This document shows positions 1-46,354 of a DNA stretch of 46,354 bases, piece after piece (the stretch's first letter is position 1; each line of letters begins with the position of its first letter). The DNA comes from Proteocatella sphenisci DSM 23131 (GTDB lineage Bacteria; Bacillota; Clostridia; Peptostreptococcales; Filifactoraceae): NCBI RefSeq assembly GCF_000423525.1, contig NZ_AUID01000022.1, positions 1-46,354 of the forward strand. The letters run 5' to 3'. A model generated the notes under the pieces. The model worked only from the letters and a program-made list of their open reading frames with translations, was not told the origin of the DNA and did no database searches. The position numbers and the translations under genes were made by a program.

Positions 1-139
1 TCTCAGCTTTGCTCTGACTGCGGTAACCGGTCGAGTCAGACAAAGGACCTGAGCTGCAGAATATATGTCTGTCCAGAGTGCGGTCTTGAGATAGACAGAG
101 ATTACAATGCAAGTCTGAACTTACTGAAACTGACAATGT
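1..139 (+). CDS. tnpB: TnpB (IS200/IS605 family), C-terminal fragment
   Basis: The frame is open from the first base to a TAA at 137-139 and gives the last 45 residues of a TnpB RNA-guided nuclease. It shows the zinc-finger pattern CSDCG, then KDLSCR, then CPECG, followed by DRDYNASLN, which carries the last RuvC aspartate. TnpB proteins cut DNA guided by an RNA made from the right end of their own transposon. The start lies outside the window, so I cannot say whether the gene is intact. The downstream bases look like the element's right end, so this is the 3' edge of the insertion. Confidence 0.9.
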
Positions 140-254
140 AAATACAAGATACAGTGTCAGTCGGGGAGGGTACCGCCCTTAGAGCCTGGAGAATCTTGCT
201 TCATCAGAAGCATTGACCAGGAAGCCCCTACTTCTTAAGTGGTGGGTAGTTCAC
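140..254 (+). ncRNA. IS605-type right end and probable omega/reRNA scaffold
   Basis: Directly after tnpB come nested hairpins. CCTGG at 185-189 pairs with CCAGG at 217-221 and encloses GCTTC (198-202) with GAAGC (207-211). A second imperfect stem pairs CCCCTACTT (225-233) with AAGTGGTGGG (237-246), followed by GTAGTTCAC to about 254. In IS200/IS605 elements this position holds the right end that transposase recognises, and it is transcribed as the TnpB guide RNA scaffold. The exact end and the existence of the RNA are inferred; the hairpins are seen. Confidence 0.6.
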
Positions 255-541
255 TGGAACAATTTGAGCAAATTGATGGTGTTACTTCCAGACCGATGAT
301 GGGTGGGTATATTTTTTATTATAAAAAAAAGATATTCGGTGGGATATACGAACCGGGGTTTATGGTGAAAATTACTGATGCCAGTAGAAAATACTTGCCC
401 AAGGCGGAGAGTATGCCACCATACAAAGGTGCTAAGGATTTGGTTCTGGTTGATGATATTGATAACAAAGAATTATTGTGCAGCATGGTGCAGGAAATGT
501 ATGATGAACTTCCTGCGATGAAATCAAAGAAAAAGAAGTAA
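239..541 (+). pseudogene. TfoX N-terminal-domain protein, 5' end lost at the IS element
   Basis: The reading frame gives about 95 residues of a TfoX N-terminal-domain protein: GVTSRPMMGGYIFYYKKK, then FGGIYEPGFMVKIT, ending DELPAMKSKKKK, which matches the lysine-rich end usual in short members. Normal proteins start with some 10-15 further residues ahead of the EQ segment. Here the frame runs straight into the IS605 right end, and its only possible start (GTG 239) lies inside the IS hairpin with no clear ribosome site. The family is linked to competence regulation in Haemophilus; the role of these short clostridial forms is unknown. I read it as 5'-truncated by the insertion. Confidence 0.75.
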
Positions 542-609
542 GATTTGTCAATTAGCTCAGTTTTGACAGAGATTATGAGCAACGAAACAATTATTCGAGG
601 AGGCTATTT

Positions 610-882
610 ATGAGCGAAAGATTTATAAACATCACTCTTGAAAATCTGGAAAGTGAACATATATGCTGTGCCATTGCCGATAAAAAACATCAGTTTGGCT
701 TCGGAGTAAAAAGACAATGGTTGAAAGAACGAATTCCTGAGGGCCGTGTTTTCCGTAAACTTGATGAAAGAGGAAAGAATTTTATTGAATATTGCATTAA
801 TGATGCTAGAAAAAAAGGGAAATCTGGTATCTGCAATTTAATTCGAGAGGGGCAAGTGAATGAGAGTAAAATCAAAGATTGA
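610..882 (+). pseudogene. GNAT N-acetyltransferase with internal deletion
   Basis: A good ribosome site (GAGGAGG) precedes ATG 610. Residues 1-60 (MSERFINITLENL, HICCAIADKKHQFGF, RQWLKERIPEG, VFRKLDERGKNFIEY) match the start of a clostridial GNAT acetyltransferase family. In that family FIEY is followed by about 30 residues holding the acetyl-CoA loop before the helix seen here as CINDARKKGKSGIC. That segment is missing but the frame is kept, and the C-terminal half is replaced by an unrelated tail. Without the acetyl-CoA loop it should be inactive. The family match is from memory of the motif order. Confidence 0.65.
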
Positions 883-1270
883 CTTTTGGCTAAAAATTAT
901 AATACTCGGATCGGTATTAATAATGTTGTTTAGCATGATGATTGTGCCACAAAATGAAAAAATCATTGGATATTTAGTCGGTGTTCCAATGATATGCTTT
1001 ATGCTTTGGATATACTTTGGTACATATTATGAATTCAGGGATGAATACCTCTACTGCAGGAGTGGTCCGTTTTTTGAAAGAATAATCTATGATAAAATTA
1101 AATCGGTGAAGCTTTCGCAGAACATGCTATCATCAATGGCATTATCAACAAAACGCATTGAAATACGGCAGCATGGTAAAGGTTATATTACAGGTACAAC
1201 ATTTATATCGCCTATGAACCGTGAAGAGTTTATGAAAGAACTAATACGCCGATGTAATAATATAGAATAG
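860..1270 (+). CDS. Small membrane protein with bacterial PH domain (PF06713-like)
   Basis: 136 residues. Two hydrophobic segments lie at about 11-30 and 37-55. The soluble part has FGTYYEFRDEYLYCRSGPF, then a beta-rich stretch with LSTKRIEIR and FISPMNREEFMKEL. This order (two membrane helices, YYEI/F, RSGPF, SPxxxxxF) is typical of the PF06713 bacterial PH-like family. Its function is unknown; such proteins probably sit on the inner face of the membrane. A purine-rich ribosome site (GAGAGGGG, 845-852) supports ATG 860, which overlaps the end of the broken acetyltransferase by 23 bp. Confidence 0.7.
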   Translation: MRVKSKIDFWLKIIILGSVLIMLFSMMIVPQNEKIIGYLVGVPMICFMLWIYFGTYYEFRDEYLYCRSGPFFERIIYDKIKSVKLSQNMLSSMALSTKRIEIRQHGKGYITGTTFISPMNREEFMKELIRRCNNIE

Positions 1271-1284
1271 TATAGAGCAAGGCA

Positions 1285-1412
1285 GTTGGCTGCTCCTGTA
1301 GAAATGCGCTCATGCCGGTGATACGTTTTTGCAGTTCATCCCGACCAAGGTTCTCGAGCTGAGCATTTTGCTTTTCATCACGAAGGTGGTAGATTTCATC
1401 GCCTAACTTTTC
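1285..1412 (-). pseudogene. Large serine recombinase fragment
   Basis: The minus strand reads GDEIYHLRDEKQNAQLEN, then GRDELQKRITGMSAFLQEQ. This is the coiled-coil part near the C-terminus of transposon-type large serine recombinases, where the [LR]xxEKxxxxxE…R…RI…FLxEQ pattern is common. No start, catalytic domain or stop of its own remains. A second piece resembling the end of the same kind of protein lies on the other strand at 2303-2380. Confidence 0.55.
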
Positions 1413-1416
1413 TCAT

Positions 1417-1523
1417 TTAGTCAGAGAAATTTTGATTTAATTTTTTCAGCAGTGATAGCAAATTATATTTTTCTTCATCGGTAAAATTTTTATAGGCTGT
1501 TTCGAATACCTGTGAAGAGATCT
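1417..1523 (-). pseudogene. Possible MarR-family regulator, C-terminal remnant
   Basis: Read on the minus strand, about 35 residues (FETAYKNFTDEEKYNLLSLL, then KKLNQNF) end at a stop at 1417-1419. The pattern FxxGFTDEEKxxLxxLLxKLxxN is common at the end of MarR proteins that dimerise through this helix. Upstream the frame degenerates with no N-terminal part. The position next to and divergent from the nitroreductase would suit a former regulator of that gene. Tentative. Confidence 0.4.
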
Positions 1524-1672
1524 GTTAAAATATTCCCATGAGAAGGGATTAAGTCATTAATGCCTTGTACTTCTAATTGTTTTAATATAAATTTTATCAT
1601 TTTTAATCATCTTACACCTCCATTTACAGATAATAAGATTATAACAATTTAATAATTATTTATCAATAAAAT

Positions 1673-1720
1673 TTGACACAAAACTATATATACGATAAAA
1701 TTGGTTTGTTATCAAACTAA
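1673..1720 (+). promoter_or_regulatory. Nitroreductase promoter with inverted-repeat operator
   Basis: TTGACA at 1673-1678 and TAAAAT at 1696-1701 are separated by 17 bp, a near-consensus SigA promoter. Just after the -10 box is an inverted repeat, TTGGTTTG (1701-1708), TTAT, CAAACTAA (1713-1720), with one mismatch in eight. Its place at the expected transcription start suits a repressor site. Confidence 0.7.
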
Positions 1721-1737
1721 ATAAAAGGAGTAATGAT

Positions 1738-2286
1738 ATGAAATTAGAAAATGGCATCAAAGAACGAAGGAGTATAAGAAAATATTCAGAAAGAGAGGTT
1801 ACTGAAGATACAATCCGAGAAATACTTGACTTGTCCAGGTTTTCACCTTCATGGAAAAATACACAAGTTGTAAGATATCACATAATCAAAAATAGAGATA
1901 TGAAAGAAAAAATAGCCAAAAACTGTGTACTAAGCTTTGATTTTAATGCAAAAACCATTGTAAGAAGTAATGCTCTTGTTATAATATCTGTAGTGAAGGA
2001 TACAAGCGGGTATGAGAAGGATGGTAGTTTTTCAACATCTCAACAAGATCGCTGGGAAATGTTTGATGCGGGAATTGCTACCCAGACATTTTGTTTAGCA
2101 GCACATTTAAAAGGCGTTGGTAGTGTGATTTTAGGGGTGTTTGATGAAGAAAAGATACGTCAGTATATCGATATCCCTGAAAATGAGAAAGTGACAAATC
2201 TTATTGCCATAGGCTATCCTTTAGATCAGCCTAAATCAGCGCCACCAAGAAAGAGCGTAGAGGAAATTTCGTCTTTTGTTCTGTAA
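1738..2286 (+). CDS. Nitroreductase family protein (FMN-dependent)
   Basis: 182 residues, normal for a short nitroreductase. The N-terminus has the FMN-phosphate-binding signature ERRSIRKYSEREV (about 9-21), then ILDLSRFSPSWKNTQ. The middle has the GIATQTFCLAAHLKGVGSV helix and the C-terminal part the IAIGYPLDQP turn. These enzymes reduce nitro groups, quinones or flavins with NAD(P)H in the cytosol; the substrate cannot be told from sequence. A clear AAAGGAG site precedes ATG 1738, with a strong promoter and operator just upstream. It stands alone, with recombinase pieces on both sides, which suggests movement of the locus. Confidence 0.9.
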   Translation: MKLENGIKERRSIRKYSEREVTEDTIREILDLSRFSPSWKNTQVVRYHIIKNRDMKEKIAKNCVLSFDFNAKTIVRSNALVIISVVKDTSGYEKDGSFSTSQQDRWEMFDAGIATQTFCLAAHLKGVGSVILGVFDEEKIRQYIDIPENEKVTNLIAIGYPLDQPKSAPPRKSVEEISSFVL

Positions 2287-2302
2287 GAATTAGCTCAAAT
2301 AA

Positions 2303-2380
2303 GTGGACCAAATCAAAGTCTATGAAACAGAGAGAATCATAATCCGCTTTATGGACGGAACGGAGATGGAGTTTAATGGG
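2303..2380 (+). pseudogene. Serine recombinase C-terminal tail remnant
   Basis: The frame reads KWTKIKVYETERIIIRFMDG then TEMEFNG and stops. The pattern (V)xxIxVYExxxxIxFxxGxExE is how many transposon-type serine recombinases end. It probably belongs with the recombinase piece at 1285-1412, which now lies on the opposite strand. No start or other domains. Confidence 0.45.
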
Positions 2381-2401
2381 TAATAATTAGGGATTAGCTG
2401 G

Positions 2402-2439
2402 CCGACTTGGATCAAAATGATATGAGTCGGTTTTTTTTT
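2402..2439 (+). terminator. Rho-independent terminator
   Basis: CCGACT (2402-2407) pairs with AGTCGG (2425-2430) and is followed by nine T residues. It would end transcription from the nitroreductase and the recombinase tail. Confidence 0.75.
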
Positions 2440-2514
2440 AGTTAATCCGGGTTTACATTGATAAATATTTGGGAATATCTTACAACAAACAAAAGTATTG
2501 AGAGGTGTAGTGTA

Positions 2515-3129
2515 TTGAAAAGCAGAACTATCATTGAGGAATATTATGAATATCGAGACAAGATAGGTAATAGAACAGAACTTTACAGAATAGTTGCTAA
2601 GAGGTATGGTGTAGCAAGCGCTCTGTATCCAGGAAGCCATATTGATATTGCGCCATCTTTGGTTATACCTAAGGTGATTTATGTTGATAACTTCAAAGGG
2701 GCGATTAATTTCTTTAAGAACATGGAAATGATAAAAAATTATATCGCTGAGAATAAAGAGTATGAGGAACCCTGTGACATAGTTTTCAGAGGTCAAGACT
2801 ATACAGGAGAAATAGATGTTGAACCTGTTGATTTGATCATTTCTCAATATGCTGGCTTTGTTGGACAGGCAACGAAAAAATATTTAAAGAAGGGTGGTAT
2901 TTTGTTGTGCAATGATAGTCATGGAGATGCCACTTTATCCAGATTTGATGATGATTTTGAATTCATTGGAGTCATCGGTAAGAATAATAGAATCATCGAT
3001 ACCAAACTGGATGATTATTTTGTATTACCAAAAAATAAAAATGTTGACTTAGTAAAAGTAAAAGAGAAGATCAAAGGACCGAAGTATAAGCTAACAGCTG
3101 AAAACTATTTATTCCGCAAAATCAAATAA
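2515..3129 (+). CDS. Unidentified protein, possibly methyltransferase-like fold
   Basis: About 205 residues from TTG 2515, chosen because AGAGGTG lies 8-10 bases upstream; an upstream start in the same frame has no ribosome site. I do not recognise the family firmly. The protein has IVAKRYGVASALYPGSHIDI, then VIYVDNFKGAINFFKN, DLIISQYAGFVGQATKKYLK and GGILLCNDSHGDATL. Alternating beta strands and helices with a D-x-II and a GGILLCND strand recall the Rossmann layout of class I SAM methyltransferases, but the glycine-rich SAM loop is not clear. It is predicted soluble and flanked by debris. Confidence 0.6.
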   Translation: MKSRTIIEEYYEYRDKIGNRTELYRIVAKRYGVASALYPGSHIDIAPSLVIPKVIYVDNFKGAINFFKNMEMIKNYIAENKEYEEPCDIVFRGQDYTGEIDVEPVDLIISQYAGFVGQATKKYLKKGGILLCNDSHGDATLSRFDDDFEFIGVIGKNNRIIDTKLDDYFVLPKNKNVDLVKVKEKIKGPKYKLTAENYLFRKIK

Positions 3130-3215
3130 CTTATTATAGGCTAACATACTTGACTTACTTATGATTTCTATCGCAGAATAGACACTGCCATGGATCTAAG
3201 TAGAGATATAAGCAA

Positions 3216-3394
3216 TAAAATGTTTTTGTACTAATTGCGGATCAGCTTTGCCAAATATAAAAATGGATGGAAAATTGCTGGTTGTTCCTGCGGGAAGTAT
3301 TGACAGTGATATAAACATTAAGCCACAAGGACATATATATTATGCAAGCAAAGCAATCTTGGATGGTGCTGGCAATTATTTTTTGTATTTTTAA
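3216..3394 (+). pseudogene. GFA-family (CENP-V/GFA) zinc enzyme remnant
   Basis: One frame reads IKCFCTNCGSALPNIKMDG, then KLLVVPAGSIDSDINIKPQG and HIYYASKAI. CxxCGS…VPAGSLD…KPxxHIxxxSK is the C-terminal half of the GFA (glutathione-dependent formaldehyde-activating-like) family, with a zinc-binding Cys pair. The N-terminal zinc site is missing and the end is replaced by a short tail and a stop. No start is visible. Confidence 0.6.
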
Positions 3395-3485
3395 CTTCCA
3401 TTTAATGTGTTTTTATATTACCATAAACATTAATAGAATCTGAATAAACTTAGTTTAAATATAAGGATTAGAAAGGAATTTTAAT

Positions 3486-4274
3486 ATGGAAGGTAAGAAT
3501 ATACAAATACGAAATAGTACAGTAGATTTTATGGTCTTTACTAAAGATGCAGGAAGTGACTCCATAGAAGTGCGTGTACAAGATGGTGATGTTTGGTTAA
3601 CTCAAAAAGCCATATCTATGCTATTTGATGTGGATAGAAGTGTAGTGACAAAGCATTTGAAAAAAATATTTGAAACAGGTGAACTAGATGAAAATTCAAC
3701 TTGTGCAAATTTTGCACAAGTTGCTGATAATGGTAAAACCTATCAATATAAGTTCTATTCATTATCAGCTATAATTGCTGTTGGTTATCGTACAAATTCT
3801 GAAAGAGCATTACAGTTTAGGCAGTGGGCAACTAAAGTATTGGATACTTTCACAAAGCAAGGATACGTTTTAGATAAAAACAGATTAATCAATGGACAAA
3901 TTTTTGATGAAGATTATTTTGAACATTTGATTTCTGAAATTCAGGAAATAAGGGCTAGTGAAAGACGGTTTTATCAGAAGATTACTGATATATATTCAAC
4001 CGCCGTTGACTATTCTAAAGACAGCAAAATTACCAGGGACTTCTTTGCCACTGTTCAAAATAAAATGCACTATGCAATCCACGGAAATACAGCGGCAGAA
4101 GTAATAACCACAAGGGCAAATCATAAAAAGGATCATATGGGATTAACAAGCTGGAGAGGAATTGATGTGAATAAGAGAATCCAAGTATTCACTCTCAACA
4201 TGCTTTTACAGTCATACCGTTTTCGCGGCAGATTTTCACAATCGGAAACCACGGAGAAAGTCTGTATTCTTTAG
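3486..4274 (+). pseudogene. RhuM-family protein, 3' truncated
   Basis: 262 residues with a strong ribosome site (GAAAGGAA) before ATG 3486. Residues 30-135 carry RhuM family motifs: DGDVWLTQKAISMLFDVDRS, STCANFAQVADNGKTYQYKF, YSLSAIIAVGYRTNSERALQ, FRQWATKVLDTFTKQGYVLD. The family is named after a Salmonella pathogenicity-island gene and is common beside restriction and defence genes; its function is not settled. Usual length is about 330. After HMGLTSWRGIDVNK the normal end is gone and the last 25 or so residues are the complement of an IS66-type tnpA start (repeat copy A). It is cut off by an insertion; activity is doubtful. Confidence 0.8.
3697..3723. repeat. 27-bp perfect palindrome inside rhuM
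   Basis: CAACTTGTGCAAA (3697-3709), one T, then its exact reverse complement (3711-3723). It encodes the conserved family peptide STCANFAQV, so part of the symmetry may come from the protein. It could still form a cruciform or bind a dimeric protein. Confidence 0.9.
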
Positions 4275-4366
4275 TAGTGCTGTTTGTGCTCATTAAATAA
4301 TCTTCAGAGTTTTTAGAGTTAACTTTAAAAACTTTAAAAAATCGTAAATTGGAGTTTTTAAAGGAA
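4185..4366 (-). mobile_element. Truncated left end of IS66-like element (repeat copy A)
   Basis: Read on the minus strand from ATG near 4302, the product starts MSTNSTTKEYRLSPWFPIV, then KICRENGMTVKA, and then stops. This resembles the small N-terminal protein (TnpA) of IS66 elements, where a basic W..I…CR.SGMTVK..C start is typical. The bases before the ATG, up to 4366, are a leader that is nearly identical to copy C (23670-23800) in the opposite direction. The element runs into rhuM. The IS66 assignment is from motif memory and moderate; the repeat is seen directly. Confidence 0.55.
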
Positions 4367-4399
4367 AGATATAAGTCTTGGAACAGGCCTATATCTTTT
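4365..4399 (+). terminator. Hairpin followed by T-run
   Basis: AAAGATATA (4365-4373) pairs with TATATCTTT (4390-4398), followed by further T residues. It fits a terminator downstream of the rhuM region, and would insulate the next operon. Confidence 0.55.
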
Positions 4400-4479
4400 T
4401 TTTATTTGATATAATACTCATGGAATATGGTACTATATAGTTAACAAATTGAAAAATTATATTCAAGGAGAAAACTATC

Positions 4480-5004
4480 ATGAAAAAACCATCAAATATA
4501 TTTATTATTTTTACTTTTTTACTATCATTATTAATTTTAACATCTTGCCAAAACCCTACTCCGGAACCGGATATCAGAATTTCACACAATTCGAATGAAT
4601 TGAAGGTGATCTATTATTTTGATAGAAATAATGAAGAGAAAGAAGACATTGAAGAGTACATAAAAAGCGTTATGGTAGGGAAAAGATTTATTGATTTGCC
4701 AGCCATTGATTTTGGAGATAAAATTTCTGTTGAAGCTCTAAATTTTGAAACAGATGAATTTGAAATTTATGACTATATCGTAGATGAAAGAGGGAATATA
4801 GTTTCAGATTATAGTGCAGAGCCTACTGCAGTAACCCTGGCTGATAATGGAAATGCAGAATTTGTATTTGAAAAAATTGAGAATCTGGAGATTTACAATG
4901 ATTATATGGTTGAAGGGAAATCTATACATTGCTTGTTAGTCAGGTGTAAGATAAATAAGTCCTGGTTTGCATTTGGAACGCTTGTATTAGGTGATTTGAG
5001 ATAG
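4480..5004 (+). CDS. Putative lipoprotein
   Basis: 174 residues. A signal peptide with a long hydrophobic core ends in LLILTSCQ, a lipobox with Cys at about residue 23, so it should be lipid-anchored on the outer face of the membrane. The mature part is acidic with no domain I recognise. AAGGAG sits before ATG 4480. It heads a probable operon with the next two genes (gaps of 11 bp and a short overlap). Confidence 0.7.
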   Translation: MKKPSNIFIIFTFLLSLLILTSCQNPTPEPDIRISHNSNELKVIYYFDRNNEEKEDIEEYIKSVMVGKRFIDLPAIDFGDKISVEALNFETDEFEIYDYIVDERGNIVSDYSAEPTAVTLADNGNAEFVFEKIENLEIYNDYMVEGKSIHCLLVRCKINKSWFAFGTLVLGDLR

Positions 5005-5015
5005 GAGACAGAGCA

Positions 5016-5702
5016 TTGAGCAAAGAAAACAGAAAACTACTTAAATATTCAGGAATTATATTCATAACTATATTATTAACTTACAGGCTTCCACATGATT
5101 CCTATTCGATTATTCAATACCTGATACCGCCCATCATAGGGGAAAATAGTGTTATTTACCTTTCAGGGATAGTGCCATTGACACTGTTCATAGTTGGAAT
5201 GAAAGGCCTGTTTAAACTCGAAAGATTTGTAGGTAAGAGCAAGCTGCTTATATTCATTGCTGTTGTATTAATCTTTGTCCCGGCAATGAAGGGGACCTTA
5301 GATTTCAGCAGAACGAATTATCATTCGATAAAAGGGGACGGACTTGAAGCCGTAGATATTGAAGAATCCAATATGAGTATAAATTCAACTAATGATGAAA
5401 TGGTAATAAGCATTAATTTGAAATTGAAAGATTACAGCAGAAAAGAAAATAAATTCAAAATAAGAGTATACCTGCCTGAAAGCATAAGTGATTATACCGG
5501 GAGCGAATTTTATGATTTAGACAAAGATTACTATACACATGGTAATAGAGGTATTTATAATGTTCAAGAAGATATATTGATTAAATTAAATAATAATCAT
5601 GAAATGAGTCAATTATTTGATTCCAGGCGGTATCAGGAAGACATTGAGTATGAATTATATAATAGTGAAGAATCGGTTAAGATTATAAAACATGGCTTAT
5701 AG
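5016..5702 (+). CDS. Unknown membrane protein
   Basis: 228 residues from TTG 5016, with GGAGA just upstream. Three hydrophobic segments lie at about 12-30, 45-65 and 77-93. The remaining 130 residues form a soluble, probably extracytoplasmic beta-rich domain (VISINLKLKDYSRKENKFKI and IRVYLPESISDYTG). I do not recognise the family. It lies between a lipoprotein and a DUF5412-like protein and is probably translated with them. Confidence 0.6.
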   Translation: MSKENRKLLKYSGIIFITILLTYRLPHDSYSIIQYLIPPIIGENSVIYLSGIVPLTLFIVGMKGLFKLERFVGKSKLLIFIAVVLIFVPAMKGTLDFSRTNYHSIKGDGLEAVDIEESNMSINSTNDEMVISINLKLKDYSRKENKFKIRVYLPESISDYTGSEFYDLDKDYYTHGNRGIYNVQEDILIKLNNNHEMSQLFDSRRYQEDIEYELYNSEESVKIIKHGL

Positions 5703-5721
5703 ACAGAAAGGAAATACTGCT

Positions 5722-6075
5722 ATGAAGAAAAAAGCAATTATTGCAGCAATGATTACAATAGCATTAGCAGGCTATGCCATCTATTGGGCTTTCTATGACA
5801 TGAGCAGACTTCCGACTGGGGAATTGATATCTGAGGTGCAGTCGCCCGGTGGTACATATACCCTGAAATCATATAGTACAGATGGAGGGGCAACTACATC
5901 CTATGCAATAAGAGGAGAACTCAACTTTAATACTGAGAATAAGAAACCGAAGAATATCTACTGGCAATACAAAGTTGAAAACGCATCAGTTGAATGGCTG
6001 GATGATGATACAGTTATAATTAATGGAGTCCAGTTAGATGTTCCGGGTGAGAAATATGATTTCAGGAGAGAATAA
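5722..6075 (+). CDS. DUF5412-like membrane-anchored protein
   Basis: 117 residues from ATG 5722, which follows AAAGGAA; a longer reading from 5692 overlaps the previous gene and lacks a ribosome site. One N-terminal membrane helix (about 4-22) is followed by LPTGELISEVQSPGGTYTLK, YAIRGELNFN, KKPKNIYWQYK and DTVIINGVQLDVP. This order matches DUF5412-type proteins of Firmicutes, whose function is unknown. It appears intact and ends the lipoprotein operon. Confidence 0.65.
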   Translation: MKKKAIIAAMITIALAGYAIYWAFYDMSRLPTGELISEVQSPGGTYTLKSYSTDGGATTSYAIRGELNFNTENKKPKNIYWQYKVENASVEWLDDDTVIINGVQLDVPGEKYDFRRE

Positions 6076-6110
6076 TCTAAAAAACGAATTATACAAATCG
6101 GGAGGACGTT

Positions 6111-6475
6111 ATGAGTGATTACGTTTTAGCTATTTTGAATGAGGACTATGCAAAAGAAATCTGTACCTGGAAATATGATGGAGAGTATTCAATATATAAT
6201 CTGTCCGATTAATAGCAATTCAAGATAAATCATTTATAGGAATTGGTTTAAAGCCATCTTTGTGTAGCCAAGGTATTGGCGGAAATGTTATGAAGCTGTT
6301 AATTGAAGAGTGCAGCAAGAGATTCCCTGATTGTCTGATAGCACTTGAAGTAAGGATTTTTAACAGGAGAGCTATCAGGTGTTATGAAAATATTGGTTTT
6401 GAAATAAAGAAGAAATACTGTAAGGATACTCTTACAGGGAATACGGAATTTTACTTAATGGAATACACTCTGTAA
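6111..6475 (+). pseudogene. GNAT acetyltransferase with internal deletion and frameshift
   Basis: GGGAGG precedes ATG 6111. The first 34 residues (MSDYVLAILNEDYAKEICTW, KYDGEYSIYNLSD) end at a stop. A second frame resumes with FIGIGLKPSLCSQGIGGNVM (the acetyl-CoA-binding loop, GxxxxxQGIG) and ends IRCYENIGFEIKKK, LTGNTEFYLMEYTL, the usual GNAT end. About 40-50 residues of the middle are lost, with a change of frame. The two ends clearly belong to one small GNAT protein. Confidence 0.75.
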
Positions 6476-6890
6476 AGTGGAGGTAATTAATTGGTAATTC
6501 CATTGATGACGACATTGTTGAAGTATCTGATAAAAGGCTCCTTTAAGTCGATATGCACTGGCATATTATCGACATAATTGGACCAGACTAGCATACTGCG
6601 GTTGTGTAGAACAATAATAAAGTTCTGCTAAAAGTAATAAACTTTTGCTAAAACTAAAATAAAGTCCTGTTTCAGTCCGGTGGCATAGCCACCAGACCTT
6701 ATTTATTCCCCAAAAAACTCAGCATTAAAATATAAAGAAATTGTGAGTAAGCCAGAATTAAAAATAAAGAATAAAAACCAGGAATCCGGAATGAGTGAAT
6801 GGGGGTTTGAGGGATATAAAAACCATTTACTGGGTTAAGCTTTGTAGATGGTTTTATTTTTATTTTCTGGGGTAAAAAAGGTATCTGGCA
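6476..6890. other. Non-coding stretch with gene debris, 20-bp tandem repeats and hairpins
   Basis: No intact gene. A short open stretch at 6491-6600 gives GNSIDDDIVEVSDKRLL and then VDMHWHIIDIIGPD, unrecognised debris with stops. Two and a half degenerate 20-bp tandem units follow: AATAAAGTTCTGCTAAAAGT (6616-6635), AATAAACTTTTGCTAAAACT (6636-6655) and a decayed third. A strong hairpin follows at 6676-6696 (GGTGGC-ATA-GCCACC core). Confidence 0.6.
6819..6860 (+). terminator. Terminator-like hairpin before the BREX operon
   Basis: AAAACCAT (6819-6826) pairs with ATGGTTTT (6848-6855), followed by a T-rich run. It would isolate the BREX promoter from upstream reading. Confidence 0.45.
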
Positions 6891-6927
6891 GTGTGGGATA
6901 AACGGTCGACAGATATTAAAACGATTA

Positions 6928-6957
6928 TAGACAATGCTATATAGACAATGCTATAAT
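6928..6957 (+). promoter_or_regulatory. BREX operon promoter on a tandem 14-bp repeat
   Basis: TAGACAATGCTATA occurs twice with no gap (6928-6941 and 6942-6955). TAGACA at 6928-6933 serves as -35 and TATAAT at 6952-6957 as -10, spaced 18 bp. The tandem copies therefore fill the promoter and are a natural operator for the XRE protein encoded 16 bp downstream. The regulation is inferred. Confidence 0.7.
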
Positions 6958-6972
6958 TGAATTTAGAGGAGT

Positions 6973-7194
6973 GTGATTAAAATGGAAATTTCTGAAATAA
7001 TTAAAGCTATAAGAAATGAGCTTAAAATGACTCAAACTGAATTTGCAGATGCGGTTCATGTAAGCTTTTCAACAGTTAATCGATGGGAGAACAATAAAGT
7101 TGTGCCTAATAGAATGGCTCGCGCTCTTATTATAGATTTTTGTGAAAAGAACGCTGTAAATGAATTACTCATAAAAGCGTTGAAGGATTATTAA
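6973..7194 (+). CDS. XRE-family HTH regulator of the BREX locus
   Basis: The ORF starts at 6973; ATG 6982 (MEISEII) is the likelier start because GAGGAG at 6967-6972 then has a normal spacing. About 70 residues, almost entirely one helix-turn-helix domain: MTQTEFADAVHVSFSTVNRW, then ENNKVVPNRMA. Single-domain XRE proteins commonly sit at the head of defence operons and repress or tune their own promoter. The gene is 3-19 bp from brxA and on the same strand, so it is the first gene of the operon. The DNA target is probably the tandem 14-bp repeat. Confidence 0.85.
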   Translation: MIKMEISEIIKAIRNELKMTQTEFADAVHVSFSTVNRWENNKVVPNRMARALIIDFCEKNAVNELLIKALKDY

Positions 7195-7212
7195 TAAATG
7201 GAAGGTGATTAT

Positions 7213-7995
7213 ATGGAGAACTCAATACTAGAGAAGTTTGGTTTTAAGTTTAATAAAAGGAGCGTACATACGGGTCGGACAATAATGTTGGAAGAGTTGT
7301 CCAAGTTGATAAAAGCTGTACCGGATGCGACCCATTATGATGAATATGTTGAAGCTATGATAAATCAGAATTGTCTACTGAAGAGGTCGTCTTCTTCACG
7401 AAAAATAACGGCAAGTTTTTTAACGGAATTATACTCACTTGATCCTAAATTATCAATTTTTCGGACCTTATTATTTTTCTGGAACCGAGATGAAGAAGCA
7501 AGACCACTTCTAGCAATGCTCTGTGCTGTTTGTAGAGACAGAGTGCTAAACCACTCTTTCAAAGAAATTAGATCATTAGAACTTAATACTGAAGTTCAAA
7601 AAAAAGCAATAGAAGAACTGATTGATGATATGGAGCCAAATCGTTTTAGCGAATCAACACTACAATCAATGGCTCGAAATATTTTGTCTAGTTGGACAAA
7701 AAGTGGACACCTAACAGGGAGACGAGAGAAAGTCAGGGCCCAAGCTAAAGCTACTCCTGCCACTGTGGCTTATGCTATTTATCTTGGTTATTTAGCAGGA
7801 GAGAGAGGACCAGCACTTTTTGAAACAAATTATATGGAGATAAATGATTGCTCAAAAGAAATGGCAATTGAACTTGCAGAAAATGCTTCAGCACGGGGAT
7901 GGATAAATTATAAGCGGATAGGTAACGTGATGGAGATTTCACTTCCAAATCTTATAACAAAAGTGGAGGCAGAGATAATTTATGAGCAAAATTGA
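7213..7995 (+). CDS. brxA: BREX protein BrxA (DUF1819)
   Basis: About 260 residues from ATG 7213, preceded by GGAAGGTGA. Recognisable features are ELSKLIKAVPDATHYDEYVE, NCLLKRSSSSRKITASFLTE, LYSLDP and RTLLFFW, the typical N-terminal half of BrxA/DUF1819, with a winged-helix-like C-terminal part. BrxA is a DNA-binding protein required, in some BREX systems, for phage restriction. It overlaps brxB by 14 bp, which implies coupled translation. Confidence 0.9.
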   Translation: MENSILEKFGFKFNKRSVHTGRTIMLEELSKLIKAVPDATHYDEYVEAMINQNCLLKRSSSSRKITASFLTELYSLDPKLSIFRTLLFFWNRDEEARPLLAMLCAVCRDRVLNHSFKEIRSLELNTEVQKKAIEELIDDMEPNRFSESTLQSMARNILSSWTKSGHLTGRREKVRAQAKATPATVAYAIYLGYLAGERGPALFETNYMEINDCSKEMAIELAENASARGWINYKRIGNVMEISLPNLITKVEAEIIYEQN

Positions 7996-8530
7996 CATAT
8001 TATTGAAGAATTATGAAAACTCCATAATTATACCTTGGAGAGACTTAGCGGCAGCTCAAAGAGTAATATTTGCTGTTTATAATGAATCTGATGAGAGAAG
8101 ATTAAAAGCCAAGATTCCTGAGTTTGAAATTATCTCTAGAAATTTGAATCATGGCTGGTATGAATTCGATTTAACAGACACATTTTCTGAGTGGATGCAT
8201 AGTCAACGATATGCAAAGAGTTATTATAAAAATCCAAAACTACTGTCTAATATTATTCACAAATATGGTGAATACATCGAAGAGAAATTCAGAGAATTTA
8301 TAGATAACGAAGACATTACTGATGAAGATGTAGTTACTATTTCTGGGGTTGGTTCAGTATTCGGGTTTATCAAGGTGAGAGATTTAGTTGATAGTATATC
8401 ACCAATGGTAAAAGGAAGACTTCTGGTGCTCTTTCCTGGAAGTTATGAGAACAATAATTATCGGTTACTTGATGGGTATGATGGTTGGAATTATCATGCA
8501 TTACCAATTACGTGTAATAAGAAAATCTAG
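7982..8530 (+). CDS. brxB: BREX protein BrxB (DUF1788)
   Basis: 182 residues, in the usual 180-200 range. It shows IIPWRDLAAAQRVIFAVYNE near the start, LNHGWYEFDLTDTFSEWM, then SISPMVKGRLLVLFPGSYEN and NYRLLDGYDGWNYHALPI, the characteristic DUF1788 end. BrxB is a core component of type 1 BREX, needed for both methylation and exclusion in studied systems; its biochemical role is not settled. It starts inside the end of brxA and is 10 bp from brxC. Confidence 0.93.
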   Translation: MSKIDILLKNYENSIIIPWRDLAAAQRVIFAVYNESDERRLKAKIPEFEIISRNLNHGWYEFDLTDTFSEWMHSQRYAKSYYKNPKLLSNIIHKYGEYIEEKFREFIDNEDITDEDVVTISGVGSVFGFIKVRDLVDSISPMVKGRLLVLFPGSYENNNYRLLDGYDGWNYHALPITCNKKI

Positions 8531-8540
8531 GGGGATATAG

Positions 8541-11500
8541 ATGTTTAACAAAGATGTATATATGATAAATCCATTAGAACGCAAACTCGTTAATGAGGGT
8601 GTTGCAAGTGTTAATGATAGAAACCTCAATGTGCTTCGTTATGAGGTAGAAACTTTTGTTTGTGATGGGCAATATGAGAAGGGTATGGAACATATCCTTG
8701 ATGTTTATTTGAGAAAATTAGGACATGAGCAACAGCCAGCGGTTTGGGTAAGCGGCTTTTTTGGTTCAGGTAAATCGCATTTAGTTAAAATGTTGGCTGC
8801 GTTTTGGCAAGATGTTGAATTTCAAGATGGTGCAAGAGCCATATCATTAGCAGATTTACCAGATAGCATAAAAATTCACCTCCATGAACTAAGTACTCAA
8901 TCCAAAAGATATGGTGGGTTACATGCGGCAACAGGGACATTGGGTGCTGGAGCAAGTGGAAGTGTAAGATTGGCAATGCTTCGAATTATTTATAAGTCTG
9001 TTGGATTACCAGAAAATTATGCAAATGCATCATTTGTTATGTGGTTGAAGGCTGAGAATATTTTCGACCAAGTTAAGGAAAAGGTTGAATCTAAAGGATA
9101 TGAGTGGAATGAAGAACTAGATAATCTTTATGTGGCAGAAGGACTTCATGAAAGTTTATCAGAAGTTAAACCTAACCTGTTCCCAACACCTGAAAGCTGT
9201 GTTGAGACTTTGAATAATAGGTTCCCGAATAAGTTAGATGTCACTAGTGATGAAATGATTAAGTCAATTAAAGATGCATTATCAAGTGATGGACATATGC
9301 CTTTGACCTTAGTTATACTAGATGAAGTTGAACAATATATTGGTGATAGCACACAAAGAGCGATGGATGTGCAAGAAGTTGTTGAGGCCTGCAGTAAACA
9401 AATAGGAAGTAAATTACTTTTTATTGGAACCGGGCAAACAGCTGTAACAGGAACAGCATTACTTAAGAAATTAGAAGGTCGCTTTACAGTAAGAATTGAA
9501 TTATCTGATACTGATGTTGATGCGGTTGTTAGAAAAGTAATATTGGCTAAGAAACCAGACAAAGTTCAAGAAATAAGAAAAATAATGGAGAGAAACATTG
9601 GTGAAATTTCTAGACACTTAAGCGCAACCAGCATTGGGCATAATCAAAGGGATGCAGAATACTTTATTCAAGATTACCCTATATTACCAGTTAGAAGAAG
9701 ATTTTGGGAAAATACATTGAGAGTCTTAGATCAAACAGGTACAGATAGTCAGTTAAGAAATCAACTGAGTATGGTTCATAAAGCTGCTCAATTTAATATG
9801 AATGAACCATTGGGTAATGTGATTCCTGCAGATTATTTATACTATGATTTAGCAGATAAAATGCTTCATGCTAGAGTTTTGCCAAGAAAAGTGCATGAGA
9901 AAACCATGTTGTGGCATACGCAAGGATATAATGAAAAACTAGTTTCTAGAGCTTGCGGACTGATTTTTCTAATCAATAAATTAGCTGGAAGTAACAATGA
10001 GATTGGAATAAAAGCGAATATAGACACTTTGGCAGATCTTATGGTTACAGATTTGTCTAGTGGAAGCTCACATCTTAGAAGTAGACTTAGTAGATTATTA
10101 GATGATTGCGAAATATTGATGAAAGTTAATGATGAATACAGAATACAAACCGAGGAAAATTTAGCCTGGTTAGATGAATATGCGAGTAATCAAAATATCC
10201 TTCGAAATGAAATGCATAGGGTAAATGCTGAAAGAGAAGATAAAATCAAAAAGAAATTTGTTGAAACAGTAGGGAAATCAACAGTTATGCATGGACAGTC
10301 AAAGGTCGTAAGAAATATTAATTTCTTCTTTGGCACAACATTACCGGCAGATGTTAATAAGAATGTATATGTTTGGGTTAGAAATGAATGGAGCACGGAT
10401 GATGATTCAGTAAGGATTGATGCAAGACAATCAGGAAACCAATCACCTACCATTTACGTATTTATCCCAAAGAGACCAGAGATTATTAATTATCTAGTGG
10501 AGTCAAAAGCTTCTGCATCTACTTTAAGTAAAAAAGGCTCTCCGGCTCCTATAACGCCTGAAGGTAAAGAGGCTATGGCAGCCATGGAGACAATTAAAAA
10601 CAATGCAGAAAGAAATATTGGTGAACTTTTAAGAGAAGCTTTATCTGAAGCTAAGGTATTCCAAGCGGGTGGAAATGAGATTATTGAAGGAAATCTAAAG
10701 GACGCTATACTAGCTGCTGCAAATAACTCAATTCATAGATTATATCAGGATTTTGACATTGCAGATAATCCAAATTGGAATAAAGTATTTGCTAAAGCTA
10801 AAGAAGGTGCACCTGATTCACTTAAATATGTAGGTTTCAATGGAGATGTATCTGAACATGCTGTATGTAAAAAAGTTATGAATTATATAGGTAGCGGCAA
10901 AAAAGGAACAGATATCAGAAAGGAATTTGAAAATGCGCCTTATGGTTGGTCTGGAGATGCTATCGATGGATCATTACTTGCATTAATGGTTGCAGGGCTG
11001 ATTCGCTGTTTGGGTGAGTCCGGGAATTTGGTTAATCCAAAAGATATTGAAAGAAAACAGATTGGTAAGATGAATTTTAAAATTGAATCTGTGACAATCT
11101 CTACTATACAAAGAATCCAGATTAGGAAGTTGTACCAAAAAGCAGGTATAAAGGCAGATGCTGGCAACGAGTCGTTGAAATCTGATGATTTCATTAACTA
11201 TATGCTAGAGCTTGCAGAAGACTCCGGGGGAGCAGAACCAAGGCCAGAAAAGCCAGATACATTGTTAGTTAATGAACTTAAGTTCCAGTCAGGTAATGAG
11301 CAACTACTGTCGATATATGAAAATAAAAATGAATTGGAAACTCTAATTGAAGAGTGGTCAAAGCTGAAAGTGAATATTGAAAGTAGAATAATAAATTGGG
11401 ATAAGTTCGAAAAGATGATGTTACTTGTTTCTGATGAAGATGTAATAAGTGATATAAAAAATCAAGCTCGATCTATAAAAGAAGAACGTCAACTTCTCCA

Positions 11501-11960
11501 TGATCCTGACATGATAGTACCGCTTCTGAAGTCTTTGGAAAACACATTAAGAACTACAATAAATGCTAAGTATTCACAATATGCAAGTGTGTATGACTAT
11601 TTATATAAGAAGTTAACTAATAACGAATCTTGGAATAGATTAACTGAAGATAAGAGAACTAGTATATTAAAACAAAACAGTCTCTCAAAAATTCAGCCTA
11701 TAGCTTTAGGCTCATATGAAGAATTATTGAGTGCTTTGAAGCAGTACCTACTTAAATCATGGGCTGATAGAGAAGCTGCATTAGAAGCAAAATTCAATAA
11801 AGCAACCGAGATGACAGCTAAAGAACTCGAACCAAAGTTACAGATGGTAGATATACCTAAACGCACACTAAAGTCAGAAGAAGATATTAATAGTTGGATT
11901 GAAGAAATTAGAGATCAGCTTAAAGAAAAATTAGTCGATGGACCAATAGTTGTACGCTAA
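8541..11960 (+). CDS. brxC: BREX protein BrxC, large P-loop ATPase
   Basis: 1139 residues, close to the usual 1200. Walker A is GFFGSGKSH (about 72-80) and Walker B is LVILDEVEQYIG (about 257-268), followed by a sensor-like LLFIGTGQTAVTGT. The long C-terminal half has helical, partly coiled-coil segments. BrxC is an AAA-type ATPase core subunit of the BREX complex, needed for host methylation and phage exclusion. AGGGGGAT precedes ATG 8541. The gene lies between brxB and pglX with gaps of 10 and 16 bp. No damage seen. Confidence 0.95.
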   Translation: MFNKDVYMINPLERKLVNEGVASVNDRNLNVLRYEVETFVCDGQYEKGMEHILDVYLRKLGHEQQPAVWVSGFFGSGKSHLVKMLAAFWQDVEFQDGARAISLADLPDSIKIHLHELSTQSKRYGGLHAATGTLGAGASGSVRLAMLRIIYKSVGLPENYANASFVMWLKAENIFDQVKEKVESKGYEWNEELDNLYVAEGLHESLSEVKPNLFPTPESCVETLNNRFPNKLDVTSDEMIKSIKDALSSDGHMPLTLVILDEVEQYIGDSTQRAMDVQEVVEACSKQIGSKLLFIGTGQTAVTGTALLKKLEGRFTVRIELSDTDVDAVVRKVILAKKPDKVQEIRKIMERNIGEISRHLSATSIGHNQRDAEYFIQDYPILPVRRRFWENTLRVLDQTGTDSQLRNQLSMVHKAAQFNMNEPLGNVIPADYLYYDLADKMLHARVLPRKVHEKTMLWHTQGYNEKLVSRACGLIFLINKLAGSNNEIGIKANIDTLADLMVTDLSSGSSHLRSRLSRLLDDCEILMKVNDEYRIQTEENLAWLDEYASNQNILRNEMHRVNAEREDKIKKKFVETVGKSTVMHGQSKVVRNINFFFGTTLPADVNKNVYVWVRNEWSTDDDSVRIDARQSGNQSPTIYVFIPKRPEIINYLVESKASASTLSKKGSPAPITPEGKEAMAAMETIKNNAERNIGELLREALSEAKVFQAGGNEIIEGNLKDAILAAANNSIHRLYQDFDIADNPNWNKVFAKAKEGAPDSLKYVGFNGDVSEHAVCKKVMNYIGSGKKGTDIRKEFENAPYGWSGDAIDGSLLALMVAGLIRCLGESGNLVNPKDIERKQIGKMNFKIESVTISTIQRIQIRKLYQKAGIKADAGNESLKSDDFINYMLELAEDSGGAEPRPEKPDTLLVNELKFQSGNEQLLSIYENKNELETLIEEWSKLKVNIESRIINWDKFEKMMLLVSDEDVISDIKNQARSIKEERQLLHDPDMIVPLLKSLENTLRTTINAKYSQYASVYDYLYKKLTNNESWNRLTEDKRTSILKQNSLSKIQPIALGSYEELLSALKQYLLKSWADREAALEAKFNKATEMTAKELEPKLQMVDIPKRTLKSEEDINSWIEEIRDQLKEKLVDGPIVVR

Positions 11961-11976
11961 TCAGGAGGTGAAATGA

Positions 11977-14900
11977 GTGAAACCTTTATCGAAGGAATTA
12001 AGAAATAAATTTGAAAGAACAATAGAGAATGCTAGAGAAGTAGCAGAAGAAGCAGCAAAAATTGCTTTAGAACAACTTGGAGTAGGTGAAGCTTCACCAT
12101 ATAGTTATTTATCAGAAGATAAGAGAGCTTTGCGTAGAAGATTACGAGCGCATGGTCGAAATTTAGGTGACATTCGTGACTCTAAAACAGAAACCCAAGA
12201 AATTGATAGATTAGTTGAAGAAATTGCCTATGAACATTGGCATAGAATGCTTTTTGCAAGGTTTTTGGCAGAAAACGATTTGCTTATGTATTATGAAGAT
12301 GATGACATTGAGAATGCAGTCCCAGTTACGTTATCTGAGTGTGATGAATTGGCTGAGGAGCTAGGACTGAAAAATGGCTGGGAAATGGCGGCAAAACTTG
12401 CAACTAAAATGTTGCCACAAGTATTTAGGGCTGACTCGCCGGTATTTAAAATTGGATTATCTCCAGAAAAGCAAAGGCAACTTGTAAATCTTGTTTCAAA
12501 CATCGAAGGCGTTGTATTTCAGGCCTCTGATAGCTTGGGATGGGCGTATCAGTTCTGGCAAAATAAGAAAAAAGAACTAATTAATAAATCTGAATCTAAA
12601 ATTGGTGATAAGGAATTACCAATAGTGACTCAATTATTCACTGAGCCATATATGGTCAAATATTTAATAGATAATACACTAGGAGCATGGTATGTAAATA
12701 AAAAGTTATCTGAAATTCGTCCTGATATTAAAATATCTCATGATATTATCATAGAAGAAATGGCTTTTTCGAAAGATATTGATTTTAGTTATTTAAAAAT
12801 GATTAATACTGATAAAGGTGTTATTCCTGCAGCTGGGGAATTTAAGACGTGGCCAGATAAACTTTCGGAATTGAAAATTATGGATCCATCATGTGGGTCA
12901 GGACATTTTTTAGTTTCAATTTTTTTGACATTAATCCCAATGCGGATGGAAATTGAACAATTAAGTGCTTTTGAAGCATGTAATCGTATTTTGAATGAGA
13001 ATCTCTTTGGATTAGAAATTGATAAGCGTTGTGTGGAAATTGCAGTTTTTTCAATTGCATTGGCTGCGTGGAAGTATCCAAATGCAGGAGGTTATAGAAA
13101 ATTACCTGACATTCAAATTGCGTGGTGTGGTCAATCTTTGAGATTAAAGAAAGAAGAATGGTTAGATATGGTTAAAGATGAACCATCGTTAAGATTTCAT
13201 ATGACTGAGTTATATGAAACCTTTAAACATTCCAATATTCTTGGAAGCCTAATTAATCCAAATAAAGAAATTTCTAACACTAGCATATTTGACATGAAGT
13301 GGGACGAAATACACTCTATTTTGACAAGATTAGCAAATAAACAAACATATGAAAATGATACGTTGGGGGTGTTGGCACAAAGCGTAGAAAAAGCATTCCT
13401 CTTACTTGCAAATCAGTATCAATGGGTAATAACAAATGTACCTTACCTGACTATGAAAAAGCAAGATGAAAAAATGAAGGAATTAATATCAGAACAGTAT
13501 CCAATCTCGAAGTACGATCTTTCAACAACTTTTTTTGAAAGAATGCTTGAATTAAGTGAAAAAAATGGAGTAGTATCGTGTGTAATGCCTATTAATTGGT
13601 TGTTTTCTAAAAGCTATAAAGCTTTTAGAGAGTATATACTACAGACTTTTGAAATAGGGAACATTGCAATTCTTGGTTCTGGTGCATTTGATTCGATTTC
13701 TGGTGAAGTTGTTAAAGTATTATTGATATCTGTGAATAAACATAAAGCTAGTAAAAATCATTTTTACGCCGGATACGATGTGAGCAACTATTCAGATAAA
13801 AGTGAGGGATTATTGAAAGAACCTATGAGTTTATGTAATCAGTATGATCAACTTCAAAATCCTGATGGTAGAATACTAATTGAGTATAGTAATAGCTTTG
13901 ACACTCTAGATTCGTTAGCTATTTCAAAAAGAGGAATAGTCAATGGAGATAATGAAAGGTGGAAAAGATGTTTTTGGGAACTGCCTAAAAAGTTATCAAG
14001 CTGGGAGTGGTTGCAATCGGCTGTAAATCAAAATGTGGAATTTTCCGGAAGACAATCAATTATTGATTGGTCTAATAAAGGAATAGGAATGCTCAGACCG
14101 ACTAAAGATAATCCATCATACGACAAATTAGGTATATGTGTAAGTAGGATGGGAGGATTAAAAACTACAATTTATACAGGGGAAATGTATGACCAGAATA
14201 CAGGTGTAATAGTTCCTAATAACAATAAGGATCTATTAGCTATTTATTGCTATTGTAAGTCTAATTATTATGCAAACGAAGTCAGAAAGCTAGATAAGAA
14301 ATTAAATGTAACTAGTGATACATTAATCCAAGTTCCAATTGATCTTGAGCATTGGAGTGAAGTTGCAAAAACAGAATATCCTAATGGATTACCAAAACCT
14401 TACACAGATGACCCAACACAATGGATATTTCATGGTCATCAAAGGAAATCAGCAGATTCTTTACAGGTAGCGGTTGCAAGACTAATGGGTTATAGATGGC
14501 CTGCAGAATTAGATAAAGAAATGGAGCTTTCTGATGAAGCTAAAGCTTTAGCTGAAGAATGTGAAGGGTTATTATCTTTTGCTGACAAAGATGGAATTGT
14601 TTGCATCCCATCTGTAAGAGGTGAAGCCCCAGCTTCTGAAAGGTTACTTAACTTACTTGCGGCAGCATATAAAGATGAAGATATTAATATGATATTGTCT
14701 GGACTTCTCTCTGATGCCGATCATGCCGGAAAAAGTTTGGAGTCATGGCTTAGAGATAAGTTCTTTACACAGCATTATAAATTGTTTGGACATCGTCCAT
14801 TCATTTGGCAAATATGGGATGGTTTGAAAGATGGATTTTCAGCACTAGTGAACTATCACAAGCTTGATAGGAAGAATCTTGAAACCCTAATTTACACTTA

Positions 14901-15312
14901 TTTGGGTGACTGGATTAGCAAACAGAAATCAGCTATGGTTGAAGGTATAGAAGGTGCGGAAGAGAAATTAAATGCTGCTACAGGTTTGAAAAAGAAACTA
15001 GAATTAATCCTTGAGGGAGAAGCTCCATATGACATTTTTGTCAGATGGAAGCCTCTTAATAAACAGCCTTTAGGCTGGGAACCAGATTTAAATGATGGTG
15101 TACGCATTAATATTCGTCCTTTTATGAGTGTTGGAGATGTAGGGAAAAAAGGTGCCGGGGTATTACGTGATAAACCAAATATAAAATGGACTAAAGACAG
15201 AGGTAAGGACACAGAGAATAGTCCTTGGTATCATTTGTTTGGTGGAGACAGAATCAATGATCACTACGTAACACTAGAAGAAAAGAAAAAAGCAAGGGAA
15301 GAAATGAGGTGA
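11977..15312 (+). CDS. pglX: BREX methyltransferase PglX (BrxX)
   Basis: 1111 residues from GTG 11977, 6 bases after AGGAGGTG; the nearer ATG is out of frame and soon stops. The SAM-binding motif is DPSCGSGHF (303-311), and the catalytic motif of amino-methyltransferases is NVPY (487-490), where NPPY/F is usual. GLEIDKRCVEIAVFSIALAA after motif I is typical of adenine methyltransferases. PglX methylates an adenine in a short asymmetric site, marking host DNA so that BREX blocks unmarked phage. The C-terminal 300 residues hold the conserved HRPFIWQIWDG…FSALVNYHKLD block. The reading frame is intact, with no slippery homopolymer break. Confidence 0.95.
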   Translation: MKPLSKELRNKFERTIENAREVAEEAAKIALEQLGVGEASPYSYLSEDKRALRRRLRAHGRNLGDIRDSKTETQEIDRLVEEIAYEHWHRMLFARFLAENDLLMYYEDDDIENAVPVTLSECDELAEELGLKNGWEMAAKLATKMLPQVFRADSPVFKIGLSPEKQRQLVNLVSNIEGVVFQASDSLGWAYQFWQNKKKELINKSESKIGDKELPIVTQLFTEPYMVKYLIDNTLGAWYVNKKLSEIRPDIKISHDIIIEEMAFSKDIDFSYLKMINTDKGVIPAAGEFKTWPDKLSELKIMDPSCGSGHFLVSIFLTLIPMRMEIEQLSAFEACNRILNENLFGLEIDKRCVEIAVFSIALAAWKYPNAGGYRKLPDIQIAWCGQSLRLKKEEWLDMVKDEPSLRFHMTELYETFKHSNILGSLINPNKEISNTSIFDMKWDEIHSILTRLANKQTYENDTLGVLAQSVEKAFLLLANQYQWVITNVPYLTMKKQDEKMKELISEQYPISKYDLSTTFFERMLELSEKNGVVSCVMPINWLFSKSYKAFREYILQTFEIGNIAILGSGAFDSISGEVVKVLLISVNKHKASKNHFYAGYDVSNYSDKSEGLLKEPMSLCNQYDQLQNPDGRILIEYSNSFDTLDSLAISKRGIVNGDNERWKRCFWELPKKLSSWEWLQSAVNQNVEFSGRQSIIDWSNKGIGMLRPTKDNPSYDKLGICVSRMGGLKTTIYTGEMYDQNTGVIVPNNNKDLLAIYCYCKSNYYANEVRKLDKKLNVTSDTLIQVPIDLEHWSEVAKTEYPNGLPKPYTDDPTQWIFHGHQRKSADSLQVAVARLMGYRWPAELDKEMELSDEAKALAEECEGLLSFADKDGIVCIPSVRGEAPASERLLNLLAAAYKDEDINMILSGLLSDADHAGKSLESWLRDKFFTQHYKLFGHRPFIWQIWDGLKDGFSALVNYHKLDRKNLETLIYTYLGDWISKQKSAMVEGIEGAEEKLNAATGLKKKLELILEGEAPYDIFVRWKPLNKQPLGWEPDLNDGVRINIRPFMSVGDVGKKGAGVLRDKPNIKWTKDRGKDTENSPWYHLFGGDRINDHYVTLEEKKKAREEMR

Positions 15313-15319
15313 AATTCAG

Positions 15320-17626
15320 TTGAAACTAATCAATAAAATAGTAAATAGCATAAGAACGGCAGCAAACTATAATCCTGAAGCTGAATCTTCGCCTCAGTGT
15401 ATTCTATGGACAGATAAGGAAAGGCTTTGGGAAAAGACTGTAGAAACCCTTAGAGGCGAAATGCCAGAATTACTTGTGCTCGGAGAATATAAACCTGAAG
15501 TTCATATGGGACCAGCGATATGGTTAAGAGTAGCTCTGTCAGGATTCATTGGGAGTTATAAAGTTCCTATTGGAAATATACCTGTATTATACTTACCTGG
15601 TGTAAGTAGACAAGATATAAGAGCTGTAGAAAGTTGCCCTGAAGAGCTTAAACCTCTTGCTGAGCTTCAGTATCGTGGAACAATTTGGTCTCAGGTAAAT
15701 TCTAGAGATTGGACACCGCTGGCATATTTTAAAACTCAAAAAGGTGGATTAGGACTAAATATTCAACAAGATGATCAAACAATTGAAGCTCTTGAAAGAG
15801 CATTAGTAAAGCTTTTGTTTGAAGATATTGATTCTTTTAAAAATGAATATCTAGATAAGGATTATTTTAATGCACTATTAACAGGTGGAGATCCTGTAAG
15901 AGATGTTCTTAACTGGATAAATGATCCCGATTTATTCAAGAAAAGCAAAACTGATGAAGAGTGGTCGGCTTTTTCTGAAATTTGTATTTCAAAGTTACAC
16001 TTTAACCCAGAGCAAGATACTATATATACCGCTGCTGAAAAAATAGCATGGAAAGAGCCACAATGGGATTCGGTGTGGGACAGATTTTGTGAAGCACCAG
16101 CAAAATATAATACAATACCACAAGTCATGCGCAACATTGTTATGCCGCTTGGTATTGAACCGGATAGATCACCTCAGTGGAATGATCAACAGGAGGATAT
16201 ATTAAGAAAGGAATTAAATAAATTAGTTGGGTTGGCGGAACATAATGCTAAAGATAAAGTTATCGAATTAGAAAAAACACATGGGGTAAGAAGAAACTTT
16301 GTCTGGGCGGATAGTGGAGATGCTCCATTGGCAAAAGCTTTGTACTGGTTAAATATTATTGCGGAGCATACGCAGAAAATCATAACAGGAACCACATCGG
16401 AAATAATTGAAGCATATGAAGAATGGGGTTGGGAAGTAGATAACGCAGTTTCTAGAGCCATGCAATTAGTAAAAAAGCAAGATGATATTGATGCAATCAC
16501 TAAAGCTATAAGATCTATGTATATTTCCTGGATTGATGAGTGTGCAAGAAATTTACAAAAAGCAATTGATAACAATCCAATTAGGACCGTTTCTTCTGAA
16601 TACATTGATGGAGAATGTATGTTGTTTGTTGACGGACTTAAATACGATATGGCTAAGCAAGTATCAAATAGCTTATCTGCACTTGGATATGATGTTATTA
16701 ATCAGTCTCGATTGGCTGAACTTCCTTCACTTACGGCCACCTGCAAACCTGCTTTAATGCCAATAGCAGATGAATTGATTGGTTTGGAAGTCGACAATGA
16801 AGATTTTTGTCCTGTGATTAAAGAAACGAACCAAAAAGCAGTTTCACAAAAATTAGAAAGCCTAATGAAGAAAAAAGGTTGGAAAGTATTAAAGCATGGT
16901 GATTATAGAAGAGAAATAGAAGACAATGCATGGCTGGATTACAGCCATATAGATGAAGATGGTCATAGCTTAGGCTGGCGTATCGTTCAAAACTTTAACC
17001 GGTATATCGATGAAATTGTTGATAAGGTCGAGACTCTATTTTCAAATGGGTGGTCTAAAGTAAGGATCGTAGCAGATCACGGCTGGTTAATGATGCCAGG
17101 TGGTCTTCCCAAGACAACGATTGCTGCCTCATTAGTTGATAGCAAATGGGGTAGGACGGCTGCTATAAAACCGGGAGCTCTACTTGACGGTAACTATTAT
17201 CAATGGTATTGGAATCCAAGTGTTCATTTTGTTCTAGCTGAAGGAGTTAGTTGTTATAGAGCGAATACTGAGTATACACACGGAGGAATAAGTCTTCAAG
17301 AAAGTATTTTGCTCGATTTAATAGTGTCTGATCCAAATGATAGTAATGGAACTGCGCTTACAATCACAGATATTGTTTGGAAGGGTATGAGATGTAAAGT
17401 AGCTGTTGAAGGCCAAGTGGAGGGTTTAAATCTAGATATTAGAACGAAGCCTGCAATGCCAGAAACCTCAATCGTAATGGGAGTAAAAGAATTTACTTCA
17501 GACGGAATAACTTCGGTAGTTGTGGATGATGATATTTACGAAGGGAAGTCAGCATTTCTAGTAGTATTAGATGAAAATGAAAAAGTAGTCTATCAAATAG
17601 CAACAATTATTGGAGGTGAGCAATAA
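15320..17626 (+). CDS. pglZ: BREX protein PglZ, alkaline-phosphatase superfamily
   Basis: 768 residues from TTG 15320, with AGGTGA 8 bases upstream and only 7 bp after pglX. The metal-binding core of the PglZ domain shows as MLFVDGLKYDM (about 433-443), with a C-terminal VRIVADHGWLMMPGGLP (about 582-598), matching the D/DH metal ligands of this phosphatase-like fold. PglZ is the signature core protein of all BREX types and associates with PglX. It is probably a metal-dependent nuclease or hydrolase. The gene overlaps the ribosome site of brxL. Confidence 0.93.
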   Translation: MKLINKIVNSIRTAANYNPEAESSPQCILWTDKERLWEKTVETLRGEMPELLVLGEYKPEVHMGPAIWLRVALSGFIGSYKVPIGNIPVLYLPGVSRQDIRAVESCPEELKPLAELQYRGTIWSQVNSRDWTPLAYFKTQKGGLGLNIQQDDQTIEALERALVKLLFEDIDSFKNEYLDKDYFNALLTGGDPVRDVLNWINDPDLFKKSKTDEEWSAFSEICISKLHFNPEQDTIYTAAEKIAWKEPQWDSVWDRFCEAPAKYNTIPQVMRNIVMPLGIEPDRSPQWNDQQEDILRKELNKLVGLAEHNAKDKVIELEKTHGVRRNFVWADSGDAPLAKALYWLNIIAEHTQKIITGTTSEIIEAYEEWGWEVDNAVSRAMQLVKKQDDIDAITKAIRSMYISWIDECARNLQKAIDNNPIRTVSSEYIDGECMLFVDGLKYDMAKQVSNSLSALGYDVINQSRLAELPSLTATCKPALMPIADELIGLEVDNEDFCPVIKETNQKAVSQKLESLMKKKGWKVLKHGDYRREIEDNAWLDYSHIDEDGHSLGWRIVQNFNRYIDEIVDKVETLFSNGWSKVRIVADHGWLMMPGGLPKTTIAASLVDSKWGRTAAIKPGALLDGNYYQWYWNPSVHFVLAEGVSCYRANTEYTHGGISLQESILLDLIVSDPNDSNGTALTITDIVWKGMRCKVAVEGQVEGLNLDIRTKPAMPETSIVMGVKEFTSDGITSVVVDDDIYEGKSAFLVVLDENEKVVYQIATIIGGEQ

Positions 17627-17627
17627 G

Positions 17628-19673
17628 ATGAGTTTTGATAGAATTGATGAGATTGCTGCCTCAGCATTAGATGGATATTTAGTAAAAAAAGATCTAGTTA
17701 GAACATTTAGCAGACAATTTCCTGTACCTACTTATGTAGTGGAGTTTATGCTTGGGCGTTACTGCGCAAGTACTGATGAGGATGAGATCCAAGAAGGAAT
17801 TGAAATTGTTCAAAAGCAACTAAAATCAAAAACTGTAAAAGCAGGAGAACAAGAGCTGTTTAAAGCTAGAGCCAGAGAGCAAGGCGAAGTAAGAATAATT
17901 GACATAATCAACGCAAGATTAGATGAAAAAAGCGATTCGTATGTAGCGACTCTACCTAGTTTACAATTAAAAGATGTTCGTATTTCAGCGGAGTTAGTGA
18001 GTGAGCATGAAAGAATACTAACTGGAGGATTTTATGCTGAAGTATCCTTAGTTTATGATGCTGCAATTGCTCAAGAAAATAGAGGTAGACCATTCGGTAT
18101 TGAGAGTATTCGTGCAATACAGTTATCTCAGAGAAACGTTCTCGATGTGCTTGCAGAGGCAAGAAAGGAATTCACAACAGAGGAATGGAAAGATTTTCTT
18201 CTGAGAAGCATAGGGATAGAACCAAGCGGCTTGAATAATCGCGGCAAAGATGCTTTTTTCTTGAGAATGGTCCCTTTTGTTGAGAGAAACTATAATTTAG
18301 TTGAATTAGGGCCACGAGGAACTGGTAAGAGTCATCTTTTTCAGCAGGTTTCTCCTTATGCTCATCTGGTTTCCGGAGGGAAAGCCACTGTAGCAAAGAT
18401 GTTTGTTGACAATAATAGTGGTCGACGTGGATTAGTATGTCAGTATGATGTAGTATGTTTTGATGAAGTCTCAGGGATTTCATTTGATAAAAAAGACGGA
18501 ATTAACATTATGAAAGGCTATATGGAATCAGGTGAATTCAGTCGAGGCAAAGAGAGTATAAGAGCAGATGGAAGCATAGTCATGGTTGGTAACTTTGATG
18601 TTGATGTTGAGCAGCAACAAAGGATAGGACATTTGTTTGGACCGTTACCAGCAGAAATGCGTGATGATACAGCTCTTATGGATAGAATACATTCCTATTT
18701 GCCTGGATGGGATGTTCCGAAGATAGGAAAAGATATTTTGACAAATCATTTTGGGTTAGTAAGTGATTTTCTGTCTGAGTGTATGAGTCAACTTAGACTT
18801 CAAAGTAGAGTTTCAGCTATTCAGGGGAGAGTACACTTTGGTGGGGCATTAAGTGGACGTGATACAAACGCAGTTAATAAGACAGTTAGCGGTTTGCTTA
18901 AACTAATGTATCCTGGAGATGATAGCGAAATTCTGGATGAAGATGTTGAATGGGCTGTTAGGTTAGCAATGGAGAGTAGAAGAAGAGTAAAAGAACAACA
19001 AAAAAGGATTGGAGCAGCGGAGTTTAGAAATACACATTTCAGCTATGTTATGGGAACAGAGGGAGTCGAAAAATATGTCTCAACTCCTGAACTGCAAAGC
19101 GAAAATAGTATAGGAATTGATCCTCTTGAACCGGGACAAGTATGGACTATTAGTCCTGGAGGATTCGATGAACATCCTGGATTGTTTAGAATCGAAGCTA
19201 CTGAAGGACCTGGGAGTGGAGTTAAAATCCTCAATAAACCTATTCCTGCAGCTTTTAAAGAAAGTGTTAGCTATGCTGAACAGAATTTATATTCAAAAAG
19301 CAAGTTATTAGTTGGTGATAAAGATCCTAGATCTCATGAATTTGCATTGCAGCTGAGAGCATTTGATTCGGCAAAAAGCGGTGCGAAGATAGGCGTAGGT
19401 GTGCTAATTGCTTTATGCACAGCGATGCTTAAGAAGAGCGTTCGAGGTGGTCTGATAGTTGCTGGGGAAGTAAATTTAGGAGGATCTATTGATACGGTTC
19501 ACAATCCGGTCTCATTGGTTGAAATAGCAGTTGAAAAAGGAGCAACGTCTATCTTGATGCCTGTATCCTGTAGAAGACAATTATTTGATTTATCGGATGA
19601 TATGGCTACTAAAGTTGACATCCAGTTCTATTTAGACTCAAGAGAGGCTTTATTAAAATCAATCGTAGAATAA
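17628..19673 (+). CDS. brxL: BREX protein BrxL, AAA+ with Lon-like domain
   Basis: 681 residues from ATG 17628, which follows GGAGGTGAGC and leaves 1 bp after pglZ. Walker A is GPRGTGKSHLF (about 228-238) and Walker B is VVCFDEVSG (about 275-283). The C-terminal 130 residues match the Lon proteolytic fold (GLIVAGEVNLGGSIDTVHNP), but the catalytic GPSAG box is replaced by AKSGAK and the GxKxK lysine segment by NPVSLVE, so peptidase activity is unlikely. Known BrxL proteins form DNA-binding multimers needed for phage exclusion rather than methylation. It is the last BREX core gene; a repeat (copy B) starts 13 bp downstream. Confidence 0.95.
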   Translation: MSFDRIDEIAASALDGYLVKKDLVRTFSRQFPVPTYVVEFMLGRYCASTDEDEIQEGIEIVQKQLKSKTVKAGEQELFKARAREQGEVRIIDIINARLDEKSDSYVATLPSLQLKDVRISAELVSEHERILTGGFYAEVSLVYDAAIAQENRGRPFGIESIRAIQLSQRNVLDVLAEARKEFTTEEWKDFLLRSIGIEPSGLNNRGKDAFFLRMVPFVERNYNLVELGPRGTGKSHLFQQVSPYAHLVSGGKATVAKMFVDNNSGRRGLVCQYDVVCFDEVSGISFDKKDGINIMKGYMESGEFSRGKESIRADGSIVMVGNFDVDVEQQQRIGHLFGPLPAEMRDDTALMDRIHSYLPGWDVPKIGKDILTNHFGLVSDFLSECMSQLRLQSRVSAIQGRVHFGGALSGRDTNAVNKTVSGLLKLMYPGDDSEILDEDVEWAVRLAMESRRRVKEQQKRIGAAEFRNTHFSYVMGTEGVEKYVSTPELQSENSIGIDPLEPGQVWTISPGGFDEHPGLFRIEATEGPGSGVKILNKPIPAAFKESVSYAEQNLYSKSKLLVGDKDPRSHEFALQLRAFDSAKSGAKIGVGVLIALCTAMLKKSVRGGLIVAGEVNLGGSIDTVHNPVSLVEIAVEKGATSILMPVSCRRQLFDLSDDMATKVDIQFYLDSREALLKSIVE

Positions 19674-19685
19674 TTTAATAGCTTA

Positions 19686-19771
19686 TAAAAACTCAAATTG
19701 AAGTTTTTAAAGCTAACTAGATTTATTTAATGAGATTATCTCAAATCCGAAGGATTATTTTAAGGTAACGA
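19686..19771 (-). repeat. Island repeat copy B
   Basis: This segment is the reverse complement, at roughly 80-85% by eye, of 23610-23685. Shared cores include CCGAAGGATTATTTTAAG and TTTTTAAAGCTAACTA. It holds only the outer part of the leader found in copy C and no tnpA start. It lies between brxL and the DUF4268 pseudogene. Confidence 0.7.
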
Positions 19772-20353
19772 CTATCTACAGCTTACAATTAAATGGACAG
19801 ATTATTATAGATACTGAACAAATTACCCCTATTATTGATACAGAAGAATACTTAATAAAAATAGCGAATAAGAAACAAGAAGAGTTTATAAATAAAAAGA
19901 AAAAACACGGTACACTTGTAGAATTGATTTTTGGAAACAGCTACTACAAGCTATGAATGAGAGGTCTGATCTATTTTAAAACATTATTCCGTCTAAGGAT
20001 AATTGGATAGGTTGTGGTAGTGACTACAGCGGCTTGGCATATATGGTTTTTGTTACTGTAAACTACGCAAGGATTTAACTATGGTTTAACCAAGGGATTG
20101 CAATAAGAGAACAAAGAACTATTTTACAGCATCTATGAATCATACAAGGCCAGAATTGAATTGTCATTCGGAGATTAGTTTTACTGACAAATACTGAATG
20201 AGGGTAAAAGGCGGCAGGATAGAATATTGGCTTAAAGATGTTAGCGTATTCAATGAGGAGGATTTGGATAAAATGATATCTTTCATGACAATGAATATGT
20301 TTAAGTTTGAAAAATCCATAAAAGGTGTTCTTCGTGATGTGATTAAGAAATAG
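19772..20353 (+). pseudogene. DUF4268-domain protein, degraded
   Basis: Three frames must be joined. IYSLQLNGQIIIDTEQITPI comes first, then DFWKQLLQAMNERSDLF, a TAA, NIIPSKDNWIGCGSDYSGLA, YMVFVTVNYARI, a TAA, and finally GGRIEYWLKDVSVFNEEDLD, FMTMNMFKFEKSI and a stop at 20353. WLxxGSGxSGxxYxFVxxxxYARVEL followed by the final helices is the DUF4268 signature, a domain often appended to nuclease-like or PD-(D/E)XK proteins near defence genes. At least two stops and two frameshifts make it non-functional. Its former role was probably an island accessory. Confidence 0.7.
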
Positions 20354-20394
20354 ATTTAATAAATAGATGTGTGAATGATAGAGGTGATAATAGT

Positions 20395-22386
20395 ATGGAG
20401 CAGGTAAACACAGTTGATGATTATTTAAAAAAGCTATCGAGGTATGATATTTATAGTAATATCTTTTACAGAGGACAATTGGAAAAATATAAGAGTATCA
20501 CATCAAGTATATCTAGAAATGAAGGATACACAATTAACGAAAGTGCAATTTTCAACGAAACTGTAGAAATGAAATCTATAGAATTCATGGATTTGCCAAC
20601 CCCTATTGAACGATTGTCAAAAATGCAACATTATGGTATTCCAACGAGACTTGTGGATTTATCCGTTGATCCATTAATTGCACTTTTCTTTGCTGTTCAA
20701 AATGTTGATGATGACTCACATGGAAACGTATATGTGTTTATTCAACCTGAGCATAATCTTAACGACAAAAGAATTAAACTATTATCGCTCCTTGCGACAT
20801 TGGATACGTTAGATATAAAGACTATTAAAAATTCATTTTCTGAATGTTACTTAGATGAAATAACAGAAGAAGAAATAGTTGAATTTGCGTCAGGAGGGGC
20901 TTTTCTAAAGAATTCAATGGAGCTTCAAAAATCTAATGAACGTTTATATTGTCAAAAAGGTACTTTTGCAATATGTGGTAATAAAATAATAGGTGCGGAG
21001 TTTCAGAAGTCCGTACTTCCACTCGATTCAATAGAACCAACAATGCAGATAAGGATTCCTTTTGAGCATAAGAAGGTAATTAAGAAGGAATTGGATGATA
21101 AATATGACATTAATGAAACTACAATATATCCTGAGTTTCCATCGGTTGCAGATTATCTGAAGGAGAAGTACAGGAAAATAAATTTTGATTTGCATGGTGC
21201 ATACAATATTCTTAAAGTACAAGATATTTCTCATGCGGGTGCTAGACGATGCTCTATTGTGGCGGTATTAAATAAATCTCTACGGATTGAAGAAATTAAA
21301 CAAATAGGAATCCAGATCATTAAGCATTACAAAGATAAGAATGATGTTGTTTGGGTTTATATTGCGAAGAATGGCGATGACTATATTATGAAGAATTGGA
21401 TGATCAGAGGGCAATGGATTAGAGAGTCTCTAGAGGAGAAATTTAAACCGCTTTTAATTGGTGAAGTAGACGAACTAGGATATATTTGGCGTTTTGAAAA
21501 GTCTTATAGCACTTTAGCAGATTATTATGATGAATATGTCTTTGTTGATGACAAAATTCTATACACACAAAATATGAAAACTTTTGATGCGTTCAAACCA
21601 CATTATGAATATATGTTGAACGCCTTTGAGAGTGAGGAAATGAAGGATCTAGAAGACTATGTCTTTGATAATTCAAGTAAAATAACTAAGTTCTTTTTAA
21701 AGTTTGGTGACTATGGGAATTCAAGAAATAAAGATTTTAATAAATACTTAAATAATTTTCAAGAAATCGCATTGCAGCTTGATAATGTAGTTTTGTGGTT
21801 AAAGAAGGAAGAGCTAAATATTCGTTCAAAAAGATACCAGATTTCAAAGTGTTTAAAAGACGCTAAATTGAATTTCGATACAATACAGGAGCAATCATTG
21901 TACTGGAAAAAAACCATCAATCTATCTGATGAAGAATACAATGAGATAGACATTGGAGAAATTGAAAGAAAAGAATATCAATATAAACAAACGATACCAA
22001 TCAATGCAGCGGGCTTAGAGGTTACCTTTGATATTACTATCTACCAGAACAGTGACAATACAGTTAACATAAAGGGTGAGACTAATTTATTTGATAATGC
22101 ATCATTAATGATTTCCTTGAGAAATTGTAATGGTTTGTTATTAGCGCAAAATAAGTCGTTAGTAGATAAAGGAGAATTTGATTTTGGTAGACTTGGGAAA
22201 AAAGGAGTTGGTTTAGATAGAGGAAAGTATAAAGCAAATATAACGCTTGCCATCCCTTCGGTTCAAAATAAAGAGTTTGTTCAAAAAGCAGGAATAGAGT
22301 ATGAAAATTTAATAGGTGAATTTGTTGATAGATTTGGTCTTGGACCAACAGTAAGCTATACAGAAGAGTTTGAAATTATTTTTTAG
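20395..22386 (+). CDS. Large FRG-domain protein, probable island accessory
   Basis: 663 residues from ATG 20395, after GAGGTGA. The N-terminal 230 residues are a FRG domain: NIFYRGQLEK (about 23-32), then MQHYGIPTRLVDLSVDPLIA, LFFAVQNV, the hallmark (F)RG…QHYGxPTRLLDWTxxPxxALFFA. FRG proteins of unknown mechanism are frequent in defence islands. The remaining 430 residues show no family I know. A middle section has SIVAVLNKSLRIEEIKQI and VVWVYIAKNGDDYIMKNWMI, a helical linker lies at about 440-520, and a beta-rich end has FDITIYQNSDNTVNIKGE, resembling a beta-sandwich. Intact, same strand as BREX. Confidence 0.75.
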   Translation: MEQVNTVDDYLKKLSRYDIYSNIFYRGQLEKYKSITSSISRNEGYTINESAIFNETVEMKSIEFMDLPTPIERLSKMQHYGIPTRLVDLSVDPLIALFFAVQNVDDDSHGNVYVFIQPEHNLNDKRIKLLSLLATLDTLDIKTIKNSFSECYLDEITEEEIVEFASGGAFLKNSMELQKSNERLYCQKGTFAICGNKIIGAEFQKSVLPLDSIEPTMQIRIPFEHKKVIKKELDDKYDINETTIYPEFPSVADYLKEKYRKINFDLHGAYNILKVQDISHAGARRCSIVAVLNKSLRIEEIKQIGIQIIKHYKDKNDVVWVYIAKNGDDYIMKNWMIRGQWIRESLEEKFKPLLIGEVDELGYIWRFEKSYSTLADYYDEYVFVDDKILYTQNMKTFDAFKPHYEYMLNAFESEEMKDLEDYVFDNSSKITKFFLKFGDYGNSRNKDFNKYLNNFQEIALQLDNVVLWLKKEELNIRSKRYQISKCLKDAKLNFDTIQEQSLYWKKTINLSDEEYNEIDIGEIERKEYQYKQTIPINAAGLEVTFDITIYQNSDNTVNIKGETNLFDNASLMISLRNCNGLLLAQNKSLVDKGEFDFGRLGKKGVGLDRGKYKANITLAIPSVQNKEFVQKAGIEYENLIGEFVDRFGLGPTVSYTEEFEIIF

Positions 22387-22432
22387 AGAAGAATAACTTA
22401 TTTTTCGTCATTTTAAGGAAAGAGGTGATGTT

Positions 22433-23005
22433 GTGGCAATTAAGTACAATAAATGTCCTAGATGCGGCTCTTTAAATGTAATCAAAATTATCTATGGTAT
22501 GCAAACTCACGATGCTTTCTTGATGACTGAGGAAGGAAAGATAAAGCTTGGTAGTTGCTGCATCACTGATTCAGAACCGGAATATTACTGTAAGGATTGT
22601 GAAAATGAATGGGGTAGGCAGATATCTATTGATAAGGCATATAATGAGATTATAAGAATAAAGACATCAGTTGGTGGTTATTTTGGTGGCTATTTTGAAG
22701 TGGATATAGATTATGAAAACAGGAAGCTCAAGTGGAGCCATTTATGCGCCGGTGCAGAAGATTATTATGAAAAGACAATCAGACAGAATACTCTTTATAA
22801 GTTTATCGATGAGTTAAAAATGCTGAATTTGCTAGACTGGAAGTCTAAGTATATAGAGCCTGACGTTTGTGATGGTACTCAGTGGAGTTTAGAAATTATT
22901 AAAAGTGGTCGAAATATAAAGAAGTATGGTGATAACAAGTTTCCAGATGAATGGGATGACTTTTGTAGGTTGATTAGAAATGTATCGGGGAATGTTTTTA
23001 GTTAA
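22433..23005 (+). CDS. Zinc-ribbon protein of unknown function
   Basis: 190 residues from GTG 22433, with AAGAGGTGA 5 bases upstream. The N-terminus has CPRCGSLNV (about 8-16) and YYCKDCENEWGR (about 51-62), two CxxC knuckles of a zinc ribbon. The rest is a compact domain with TSVGGYFGGYFEVDIDYENR, NLLDWKSKYIEPDVCDGTQW and SLEIIKSGRNIKKYGDN. The last block resembles small domains that read TxWxLEIxxxG(R)xxxxxGxNxxPxxWxxF in unknown proteins. It may pair with the FRG gene 46 bp upstream. Confidence 0.6.
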   Translation: MAIKYNKCPRCGSLNVIKIIYGMQTHDAFLMTEEGKIKLGSCCITDSEPEYYCKDCENEWGRQISIDKAYNEIIRIKTSVGGYFGGYFEVDIDYENRKLKWSHLCAGAEDYYEKTIRQNTLYKFIDELKMLNLLDWKSKYIEPDVCDGTQWSLEIIKSGRNIKKYGDNKFPDEWDDFCRLIRNVSGNVFS

Positions 23006-23087
23006 TGAGCATAAGTAGATTCATATATAATTAAAATTATTTCTATAATAGAAAGATAGTTAGAATATCATGATTGGAGGAGTGGTT

Positions 23088-23531
23088 ATGACTAAAATCA
23101 ACAGCGATTATGTTAAGGAATATTTTTTGGAAGGTGGAAAAATTGTTAGAGATTTAGCTATAAAATTATACGGAGATAGTGTAAATCAAGCCGGAGAGGT
23201 AGCCTTTTCAGATGCAATTGAAGTAGGAATTGAAAACACTATAGCAGCACTATATGATGCAGATGTTGTTGATGATGAAATTATTCGTGTTCTAAATAAA
23301 TTTTGGGGAATTAATAGAGCTGAGGCTGAAGATCGTCTTGTTTTTGAAAAAAGTCAAGCCACAATTAGAGAGTTAAAACGGTTCTTAAAAATGGAGGGAT
23401 ACTCTTCCGGTAAGATCAACGAATTTATGAAATCTAATAAGGTATCAATAAAGATAAGACATAACAATGAATTATGGAAATTAAGAAATGATCCTAAGAG
23501 ACTGATGAAAGAGGTTCAAGAAGCAAAATAG
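23088..23531 (+). CDS. Small unknown protein
   Basis: 147 residues from ATG 23088, because GGAGGAG lies 7 bases before it; the ATG at 23070 precedes that ribosome site. Mostly helical: YVKEYFLEGGKIVRDLAIKL, then VAFSDAIEVGIENTIAALYD, FWGINRAEAEDRLVFEKSQA and FLKMEGYSSGKINEFMKSN. The last part looks like a small helical DNA- or protein-binding domain. No family recognised. Same strand and spacing class as the zinc-ribbon gene; likely part of the same cargo. Confidence 0.6.
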   Translation: MTKINSDYVKEYFLEGGKIVRDLAIKLYGDSVNQAGEVAFSDAIEVGIENTIAALYDADVVDDEIIRVLNKFWGINRAEAEDRLVFEKSQATIRELKRFLKMEGYSSGKINEFMKSNKVSIKIRHNNELWKLRNDPKRLMKEVQEAK

Positions 23532-23609
23532 CCATCAATTTCCAGTTTTATTCATGAATCAATAAAAAATTACTTAACTTCTCAATGTTTCTATCGTAAA
23601 CGACAAATT

Positions 23610-23800
23610 GTCGGTAACTTAAAATAATCCTTCGGAGATGAAATAATCTAATTAAGTAAATATAGTTAGCTTTAAAAACTCAAATTTACGATTTTTTAAA
23701 GTTTTTAAAGTTAACTCTAAAAACTCGGAGGATTATTTAATGAGTACAAAATAGCACTACTAAAGAATAACGGATTTCTCAGTGGTTTCCAATTGTGAAA
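23610..23800 (+). mobile_element. IS66-like left end, truncated (repeat copy C)
   Basis: The segment joins, in one piece, the parts found separately in copy B (matched at 23610-23685) and copy A (matched at 23670-23800), both in the opposite direction. It ends in GGAGGATTATTTA and ATG 23741, where a tnpA-like product begins MSTK and stops at once (TAG), with the degraded frame continuing (KE…LSPWFPIVK equivalent). No transposase follows, so it is a relic. It marks the right side of the BREX region. Confidence 0.6.
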
Positions 23801-23980
23801 ACCTAGTTGAAGTGTAAATTACCAAATGTAGTTGATATAATGATAGTAGAATTATAGACGGTATATGATCACTAATATATTTTTGTGTGATTTAAAATCA
23901 AAAAGGAACAATTAAGGCTTATCATGGATAGGTGATGAAGAGTTAGGTATATTAGAACTGCTTGAAACGAGGTAAATAAT
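23801..23980. other. Intergenic, nothing recognised
   Basis: AT-rich stretch between repeat copy C and the next gene. TTGATATAATGATA at 23830-23843 contains a -10-like TATAAT. No gene seen. Confidence 0.5.
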
Positions 23981-24616
23981 ATGATAGATCAGTTAGAAAA
24001 ACTTAAGGGATTGATGAACGGAAATGACAACGAGATAGAATCAATGTACGGTATAATATTAGCGGTAGCCACTAATATTGTACCATGCACAATATTTATA
24101 TTTTTTTACAAAAGATCATATTTTATAGAATGGGATTTATGGAAATTAATACTTATATCTATATCACTAACATCACCTATTTATATGTTAAATTATTGGA
24201 TTATTAATATGCAGATAAGTATAAATATATTATCCAGCCCTCAAAAATTAGCTCATCAAGCATATGAGAGTGTAATTAAAAACCAAACAAAAAAAAGTTC
24301 AGAAAAATACTCAGATGAAAAAGTAAGAGAAATTATTATTGATGAGCTGTATACCACTCTTACTACAAAAAATAAAAATACATTATATATAACTAGTAAA
24401 AAGATGCTCATTGTGTTTTCTATAACTTTAATTGGCTTTTATTATTTGAATTTATCAGAGTATTTATTACAAAACAAATTATTAATTTTTTTATATATTG
24501 AGTTAATATTCTTTATAATTCCGACAATTAGTGATGGGTTTGCTTTAAAGAAAAAACTAAAAGAACCCAAAGATAGAGAAATACAAACCATAATAGAGAG
24601 TGAGGACGTAAAATAG
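23981..24616 (+). CDS. Unknown membrane protein
   Basis: 211 residues, ATG 23981 after CGAGGTAA. Four hydrophobic segments lie at about 22-42, 50-72, 140-158 and 162-182, with a charged cytoplasmic-type loop between the second and third (SPQKLAHQAYESVIKNQTKK) and an acidic tail. This layout recalls small predicted membrane proteins in defence islands, but there is no motif to name it. It lies just outside repeat copy C. Confidence 0.55.
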   Translation: MIDQLEKLKGLMNGNDNEIESMYGIILAVATNIVPCTIFIFFYKRSYFIEWDLWKLILISISLTSPIYMLNYWIINMQISINILSSPQKLAHQAYESVIKNQTKKSSEKYSDEKVREIIIDELYTTLTTKNKNTLYITSKKMLIVFSITLIGFYYLNLSEYLLQNKLLIFLYIELIFFIIPTISDGFALKKKLKEPKDREIQTIIESEDVK

Positions 24617-24957
24617 CAAGTTGACAATTATTTTGACGATTTTATAGAAAAATTTTAAATTTACGATTAAAAAAACAAAAATGTTACAAAGTAAATGGTA
24701 TTGTCGTAATTATTACTCTCTTAAGGCATTAGGAGATGGTCTGTAAATTATGAGAGCATAAAACAGAGTGATATAAATAACTTGATCCATTGGGTGCGCA
24801 GATACACCTCTTGTATAAGAAAGGCCCTATGCCAAAATTTAGTAAAACTTAAAACGAGAAAACAATATTCACATTAACCTGCCAAAACACATGAATTGTA
24901 CCATGCAAAGGCTTTTGGGGCACTTTTCACTACCCCAAGCCAAAAGAAAGGAACTAT
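24617..24957. other. Non-coding stretch with a hairpin
   Basis: No gene seen. CTTTTGGGG (24911-24919) and CCCCAAGCCAAAAG (24933-24946) can form an imperfect hairpin directly upstream of the guanine deaminase remnant. It does not show a purine riboswitch pattern. Confidence 0.4.
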
Positions 24958-25632
24958 ATGAAAGAATACAGCAGTTACAGAGCATATAGAGGGAATGTAA
25001 TATACAGCCAGGATAAAGATACTTTGCTCAGCAAAGATAATTAATATATATTGGTTGCTGATGGACTTGTAAAAGAAATCTGCAGTCAGCTTCCAGACGG
25101 CTTTCCCAGAGAAAATATAATAGACTGGGGGAATCATCTTATCATTCCTGGTTTTTGCGATATGCAAGAAAGGTGTATTCCTGGTTTGTGGATGAGCTGT
25201 TACGCCAGGGAACTTTGCATGTGAACTGTTTCCCTTCTATTCATTATGAATCATCTGAAATTCTGTTCGACATACTTGAGCAAAGGGGATTGTTTGCGTT
25301 CACAGGCAAGCTTAATATGGATCAGAACAGCCCTGAATATTATATCGAGTTATCAGAACAAGCTGATTGGACAAAGGCCAACTATAATGGCGCACTGCAT
25401 TTTCATGGATGATGATGTTCTGGCATTAATGAAAAATCCGAACTGTATGGCGGTTCACTGCCAGGATGCAACTGCAAAACTATCAGAAGCTTTCTATATG
25501 GCAACCCGTTCAGGTGGAAGGTATTTCAATAACGTGGGGGCATTTGACGAGGGATATTGCTTCAATGCATTAGTAATTGATGACAGAAGTATCCGCATGA
25601 GGTATATTCTGGGAAAAGAAGTTATAATATAG
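24958..25632 (+). pseudogene. guaD: Guanine deaminase, multiply deleted
   Basis: GAAAGGA precedes ATG 24958. The pieces, in order, are the N-terminal YRGNVIYSQDKD and IIDWGNHLIIPGFCDM (the metal-binding HxH should follow but is gone), then ARKVYSWFVDELLRQGTLHV and LFAFTGKLNMDQNSPEYY, then TIMAHCIFMDDDVLALMK, and finally SEAFYMATRSGGRYFNNVGA and GYCFNALVIDD. All are landmarks of bacterial guanine deaminase (guanine to xanthine). About 36, 60 and 100 residues are missing at three joints, there is a stop near residue 24 and frames change. It cannot make an active enzyme. Confidence 0.8.
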
Positions 25633-25666
25633 AAGTAAATATGTGAAGAGAGGAATCGAGTTATTT

Positions 25667-27004
25667 ATGGAAGGAATGTATTTGAAAAATGAGTTGTATA
25701 ATTTAGTCAAAAACGATACCAATATTTTTGAATTTATACAATCAGGTTCTTTAGATGGGATCTGGTATTGGGATTTAGAAAATCCTGAAATGGAGTGGAT
25801 GAGCCCTAAATTCTGGGAAACACTGGGTTATAATCCAGATGAAAAAAAGCATTTGGCAAGTGAATGGCAGGATATTATCTTTCAGGAAGACTTGAAATTA
25901 GCTATAGAGAATTTTGGAAAACATTGTGCAGATTCTAATCATCCATATGATCAAATTGTACGATACAAACATAAAAATGGGTCTACGGTCTGGATAAGAT
26001 GCAGGGGTTTAGCTATAAGAGACAAAAATGGAAAAGCCATTCGTATGCTGGGAGCGCATACTGATATCACGGACCTGAAAGAAAAAGAAAAAGAGATTAC
26101 AAGGCTAACTAAAGAATATGAAAAAGTATTTAATGGGACTCAGGATGCCATGTTTCTGATAAAAGTACTGAAAAATGGTGAATTCCGTTATGTTCGAAAT
26201 AATCTTGCCCATCAGAATAAGACAGGTATTCTTCTTGAACAGATAATGAATAAATCTCCACAAGAATTGCTTGGTAAAGAAATGGGAGATATTGTTTCAG
26301 AAAACTATAAAAGATGCGTTGTGGCCTGTAATAGTATCGCATATGAAGAAGAATTAAATTTACCTGTTGGGGAACGTATTTGGTTAACGACTTTAACTCC
26401 CATTATTGAAGATGATAAAGTGTCTCACATTGTAGGTTCAGCAACAGATATAACAGAGCGCAAAAAATTGGAAATAGAGCTGGAAAAACAAGCCAACTTC
26501 GATAAGCTAACAGGACTTCCTAACAGGAGATTGTTTTTTGAGAGATTAGAGAGACTAATTCTTGAAAGTGAAAGAGATAATACTCAGTTTGCACTGCTTT
26601 TTATTGATTTAGATGGATTTAAAGACATCAATGACAGCTATGGGCATGAAGCTGGGGATGAGGTTTTAATATCTGTAGGACAACGAATTCAAAAGTATAT
26701 CCGAAAGTCAGATACAGCCGCAAGAATGGGTGGAGATGAATATTCAGTGATTCTACGAGGTATTAGAGATAAAAAAGAGATTGGCAATGTAGTTCAAAAG
26801 ATCCATAGGGCATTGCAGGAAGTTATGCATATAGGGGATAATGAATGTTATATGAACTCTTCTATTGGTATTGCAATCTATCCTGACAGTGGTAAAGACA
26901 GTGAAACTTTGTTGAGAAATGCAGATTCCAGAATGTATGAAGTGAAAAGAAATGGTAAGGGTGGATTTGAATTTTTTGAAGATTCATTTGTCGAGAATAT
27001 ATAA
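25667..27004 (+). CDS. Diguanylate cyclase with two PAS domains
   Basis: About 445 residues; I prefer ATG 25667 over GTG 25643, though neither ribosome site is strong. PAS 1 (about 15-140) has DGIWYWDLENPEMEWMSPKF and ends IRMLGAHTDITDLK. PAS 2 (about 155-275) ends GSATDITERKKLE. The GGDEF domain (about 285-440) has DKLTGLPNRRLF, DLDGFKDINDSYGHEAGDE and GGDEY, with the inhibitory site RKSD exactly five residues before it. It should make cyclic di-GMP from two GTP and be product-inhibited. No membrane segment, so it senses a cytosolic signal. It is convergent with the MFS gene. Confidence 0.93.
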   Translation: MEGMYLKNELYNLVKNDTNIFEFIQSGSLDGIWYWDLENPEMEWMSPKFWETLGYNPDEKKHLASEWQDIIFQEDLKLAIENFGKHCADSNHPYDQIVRYKHKNGSTVWIRCRGLAIRDKNGKAIRMLGAHTDITDLKEKEKEITRLTKEYEKVFNGTQDAMFLIKVLKNGEFRYVRNNLAHQNKTGILLEQIMNKSPQELLGKEMGDIVSENYKRCVVACNSIAYEEELNLPVGERIWLTTLTPIIEDDKVSHIVGSATDITERKKLEIELEKQANFDKLTGLPNRRLFFERLERLILESERDNTQFALLFIDLDGFKDINDSYGHEAGDEVLISVGQRIQKYIRKSDTAARMGGDEYSVILRGIRDKKEIGNVVQKIHRALQEVMHIGDNECYMNSSIGIAIYPDSGKDSETLLRNADSRMYEVKRNGKGGFEFFEDSFVENI

Positions 27005-27031
27005 GGTCCAACTCTACAACCGAAAAAATTA

Positions 27032-27063
27032 ACGGAAGCGCCAACATAATTGACAACTTCCGT
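27032..27063. terminator. Bidirectional terminator
   Basis: ACGGAAG (27032-27038) pairs with CTTCCGT (27057-27063), with an inner CAA/TTG pairing. A-rich bases on the left and T-rich bases on the right fit termination of both the diguanylate cyclase (+) and the MFS gene (-). Confidence 0.7.
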
Positions 27064-27067
27064 ATTT

Positions 27068-28255
27068 CTATTCTTTAACTGTAATATCATTACCGGCTTG
27101 TAAACCGATAAAAGAAAGCAAAATAATTAAACCTATAAAAATCATAATTGGAACAGACCAGCTATACGTAAAATCATATATTGTTCCCATCAAAGTAGGG
27201 CCAATTGCTGCCAACAAATATCCTGCAGATTGCGACATTCCCGAAAGCTCAGATGCCTTTTGGGGATTTGGACTTCTAAGTGAAATAAAAGCAATAGATA
27301 AGCTTATACTTCCGCCCATACCTAAAGACATCAGCAATACAGAAAGCACTAAAACAAATGGAGATGTCCCTATTAAAAATAGCAACATTCCAATTAAATA
27401 AGTTGAACAGGTAGCCATAACCAAACCTTTTTGATTTTTAAATTTATCGCAGAGGACTGGTATCAGTAATGTAGCAGGAATAGCAACTAACTGATATGTA
27501 AGTGCCATATTGCTCGCGAAAGAGTGATCCATACCCTTTGATAGAATTATTGTGGGAAGCCATGCAACCATAGAATAAAAAAGAAGTGACTGTATACCCA
27601 TAAATATTGTTACAGACCATGCGGTTTTACTTGTCCATATTGAGGTTGAGGAAGTAGAAGCTGAAGTTAATACCGTATCTTTCCTTTCATCAGTTTTTTC
27701 TTTTTTAAGCTGTGGCGTCCAAATGACAAGTGTAAACAGCGTGAGCATAAACCATACTGCGAGTGCATTTTTCCAACCTAAATTAAAGCCTTTTGCAAGC
27801 GGCATACTGACACCTGCTCCGACAGCGGCGAAAATGCACATTGAAGATGTGTAAACACTTATCATTTTACCAATATTTTTTCCAAATTTCAGCTTGATAA
27901 TACTTGGAATCAGTACATTGCCGATGGCAATGCCGATACCTAATAAAGCTGTGCCGATAAACAAACCAGACACACCTGTGTAAGAGCGTACGATTTCACC
28001 CAGCATAATGATAATAAGACCGAAAAGCATGGTTTTTCCATATCCGAGCTTCTTCGATATATTAGATACAAAAGGAGAAACCACAGCAAATGCAACTAAA
28101 GGTAAAGTTGTAATAAATCCAGCCATTCCTGTTGTAAGATCAAATTCTTCTGAAATTAGGTTTACAACAGATCCTACGGCTGTGATGGGTGCTCTCAGAT
28201 TGAAGGAAATAAATATTATTCCAAGGATAATTAAAATTTTTTCTTTTTTTCTCAT
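27068..28255 (-). CDS. MFS transporter, CynX/NimT family
   Basis: 395 residues with about 12 membrane helices. The start MRKKEKILIILGIIFISFNL, then RAPITAVGSVVNLISEEF and a FITTLPLVAFAVVSPF helix, is typical of the CynX/NimT branch (cyanate or 2-nitroimidazole transporters), whose first helix carries NLRxxITxVGP. The C-terminal half has LSGMSQSAGYLLAAIGPTLM. The substrate is unknown. It follows the GntR gene by 13 bp on the same strand, so both probably come from the promoter at 28943-28971. Confidence 0.9.
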   Translation of the reverse strand: MRKKEKILIILGIIFISFNLRAPITAVGSVVNLISEEFDLTTGMAGFITTLPLVAFAVVSPFVSNISKKLGYGKTMLFGLIIIMLGEIVRSYTGVSGLFIGTALLGIGIAIGNVLIPSIIKLKFGKNIGKMISVYTSSMCIFAAVGAGVSMPLAKGFNLGWKNALAVWFMLTLFTLVIWTPQLKKEKTDERKDTVLTSASTSSTSIWTSKTAWSVTIFMGIQSLLFYSMVAWLPTIILSKGMDHSFASNMALTYQLVAIPATLLIPVLCDKFKNQKGLVMATCSTYLIGMLLFLIGTSPFVLVLSVLLMSLGMGGSISLSIAFISLRSPNPQKASELSGMSQSAGYLLAAIGPTLMGTIYDFTYSWSVPIMIFIGLIILLSFIGLQAGNDITVKE

Positions 28256-28268
28256 TAGCAGGTTCTCC

Positions 28269-28916
28269 CTATAAATTTATAATTTTTTTTATAGTATTTT
28301 TTGCAGAAGCAAGGTCTTTATTTTTGATAGCAGACACTAAATTGCTATGCAATTCGTCTATATAAAGATGTTCATCAATATGGCATATTGTCTTTGATGC
28401 TATAAATTCCGAAAAAAACTGTGTAACATATTGATACATTTTGATTAACAATAAGTTATGGGTAGCACAGGCGATAGATATATGAAAATTAATATCTGCT
28501 TGTGTATTTTCTTTGATTTCTGTTGACATATTGTTACGTAGCAATAAGCATTGTTCTATCTTTTTAATATCGTCTTCATTCATATGCAGAATTGCAGATT
28601 CCACAATGTATACCTCTAATAATGTTCGCACTTCCACAATGTTTTCTTGAGTTACTTCAGTCATCAGACTAAACAAATCAACTTGTAGCCTATCCTTAGC
28701 AATTACATAAGTTCCGTTTCCTTGTTTCGACTCAAGTATACCTGCATGAATCAAAGACTGCACTGCTTCACGAACAGTATTTCTGCTTGCACCGTATTGT
28801 TTTACAAGTTCAGGCTCAGTGGGCAATTTCTGCCCGACAGTAAAAACATTATTCTTTATCTGCCTCTCTATGTCATCTGCAATTTGTTTAGGTATAGAAT
28901 ATTTTATCGCTTTCAT
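28269..28916 (-). CDS. GntR-family regulator (FadR/FCD subfamily)
   Basis: 215 residues from ATG at 28916, because GGAGG lies 6 bases upstream; the longer reading from 28961 would begin inside the promoter. The winged helix (about 8-70) has VGQKLPTEPELVKQYGASRN, TVREAVQSLIHAGILESKQG, NGTYV. The C-terminal FCD ligand domain has EVRTLLEVYIVESA and a metal-site pattern NFHISIACATHN. It should repress the MFS transporter and itself and be released by a small carboxylate or similar ligand. It is divergent from debris-free DNA at 28982-29100. Confidence 0.92.
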   Translation of the reverse strand: MKAIKYSIPKQIADDIERQIKNNVFTVGQKLPTEPELVKQYGASRNTVREAVQSLIHAGILESKQGNGTYVIAKDRLQVDLFSLMTEVTQENIVEVRTLLEVYIVESAILHMNEDDIKKIEQCLLLRNNMSTEIKENTQADINFHISIACATHNLLLIKMYQYVTQFFSEFIASKTICHIDEHLYIDELHSNLVSAIKNKDLASAKNTIKKIINL

Positions 28917-28942
28917 TTTAATCCTCCAATCATCCGATGAAT

Positions 28943-28971
28943 ATTTTAATACAAACGACAATAATTGTCAA
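28943..28971 (-). promoter_or_regulatory. GntR-MFS promoter with palindromic operator
   Basis: On the minus strand TTGACA (28971-28966) and TAAAAT (28948-28943) are exactly 17 bp apart. The perfect palindrome GACAATAATTGTC (28957-28969) overlaps the -35 box, the expected site for autorepression by the GntR protein. Confidence 0.8.
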
Positions 28972-29110
28972 TCATCCTATAGTACAAGTCAAAATGAGAA
29001 ATCCCTAAATATAAAAAATATGGTAAAATAAATATATTGAACCCATGCGAAATGTTCTGGTAAAAGAAATTATATATAAAGTATGAGAAAGAAATGGAAA
29101 GGTGCGGAAA

Positions 29111-30163
29111 ATGAAAGAAAATATAAGTGCGATAAAAAATAAAATTACGCCGGTTCTTCTGCGTTTAGAATTAAAATGTGATTATCTGTCGGATTATCAG
29201 AAAAGAATGCTAAAAAGATATGGCGAATCTGCAAGTGGGGAATCCATCATAAGGGATATTCTGATTCCTTCTGATATGCCACTTCACAATCTTCATTATA
29301 CAATTCAAAAGTTATTTGGATGGCAAAACTCGCACCTGCGCAGTTTTTATTTACCGGAGGATATATATAACAAACTGACAGGAGGTACTGTCAAAGGCTG
29401 GTCTGATCTGGTAGGCATACTATTTCAGCCTCCATCTGAATGCGAAGCTGATATTTTCTGGAATGATGATTATGAAAAGGGAAGTTTAAAAGTCTGGCTC
29501 AAGAAAAAGTACACAGGTCCGTACATATATGGAGGAACTATGGAACATCCCGAAGCAGCAAGACAAGATGTGCAGAGACTCTTAAAGCGTTTTAAAATGT
29601 TAGAAGTTAGGGAACCCTTCAGTGAATATTGGAAACGAGCAGAAAAAGATAAAAATTCTGAAATGAGAATAATAAAAAAAGCTCCATTAATTGAGTTAAC
29701 CCTGCAGGAGATGAATTCATCTATTATTCTTGATGGTGGAACCGAAAGCTTGTTAGAACGATTAGAAGTAAATAAAGTTATTGCGGCTCAAGGTGAAGAT
29801 ATTAATTTAGAAGGAATTTCCCATGTAACTGAAGAACTTATCTATAATTATGACTTTGGCGATAACTGGAAAATCAAGATAACCAAATATAAAGATTGCG
29901 AAGATCTTCTCAAGAATAATATTATTGATGAATATGAACTTAAAGTGGCAGAAGATATTGTAATAAGTAAGCACAAACCGGTTTGTATTAACAAAGTGGG
30001 TGTATCTGTGCTGGATGATGTCGGTGGATTAAGCGGGTTTGCTGATTTCTTAGGAACTATATATGAAGGAGAAGACAAGGAAGAAGCATCTGGTGCACGC
30101 ATGTGGGCAAAGAGCCTGGGCTGCAGGCATCGCCAGGCAGGATGGATGTATTATGGATACTAA
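29111..30163 (+). CDS. pRiA4b ORF-3-like protein (PF07929)
   Basis: 350 residues. ATG 29111 follows AAAGGTGCGGAAA; GTG 29102 is possible but too close to the ribosome site. The N-terminal part has IPSDMPLHNLHYTIQKLFGW, then QNSHLRSFYLPED. The C-terminal part has EELIYNYDFGDNWKIKI, the YxYDFGDxW block, and CRHRQAGWMYYG. This matches the plasmid pRiA4b ORF-3 family, of unknown function and often near mobile DNA. It ends 17 bp before the kinase gene on the same strand, perhaps by chance. Confidence 0.8.
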   Translation: MKENISAIKNKITPVLLRLELKCDYLSDYQKRMLKRYGESASGESIIRDILIPSDMPLHNLHYTIQKLFGWQNSHLRSFYLPEDIYNKLTGGTVKGWSDLVGILFQPPSECEADIFWNDDYEKGSLKVWLKKKYTGPYIYGGTMEHPEAARQDVQRLLKRFKMLEVREPFSEYWKRAEKDKNSEMRIIKKAPLIELTLQEMNSSIILDGGTESLLERLEVNKVIAAQGEDINLEGISHVTEELIYNYDFGDNWKIKITKYKDCEDLLKNNIIDEYELKVAEDIVISKHKPVCINKVGVSVLDDVGGLSGFADFLGTIYEGEDKEEASGARMWAKSLGCRHRQAGWMYYGY

Positions 30164-30180
30164 AGTAAGAGGTGAACTAC

Positions 30181-31485
30181 GTGAAAGAGATATATTTGCA
30201 AAATTATCTTGTTGAAAACTATACACTCATTGCAATGGTGGTAGGTACATATTTTGTTGTTACCATGGAATCAGCGGTAGATATATTTATAAAAAAACGG
30301 ATGGTTATAAATATGACTCTGCTTTTTATTCTGTCTATGTCGGAATTTTATATGAATTATCTTAAAGACCAGGCTGTATTAGGATTATCGCTCATCATAA
30401 CAGGTATAATCTATTATTCTCTAAAGCCTTTAGTTATGGCGATACTGATAAATATGGTAGAACCCAAAAATAAAACAATCTATATTCCCGCCATAGTAAA
30501 TTTTCTTTTTTACTGTGGTGCATTTTTTAAAAACAATGTATTTTATTTTGGAGCTGGTGGAAGCCTGGAAGTTGCACTTTTAGGGCATGCCTTTATTGTT
30601 ACAGAATGGGTATATTGGGTGATACTTCTTCTTATATTGAATCTGAAATTTTACACAAATAAAAATATAAATCAACTTCAAGCCTTCTTCTGCATAGCAT
30701 GTCTAATGGCAGCAAATATTATGGAATCAATAGGGATGAGTGTAGGAATATTGAACGAAACTTATGCTGTAGCATTTTTGTTTTATTACCTTGTAATACA
30801 TGTATATATATCACAGCAGATAAATGAGGAAAAAGAACTAAAACTCAGGGAACAAAGATTATTACTGATGCTTTCACAGATACAGCCTCACTTCTTATAT
30901 AATACATTAAATACAATAACTGCACTTTGCCGAGTAAATCCGAAGCTTGCAGAGGAAACAACTATAAAATTTTCTGGATATCTTAGGGAAAATATGTACA
31001 GCATGGGCGAAAATGACACAAATCCTTTTTCTCAGGAACTAGAACATACAAATATTTATCTGGATATAGAAAAACTGAGATTTGGAGATAGAGTAAAGGT
31101 AAAATATGATATAAAATCAGATGATTTTAATATGCCAACTCTGACTTTGCAGCCAATTGTGGAAAATGCAGTTAAGCACGGAATATGCAACAAACTTGAG
31201 GGTGGAACCATAAAAATTTCTGCAGAAAAGAAGGGGCGAGATCATATCATAACAATTCAAGATAATGGAATAGGTTTTGAAATAGACAAAGCATTAAATG
31301 ATGGAAGACCACATGTTGGGATACATAATGTAAAGGAACGGCTAAAAAGTATGGTCAGGGCAGAAATGGAAATTATAAGTTTTATAGGAATTGGAACAAC
31401 TGTAAGAATTATTATTCCTGGAGAAAGAAAAAATACAAGATTGGAGAGTGGTGAAAGACGTGAAATATTTAGTATTGGACGATGA
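30181..31485 (+). CDS. LytS-type membrane sensor histidine kinase
   Basis: 434 residues from GTG 30181, since AGAGGTG ends 7 bases upstream; GTG 30172 lies on that site. Residues 10-215 hold about seven hydrophobic segments. The kinase core starts LMLSQIQPHFLYNTLNTITA with His at about 237, the PF06580 phospho-acceptor block, and continues PTLTLQPIVENAVKHGI (N box), DNGIGFEID and VGIHNVKERL (G boxes). It should autophosphorylate on a membrane signal and pass the phosphate to the response regulator that overlaps its end by about 38 bp. The membrane domain lacks a LytS 5TM signature I could confirm. Confidence 0.9.
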   Translation: MKEIYLQNYLVENYTLIAMVVGTYFVVTMESAVDIFIKKRMVINMTLLFILSMSEFYMNYLKDQAVLGLSLIITGIIYYSLKPLVMAILINMVEPKNKTIYIPAIVNFLFYCGAFFKNNVFYFGAGGSLEVALLGHAFIVTEWVYWVILLLILNLKFYTNKNINQLQAFFCIACLMAANIMESIGMSVGILNETYAVAFLFYYLVIHVYISQQINEEKELKLREQRLLLMLSQIQPHFLYNTLNTITALCRVNPKLAEETTIKFSGYLRENMYSMGENDTNPFSQELEHTNIYLDIEKLRFGDRVKVKYDIKSDDFNMPTLTLQPIVENAVKHGICNKLEGGTIKISAEKKGRDHIITIQDNGIGFEIDKALNDGRPHVGIHNVKERLKSMVRAEMEIISFIGIGTTVRIIIPGERKNTRLESGERREIFSIGR

Positions 31486-32248
31486 AATAATTGCAGCAGA
31501 GTATCTTGCAGCATTAATACGTGAAGTTGATGAAAAAGCAGAAGTTGTAACAGAAATTAATCCTGTTAAGTCACTGGAACTTGCCAAACAACAGTTTCAT
31601 GTTTGCTTTGTTGATATACAAATGCCAGGGTTAAATGGAATAGAGTTTGCAAATAAGATTAAGCAATTGTACCCGAAGACTAATTTTATATTTGTGACTG
31701 GTTATTCGGACCATATGGGAGAGGCCTTTAGACTCGATGCAAGTGATTATATAATGAAGCCAGCGAACGTAGAGCAGATACGTCACGCACTTGAAAATCT
31801 AAGGTATTCATCTCAAGAAAGTCCAGTGGGGGAAGAAAAGCAGAGGATACAGATAAGCTGTTTTGGAAATTTTGATATACTTATAGATGAAAAACCTGTA
31901 AAATTTAAATTTGACAAGACAAAAGAACTTTTAGCATATCTTGTTCATCGAAAGGGCACAAGATGTACTTCAAAGGAAGTAATTGCAAATCTATGGGAAG
32001 AAGAAGGGCATGATTCTTACTATAGGATGCTGAAAAAAGATTTGCAGGATGTGCTTAACGAACTTGGATGTGGAAAAATAATATATAGTGAAAGAGGGCA
32101 GGTTGGATTGGCAAACTTAGAATGTATAGAGTGTGACTACTTTAAGTGGATAGAAAATATGGTGGAGGGAAGAAAATTCTATCATGGAGAATACATGGCT
32201 CAATATTCTTGGGCGGAAGAAGTTAATGCTTTTATTAATATGCATTGA
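31448..32248 (+). CDS. Response regulator with SARP-like DNA-binding output
   Basis: 266 residues from GTG 31448 (GTG 31460 is an alternative; GGAGAG at 31443-31448 fits the latter better). The receiver (1-115) has VLDDE (9-13), the phospho-acceptor in CFVDIQMPGLNG (Asp 56) and the lysine in YIMKPANVEQI. After a linker, residues 134-260 read ISCFGNFDILID, FDKTKELLAYLVHRKGTRCT and SKEVIANLWEEEG, the OmpR-like winged helix of SARP/BTAD regulators. It is cotranscribed with the kinase. Its likely target, four TTGAC boxes, starts within its own last codons and precedes the antiporter gene. Confidence 0.88.
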   Translation: MVKDVKYLVLDDEIIAAEYLAALIREVDEKAEVVTEINPVKSLELAKQQFHVCFVDIQMPGLNGIEFANKIKQLYPKTNFIFVTGYSDHMGEAFRLDASDYIMKPANVEQIRHALENLRYSSQESPVGEEKQRIQISCFGNFDILIDEKPVKFKFDKTKELLAYLVHRKGTRCTSKEVIANLWEEEGHDSYYRMLKKDLQDVLNELGCGKIIYSERGQVGLANLECIECDYFKWIENMVEGRKFYHGEYMAQYSWAEEVNAFINMH

Positions 32249-32299
32249 CACTTCCTTGACATTTTATTGACACTTCCTTGACGGAGAGAATGTTATACT
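32245..32299 (+). promoter_or_regulatory. Four-box 11-bp-periodic operator and antiporter promoter
   Basis: TTGAC starts at 32245, 32256, 32267 and 32278, an exact 11-bp period. Boxes 1-2 and 3-4 sit in two identical 17-bp copies (32244-32260, 32266-32282), 22 bp apart. TATACT at 32294-32299 is the likely -10, with 11 bp after the last TTGAC. No normally spaced -35 exists, so the boxes probably replace it. Confidence 0.75.
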
Positions 32300-32343
32300 G
32301 AAATTGTAATTTTGTACATTATAATATTTTTGGAGGTGTTTTT

Positions 32344-33879
32344 ATGAACGAAAAGAACAAAGTGATCAGATTACCCAACAAAGTAGAAGCCATTATTCCA
32401 ATTGTTTTTCTTTTGACAATAATGATTACAAACTATGCACTTGGGTGGGGACTCGATCCTCATATTCCTGTAACTCTTTCATGTGGAGTTGCTATGCTTA
32501 TTGGAAAACTGTGTGGCTATAACTATAAGGAAATGCTTGCGGCAGGACTTGAAGCGGTTAATCAGTCCCTTGAAGCAATAATTATAATTCTTCTTGTAGG
32601 ATGCCTGATTGGTTCATTTACTGCATCTGGAACTATCCCAGCAGTAGTATATTATGGACTAAAGCTACTTACACCAGCTATATTCCTTCCATTTGTGACA
32701 ATTCTTTGTGCAGTTGTAGGGATTGCACTGGGTTCGGCATGGACAGTATCAGCAACGCTTGGTATTGCATTTATGGCTATAGGGACAACAATGGGGTTAA
32801 ACCCGGCACTTATTGCAGGAGCTGTTCTTTCGGGAGCGTGTTGTGGAGACAAGTTCTCACCACTTTCAGATTCAACAAATCTGGCTGCAGGTTCTGCACA
32901 GACTGGACTTTTTGATCATGTGGGAGCAATGGTAACTACAACTTTACCAAGTTTAATTATGGCAACATGCATATTTGCATTTTTCTCACTTTCAAACGTT
33001 GGAAGTTATGACCCTACGCTTGCAAATGAGCTGTCAGCGGCAATCGTTGAACACTATACATATATGAGCCCAATTCTTCTTATTCCTATTTTACTGATTA
33101 TAGTAGTAGCGGTAATAAAGATGCCAGCTATTCCTTCGGTAGTACTTCTTTCTTTGATTGGATGTGCATTTGCCTTAATATTCCAAGGGGCTGGAATCGC
33201 TGACTGCATCCAAATGCTCCACTATGGATATGAGGCTGAATCAGGAAACGCATTGTTTACAAAACTTGTAAACAGAGGTGGTATGGATAGTATGCTTTGG
33301 ACTAACAACCTTGTAATAGTTGCGGTTGCTTTTGGTGGTGTACTTCAAAAAATTGGTTCAGTAGAATCACTTCTTGGTGGACTTATCAAGAAAGTTAAAA
33401 CTCCATTCCAGTTAATTCTAGTTACCATTACAACTTCAATGTTCTGTATTACAACTATGTGTGACCAGTATTTAGGATTAATAATTCCTGCATCAATGTA
33501 TAAGGATAACTTTGACGAAATGGGTCTTGGAAGAAATATGCTTTCAAGAACACTTGAAGATGGTGGTACTTTATGGTCACCACTTATTCCTTGGTCATCT
33601 TGCGGTGCATATCATGCAGCAGTACTGGGTGTTCCAACACTTTCATACTTGCCATATTGCTTCATGAATATAATAAACCCTATTTATGCTATTGTTACTG
33701 CAAGCTGGGGTGGAAATATTTTATATGCTGATGGATCAAGAACCAATGCGTTTGGTAAACTAATAAAAGGTCGCGGACCAGCTGCTGCACCAGAAGAAGC
33801 ATATGAAAAGGCTATGAAAGCTCTTGCAGAAATAAGAAATGCGGAGAATCTTAGTGGCCTGCAGAAAAAAATCAGCTAA
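32344..33879 (+). CDS. nhaC: Na+/H+ antiporter, NhaC family
   Basis: 511 residues, GGAGGTG before ATG 32344. About 11-12 membrane helices. Diagnostic segments are VGCLIGSFTASGTIPAVVYY, GIALGSAWTVSATLGIAFMA, LSGACCGDKFSPLSDSTNLA (the family's GDxxSPLSDTT signature) and RTLEDGGTLWSPLIPWSSCG. NhaC-type proteins exchange Na+ for H+, and close relatives swap malate/lactate or amino compounds. The specificity cannot be fixed here. It follows the kinase/response-regulator pair by 95 bp that hold the four-box operator, so it is likely their target. Confidence 0.92.
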   Translation: MNEKNKVIRLPNKVEAIIPIVFLLTIMITNYALGWGLDPHIPVTLSCGVAMLIGKLCGYNYKEMLAAGLEAVNQSLEAIIIILLVGCLIGSFTASGTIPAVVYYGLKLLTPAIFLPFVTILCAVVGIALGSAWTVSATLGIAFMAIGTTMGLNPALIAGAVLSGACCGDKFSPLSDSTNLAAGSAQTGLFDHVGAMVTTTLPSLIMATCIFAFFSLSNVGSYDPTLANELSAAIVEHYTYMSPILLIPILLIIVVAVIKMPAIPSVVLLSLIGCAFALIFQGAGIADCIQMLHYGYEAESGNALFTKLVNRGGMDSMLWTNNLVIVAVAFGGVLQKIGSVESLLGGLIKKVKTPFQLILVTITTSMFCITTMCDQYLGLIIPASMYKDNFDEMGLGRNMLSRTLEDGGTLWSPLIPWSSCGAYHAAVLGVPTLSYLPYCFMNIINPIYAIVTASWGGNILYADGSRTNAFGKLIKGRGPAAAPEEAYEKAMKALAEIRNAENLSGLQKKIS

Positions 33880-33906
33880 TACTATCAATATACGAAAGGA
33901 TATAAT

Positions 33907-34320
33907 ATGGAATATTACGGAATCATGCCAGAACGAAAAACGTGGGTAAAAGTTGCAGTTATAATATTGGGAGTTTACACTTTCTATAACTCAGTTGTAA
34001 ATCGTAACTTGCTTTACCTGCCATTTGGAATTATCATGATTCTTGCAACTTTTTCTGACAGAAAACATGTAATTTCACAAGAAGGTGTGGATATTCTTTA
34101 TACTGTCTGTGGAACGAAGTTTCATAATATGTGGGACTGGAATGCAATAAATACAATTCATACAGATTCAATCAAATCCAGACCCAATGTAGAAATGCAT
34201 ATTGGTAAAGATGTGATATCTAGAAGGTTTATTTTATCAAAAGATGATGCTAAAAAAGCAGTAGCTATTGCAAGGAAAATGAATTCAAAGATTTATATAG
34301 CAGAAATGAATAAAGCTTAA
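33907..34320 (+). CDS. Small membrane-associated protein
   Basis: 137 residues with GAAAGGA before ATG 33907. Two short hydrophobic segments lie at about 12-27 and 32-47, followed by a beta-rich part with VISQEGVDILYTVCGTKFHN, MWDWNAINTIHTDSI and FILSKDDAKKAVAIARKMN. The two helices plus a beta domain recall PH-like membrane proteins such as PF06713 or YcxB types. It is 27 bp after nhaC and ends at a clear terminator, so it belongs to the antiporter operon. Confidence 0.6.
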   Translation: MEYYGIMPERKTWVKVAVIILGVYTFYNSVVNRNLLYLPFGIIMILATFSDRKHVISQEGVDILYTVCGTKFHNMWDWNAINTIHTDSIKSRPNVEMHIGKDVISRRFILSKDDAKKAVAIARKMNSKIYIAEMNKA

Positions 34321-34331
34321 TAATTTTGAAG

Positions 34332-34361
34332 GTGCCTGATGGTTTGAATCAGGCACTTTTT
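34332..34361 (+). terminator. Rho-independent terminator of the nhaC operon
   Basis: GTGCCTGA (34332-34339) pairs perfectly with TCAGGCAC (34349-34356), with a 9-base loop and five T residues. Confidence 0.9.
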
Positions 34362-34371
34362 GCTTTCAATT

Positions 34372-34567
34372 GCAATTATAAGGTTAATATGTTTTCAGGT
34401 GGAGAGTTAAAGCGATTGGAGATTGCAAGTGTACTCGCTAGAAAATTAAAGGTTGTGCTATTTGAAGAGCCTAAGGCAGGTATTGATGTTTTAATCGTAG
34501 CCGGCTGTGGTATTCATAATTCGGGATGCAATACTGCTCAAAATGATGATTTCTGGAGGATTGTAAA
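34372..34567 (+). pseudogene. SufC-like ABC ATPase remnant
   Basis: The frame has KVNMFSGGELKRLEIASVLA and RKLKVVLFEEPKAGIDV: the ABC signature (SGGE.KR.EI..VLAR) and Walker B/D-loop (LFDEPEAGID) of a SufC-like ATPase, with the usual Asp of Walker B changed to Glu (FEEP). Walker A and everything before are missing, and what follows is a short unrelated stretch. A deleted relic. Confidence 0.65.
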
Positions 34568-34759
34568 ATGGATGGAACAAAGAGAATAAATATCAAGATC
34601 GGGTTGACTGTGATGGTTGTACAAAAGCAGGATCAGCGAAGTGGAAAACTTACAGAGGGTACGGTAAGAAGGATCCTCACGAATTCACCTGACCATCACC
34701 ACGGCATAAAGGGAATGCTTGAGAGCGGAATTGTGGGCAGTGTGAAAGAGATAAAGTAA
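34568..34759 (+). CDS. ywbE: YwbE family protein (DUF2196)
   Basis: 63 residues, GGAGG 8 bases before ATG 34568. The sequence MDGTKRINIKIGLTVMVVQK, then QDQRSGKLTEGTVRRILTNS, PDHHHGIKGMLESG and VGSVKEI matches the whole of the YwbE family (KQDQRTGKLTxGxVxxILTxSPxHPHGIKVxLExGxVGRVxEI). Two usually conserved positions differ (HHHG for HPHG, GSV for GRV). Function unknown; small beta-barrel-like, cytosolic. Complete. Confidence 0.85.
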   Translation: MDGTKRINIKIGLTVMVVQKQDQRSGKLTEGTVRRILTNSPDHHHGIKGMLESGIVGSVKEIK

Positions 34760-34858
34760 ATTATATGCAACCTTTCGATTGTGGGAGGTTGTCTTTTTGT
34801 GGGTATATATGTTTAGATAAGCTAATGTTTATAATCAGGAAGATCAGTGAGGTGAATA

Positions 34859-36265
34859 ATGATGAGTAAAAAACATAAATATATATACATTTTGTTATCT
34901 GCAATAATTGCGACAGCAGCAATCCCCGGTTGCAGTGACATAAGAAATACGGCATTTGAAGAGGCTGAAACAGCAGGCCTCCCGGTTCCTGCGCTGCTTG
35001 AGGATAGCAACTCAGATCCAGAAGTAGCAGATTATGAGCTGACTGCTCAGTTTGGAAGCAGTACATTTTTTGAAGATAAGAAAACTCAGACTATGGGCTA
35101 CAATGGAAACTTTTTGGGACCGGTCGTGATTGTAAAAAGAGGCGAACAAGTGAATATGCATGTAAAAAATGACTTGGACGAGGATACATCGGTTCACTGG
35201 CATGGGCTGAAGGTGAGCGGGGACAAGGACGGAGGACCTCATCAGACAATAAAGCCGGGAGAAATCTGGGAGCCTTCATTTGTCATAAATCAGCCTGCTG
35301 CAACGCTGTGGTTCCATCCTCATGTGATTGGAAGCACTGCAAGTCAGGTTTATTATGGTCTTGCAGGGGTTATGATTGTTGAGGATGATGTAAGCGAAGA
35401 GCTTGATCTGCCAAAGACATATGGGGTCGATGATATACCCCTCATTTTGCAGGACAGGAGCTTTAATAGTGATGGCAGCTTTAACTATAATTCAAACATG
35501 ATGGATGGGGCTGTCGGGGACACGATCATAGTGAATGGGGCAATTGCTCCTACGCTTGAGGTAAGCCAGGTAAAAATGAGGTTCAGGATAATTAATGGTG
35601 CGAATGCAAGTAACTTCAACCTTACTGTGGACGATGGTGCGCAATTTCATCAGATAGCGTCGGATGGAGGATTTTTAGAAAGTCCGGTTCTCGAAAAAAG
35701 CCTGTTCATTTCTCCGGGTGAGCGTGCCGAAATTATTGTTGATTTCAGCAGGTTTGAGAAAGGCCAGACTGTAGCCATGAAGAGCGGTGACTCTGATGTG
35801 ATGTATTTCAGAATTGCTGATTCTCAGAAAGATGATACAATTATACCAGATGAGCTTGCAGAGATTGAAAGAATGAAGATTGATTCTTCGACACCTGTTA
35901 AAAGGATTGAGCTCGATGGGATGGGCCACATGGTTGCAATAAATGGCAGAAAATTTGACATGGAAAGAATAGATGATGTTGTCGAGCTTGGAGTTATCGA
36001 GGTATGGGAAATCACGAGTGCAGCTTCGATGATGCACAGCATGGGGCATCCTTTCCACATTCATGGTGTGCAATTTCAGATTTTGTCAAGAAGCTCAGGC
36101 CAGCTTAGCAGCAATGAGCTTGGCTGGAAGGACACAGTTTTTGTTGCCCCTGGTGAAATAGTTAAAATAATGGTTCAGTTTGAGGAAAAAGGTATTTTCA
36201 TGTATCATTGCCACATACTTGAGCATGAAGAAGCTGGAATGATGGGGCAGATAAGGGTCAAATAG
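34859..36265 (+). CDS. Multicopper oxidase, lipoprotein
   Basis: 468 residues (ATG 34859 or 34862, GAGGTG upstream). A signal peptide ends AIPGC (Cys 25), so it is membrane-anchored outside. All four copper motifs are present: HWHG (113-116), WFHPH (151-155), HPFHIHGVQF and YHCHILEHEEAGMMG near the end, giving type 1, 2 and 3 copper ligands; the type 1 axial Met is in AGMM. Length and layout are CueO/SufI-like. Probable jobs are Cu(I) oxidation, metal or phenol oxidation with O2. It stands alone and is more GC-rich than the region before it. Confidence 0.92.
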   Translation: MMSKKHKYIYILLSAIIATAAIPGCSDIRNTAFEEAETAGLPVPALLEDSNSDPEVADYELTAQFGSSTFFEDKKTQTMGYNGNFLGPVVIVKRGEQVNMHVKNDLDEDTSVHWHGLKVSGDKDGGPHQTIKPGEIWEPSFVINQPAATLWFHPHVIGSTASQVYYGLAGVMIVEDDVSEELDLPKTYGVDDIPLILQDRSFNSDGSFNYNSNMMDGAVGDTIIVNGAIAPTLEVSQVKMRFRIINGANASNFNLTVDDGAQFHQIASDGGFLESPVLEKSLFISPGERAEIIVDFSRFEKGQTVAMKSGDSDVMYFRIADSQKDDTIIPDELAEIERMKIDSSTPVKRIELDGMGHMVAINGRKFDMERIDDVVELGVIEVWEITSAASMMHSMGHPFHIHGVQFQILSRSSGQLSSNELGWKDTVFVAPGEIVKIMVQFEEKGIFMYHCHILEHEEAGMMGQIRVK

Positions 36266-36294
36266 TTAATAAAGTAGAAGGAAGGTACAATGTC

Positions 36295-36798
36295 ATGAGT
36301 ATTAAAACTAAAGTTTGTGAAATCTCAGAGTATTGGTTTTCTAGAGTAGATGAATGTGGTTTAAGTGTGGATGCATTAGAAGCTAATGAAAGATGTTGGA
36401 GATGTGGATATAAAAATACACTTGAAAAGTGTCATATTATTCCGGACTCTTTGGGTGGAAAAGACGAACCTTCGAATTTAGTTTTACTTTGCCATAGATG
36501 TCATTTAGAAAATCCAAATGTTACTGATCCTGAAATAATGTGGGATTGGATTCGGGCTTATGGTACATCATTTTATGATACGTTTTGGTTTTTAAAAGGG
36601 ATGCAGGAATATGAATTTATATACGGTAAGTCTTTTGAAGAAGAATTAAGTAGATTAAATATAGATGATGAAATTCAATTTAAAGATCTATTTGAAGATG
36701 AGTTAAAGAAAACAGCATTTCATTTTGGACATCCTTACTTAAATTCTGCAACAGTAGCCGGTGTCATGAGAATCGTAATAAAAAAATATATTATTTAA
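36295..36798 (+). CDS. HNH endonuclease-domain protein
   Basis: 167 residues, GAAGGAAGG before ATG 36295. The HNH core at about 32-70 reads CWRCGYKNTLEKCHIIPDSL, GGKDEPSNLVLLCHRCH: two CxxC zinc knuckles, the HI(I) histidine, N and the final HxxCH. The rest (DPEIMWDWIRAYGTSFYD, TFWFLKGMQEYEFIYG) is a family-specific helical tail. It probably nicks or cuts DNA; stand-alone members occur in phages and islands. Complete. Confidence 0.8.
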   Translation: MSIKTKVCEISEYWFSRVDECGLSVDALEANERCWRCGYKNTLEKCHIIPDSLGGKDEPSNLVLLCHRCHLENPNVTDPEIMWDWIRAYGTSFYDTFWFLKGMQEYEFIYGKSFEEELSRLNIDDEIQFKDLFEDELKKTAFHFGHPYLNSATVAGVMRIVIKKYII

Positions 36799-36819
36799 TG
36801 AAAAAATGAGGTATGGTTT

Positions 36820-37107
36820 ATGAATCAAAAGACATATGAGTTTGAAGCAGTAATCCAGAAAGTTCAAGATATAGATGGAGCTTATGTAGCATTTCCTCAT
36901 GACCTGAAGCAGGAATTTGGGAAGGGAAGAGTTAAAGTGCATGCTGTTTTTGACGGGGAAGCTTATAATGGCAGTATAGTAAACATGGGCGTAAAAAATG
37001 CGGATGGATCTGTATGTTATATCATTGGGATTAGAAAAGATATCAGGGCGAAAATCGGAAAACAACCTGGGGACAGCGTAAAGGTAGCCGTCAAAGAGAG
37101 GGCCTAG
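36820..37107 (+). CDS. DUF1905 domain protein
   Basis: 95 residues, GAGGT before ATG 36820. It shows YEFEAVIQKVQDIDGAYVAF, PHDLKQEFGKGRVKVHAVFD, GEAYNGSIVNMG and IGIRKDIRAKIGKQPGDSVK, the complete DUF1905 fold. Such domains are often fused to an OmdA (YdeI) domain linked to bacteriocin protection; that part is absent here. Function unknown. Complete as a stand-alone protein. Confidence 0.9.
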   Translation: MNQKTYEFEAVIQKVQDIDGAYVAFPHDLKQEFGKGRVKVHAVFDGEAYNGSIVNMGVKNADGSVCYIIGIRKDIRAKIGKQPGDSVKVAVKERA

Positions 37108-37550
37108 ACAAACTGATAAGAAAAGTAAAAAAGAGGAATAGTATAGAATAGTTAAGAATGGACATATTAATCTCGATTGGAACGGAAAGATACCACTCTG
37201 AGCTGAAGGAAAAGCTTCTTCTGCATGGCGGTAAATCTGCTGGAGCTTGAGGATTTGAAATCAGCAGCGAAGGAAATAGAGGAAGAGGTATCCATAAAAT
37301 CTCTTACAGTCAAAGAGAAGGCTGCTGTTGCTACAGAGGTTTTAAAATCAGCAGCAGCGCGAAAAAAATATTGTACTTAAGCTCAGGAAAAAAGAAAAGT
37401 GAACAAGTGTAGAATGGGAGGAACAGAAATGGTTGTTACGAGCAAGGGCATTGTAAATGGATTCTTCTACAATGAGCTGTACAGACGGATGGATGGGCAT
37501 ATCCTTGAGATGTATACCTTAAAGGGTGAATACAGAAACTGATTATTGTG
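37108..37550 (+). pseudogene. Debris region, including a YbhB/YbcL-like start
   Basis: Three short open stretches occur. 37158-37250 gives MDILISIGTERYHSELKEKL and 37225-37380 gives MAVNLLELEDLKSAAKEIEE, helical and overlapping in a different frame; I do not recognise them. 37430-37542 has GGGAGG and begins MVVTSKGIVNGFFYNELYRR, like the start of YbhB/YbcL (Raf-kinase-inhibitor-like) proteins, then ends early at a stop. Probably remains of two or more genes. Confidence 0.4.
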
Positions 37551-37555
37551 CGGAT

Positions 37556-37604
37556 TTGACCTGTGTGAATAAATATGATAATATAGTTCAATATTGAACT
37601 ATAT
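37556..37604 (+). promoter_or_regulatory. MarR-MATE promoter with 24-bp perfect palindrome
   Basis: ATATAGTTCAAT (37581-37592) is followed directly by its exact reverse complement (to 37604). TTGACC (37556-37561) with GATAAT (37577-37582, 15 bp) or TAATAT (37579-37584, 17 bp) forms a promoter whose -10 and start the palindrome covers. This is the expected MarR operator. Confidence 0.8.
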
Positions 37605-37620
37605 TTCGGAAGGTGACCTT

Positions 37621-38073
37621 ATGAGAAAAGAAGAAATAAATGTTAATAACAGCATCTTTTTAATATTCAACTGGAAACTCAAAAAAACATATGAGATGAT
37701 GTTTCAGAAAACATCACAGGAGCTGAATCTTACTCAGAGCGAGATTGACGTGCTCCTGTTTTTGAGTAACAACAGACAGTTTGACACGGCAAGCGAGATA
37801 GTCAGATACAGGGTAATGTCAAAATCCATGATATCGAAATCTGTGGACTCTCTGCATAGAAAAGGCCTTATATATTATGTCGTGGATGAAGACGATAAAA
37901 GGTGCATTCATCTTAAGCTTGAGCCTGAAGCATTACCTACTGTGAATAAGCTGCAGGAGCTGCAGAAGGACTTTTTTGAGATCCTCACGCATGACATAAG
38001 CGAGGAAGAATACAAAGCTATGAAAACTGCGCTCGACAAGATGCACAGTAACATAACAGGAAAGTTTGATTAA
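37621..38073 (+). CDS. MarR-family repressor (MepR-like)
   Basis: 150 residues from ATG 37621 (GGAAGGTG 5 bases before); the longer reading from 37594 starts inside the palindrome. The winged helix shows LNLTQSEIDVLLFLSNN, ASEIVRYRVMSKSMISKSVD, SLHRKGLIYYVVDEDDKRCI, the MarR recognition helix and DxxDxR wing. It should repress its own promoter and the MATE pump 18 bp downstream and be released by the pump's substrates, as in the MepR/MepA pair. Confidence 0.9.
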   Translation: MRKEEINVNNSIFLIFNWKLKKTYEMMFQKTSQELNLTQSEIDVLLFLSNNRQFDTASEIVRYRVMSKSMISKSVDSLHRKGLIYYVVDEDDKRCIHLKLEPEALPTVNKLQELQKDFFEILTHDISEEEYKAMKTALDKMHSNITGKFD

Positions 38074-38091
38074 AGAAAGGAACAAAACGAC

Positions 38092-39474
38092 GTGAATAAC
38101 AGACATAATAATGAACTGGGAAATGAAAAAATAAGCAGTCTACTTTTCAAGATGGCTGTACCTGCGATTACAGCTCAGATAATAAATCTGCTGTACAATC
38201 TTGTGGACAGGATGTACATAGGACATATTGAGGGTGTAGGAGCCACGGCGCTTACCGCAGTGGGCGTGACGATGCCGGTGATTATGGTCATATCGGCTTT
38301 TGCTGCGCTTGTAAGTATGGGAGGCGCTCCCCGAGCTTCGATAATGATGGGGAAGGGTGATAAGGACTCCGCTGAGAAAATCATGGGAAACTGTACTACT
38401 GCTCTTGTATTTATATCAGTTATTCTTACTGCCGCTGTGCTGCTGTTTGGGGAAAATATGCTCATGGCTTTTGGAGCAAGCGAGAATACCGTTGAATACG
38501 CGCTTGATTACATGAACATATATGCCTGCGGAACGATTTTTGTGCAAATTGCCTTAGGGCTAAATGCATTCATCACTGCACAGGGATTTGCAAAGATAAG
38601 CATGATTACTGTGCTCGTAGGAGCCGTGCTGAACATTATATTGGATCCGATTTTCATTTTCGGGCTCGACATGGGAGTAAAGGGGGCAGCACTTGCAACC
38701 ATAATATCCCAGGCGGTGTCTGCGTTATGGGTTCTCAGATTCCTTACAGGAAACATGACTGTGCTTAAAATCAGAAAAAGACATCTGAAAATAGATTTCA
38801 AAGTGCTGCTTCCGTGTCTCGCACTCGGACTGTCTCCTTTCATCATGCAGTCTACAGAGAGCATACTCATTGTATCTTTCAACACATCTTTGCTGAAATA
38901 TGGCGGAGATCTTGCTGTAGGGGCAATGACTATACTTTCGAGTGTAATGCAGTTTTCGATGCTGCCGCTGTCAGGGCTGACACAGGGCGCGGCCCCGATT
39001 ATAAGCTACAATTATGGGGCAGGAAATGGAAGTCGGGTAAAAGATGCGTTTCTTCTTCTGCTTAAGATATCTCTGATTTATTCGGCTGCTCTCTGGGCGA
39101 TTGCTATGATATATCCGCAGATATTCGCTGTGATTTTCACAAAAGATGCTGAGCTCATTGGAATATCAGTCAGGTCCATGAGGATATATATGGCGGCTTC
39201 ATTATTATTCGGGATTCAGATAAGCTGCCAGCAGACATTCATAGCGCTTGGCAATGCAAGGACTTCGGTATTTCTTGCTGTGCTTAGAAAAATAATACTT
39301 CTTATACCGCTCATCTATATATTGCCGATTTTTTTCGAAAACAAGGTGGATGCAGTGTTTCTGGCAGAGCCGGTTGCGGATGTAATAGCAGTCACTGTGA
39401 CAAGCCTTATGTTCTTAAGGCAGTTCAAAAATGTACTGGCAGAGCTGGATGTTTATGAAAAAAACATAATTTAG
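38092..39474 (+). CDS. MATE-family multidrug efflux pump (MepA-like)
   Basis: 460 residues from GTG 38092. Twelve membrane helices. The start has ISSLLFKMAVPAITAQIINL, LYNLVDRMYIGHIEGVGATA, the MepA-type MATE signature, and the second half LSGLTQGAAPIISYNYGAGN. It should export cationic drugs with Na+ or H+ import. Same operon as the MarR gene. GC is higher than in the BREX island, perhaps nearer the core genome. Complete. Confidence 0.95.
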   Translation: MNNRHNNELGNEKISSLLFKMAVPAITAQIINLLYNLVDRMYIGHIEGVGATALTAVGVTMPVIMVISAFAALVSMGGAPRASIMMGKGDKDSAEKIMGNCTTALVFISVILTAAVLLFGENMLMAFGASENTVEYALDYMNIYACGTIFVQIALGLNAFITAQGFAKISMITVLVGAVLNIILDPIFIFGLDMGVKGAALATIISQAVSALWVLRFLTGNMTVLKIRKRHLKIDFKVLLPCLALGLSPFIMQSTESILIVSFNTSLLKYGGDLAVGAMTILSSVMQFSMLPLSGLTQGAAPIISYNYGAGNGSRVKDAFLLLLKISLIYSAALWAIAMIYPQIFAVIFTKDAELIGISVRSMRIYMAASLLFGIQISCQQTFIALGNARTSVFLAVLRKIILLIPLIYILPIFFENKVDAVFLAEPVADVIAVTVTSLMFLRQFKNVLAELDVYEKNII

Positions 39475-39898
39475 TTTACATTTAGTTTGCATTGTAATAA
39501 TTCTGGAAATACTTTATAATTTACATTACAGATGAACTATTATCCAGAATGGAGAAAATATTTATGGGTTTGTTAATTAATATGGTGATTGCACTTCTGA
39601 ATACATTCTGATAAGAAATATTAACACTGAAGCATATATCGAAAAACTTATATACAGAATATTTGAAGTGCTAAGGGCGCCACTAGATTTTAAGGGGCAG
39701 CATAAGAATGTTATCTGAATCTCTATGACTGGTATTCAAGAAATGCCTCAAAAATAGTGCCGAGCCCAGAAGGCGTTTTTTACCCGATATGGCTTTCGGT
39801 TTCTTCTGAAATGATTCTGTAGACAACTATGTGGGAAATAAGAAAAGAACAGTTAGTAAATATTATAAATGCTTAATTGAGGAAAACGGGAGGCTAGA
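39475..39898 (+). pseudogene. Gene debris, including a DUF3841-like remnant (39728-39874)
   Basis: A stretch near 39728 reads YDWYSRNASKIVPSPEGVFY, PIWLSVSSEMIL, a TAG, then TTMWEIRKEQLVNIINA. This matches the start and extreme end of DUF3841-like proteins (W/Y…VPxPExxxxPxW…MWEIxxEWI), with the middle deleted. Before it, 39610-39710 reads RNINTEAYIEKLIYRIF and LRAPLDFKGQ in another frame, unrecognised. No intact gene. Confidence 0.5.
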
Positions 39899-40972
39899 AT
39901 GAGTCTTTTAATAAACAACTCAGAATATAGATATATTGAAATTGCGCAGGCTGTTTTTCAGGAGCAGTTTAAGAGGGATCCAAAGCTCGAGCTTGAGATG
40001 GACGAGAGAAGAAAGCGGCTAATGTATGATGATGTCGTTTATAATATCAGTTTTCTGATGACAGCGGTAAGTCTCAAAGATGAGAGAGTGTTTACCGAAT
40101 ATGCTAAGTGGATATATGAGCTGCTATGCAATCTGATGAAGGACCTTGACAGGGACAGGATAATGGAGCACATGGTAGGTCATTATCAGATCCTTTCGGA
40201 GATATTTAAGAAAAAAGCCAGAGGTATGGTTTCTGAAGAGGACATTGAGCTGTCTGCAAGGTATCTCAGCAGCGCAATAGAATCTACAAGAGCCTCTGTA
40301 ACGGACATCACGCTGTCTTCGAATTTTTCTGAAGGCAGTAATTATGAAATACGCAAGGCTTATCTTGAACATCTTCTCAAAGGCGAAACAAGAAAAGCTC
40401 AGGATCTCATAGAAGAAACAAGAAAACAGGGAGTCCCGCTTGTTGAAATATATGAAAGCATACTAGCCAGAACGATGGTAGAGATAGGAAGCCTTTGGCA
40501 CAGAAATATCATCACCGTAGAAAAGGAGCACTATGCTACTTCGGTAACACAGACTATAATGTCGAGCTTTTATGATGAGATATTTGCAAGTCCAAGAAAG
40601 AACAAGTCCCTGCTGTCCTGCACTGTAGGAACAGAACTTCACGAAATGGGAATAAGGATGCTCTCAGATATCTTTGAATACAGAGGCTGGGATACATATT
40701 ATATGGGAGCAGCACTGCCAAGAGAGGCTTTGATAAGATCGATAGAAGAGCATAAGCCGGATCTTGTGGCTCTTTCTGTAACCATGCCGATTTACCTTGT
40801 CGACTGCAGGGAAATCGTAAGCTCAATCAGGGAGCGTTATCCTGATATCAAGATAGCGGTAGGGGGCCAGGCATTTGACTATACGAGCGATATCTGGAAG
40901 GTGTGGGGAGTTGACTTTTATTCTGAAAAGGCTACAGATCTTGTAAGATTGGCAGAAGAGGAATTTAGATAA
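39899..40972 (+). CDS. Cobalamin-binding sensor, CarH/LitR-like, no DNA-binding domain
   Basis: 357 residues, GGGAGG before ATG 39899. Residues 1-140 are a helical region I do not recognise, in place of the MerR domain of CarH. The four-helix B12 cap (about 148-230) holds WH (200-201), nine residues, EH (210-211), the W-x9-EH signature that caps adenosylcobalamin in the CarH photoreceptor. The Rossmann B12 domain (about 237-357) has ELHEMG (246-251), the E/D-x-H-x-x-G motif with the lower-ligand His 248, then LVALSVTMP and IAVGGQAF. It probably senses cobalamin or light. It is 14 bp from the diguanylate cyclase gene, its likely partner. Confidence 0.85.
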   Translation: MSLLINNSEYRYIEIAQAVFQEQFKRDPKLELEMDERRKRLMYDDVVYNISFLMTAVSLKDERVFTEYAKWIYELLCNLMKDLDRDRIMEHMVGHYQILSEIFKKKARGMVSEEDIELSARYLSSAIESTRASVTDITLSSNFSEGSNYEIRKAYLEHLLKGETRKAQDLIEETRKQGVPLVEIYESILARTMVEIGSLWHRNIITVEKEHYATSVTQTIMSSFYDEIFASPRKNKSLLSCTVGTELHEMGIRMLSDIFEYRGWDTYYMGAALPREALIRSIEEHKPDLVALSVTMPIYLVDCREIVSSIRERYPDIKIAVGGQAFDYTSDIWKVWGVDFYSEKATDLVRLAEEEFR

Positions 40973-40986
40973 GTAAGGAGTTTATT

Positions 40987-42039
40987 ATGGCTGAAAAGAT
41001 ATCGTTCCTTATGGAATGTGACAGAGACTGGAATATTACAAAGACAATATGGTATCAGCCAGTATACCTTATATCACCATTCGAAAAAAACCTTCTGAAT
41101 ATATTTGCAGACGGAGATCGTGAAAAGCTTTCAAGGCTCGTAGAAACTGTACTTATTGAAGATGTGGATCAGATATTTGATGTGAATTTCAGAATAAGAA
41201 CACCTGATATAAGGGTGGCGATTTTTGTTATTTCACATAATGACATATTTCTTGTCTATGGACAGGATACCTCAATTCTTGGAAGGGACTGCATGACTTC
41301 TGCATGCAATGACATAATACTCAAGTTCATGAGCTCAATGGTAAAAAACATGGACAGAGAATTCACTTCTGACAATGAAAGGACCATAAGGATTCAGTTT
41401 GAGCAGATACAGAAGCTGAATAACAATCTTTTGAATCTGCAGAGAGAGCTTAAAAAATCAAACGCGAGGCTAAACAGGCTGAATGAGGATCTGAACAACC
41501 GTCTGGTAAAGGATGCGCTGACTGGACTTGTGAGCAGGTATCAGTATCGTGAAGAAATTGAACTCATGATATCCAAGTCACCTGACAGGCAGGGGATATA
41601 TGTTTTTCTTGATATAGACGGATTTAAAAATATTAATGATACTTACGGGCATGCCGCAGGAGACGAGTATCTCAAGGAATTTGCATCAAGGATGATGAAA
41701 ATACCTTATTACGATATAATATGCATGAGGATTGCCGGAGATGAATTTGGGCTCTACATACATGGATATGACAGCGTGGGTGAGAATGACGTGAATGAAC
41801 TTTGGGAAAAAATAAAAAAGTATATCCTGAAGGATCCTGTTTTTATAGATGGAACATCTCTTGATATAAGCTGCAGCGCCGGAATGGCTGCCTACCTGAG
41901 AGACACGATAAATATTTATGAGCTGATAGAATATGCTGATTTTGCTATGTATGAGGCAAAAAAATCAGGAAAGAACAGATTCAGCGACTTTGACATGAAA
42001 AGATATGAAAATAGGCATATGATAGGAGCAGAAAAATGA
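40987..42039 (+). CDS. Cytosolic diguanylate cyclase, partner of the B12 sensor
   Basis: 350 residues, AAGGAG before ATG 40987. Residues 1-115 form a PAS-like or unknown sensory domain (FEKNLLNIFADGDREKLSRL and VNFRIRTPDIRVAIFVI). A coiled coil spans about 132-175 (FEQIQKLNNNLLNLQRELKK). The GGDEF domain (about 176-340) has DALTGLVSRYQYREEI, LDIDGFKNINDTYGHAAGDE and AGDEF. The first Gly of GGDEF is Ala, a change tolerated in some active enzymes, and there is no RxxD inhibitory site. No membrane segment. It probably makes cyclic di-GMP under control of the upstream protein; its stop overlaps the next start by ATGA. Confidence 0.9.
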   Translation: MAEKISFLMECDRDWNITKTIWYQPVYLISPFEKNLLNIFADGDREKLSRLVETVLIEDVDQIFDVNFRIRTPDIRVAIFVISHNDIFLVYGQDTSILGRDCMTSACNDIILKFMSSMVKNMDREFTSDNERTIRIQFEQIQKLNNNLLNLQRELKKSNARLNRLNEDLNNRLVKDALTGLVSRYQYREEIELMISKSPDRQGIYVFLDIDGFKNINDTYGHAAGDEYLKEFASRMMKIPYYDIICMRIAGDEFGLYIHGYDSVGENDVNELWEKIKKYILKDPVFIDGTSLDISCSAGMAAYLRDTINIYELIEYADFAMYEAKKSGKNRFSDFDMKRYENRHMIGAEK

Positions 42040-42354
42040 AAGACAAAGATAAATCAGTAAAGGGAATGTGGGAAAGATATCTCATGACTATTGGAGAAAA
42101 TCCGGAGTCTACTGAAATGACGTACCAGTCATGGTGTTTCTGCGATAATCAGGGACAAAAATGTCACAATAGTTCATTTCAGGGACATAAGTGAGGAGCA
42201 TGCCATGATAGAAGGAGAGGGCGGTAAGTCTCTGGATTACTGGAGAAGAGCTCATATAAATTTTTTCACAAGAGAGCTTGAGGGAATTGGAGCTGAGTTC
42301 AATGAGGATGTACTTGTAGTGTTCGAGGAGTTTGAGGTTGTATTCCAGTTCTAA
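42036..42354 (+). pseudogene. ASCH-domain protein, internally deleted
   Basis: The start MKDKDKSVKGMWERYLMTIG, ENPESTEMTYQSWCF is the N-terminus of small ASCH-domain proteins. It shifts out of frame after about 38 residues. The end TKVTIVHFRDISEEHAMIEG, KSLDYWRRAHINFF and FNEDVLVVFEEFEVVFQF is the C-terminus of the same family. The central RNA-binding-like part, about 55 residues, is missing. It begins within the stop of the diguanylate cyclase gene, so it was once in that operon. Confidence 0.75.
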
Positions 42355-42381
42355 AATATGGTATTATAAAGGAGGATGTTC

Positions 42382-42743
42382 ATGACAAAATGACAAATTG
42401 AATCGAAGCTAAGCGAAGCAATAAGTAAGTTTGAGATTGAACAGATGGGAAGAGGACCTGAGAAGATAAGAACGATCATATTTCAGGATCTTATAATAAT
42501 AAGGCTGAAAGGTTTTCTGAGCACTTCAGAAAAAAACTTGCTCAGAACAAGGACGGCGTCGAGCTGATAAAGAAGATCAGAACTGCGCTGTTTGAAAACG
42601 CGAGGGAAGAACTTGAAGCGGTAATAAAGTCTGTTATAGATATAGAAATAATAAGCACATATTCAGATGTCAGCACAAAGACGGGCGAGAAGATAATCAC
42701 CATAGTGTCAGATAAGAACATTGAGGAAATGATATCAGATTAA
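42382..42743 (+). pseudogene. DUF2294-like protein with early stop and frameshift
   Basis: GGAGGATG precedes ATG 42382, but codon 4 is TGA. The following frame reads QIESKLSEAISKFEIEQMGR, then IRTIIFQDLIIIRLKGFLS, then after a shift KLAQNKDGVELIKKIRTALF, VIDIEIISTYSDVSTKTGEK. This is the whole length of a DUF2294 (Na-translocating-like) protein. At least one premature stop and one frameshift (about 42515) break it; the rest is well preserved, so decay is recent. Confidence 0.75.
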
Positions 42744-42788
42744 TTGATTTGGAAGGCTTTTAGAAAGGTTTTTAACCAGTCGGAAGTT

Positions 42789-42834
42789 AGCCAGTAACGA
42801 TACTCTTGGATGAGGATCGTTATTGGCTTTTTTT
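42789..42834 (+). terminator. Rho-independent terminator
   Basis: AGCCAGTAACGAT (42789-42801) pairs with ATCGTTATTGGCT (42816-42828) with one G-T pair, then a T-run. It closes the B12-sensor operon. Confidence 0.9.
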
Positions 42835-42870
42835 ATTATAAAAAATCAGGAGAGAAAGGGAAAGTAATTG

Positions 42871-44193
42871 ATGATTGAAAATAAGAAAAAATCGAGATGG
42901 AAGTATGTTATCCTTGGAATAATAATAATGATGTTTCTTGGAACTGTATATTCTTACAGCGTTTTCAGAATTTCACTGGAGCAGGCCTTTGATATTGGGT
43001 CTGCGCAGAGCGGGCTGCCATATATGACGGCACTTGCCTTCTATGCCATATTCATGTTTATTACAGGAAGGTATATTGAGAGGTTTAATCCCCGGGTTAT
43101 AATACTTGTTGGAGGGTTTCTGGTCTCTGCGGGATGGATTTTGTCATCCTTTGCAACTGGAATAGTTACACTTACGATTGCATATGGATGCATTGGAGGT
43201 GCCGGAGTAGGAATCGCATATGGAGTTCCTATGTCCGTAGTTGCAAAATGGTTTCCAGAGAAAAAGGGCCTGGCCGTTGGAATGGTGCTGATTGGATTTG
43301 GGCTTTCGCCACTGGTCACGGCTCCCCTCGCAAGACAACTGGTTGAATATTTTGGCGTGCTGAAGGCTTTTCTTGTTCTTGGAATAGGCTTTGCAGTATT
43401 GCTGCCGTTCTTATCATATTCGTTCAAGTATCCAGCAGAGTCAGAACTCAGGGATCTCAATCAGATCCAGGCATCCGGGGAAAACGTTCGTGATCTTGCG
43501 ATGGCCGAGATGGTAAGGACAAGAAGCTTTAATGGTCTTTACCTTAATTTTGTAGCAGGAACTATGATAGGACTTACGATAATAGGGATGACCACGAGCA
43601 CTGGTGTTGAATTTGCCGGGATGGAAACAGGAGAGGTAATAAGCTTTATGGCTCTATTTGCCATATTCAATGGACTGGGAAGACCTTCATTCGGATGGAT
43701 AACGGACAGGCTGGATTCCAAAAAAGCCATGCTGCTGTCATATGCACTTATTATAGCTGCATCTCTGCTGCTTATTGTTGCGGGTAAAGATAATAAGCTT
43801 GTATATATCATCTCATTTTCCATATTATGGTTCAATCTCGGGGGATGGCTTGCAATTGCTCCTGCTTCAACGATGAAGCTTTATGGCGCGAAGAATTACG
43901 CTCGCAACTATGGTCTTGTATTTACAGCATATGGCATTGGGGCAATAGCAGGAGTTTCCACGTCCGGTCTGCTGCTGGATATACACAAAAGCTATTATTT
44001 CGTATTCTCTTACATTATAGCGCTCTGCATGGCAGGAGTATTAGTGGTTTTGATAATGTTTAAACATGAATCGTCATCAAGGACTGAACTGTACATCCAT
44101 GCAAAAGGTCAGTGGTTTGGGATAAACTATAATATGGGTATCCATGGAAAGAGAGGCGACGATGCTCCCAAGCAAGGCAACGGTCATAATTGA
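42871..44193 (+). CDS. MFS transporter, oxalate/formate antiporter (OFA) family
   Basis: 440 residues from ATG 42871 (AGAAAGGG upstream). Twelve membrane helices. GTVYSYSVFRISLEQAF near the start, GVGIAYGVPMSVVAKWFPEK, GLAVGMVLIGFGLSPLV in the middle and FNGLGRPSFGWITDRLDSKK in the second half are OFA landmarks. The substrate is unknown, probably a small organic anion. After about residue 405 the tail (HAKGQWFGINYNMGIHGKRG) is unlike the family and lies on top of a DUF3841-like remnant in another frame, so the original end seems replaced by a deletion. Confidence 0.85.
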   Translation: MIENKKKSRWKYVILGIIIMMFLGTVYSYSVFRISLEQAFDIGSAQSGLPYMTALAFYAIFMFITGRYIERFNPRVIILVGGFLVSAGWILSSFATGIVTLTIAYGCIGGAGVGIAYGVPMSVVAKWFPEKKGLAVGMVLIGFGLSPLVTAPLARQLVEYFGVLKAFLVLGIGFAVLLPFLSYSFKYPAESELRDLNQIQASGENVRDLAMAEMVRTRSFNGLYLNFVAGTMIGLTIIGMTTSTGVEFAGMETGEVISFMALFAIFNGLGRPSFGWITDRLDSKKAMLLSYALIIAASLLLIVAGKDNKLVYIISFSILWFNLGGWLAIAPASTMKLYGAKNYARNYGLVFTAYGIGAIAGVSTSGLLLDIHKSYYFVFSYIIALCMAGVLVVLIMFKHESSSRTELYIHAKGQWFGINYNMGIHGKRGDDAPKQGNGHN

Positions 44194-44470
44194 CCTTACC
44201 GTGGATCCGGATATCATAACTATGGTGAATATAGACAAGTGGGGGACCATACTTAACTATTCCTATATTCCTTCAGACGATCAGGACAGGATAAGGCACA
44301 GAAAATACCTGGATTAGTATAGAACAAGCGATGCGCAGGCATATATGTCACAGTTTTATCCGCATATAAAGAGAAGTATAATTGAAAGCTGGAGCGGGCT
44401 TTTTGATGAGAGCATAATCCTTTGGAGCAGCAAATGCTATGGAAACATATGGGAGGTAATAAAAGAATGG
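44134..44470 (+). pseudogene. DUF3841-like protein, N-terminally deleted
   Basis: The frame reads MEREATMLPSKATVIIDLTV, VNIDKWGTILNYSYIP, a TAG, then YMSQFYPHIKREIIESWSGL, FDESI and IWEVIKEWI. The order beta strand, W-near-middle, FYPxxKRxIxxSW…WEIxxEWI matches the DUF3841-like family. An internal stop breaks it and the N-terminus is fused out of frame to the transporter tail. Confidence 0.55.
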
Positions 44471-44872
44471 ATATCAGAAATAATAAGATAATCCTGTATT
44501 CATCTCAGGCTGAGGCAGTTCTACAGATAATTGAGCGTGACGGAGAGTGCTTTTCAAAGAGAAAATATGTTGCGAGGCCTAAAAATGCAGAGTACCCGTA
44601 CTGAGCTTTCAAGGATATTTACAGCGTAGAGGCATCAGGGGACAGCAGGATAATAAAGCTCGAGGTTCCTGTAGAAGCGGCTGTTTTTTTTGACATGTAC
44701 GACTGGAACAAGATACTCAGCCTGAAATACATAGGCGAGACAGAAAAGGACGAACAGGAATTTAGAAAGATGCTCAGAGATTACGGAATCACCAGAGAAA
44801 GCGATGTCGTGCTTACGAATTTCTACCCGAATCTCAAGCTGCAGGAAGCATACAGGCAGGGCTCTGGACTAT
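44467..44872 (+). pseudogene. Second DUF3841-like protein, deleted and interrupted
   Basis: AGGAG? weak; ATG 44467. MDIRNNKIILYSSQAEAVLQ, IIERDGECFSKRKYV is the N-terminus, then (deleted joint) ARPKNAEYPY, a TGA where Trp is expected (YPYWAF), then FKDIYSVEASGDSRIIKLEV, VFFDMYDWNKILSLKYI and FYPNLKLQEAYRQG, ending early. It is tandem with the previous remnant and of the same family. Confidence 0.6.
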
Positions 44873-44892
44873 AAGGAAAGAGTGGACAGTGA

Positions 44893-45173
44893 AATGATAA
44901 ACTGAATCTTAATGAAAATGAGCTGTCGGGAAATAGCTCCCAAAGAAAAAAGCGACTCGTTACTTTAAAACCCCTGTTCATAGATGGTACCAAAATTGAA
45001 GCAATGCAAATAGATATACATTTGTATGGAGAGGAACTGTAAATTATCATTTAGAAACCATGTTTGTTGTAGAAGGAATTTATAAAGTTAAGGATATTAT
45101 TGCTAAAAATAGAAAGCGAAAATTATTAAACTTAGAAAAAACTTCAAATAATTCAATCATTGAAATCGGAAAT
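44893..45173 (+). mobile_element. IS1182-family transposase remnant
   Basis: KRLVTLKPLFIDGTKIEA is followed, one shifted base later, by NRYTFVWRGTVNYHLE. DGTKIEANANxYTFVW is the hallmark of the catalytic domain of IS1182-type transposases, with the first DDE Asp. The remaining KVKDIIAKNRKRKLLNLEKT is unrecognised. No ends of the element seen. Confidence 0.6.
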
Positions 45174-45272
45174 ATATGTAGGCATCGGTTCACACCCAGA
45201 CGGAAAACCGGCTGAGGATATATCACAGAGAGTAATATTTGTAAAAAAAGGGTATAGATATCGAGTACCTTA
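45174..45272 (+). pseudogene. Unidentified gene tail
   Basis: An open stretch reads YVGIGSHPDGKPAEDISQRV, IFVKKGYRYRVP and stops. It looks like the end of a real protein but I do not recognise it. No start. Confidence 0.3.
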
Positions 45273-45314
45273 GTATATTGCGATTGCTAAGGGAGAGTTT
45301 TGGAGGTCAGTAAT

Positions 45315-46082
45315 ATGAAAAATAAAATAAACCGCAGAAATCTGAAGATAAGCCTTTTATTTACAGCTGCAGGGATAGTCGCAAGCACATTTGCCGCTAT
45401 GTATCAGCTGGATATGTTCAGTGATGCAATTAAGAATCAGATTATCCTGCAGCTGGGATCGACAGAGGCTCTTATAGCCATTGCAGCTGTTCAGGGCGGT
45501 ATAATAACTCTGATATCTTCATTTGCAGGACTTATTATTGCGGAAAAGGTAAGTCTGAGGCTCAATTTCCGTTTCGACAAAAACTCGCTCATGATTGCTA
45601 TGGCAATCGGGTTTTTGACGGCAGCTGTCATAGTGCTTTCGGACAGGCTGATCTTTGTGAGGTATCTGCCTCCTGAAATTGCGAATTATGAATTTTCGCT
45701 CCTGTATCTTGTCACAGGCATTCTATACGGTGGTATAATTGAAGAGATAATGCTGAGGCTTTTTGTCATGTCATTTTTTGTATTAGCGCTGTGGAAGTTT
45801 TTTTCAAGAGGCAGCGACAGGAATAATATACCTGGCTGGATATATATATCTTCAATCTTTATTTCGGCTGCACTTTTTGCGGCAGGGCATATTCCATTTA
45901 CAGCACAGATCATAGGCTTATCCCTGCCTGTACTGGCAAGAACATTTCTTCTCAATGGCATAGGCGGCATAGGATTTGGGTATCTATACTGGAAGCGTGG
46001 ACTGGCATATTCTATGTGCGCTCATGCATTTACACATGTTTTCATTAACCTGATATCGGCAATATTTACTTTAGGGAGGTAA
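45315..46082 (+). CDS. CPBP-family intramembrane metalloprotease
   Basis: 255 residues from ATG 45315 (GGAGG 9 bases upstream). About six to eight membrane helices. Motif 1 is EEIMLR (Glu 143, Glu 144, Arg 148), motif 2 is FAAGH and motif 3 is HAFTHVFIN, which together give the CPBP/Abi active site. Bacterial members process prenyl-like or peptide substrates or give bacteriocin self-immunity; the substrate here is unknown. It ends 11 bp before a MerR gene on the same strand, which may control it. Confidence 0.9.
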   Translation: MKNKINRRNLKISLLFTAAGIVASTFAAMYQLDMFSDAIKNQIILQLGSTEALIAIAAVQGGIITLISSFAGLIIAEKVSLRLNFRFDKNSLMIAMAIGFLTAAVIVLSDRLIFVRYLPPEIANYEFSLLYLVTGILYGGIIEEIMLRLFVMSFFVLALWKFFSRGSDRNNIPGWIYISSIFISAALFAAGHIPFTAQIIGLSLPVLARTFLLNGIGGIGFGYLYWKRGLAYSMCAHAFTHVFINLISAIFTLGR

Positions 46083-46091
46083 ATACAACAA

Positions 46092-46354
46092 ATGAAAATT
46101 GGACAATTTGCAAAGCTTAATAATACAAGCATAGATACCATAAGGCATTATATGTCACTGGGGCTACTTTTGCCTGAAAAGGCAGGCAATCAGTATGAAT
46201 TTGACGAAAAATGCATGAGTGACTATCTCGAGATACAGAGATTGAAGCAAATCGGGTTCACATTGTCGGAGATTCAGCACCTCATGCTTTACAAAAAAAT
46301 GGGAAATATGACAGGATACCGGCAGAGAATGTCCTATCTGTCATACTTTGAAAA
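46092..46354 (+). CDS. MerR-family regulator, N-terminal part (runs off window)
   Basis: The first 87 residues begin MKIGQFAKLNNTSIDTIRHY, MSLGLLLPEKAGNQYEF, then LEIQRLKQIGFTLSEIQHLM, the MerR winged helix, and continue to the window edge. The effector domain lies outside. GGGAGG lies about 14-18 bases before ATG 46092. It probably shares an operon with the CPBP gene. Confidence 0.9.
   Translation, partial: MKIGQFAKLNNTSIDTIRHYMSLGLLLPEKAGNQYEFDEKCMSDYLEIQRLKQIGFTLSEIQHLMLYKKMGNMTGYRQRMSYLSYFE

Follow-up and report, generated by a model that had tools for sequence, protein, structure and literature searches.

A predicted operator of paired 11-bp repeats between a receiver-SARP-like response regulator and nhaC in Proteocatella sphenisci

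In Proteocatella sphenisci DSM 23131, a member of the Clostridia, the gene for a predicted Na+/H+ antiporter is preceded by a run of TTGAC boxes that begins at the very end of a response regulator gene. The question raised by this locus is which protein reads the boxes, and what effect it has on the promoter that they abut. The first-pass annotation had linked a LytS-type kinase, a SARP-type regulator and the antiporter in a single signalling circuit, within a window that we define as the whole stretch of DNA analysed (46,354 nucleotides of contig NZ_AUID01000022.1). Our reading of the sequence, to which we assign a probability of about 0.8, is that the response regulator encoded beside the boxes uses them as its operator: when phosphorylated it would bind them side by side, replace the -35 contact and activate nhaC.

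The cassette and its promoter

The cassette encompasses four genes (Table 1). The assignment of the kinase to the LytS type is borne out by its His_kinase and HATPase domains; its N-terminal half is hydrophobic by hydropathy, and the H-box QPHFLYN can be read from residue 238. The regulator is present as a single copy in the genome, the next matches having E values of 3.1e-11 or weaker and at most 33% identity among the matches listed. The assignment of nhaC follows from the NhaC model TIGR00931, which scores 390 bits against a cut-off of 370; the ArcD model reaches 325.7 bits on the same protein, under its own cut-off of 650. The fourth gene encodes a bPH_7 protein. The order's 30 best-matching nhaC loci include 11 with the regulator, and in all 11 a bPH_7 homologue stands beside nhaC; one is also present in the flanking sequence fetched for 14 of the 19 nhaC loci that have no regulator. 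These gene neighbourhoods suggest that bPH_7 and nhaC are a functional pair. Beyond the cassette, a short frame at 34326-34589 carries, by eye, an ABC-ATPase signature stretch, SGGELKRLEIASVLARKL, and resembles the remnant of an ABC/SufC-like ATPase gene.

Table 1. Features of the cassette and its promoter in the window.
Feature	Position	Strand	Evidence and remarks
Sensor histidine kinase, LytS-type, 437 aa	30172..31485	+	His_kinase PF06580 1.2e-21; HATPase_c (PF02518) 4.1e-8
Response regulator, 266 aa	31448..32248	+	Response_reg PF00072 7.4e-19; predicted fold matches AfsR/EmbR
Upstream TTGAC pair (32245, 32256)	32245..32266	+	Duplicate 22-bp unit, in the window only; missing in 14 other orthologous promoters
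Conserved operator (predicted), TTGACACTTCCTTGAC, two boxes, 11-bp period	32267..32282	+	TTGACACTTNNTTGAC between regulator and nhaC in 15/15 loci
-10 hexamer TATACT	32294..32299	+	TG at 32291-32292 (extended -10); TANNNT at the exact distance in 15/15 loci
GGAGG ribosome-binding site of nhaC	32332..32336	+	Read from sequence
nhaC, Na+/H+ antiporter family protein, 511 aa, predicted target	32344..33879	+	TIGR00931 390 bits; PF03553 1.2e-54
bPH_7 protein, 137 aa, fourth cassette gene	33907..34320	+	PF20794 1.5e-47

Direct reading of the window confirms four TTGAC boxes before nhaC, starting at 32245, 32256, 32267 and 32278 and thus at an exact 11-bp period, in an array (32245-32282) that is followed by TATACT at 32294. 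The pentamer occurs 49 times on the forward and 25 times on the reverse strand of the window, and the chance expectation for a chain of four at this period is approximately 6e-8, assuming independent sites. The array consists of a 22-bp unit present twice, with 16 of the 22 positions identical between the copies, and its first box overlaps the stop codon of the regulator (32246-32248). Exact matches to the three-box pattern are found at this promoter only in the 2.41-Mb assembly. With up to three mismatches there are 38 matches versus 81 for a reversed control, and these weaker matches are therefore noise.

The promoter had also been described as having no normally placed -35. This holds for TATACT, for which the best match to TTGACA at 16-18 bp is one position in six, but not for every possible -10, as the TTGACA of the third box (32267) lies 18 bp from TGTTAT, a four-in-six match to a -10 hexamer.

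Conservation and spread of the paired boxes

Searching 393 genomes from the order turned up 11 further regulators, of 60-88% identity, in two other families. A scan of named genomes gave 16 regulator loci, with hosts that include Marinisporobacter, Anaerovorax, a Tissierellales bacterium, Urinicoccus massiliensis and Peptostreptococcaceae pGA-8; 10 of these loci have nhaC directly downstream, of which seven overlap with the order search and three (L097, L098 and L102) are new. Together with the window this makes 15 distinct loci. The order kinase, regulator, nhaC is kept in all 15, and a kinase homologue stands immediately upstream of the regulator in each, as its putative cognate kinase. One nhaC, that of Anaerovorax sp. 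IOR16 (genome G336, L096 6933-7921), is internally deleted and lacks about residues 136-313, with its promoter boxes intact; on account of this deletion the genome falls outside the 30 best nhaC loci.

In all 15 loci the pattern TTGACACTTNNTTGAC-N11-TANNNT precedes nhaC, and the remainder of the spacer varies. The alignment was anchored on the box pattern, so the box letters themselves are selected, while the presence of a match in every spacer and the TANNNT are not. The other 14 promoters have two boxes in register, and in some a third TTGAC lies 20 bp upstream, out of phase. Four boxes as the functional unit are consequently rejected, because conservation covers the proximal pair only and the upstream pair is absent from the 14 other promoters. 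Of the four boxes first noted, the proximal pair stands as the conserved operator, and the upstream pair is a duplication confined to the window.

Of the 30 best-matching nhaC loci, the 11 with an adjoining regulator all show two TTGAC boxes at 11-bp spacing. The pair is found before none of the 19 nhaC homologues (65-76% identity) that have no regulator in the fetched flank, in up to 200 nt of upstream sequence and with some flanks ending at contig ends (for example L151). The first-pass annotation had suggested scanning related genomes for the boxes, and this check favours its proposal on both counts, with conservation ahead of 15/15 orthologous nhaC genes and absence from 19/19 homologues that have no regulator. 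The geometry of the boxes, their conservation, their association with the regulator and the lack of a -35 for the conserved -10 are seen directly.

The sequence of the third box has to be weighed here, as TTGACA is a perfect -35 hexamer and the locus might be read as an ordinary sigma-A promoter, in which this box serves a -10 located 18 bp downstream (TGTTAT in the window) and the repeats are incidental. At that distance seven of the 15 loci have TATTAT (5/6), and two, the window among them, have TGTTAT (4/6), yet in the remaining six the hexamer is TATTAC, TGTTAG, TGCTAG or TGTTAA, which lack the final T and agree at two to four of six positions, whereas TANNNT at 21 bp is kept in all 15. 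The second TTGAC, which would be without a role in such a promoter, is also kept in every locus, the pair is absent from the 19 homologues that have no regulator, and the distant relatives discussed below share the geometry with boxes that are unlike a -35. An ordinary sigma-A promoter is, on this evidence, decidedly unlikely.

The conserved pair appears to be specific to this promoter. In 12 genomes the TTGACACTTNNTTGAC pattern has 13 exact matches (two of them in the window), all located at this promoter and together accounting for 12/12 genomes. Allowing one mismatch adds 13 matches, one of which lies inside the array of the window, versus 18 for the reversed control, and none of the 12 that lie elsewhere has TANNNT in register. 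A wider regulon of TTGACACTTNNTTGAC sites was therefore rejected, with one-mismatch matches below the reversed control and no -10 in register. At least one such match (L124) looks by eye like an ordinary TTGACA-N17-TATAAT promoter. L135 and L136, in the related genomes G203 and G336, share TTGACATTTTCTTGAC, in which the second TTGACA is by eye 16 bp from TATAAT; an ordinary promoter is possible at this site as well.

Across families, proteins of the cassette show higher identity than an RpoB fragment does. To genomes G057, G042 and G203 the regulator is 88, 87 and 85% identical and NhaC 90, 88 and 90% identical, and the RpoB fragment, at 76, 76 and 68%, lies below the cassette proteins. Gene layouts on both sides of the cassette differ between loci, and at E 1e-30 the regulator is absent from all 10 other genomes of the window's family, one of the same genus and several incomplete. 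The simplest reading of these comparisons would be horizontal transfer of the four-gene unit together with its operator. A scan of viral contigs found no relative. The L098 cassette comes from a contig of 4.2 kb that had been binned into a Fusobacterium MAG, for which transfer or mis-binning is possible.

The regulator and its distant relatives

The regulator was said to be a receiver fused to a SARP-like winged helix. The receiver is found, with residues D11, D12, D56, T84 and K104 invariant in 17 sequences, matching the acidic pocket, phospho-Asp, Thr/Ser and Lys of response regulators. A predicted model of the full protein (pLDDT 85.6) matched other folds mostly through its receiver, and since the receiver dominated the search the output domain was folded alone, giving a model of pLDDT 90.8. 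The first six Foldseek ranks for this domain are all AfsR or EmbR (E 4.5e-6 to 1.2e-3), and VIA-align gives Z scores of 14.8, 14.5, 14.3 and 13.5 over 131-135 residues for AfsR/EmbR, versus at most 10.2 over about 92 residues for PhoB-type domains. The output domain thus matches the SARPs best and has, in its predicted model, the OmpR-like winged helix of the SARP type.

The description of the protein as a SARP-type regulator stands only in part. The alignment to AfsR stops near AfsR residue 180, and after the winged helix only helices at 230-236, 238-244 and 254-265 follow before the reading frame ends, so that a complete BTAD is lacking; the window protein ends about four residues before its closest orthologues. 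Pfam BTAD has no match in the regulator even at E values up to 10. Trans_reg_C (PF00486) scores 13.5 bits on the window protein against a gathering threshold of 26.2, which does not place it in the OmpR/PhoB family, although at E up to 10 this profile matches 15 of 17 family members, with a best value of 1.4e-4. Against solved structures, phmmer with the output domain returned nothing at E up to 1, and a profile search gave weak matches only, the best at E 0.45 and EmbR at E 0.88. Given the missing Pfam BTAD match and the E value for EmbR, the link to SARPs rests on the predicted fold. We file the regulator as a receiver-SARP hybrid, SARP-like in its presumed working and not a canonical SARP, as a complete BTAD was looked for and is not there.

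Relatives of this regulator with less than 50% identity were collected at 132 loci, none of which has an nhaC homologue. The samples were chosen by similarity to the window regulator, not by SARP fold, and include related genomes and paralogues; the hold-out sample holds 60 of 62 remaining matches (two were left out), and L234-L236 were dropped from the phylum sample as they were already in others. The scan recorded exact 6-mer direct repeats at lags of 6-20, outside the bodies of reading frames, that are followed by TA...T 14-18 nt after the start of the second copy. This offset range was set from the window and then left unchanged, and it partly forces the alignment of sites on a -10. Flanks are mostly 1.5 kb, and repeats other than exact 6-mers escape the scan.

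A lag of 11 bp stands out in all three samples. The discovery sample has 24 such sites in 18 of 51 loci (0-6 for each of the other 14 lags), the hold-out sample 25 in 21 of 60 (0-6 for other lags) and the phylum sample 15 in 12 of 21 (0-3). A site of lag 11 is detectable in 51 of the 132 distant loci, and 81 have none under the exact 6-mer rule. These merged non-coding counts supersede a version that included coding sequence, with 38 lag-11 sites in 23/51 loci and 36 in 28/60, other lags of up to 22 and 26 sites, and one site at seven loci of other regulators from the window's own genome; they also supersede a count of overlapping matches that gave 97 at lag 11. Without any -10 requirement, the 111 loci of the discovery and hold-out samples have 120 lag-11 sites versus 18-60 for each other lag from 7 to 18. 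TATAAT-like hexamers then peak 16 and 17 nt after the start of the second copy (11 and 10 of the 120 sites) versus 5 and 2 at the same offsets for 411 sites of other lags; the offset in the window is 16.

The control loci bear on whether a different DNA-binding protein, such as another OmpR/PhoB-type regulator, uses the boxes. PhoB-type winged helices bind 11-bp direct repeats near the -35, and OmpR-type loci do give a weak signal at lag 11 (5 sites in 3/30 loci, with other lags up to 4), against 1 site in 1/30 for LytTR-type loci and 1 in 1/19 for nhaC loci that have no regulator. However, the boxes and this regulator occur together, and many of its distant relatives have private boxes adjoining the gene that encodes them. 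That some other protein is the reader is very improbable indeed.

The 49 sites of the first two samples point in 35 cases into a gene other than the kinase or regulator, in three into the kinase and in three into the regulator; 29 of the 35 lie 7-147 nt past the regulator stop on the same strand. The remaining eight, several of them another site read on the opposite strand, have no downstream gene and were excluded, leaving 41. Aligned on the -10, these have fewer TTGACA-like hexamers at 16-18 bp than shuffled sequence does, 34 of 41 scoring at most two of six where about 21 are expected, and a shortage of this kind is expected for activator-dependent promoters. It also bears on whether the regulator might bind the boxes and repress nhaC, blocking the polymerase in one phosphorylation state. 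The boxes do lie inside the promoter, and the reading with an 18-bp spacer would put a working promoter under the regulator, but the conserved -10 is without a placed -35 and -35 matches fall under the shuffled expectation in the 41 family sites. We regard repression as unlikely.

The box sequence varies by locus, with GTTGTCC, GATGTGC, TTGTTAC and TGGGAGA as examples. Pfam was run on 10 of the 29 longer target frames and identified Ig-like, ABC ATPase, Cache, glycoside hydrolase family 2, clostripain, ricin-type lectin, DUF6273 and S-layer matches, two of the 10 having no match. L074, L174, L175 and L176, which hold same-genus regulators, share GATGTGC boxes before a gene with a dCache domain in its product, as shown for L074; the target is possibly a sensory or chemoreceptor gene.

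The regulator had been portrayed as a SARP-like case far from the actinomycete setting. The Clostridium-like host agrees with this, but the case is not isolated, as private 11-bp repeats are found beside many of its relatives in Bacillota. We think it probable that the receiver-SARP regulators of Bacillota are a large class, many or all of them with a private 11-bp repeat pair that abuts a -10, has no -35 and usually precedes the adjoining gene. If so, SARP-type activation, possibly including sigma adaptation, would be a general, phosphorylation-controlled promoter mechanism outside the actinomycetes. For many orphan two-component systems, the target could then be predicted by the operator rule with nothing more than the sequence. 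The rule in question, two copies at 11 bp with a -10 that starts 16-17 nt after the start of the second copy, would serve to predict the targets of this regulator class.

Proposed mechanism and comparison with known systems

In the mechanism that we propose, the LytS-type membrane kinase would phosphorylate Asp56 of the receiver-SARP regulator. Two regulator molecules would then bind side by side to the TTGAC boxes at 32267 and 32278, one helix turn apart, and the pair would take the place of the usual -35 contact of sigma. RNA polymerase would thereby be recruited to TATACT, and nhaC would be switched on together with the bPH_7 gene that follows it. In the window, the duplicated 22-bp operator could offer up to four sites in phase. 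We infer binding, phosphorylation, activation rather than repression and the contact with sigma, which in SARPs involves region 4 of sigma; Na+ or pH as the signal is guesswork prompted by the target gene. The single circuit of kinase, SARP-type regulator and antiporter proposed at first pass holds in so far as boxes, regulator and nhaC occur together in 15/15 loci, and is amended to two boxes and a hybrid regulator. The analysis supplies a predicted operator for a two-component system whose probable target is an antiporter gene. It would also extend the promoter geometry of SARPs to Clostridia, with a phosphorelay in control.

The regulator resembles the PhoB/OmpR response regulators in joining a receiver to a winged helix, and PhoB boxes are themselves 11-bp direct repeats in the place of the -35. 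In contrast, the structural match to this family is lower and shorter than that to the SARPs, and Trans_reg_C stays below the Pfam cut-off. The SAPR-type response regulators (COG3947) are composed of a receiver, a wHTH and a BTAD. The window regulator has the same domain order but stops after the first BTAD helices; the open frames of several homologues, at 360-414 aa, are long enough for a fuller BTAD. In the titles and abstract openings that our searches of open-access literature returned, no operator is described for the SAPR class or for receiver-SARP regulators of Bacillota, and no two-component system dedicated to nhaC. The CarSR system of Fusobacterium has an NhaC gene among its direct targets, with a 17-bp AT-rich sequence as its motif (PMC12186487, in part).

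Among the SARPs, EmbR of Mycobacterium tuberculosis (PDB 2fez, 2ff4) shares the fold of the predicted model with Z scores of 13.5-14.5. Unlike the window regulator, it has a BTAD and an FHA domain and no receiver (for FHA, PMC10936776, in part). AfsR of Streptomyces coelicolor (PDB 8hvr, 8k60) matches the predicted model through its winged helix and the start of its BTAD, at Z scores of 14.3-14.8, and likewise uses 11-bp direct repeats that overlap the -35 zone (PMC10936776, in part). It differs in that the window regulator has an N-terminal receiver and lacks NOD and TPR domains as well as the greater part of the BTAD, and in that the target here is an antiporter and not an antibiotic pathway, in a host that is not an actinomycete. 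SARP repeats are spaced 11 or 22 bp apart, a distance of 8 bp separates the 3' repeat from the -10, and the afs box, 22 bp in length, has its centre at -29.5 (PMC10936776, in part); for PimR, a pair of heptamers with 4-bp spacers is required (PMC5930380, in part). In the window, the heptamer TTGACGG is 9 bp from TATACT, with its core TTGAC at -16 to -12 relative to the -10 start, and the box pair has its midpoint 16.5 bp before the -10, versus about 17.5 in AfsR if the AfsR -10 begins at -12. By sequence, the conserved pair before nhaC therefore agrees with the SARP operator, in its period of 11 or 22 bp and in the distance of about 8 bp from 3' repeat to -10, to within 1 bp.
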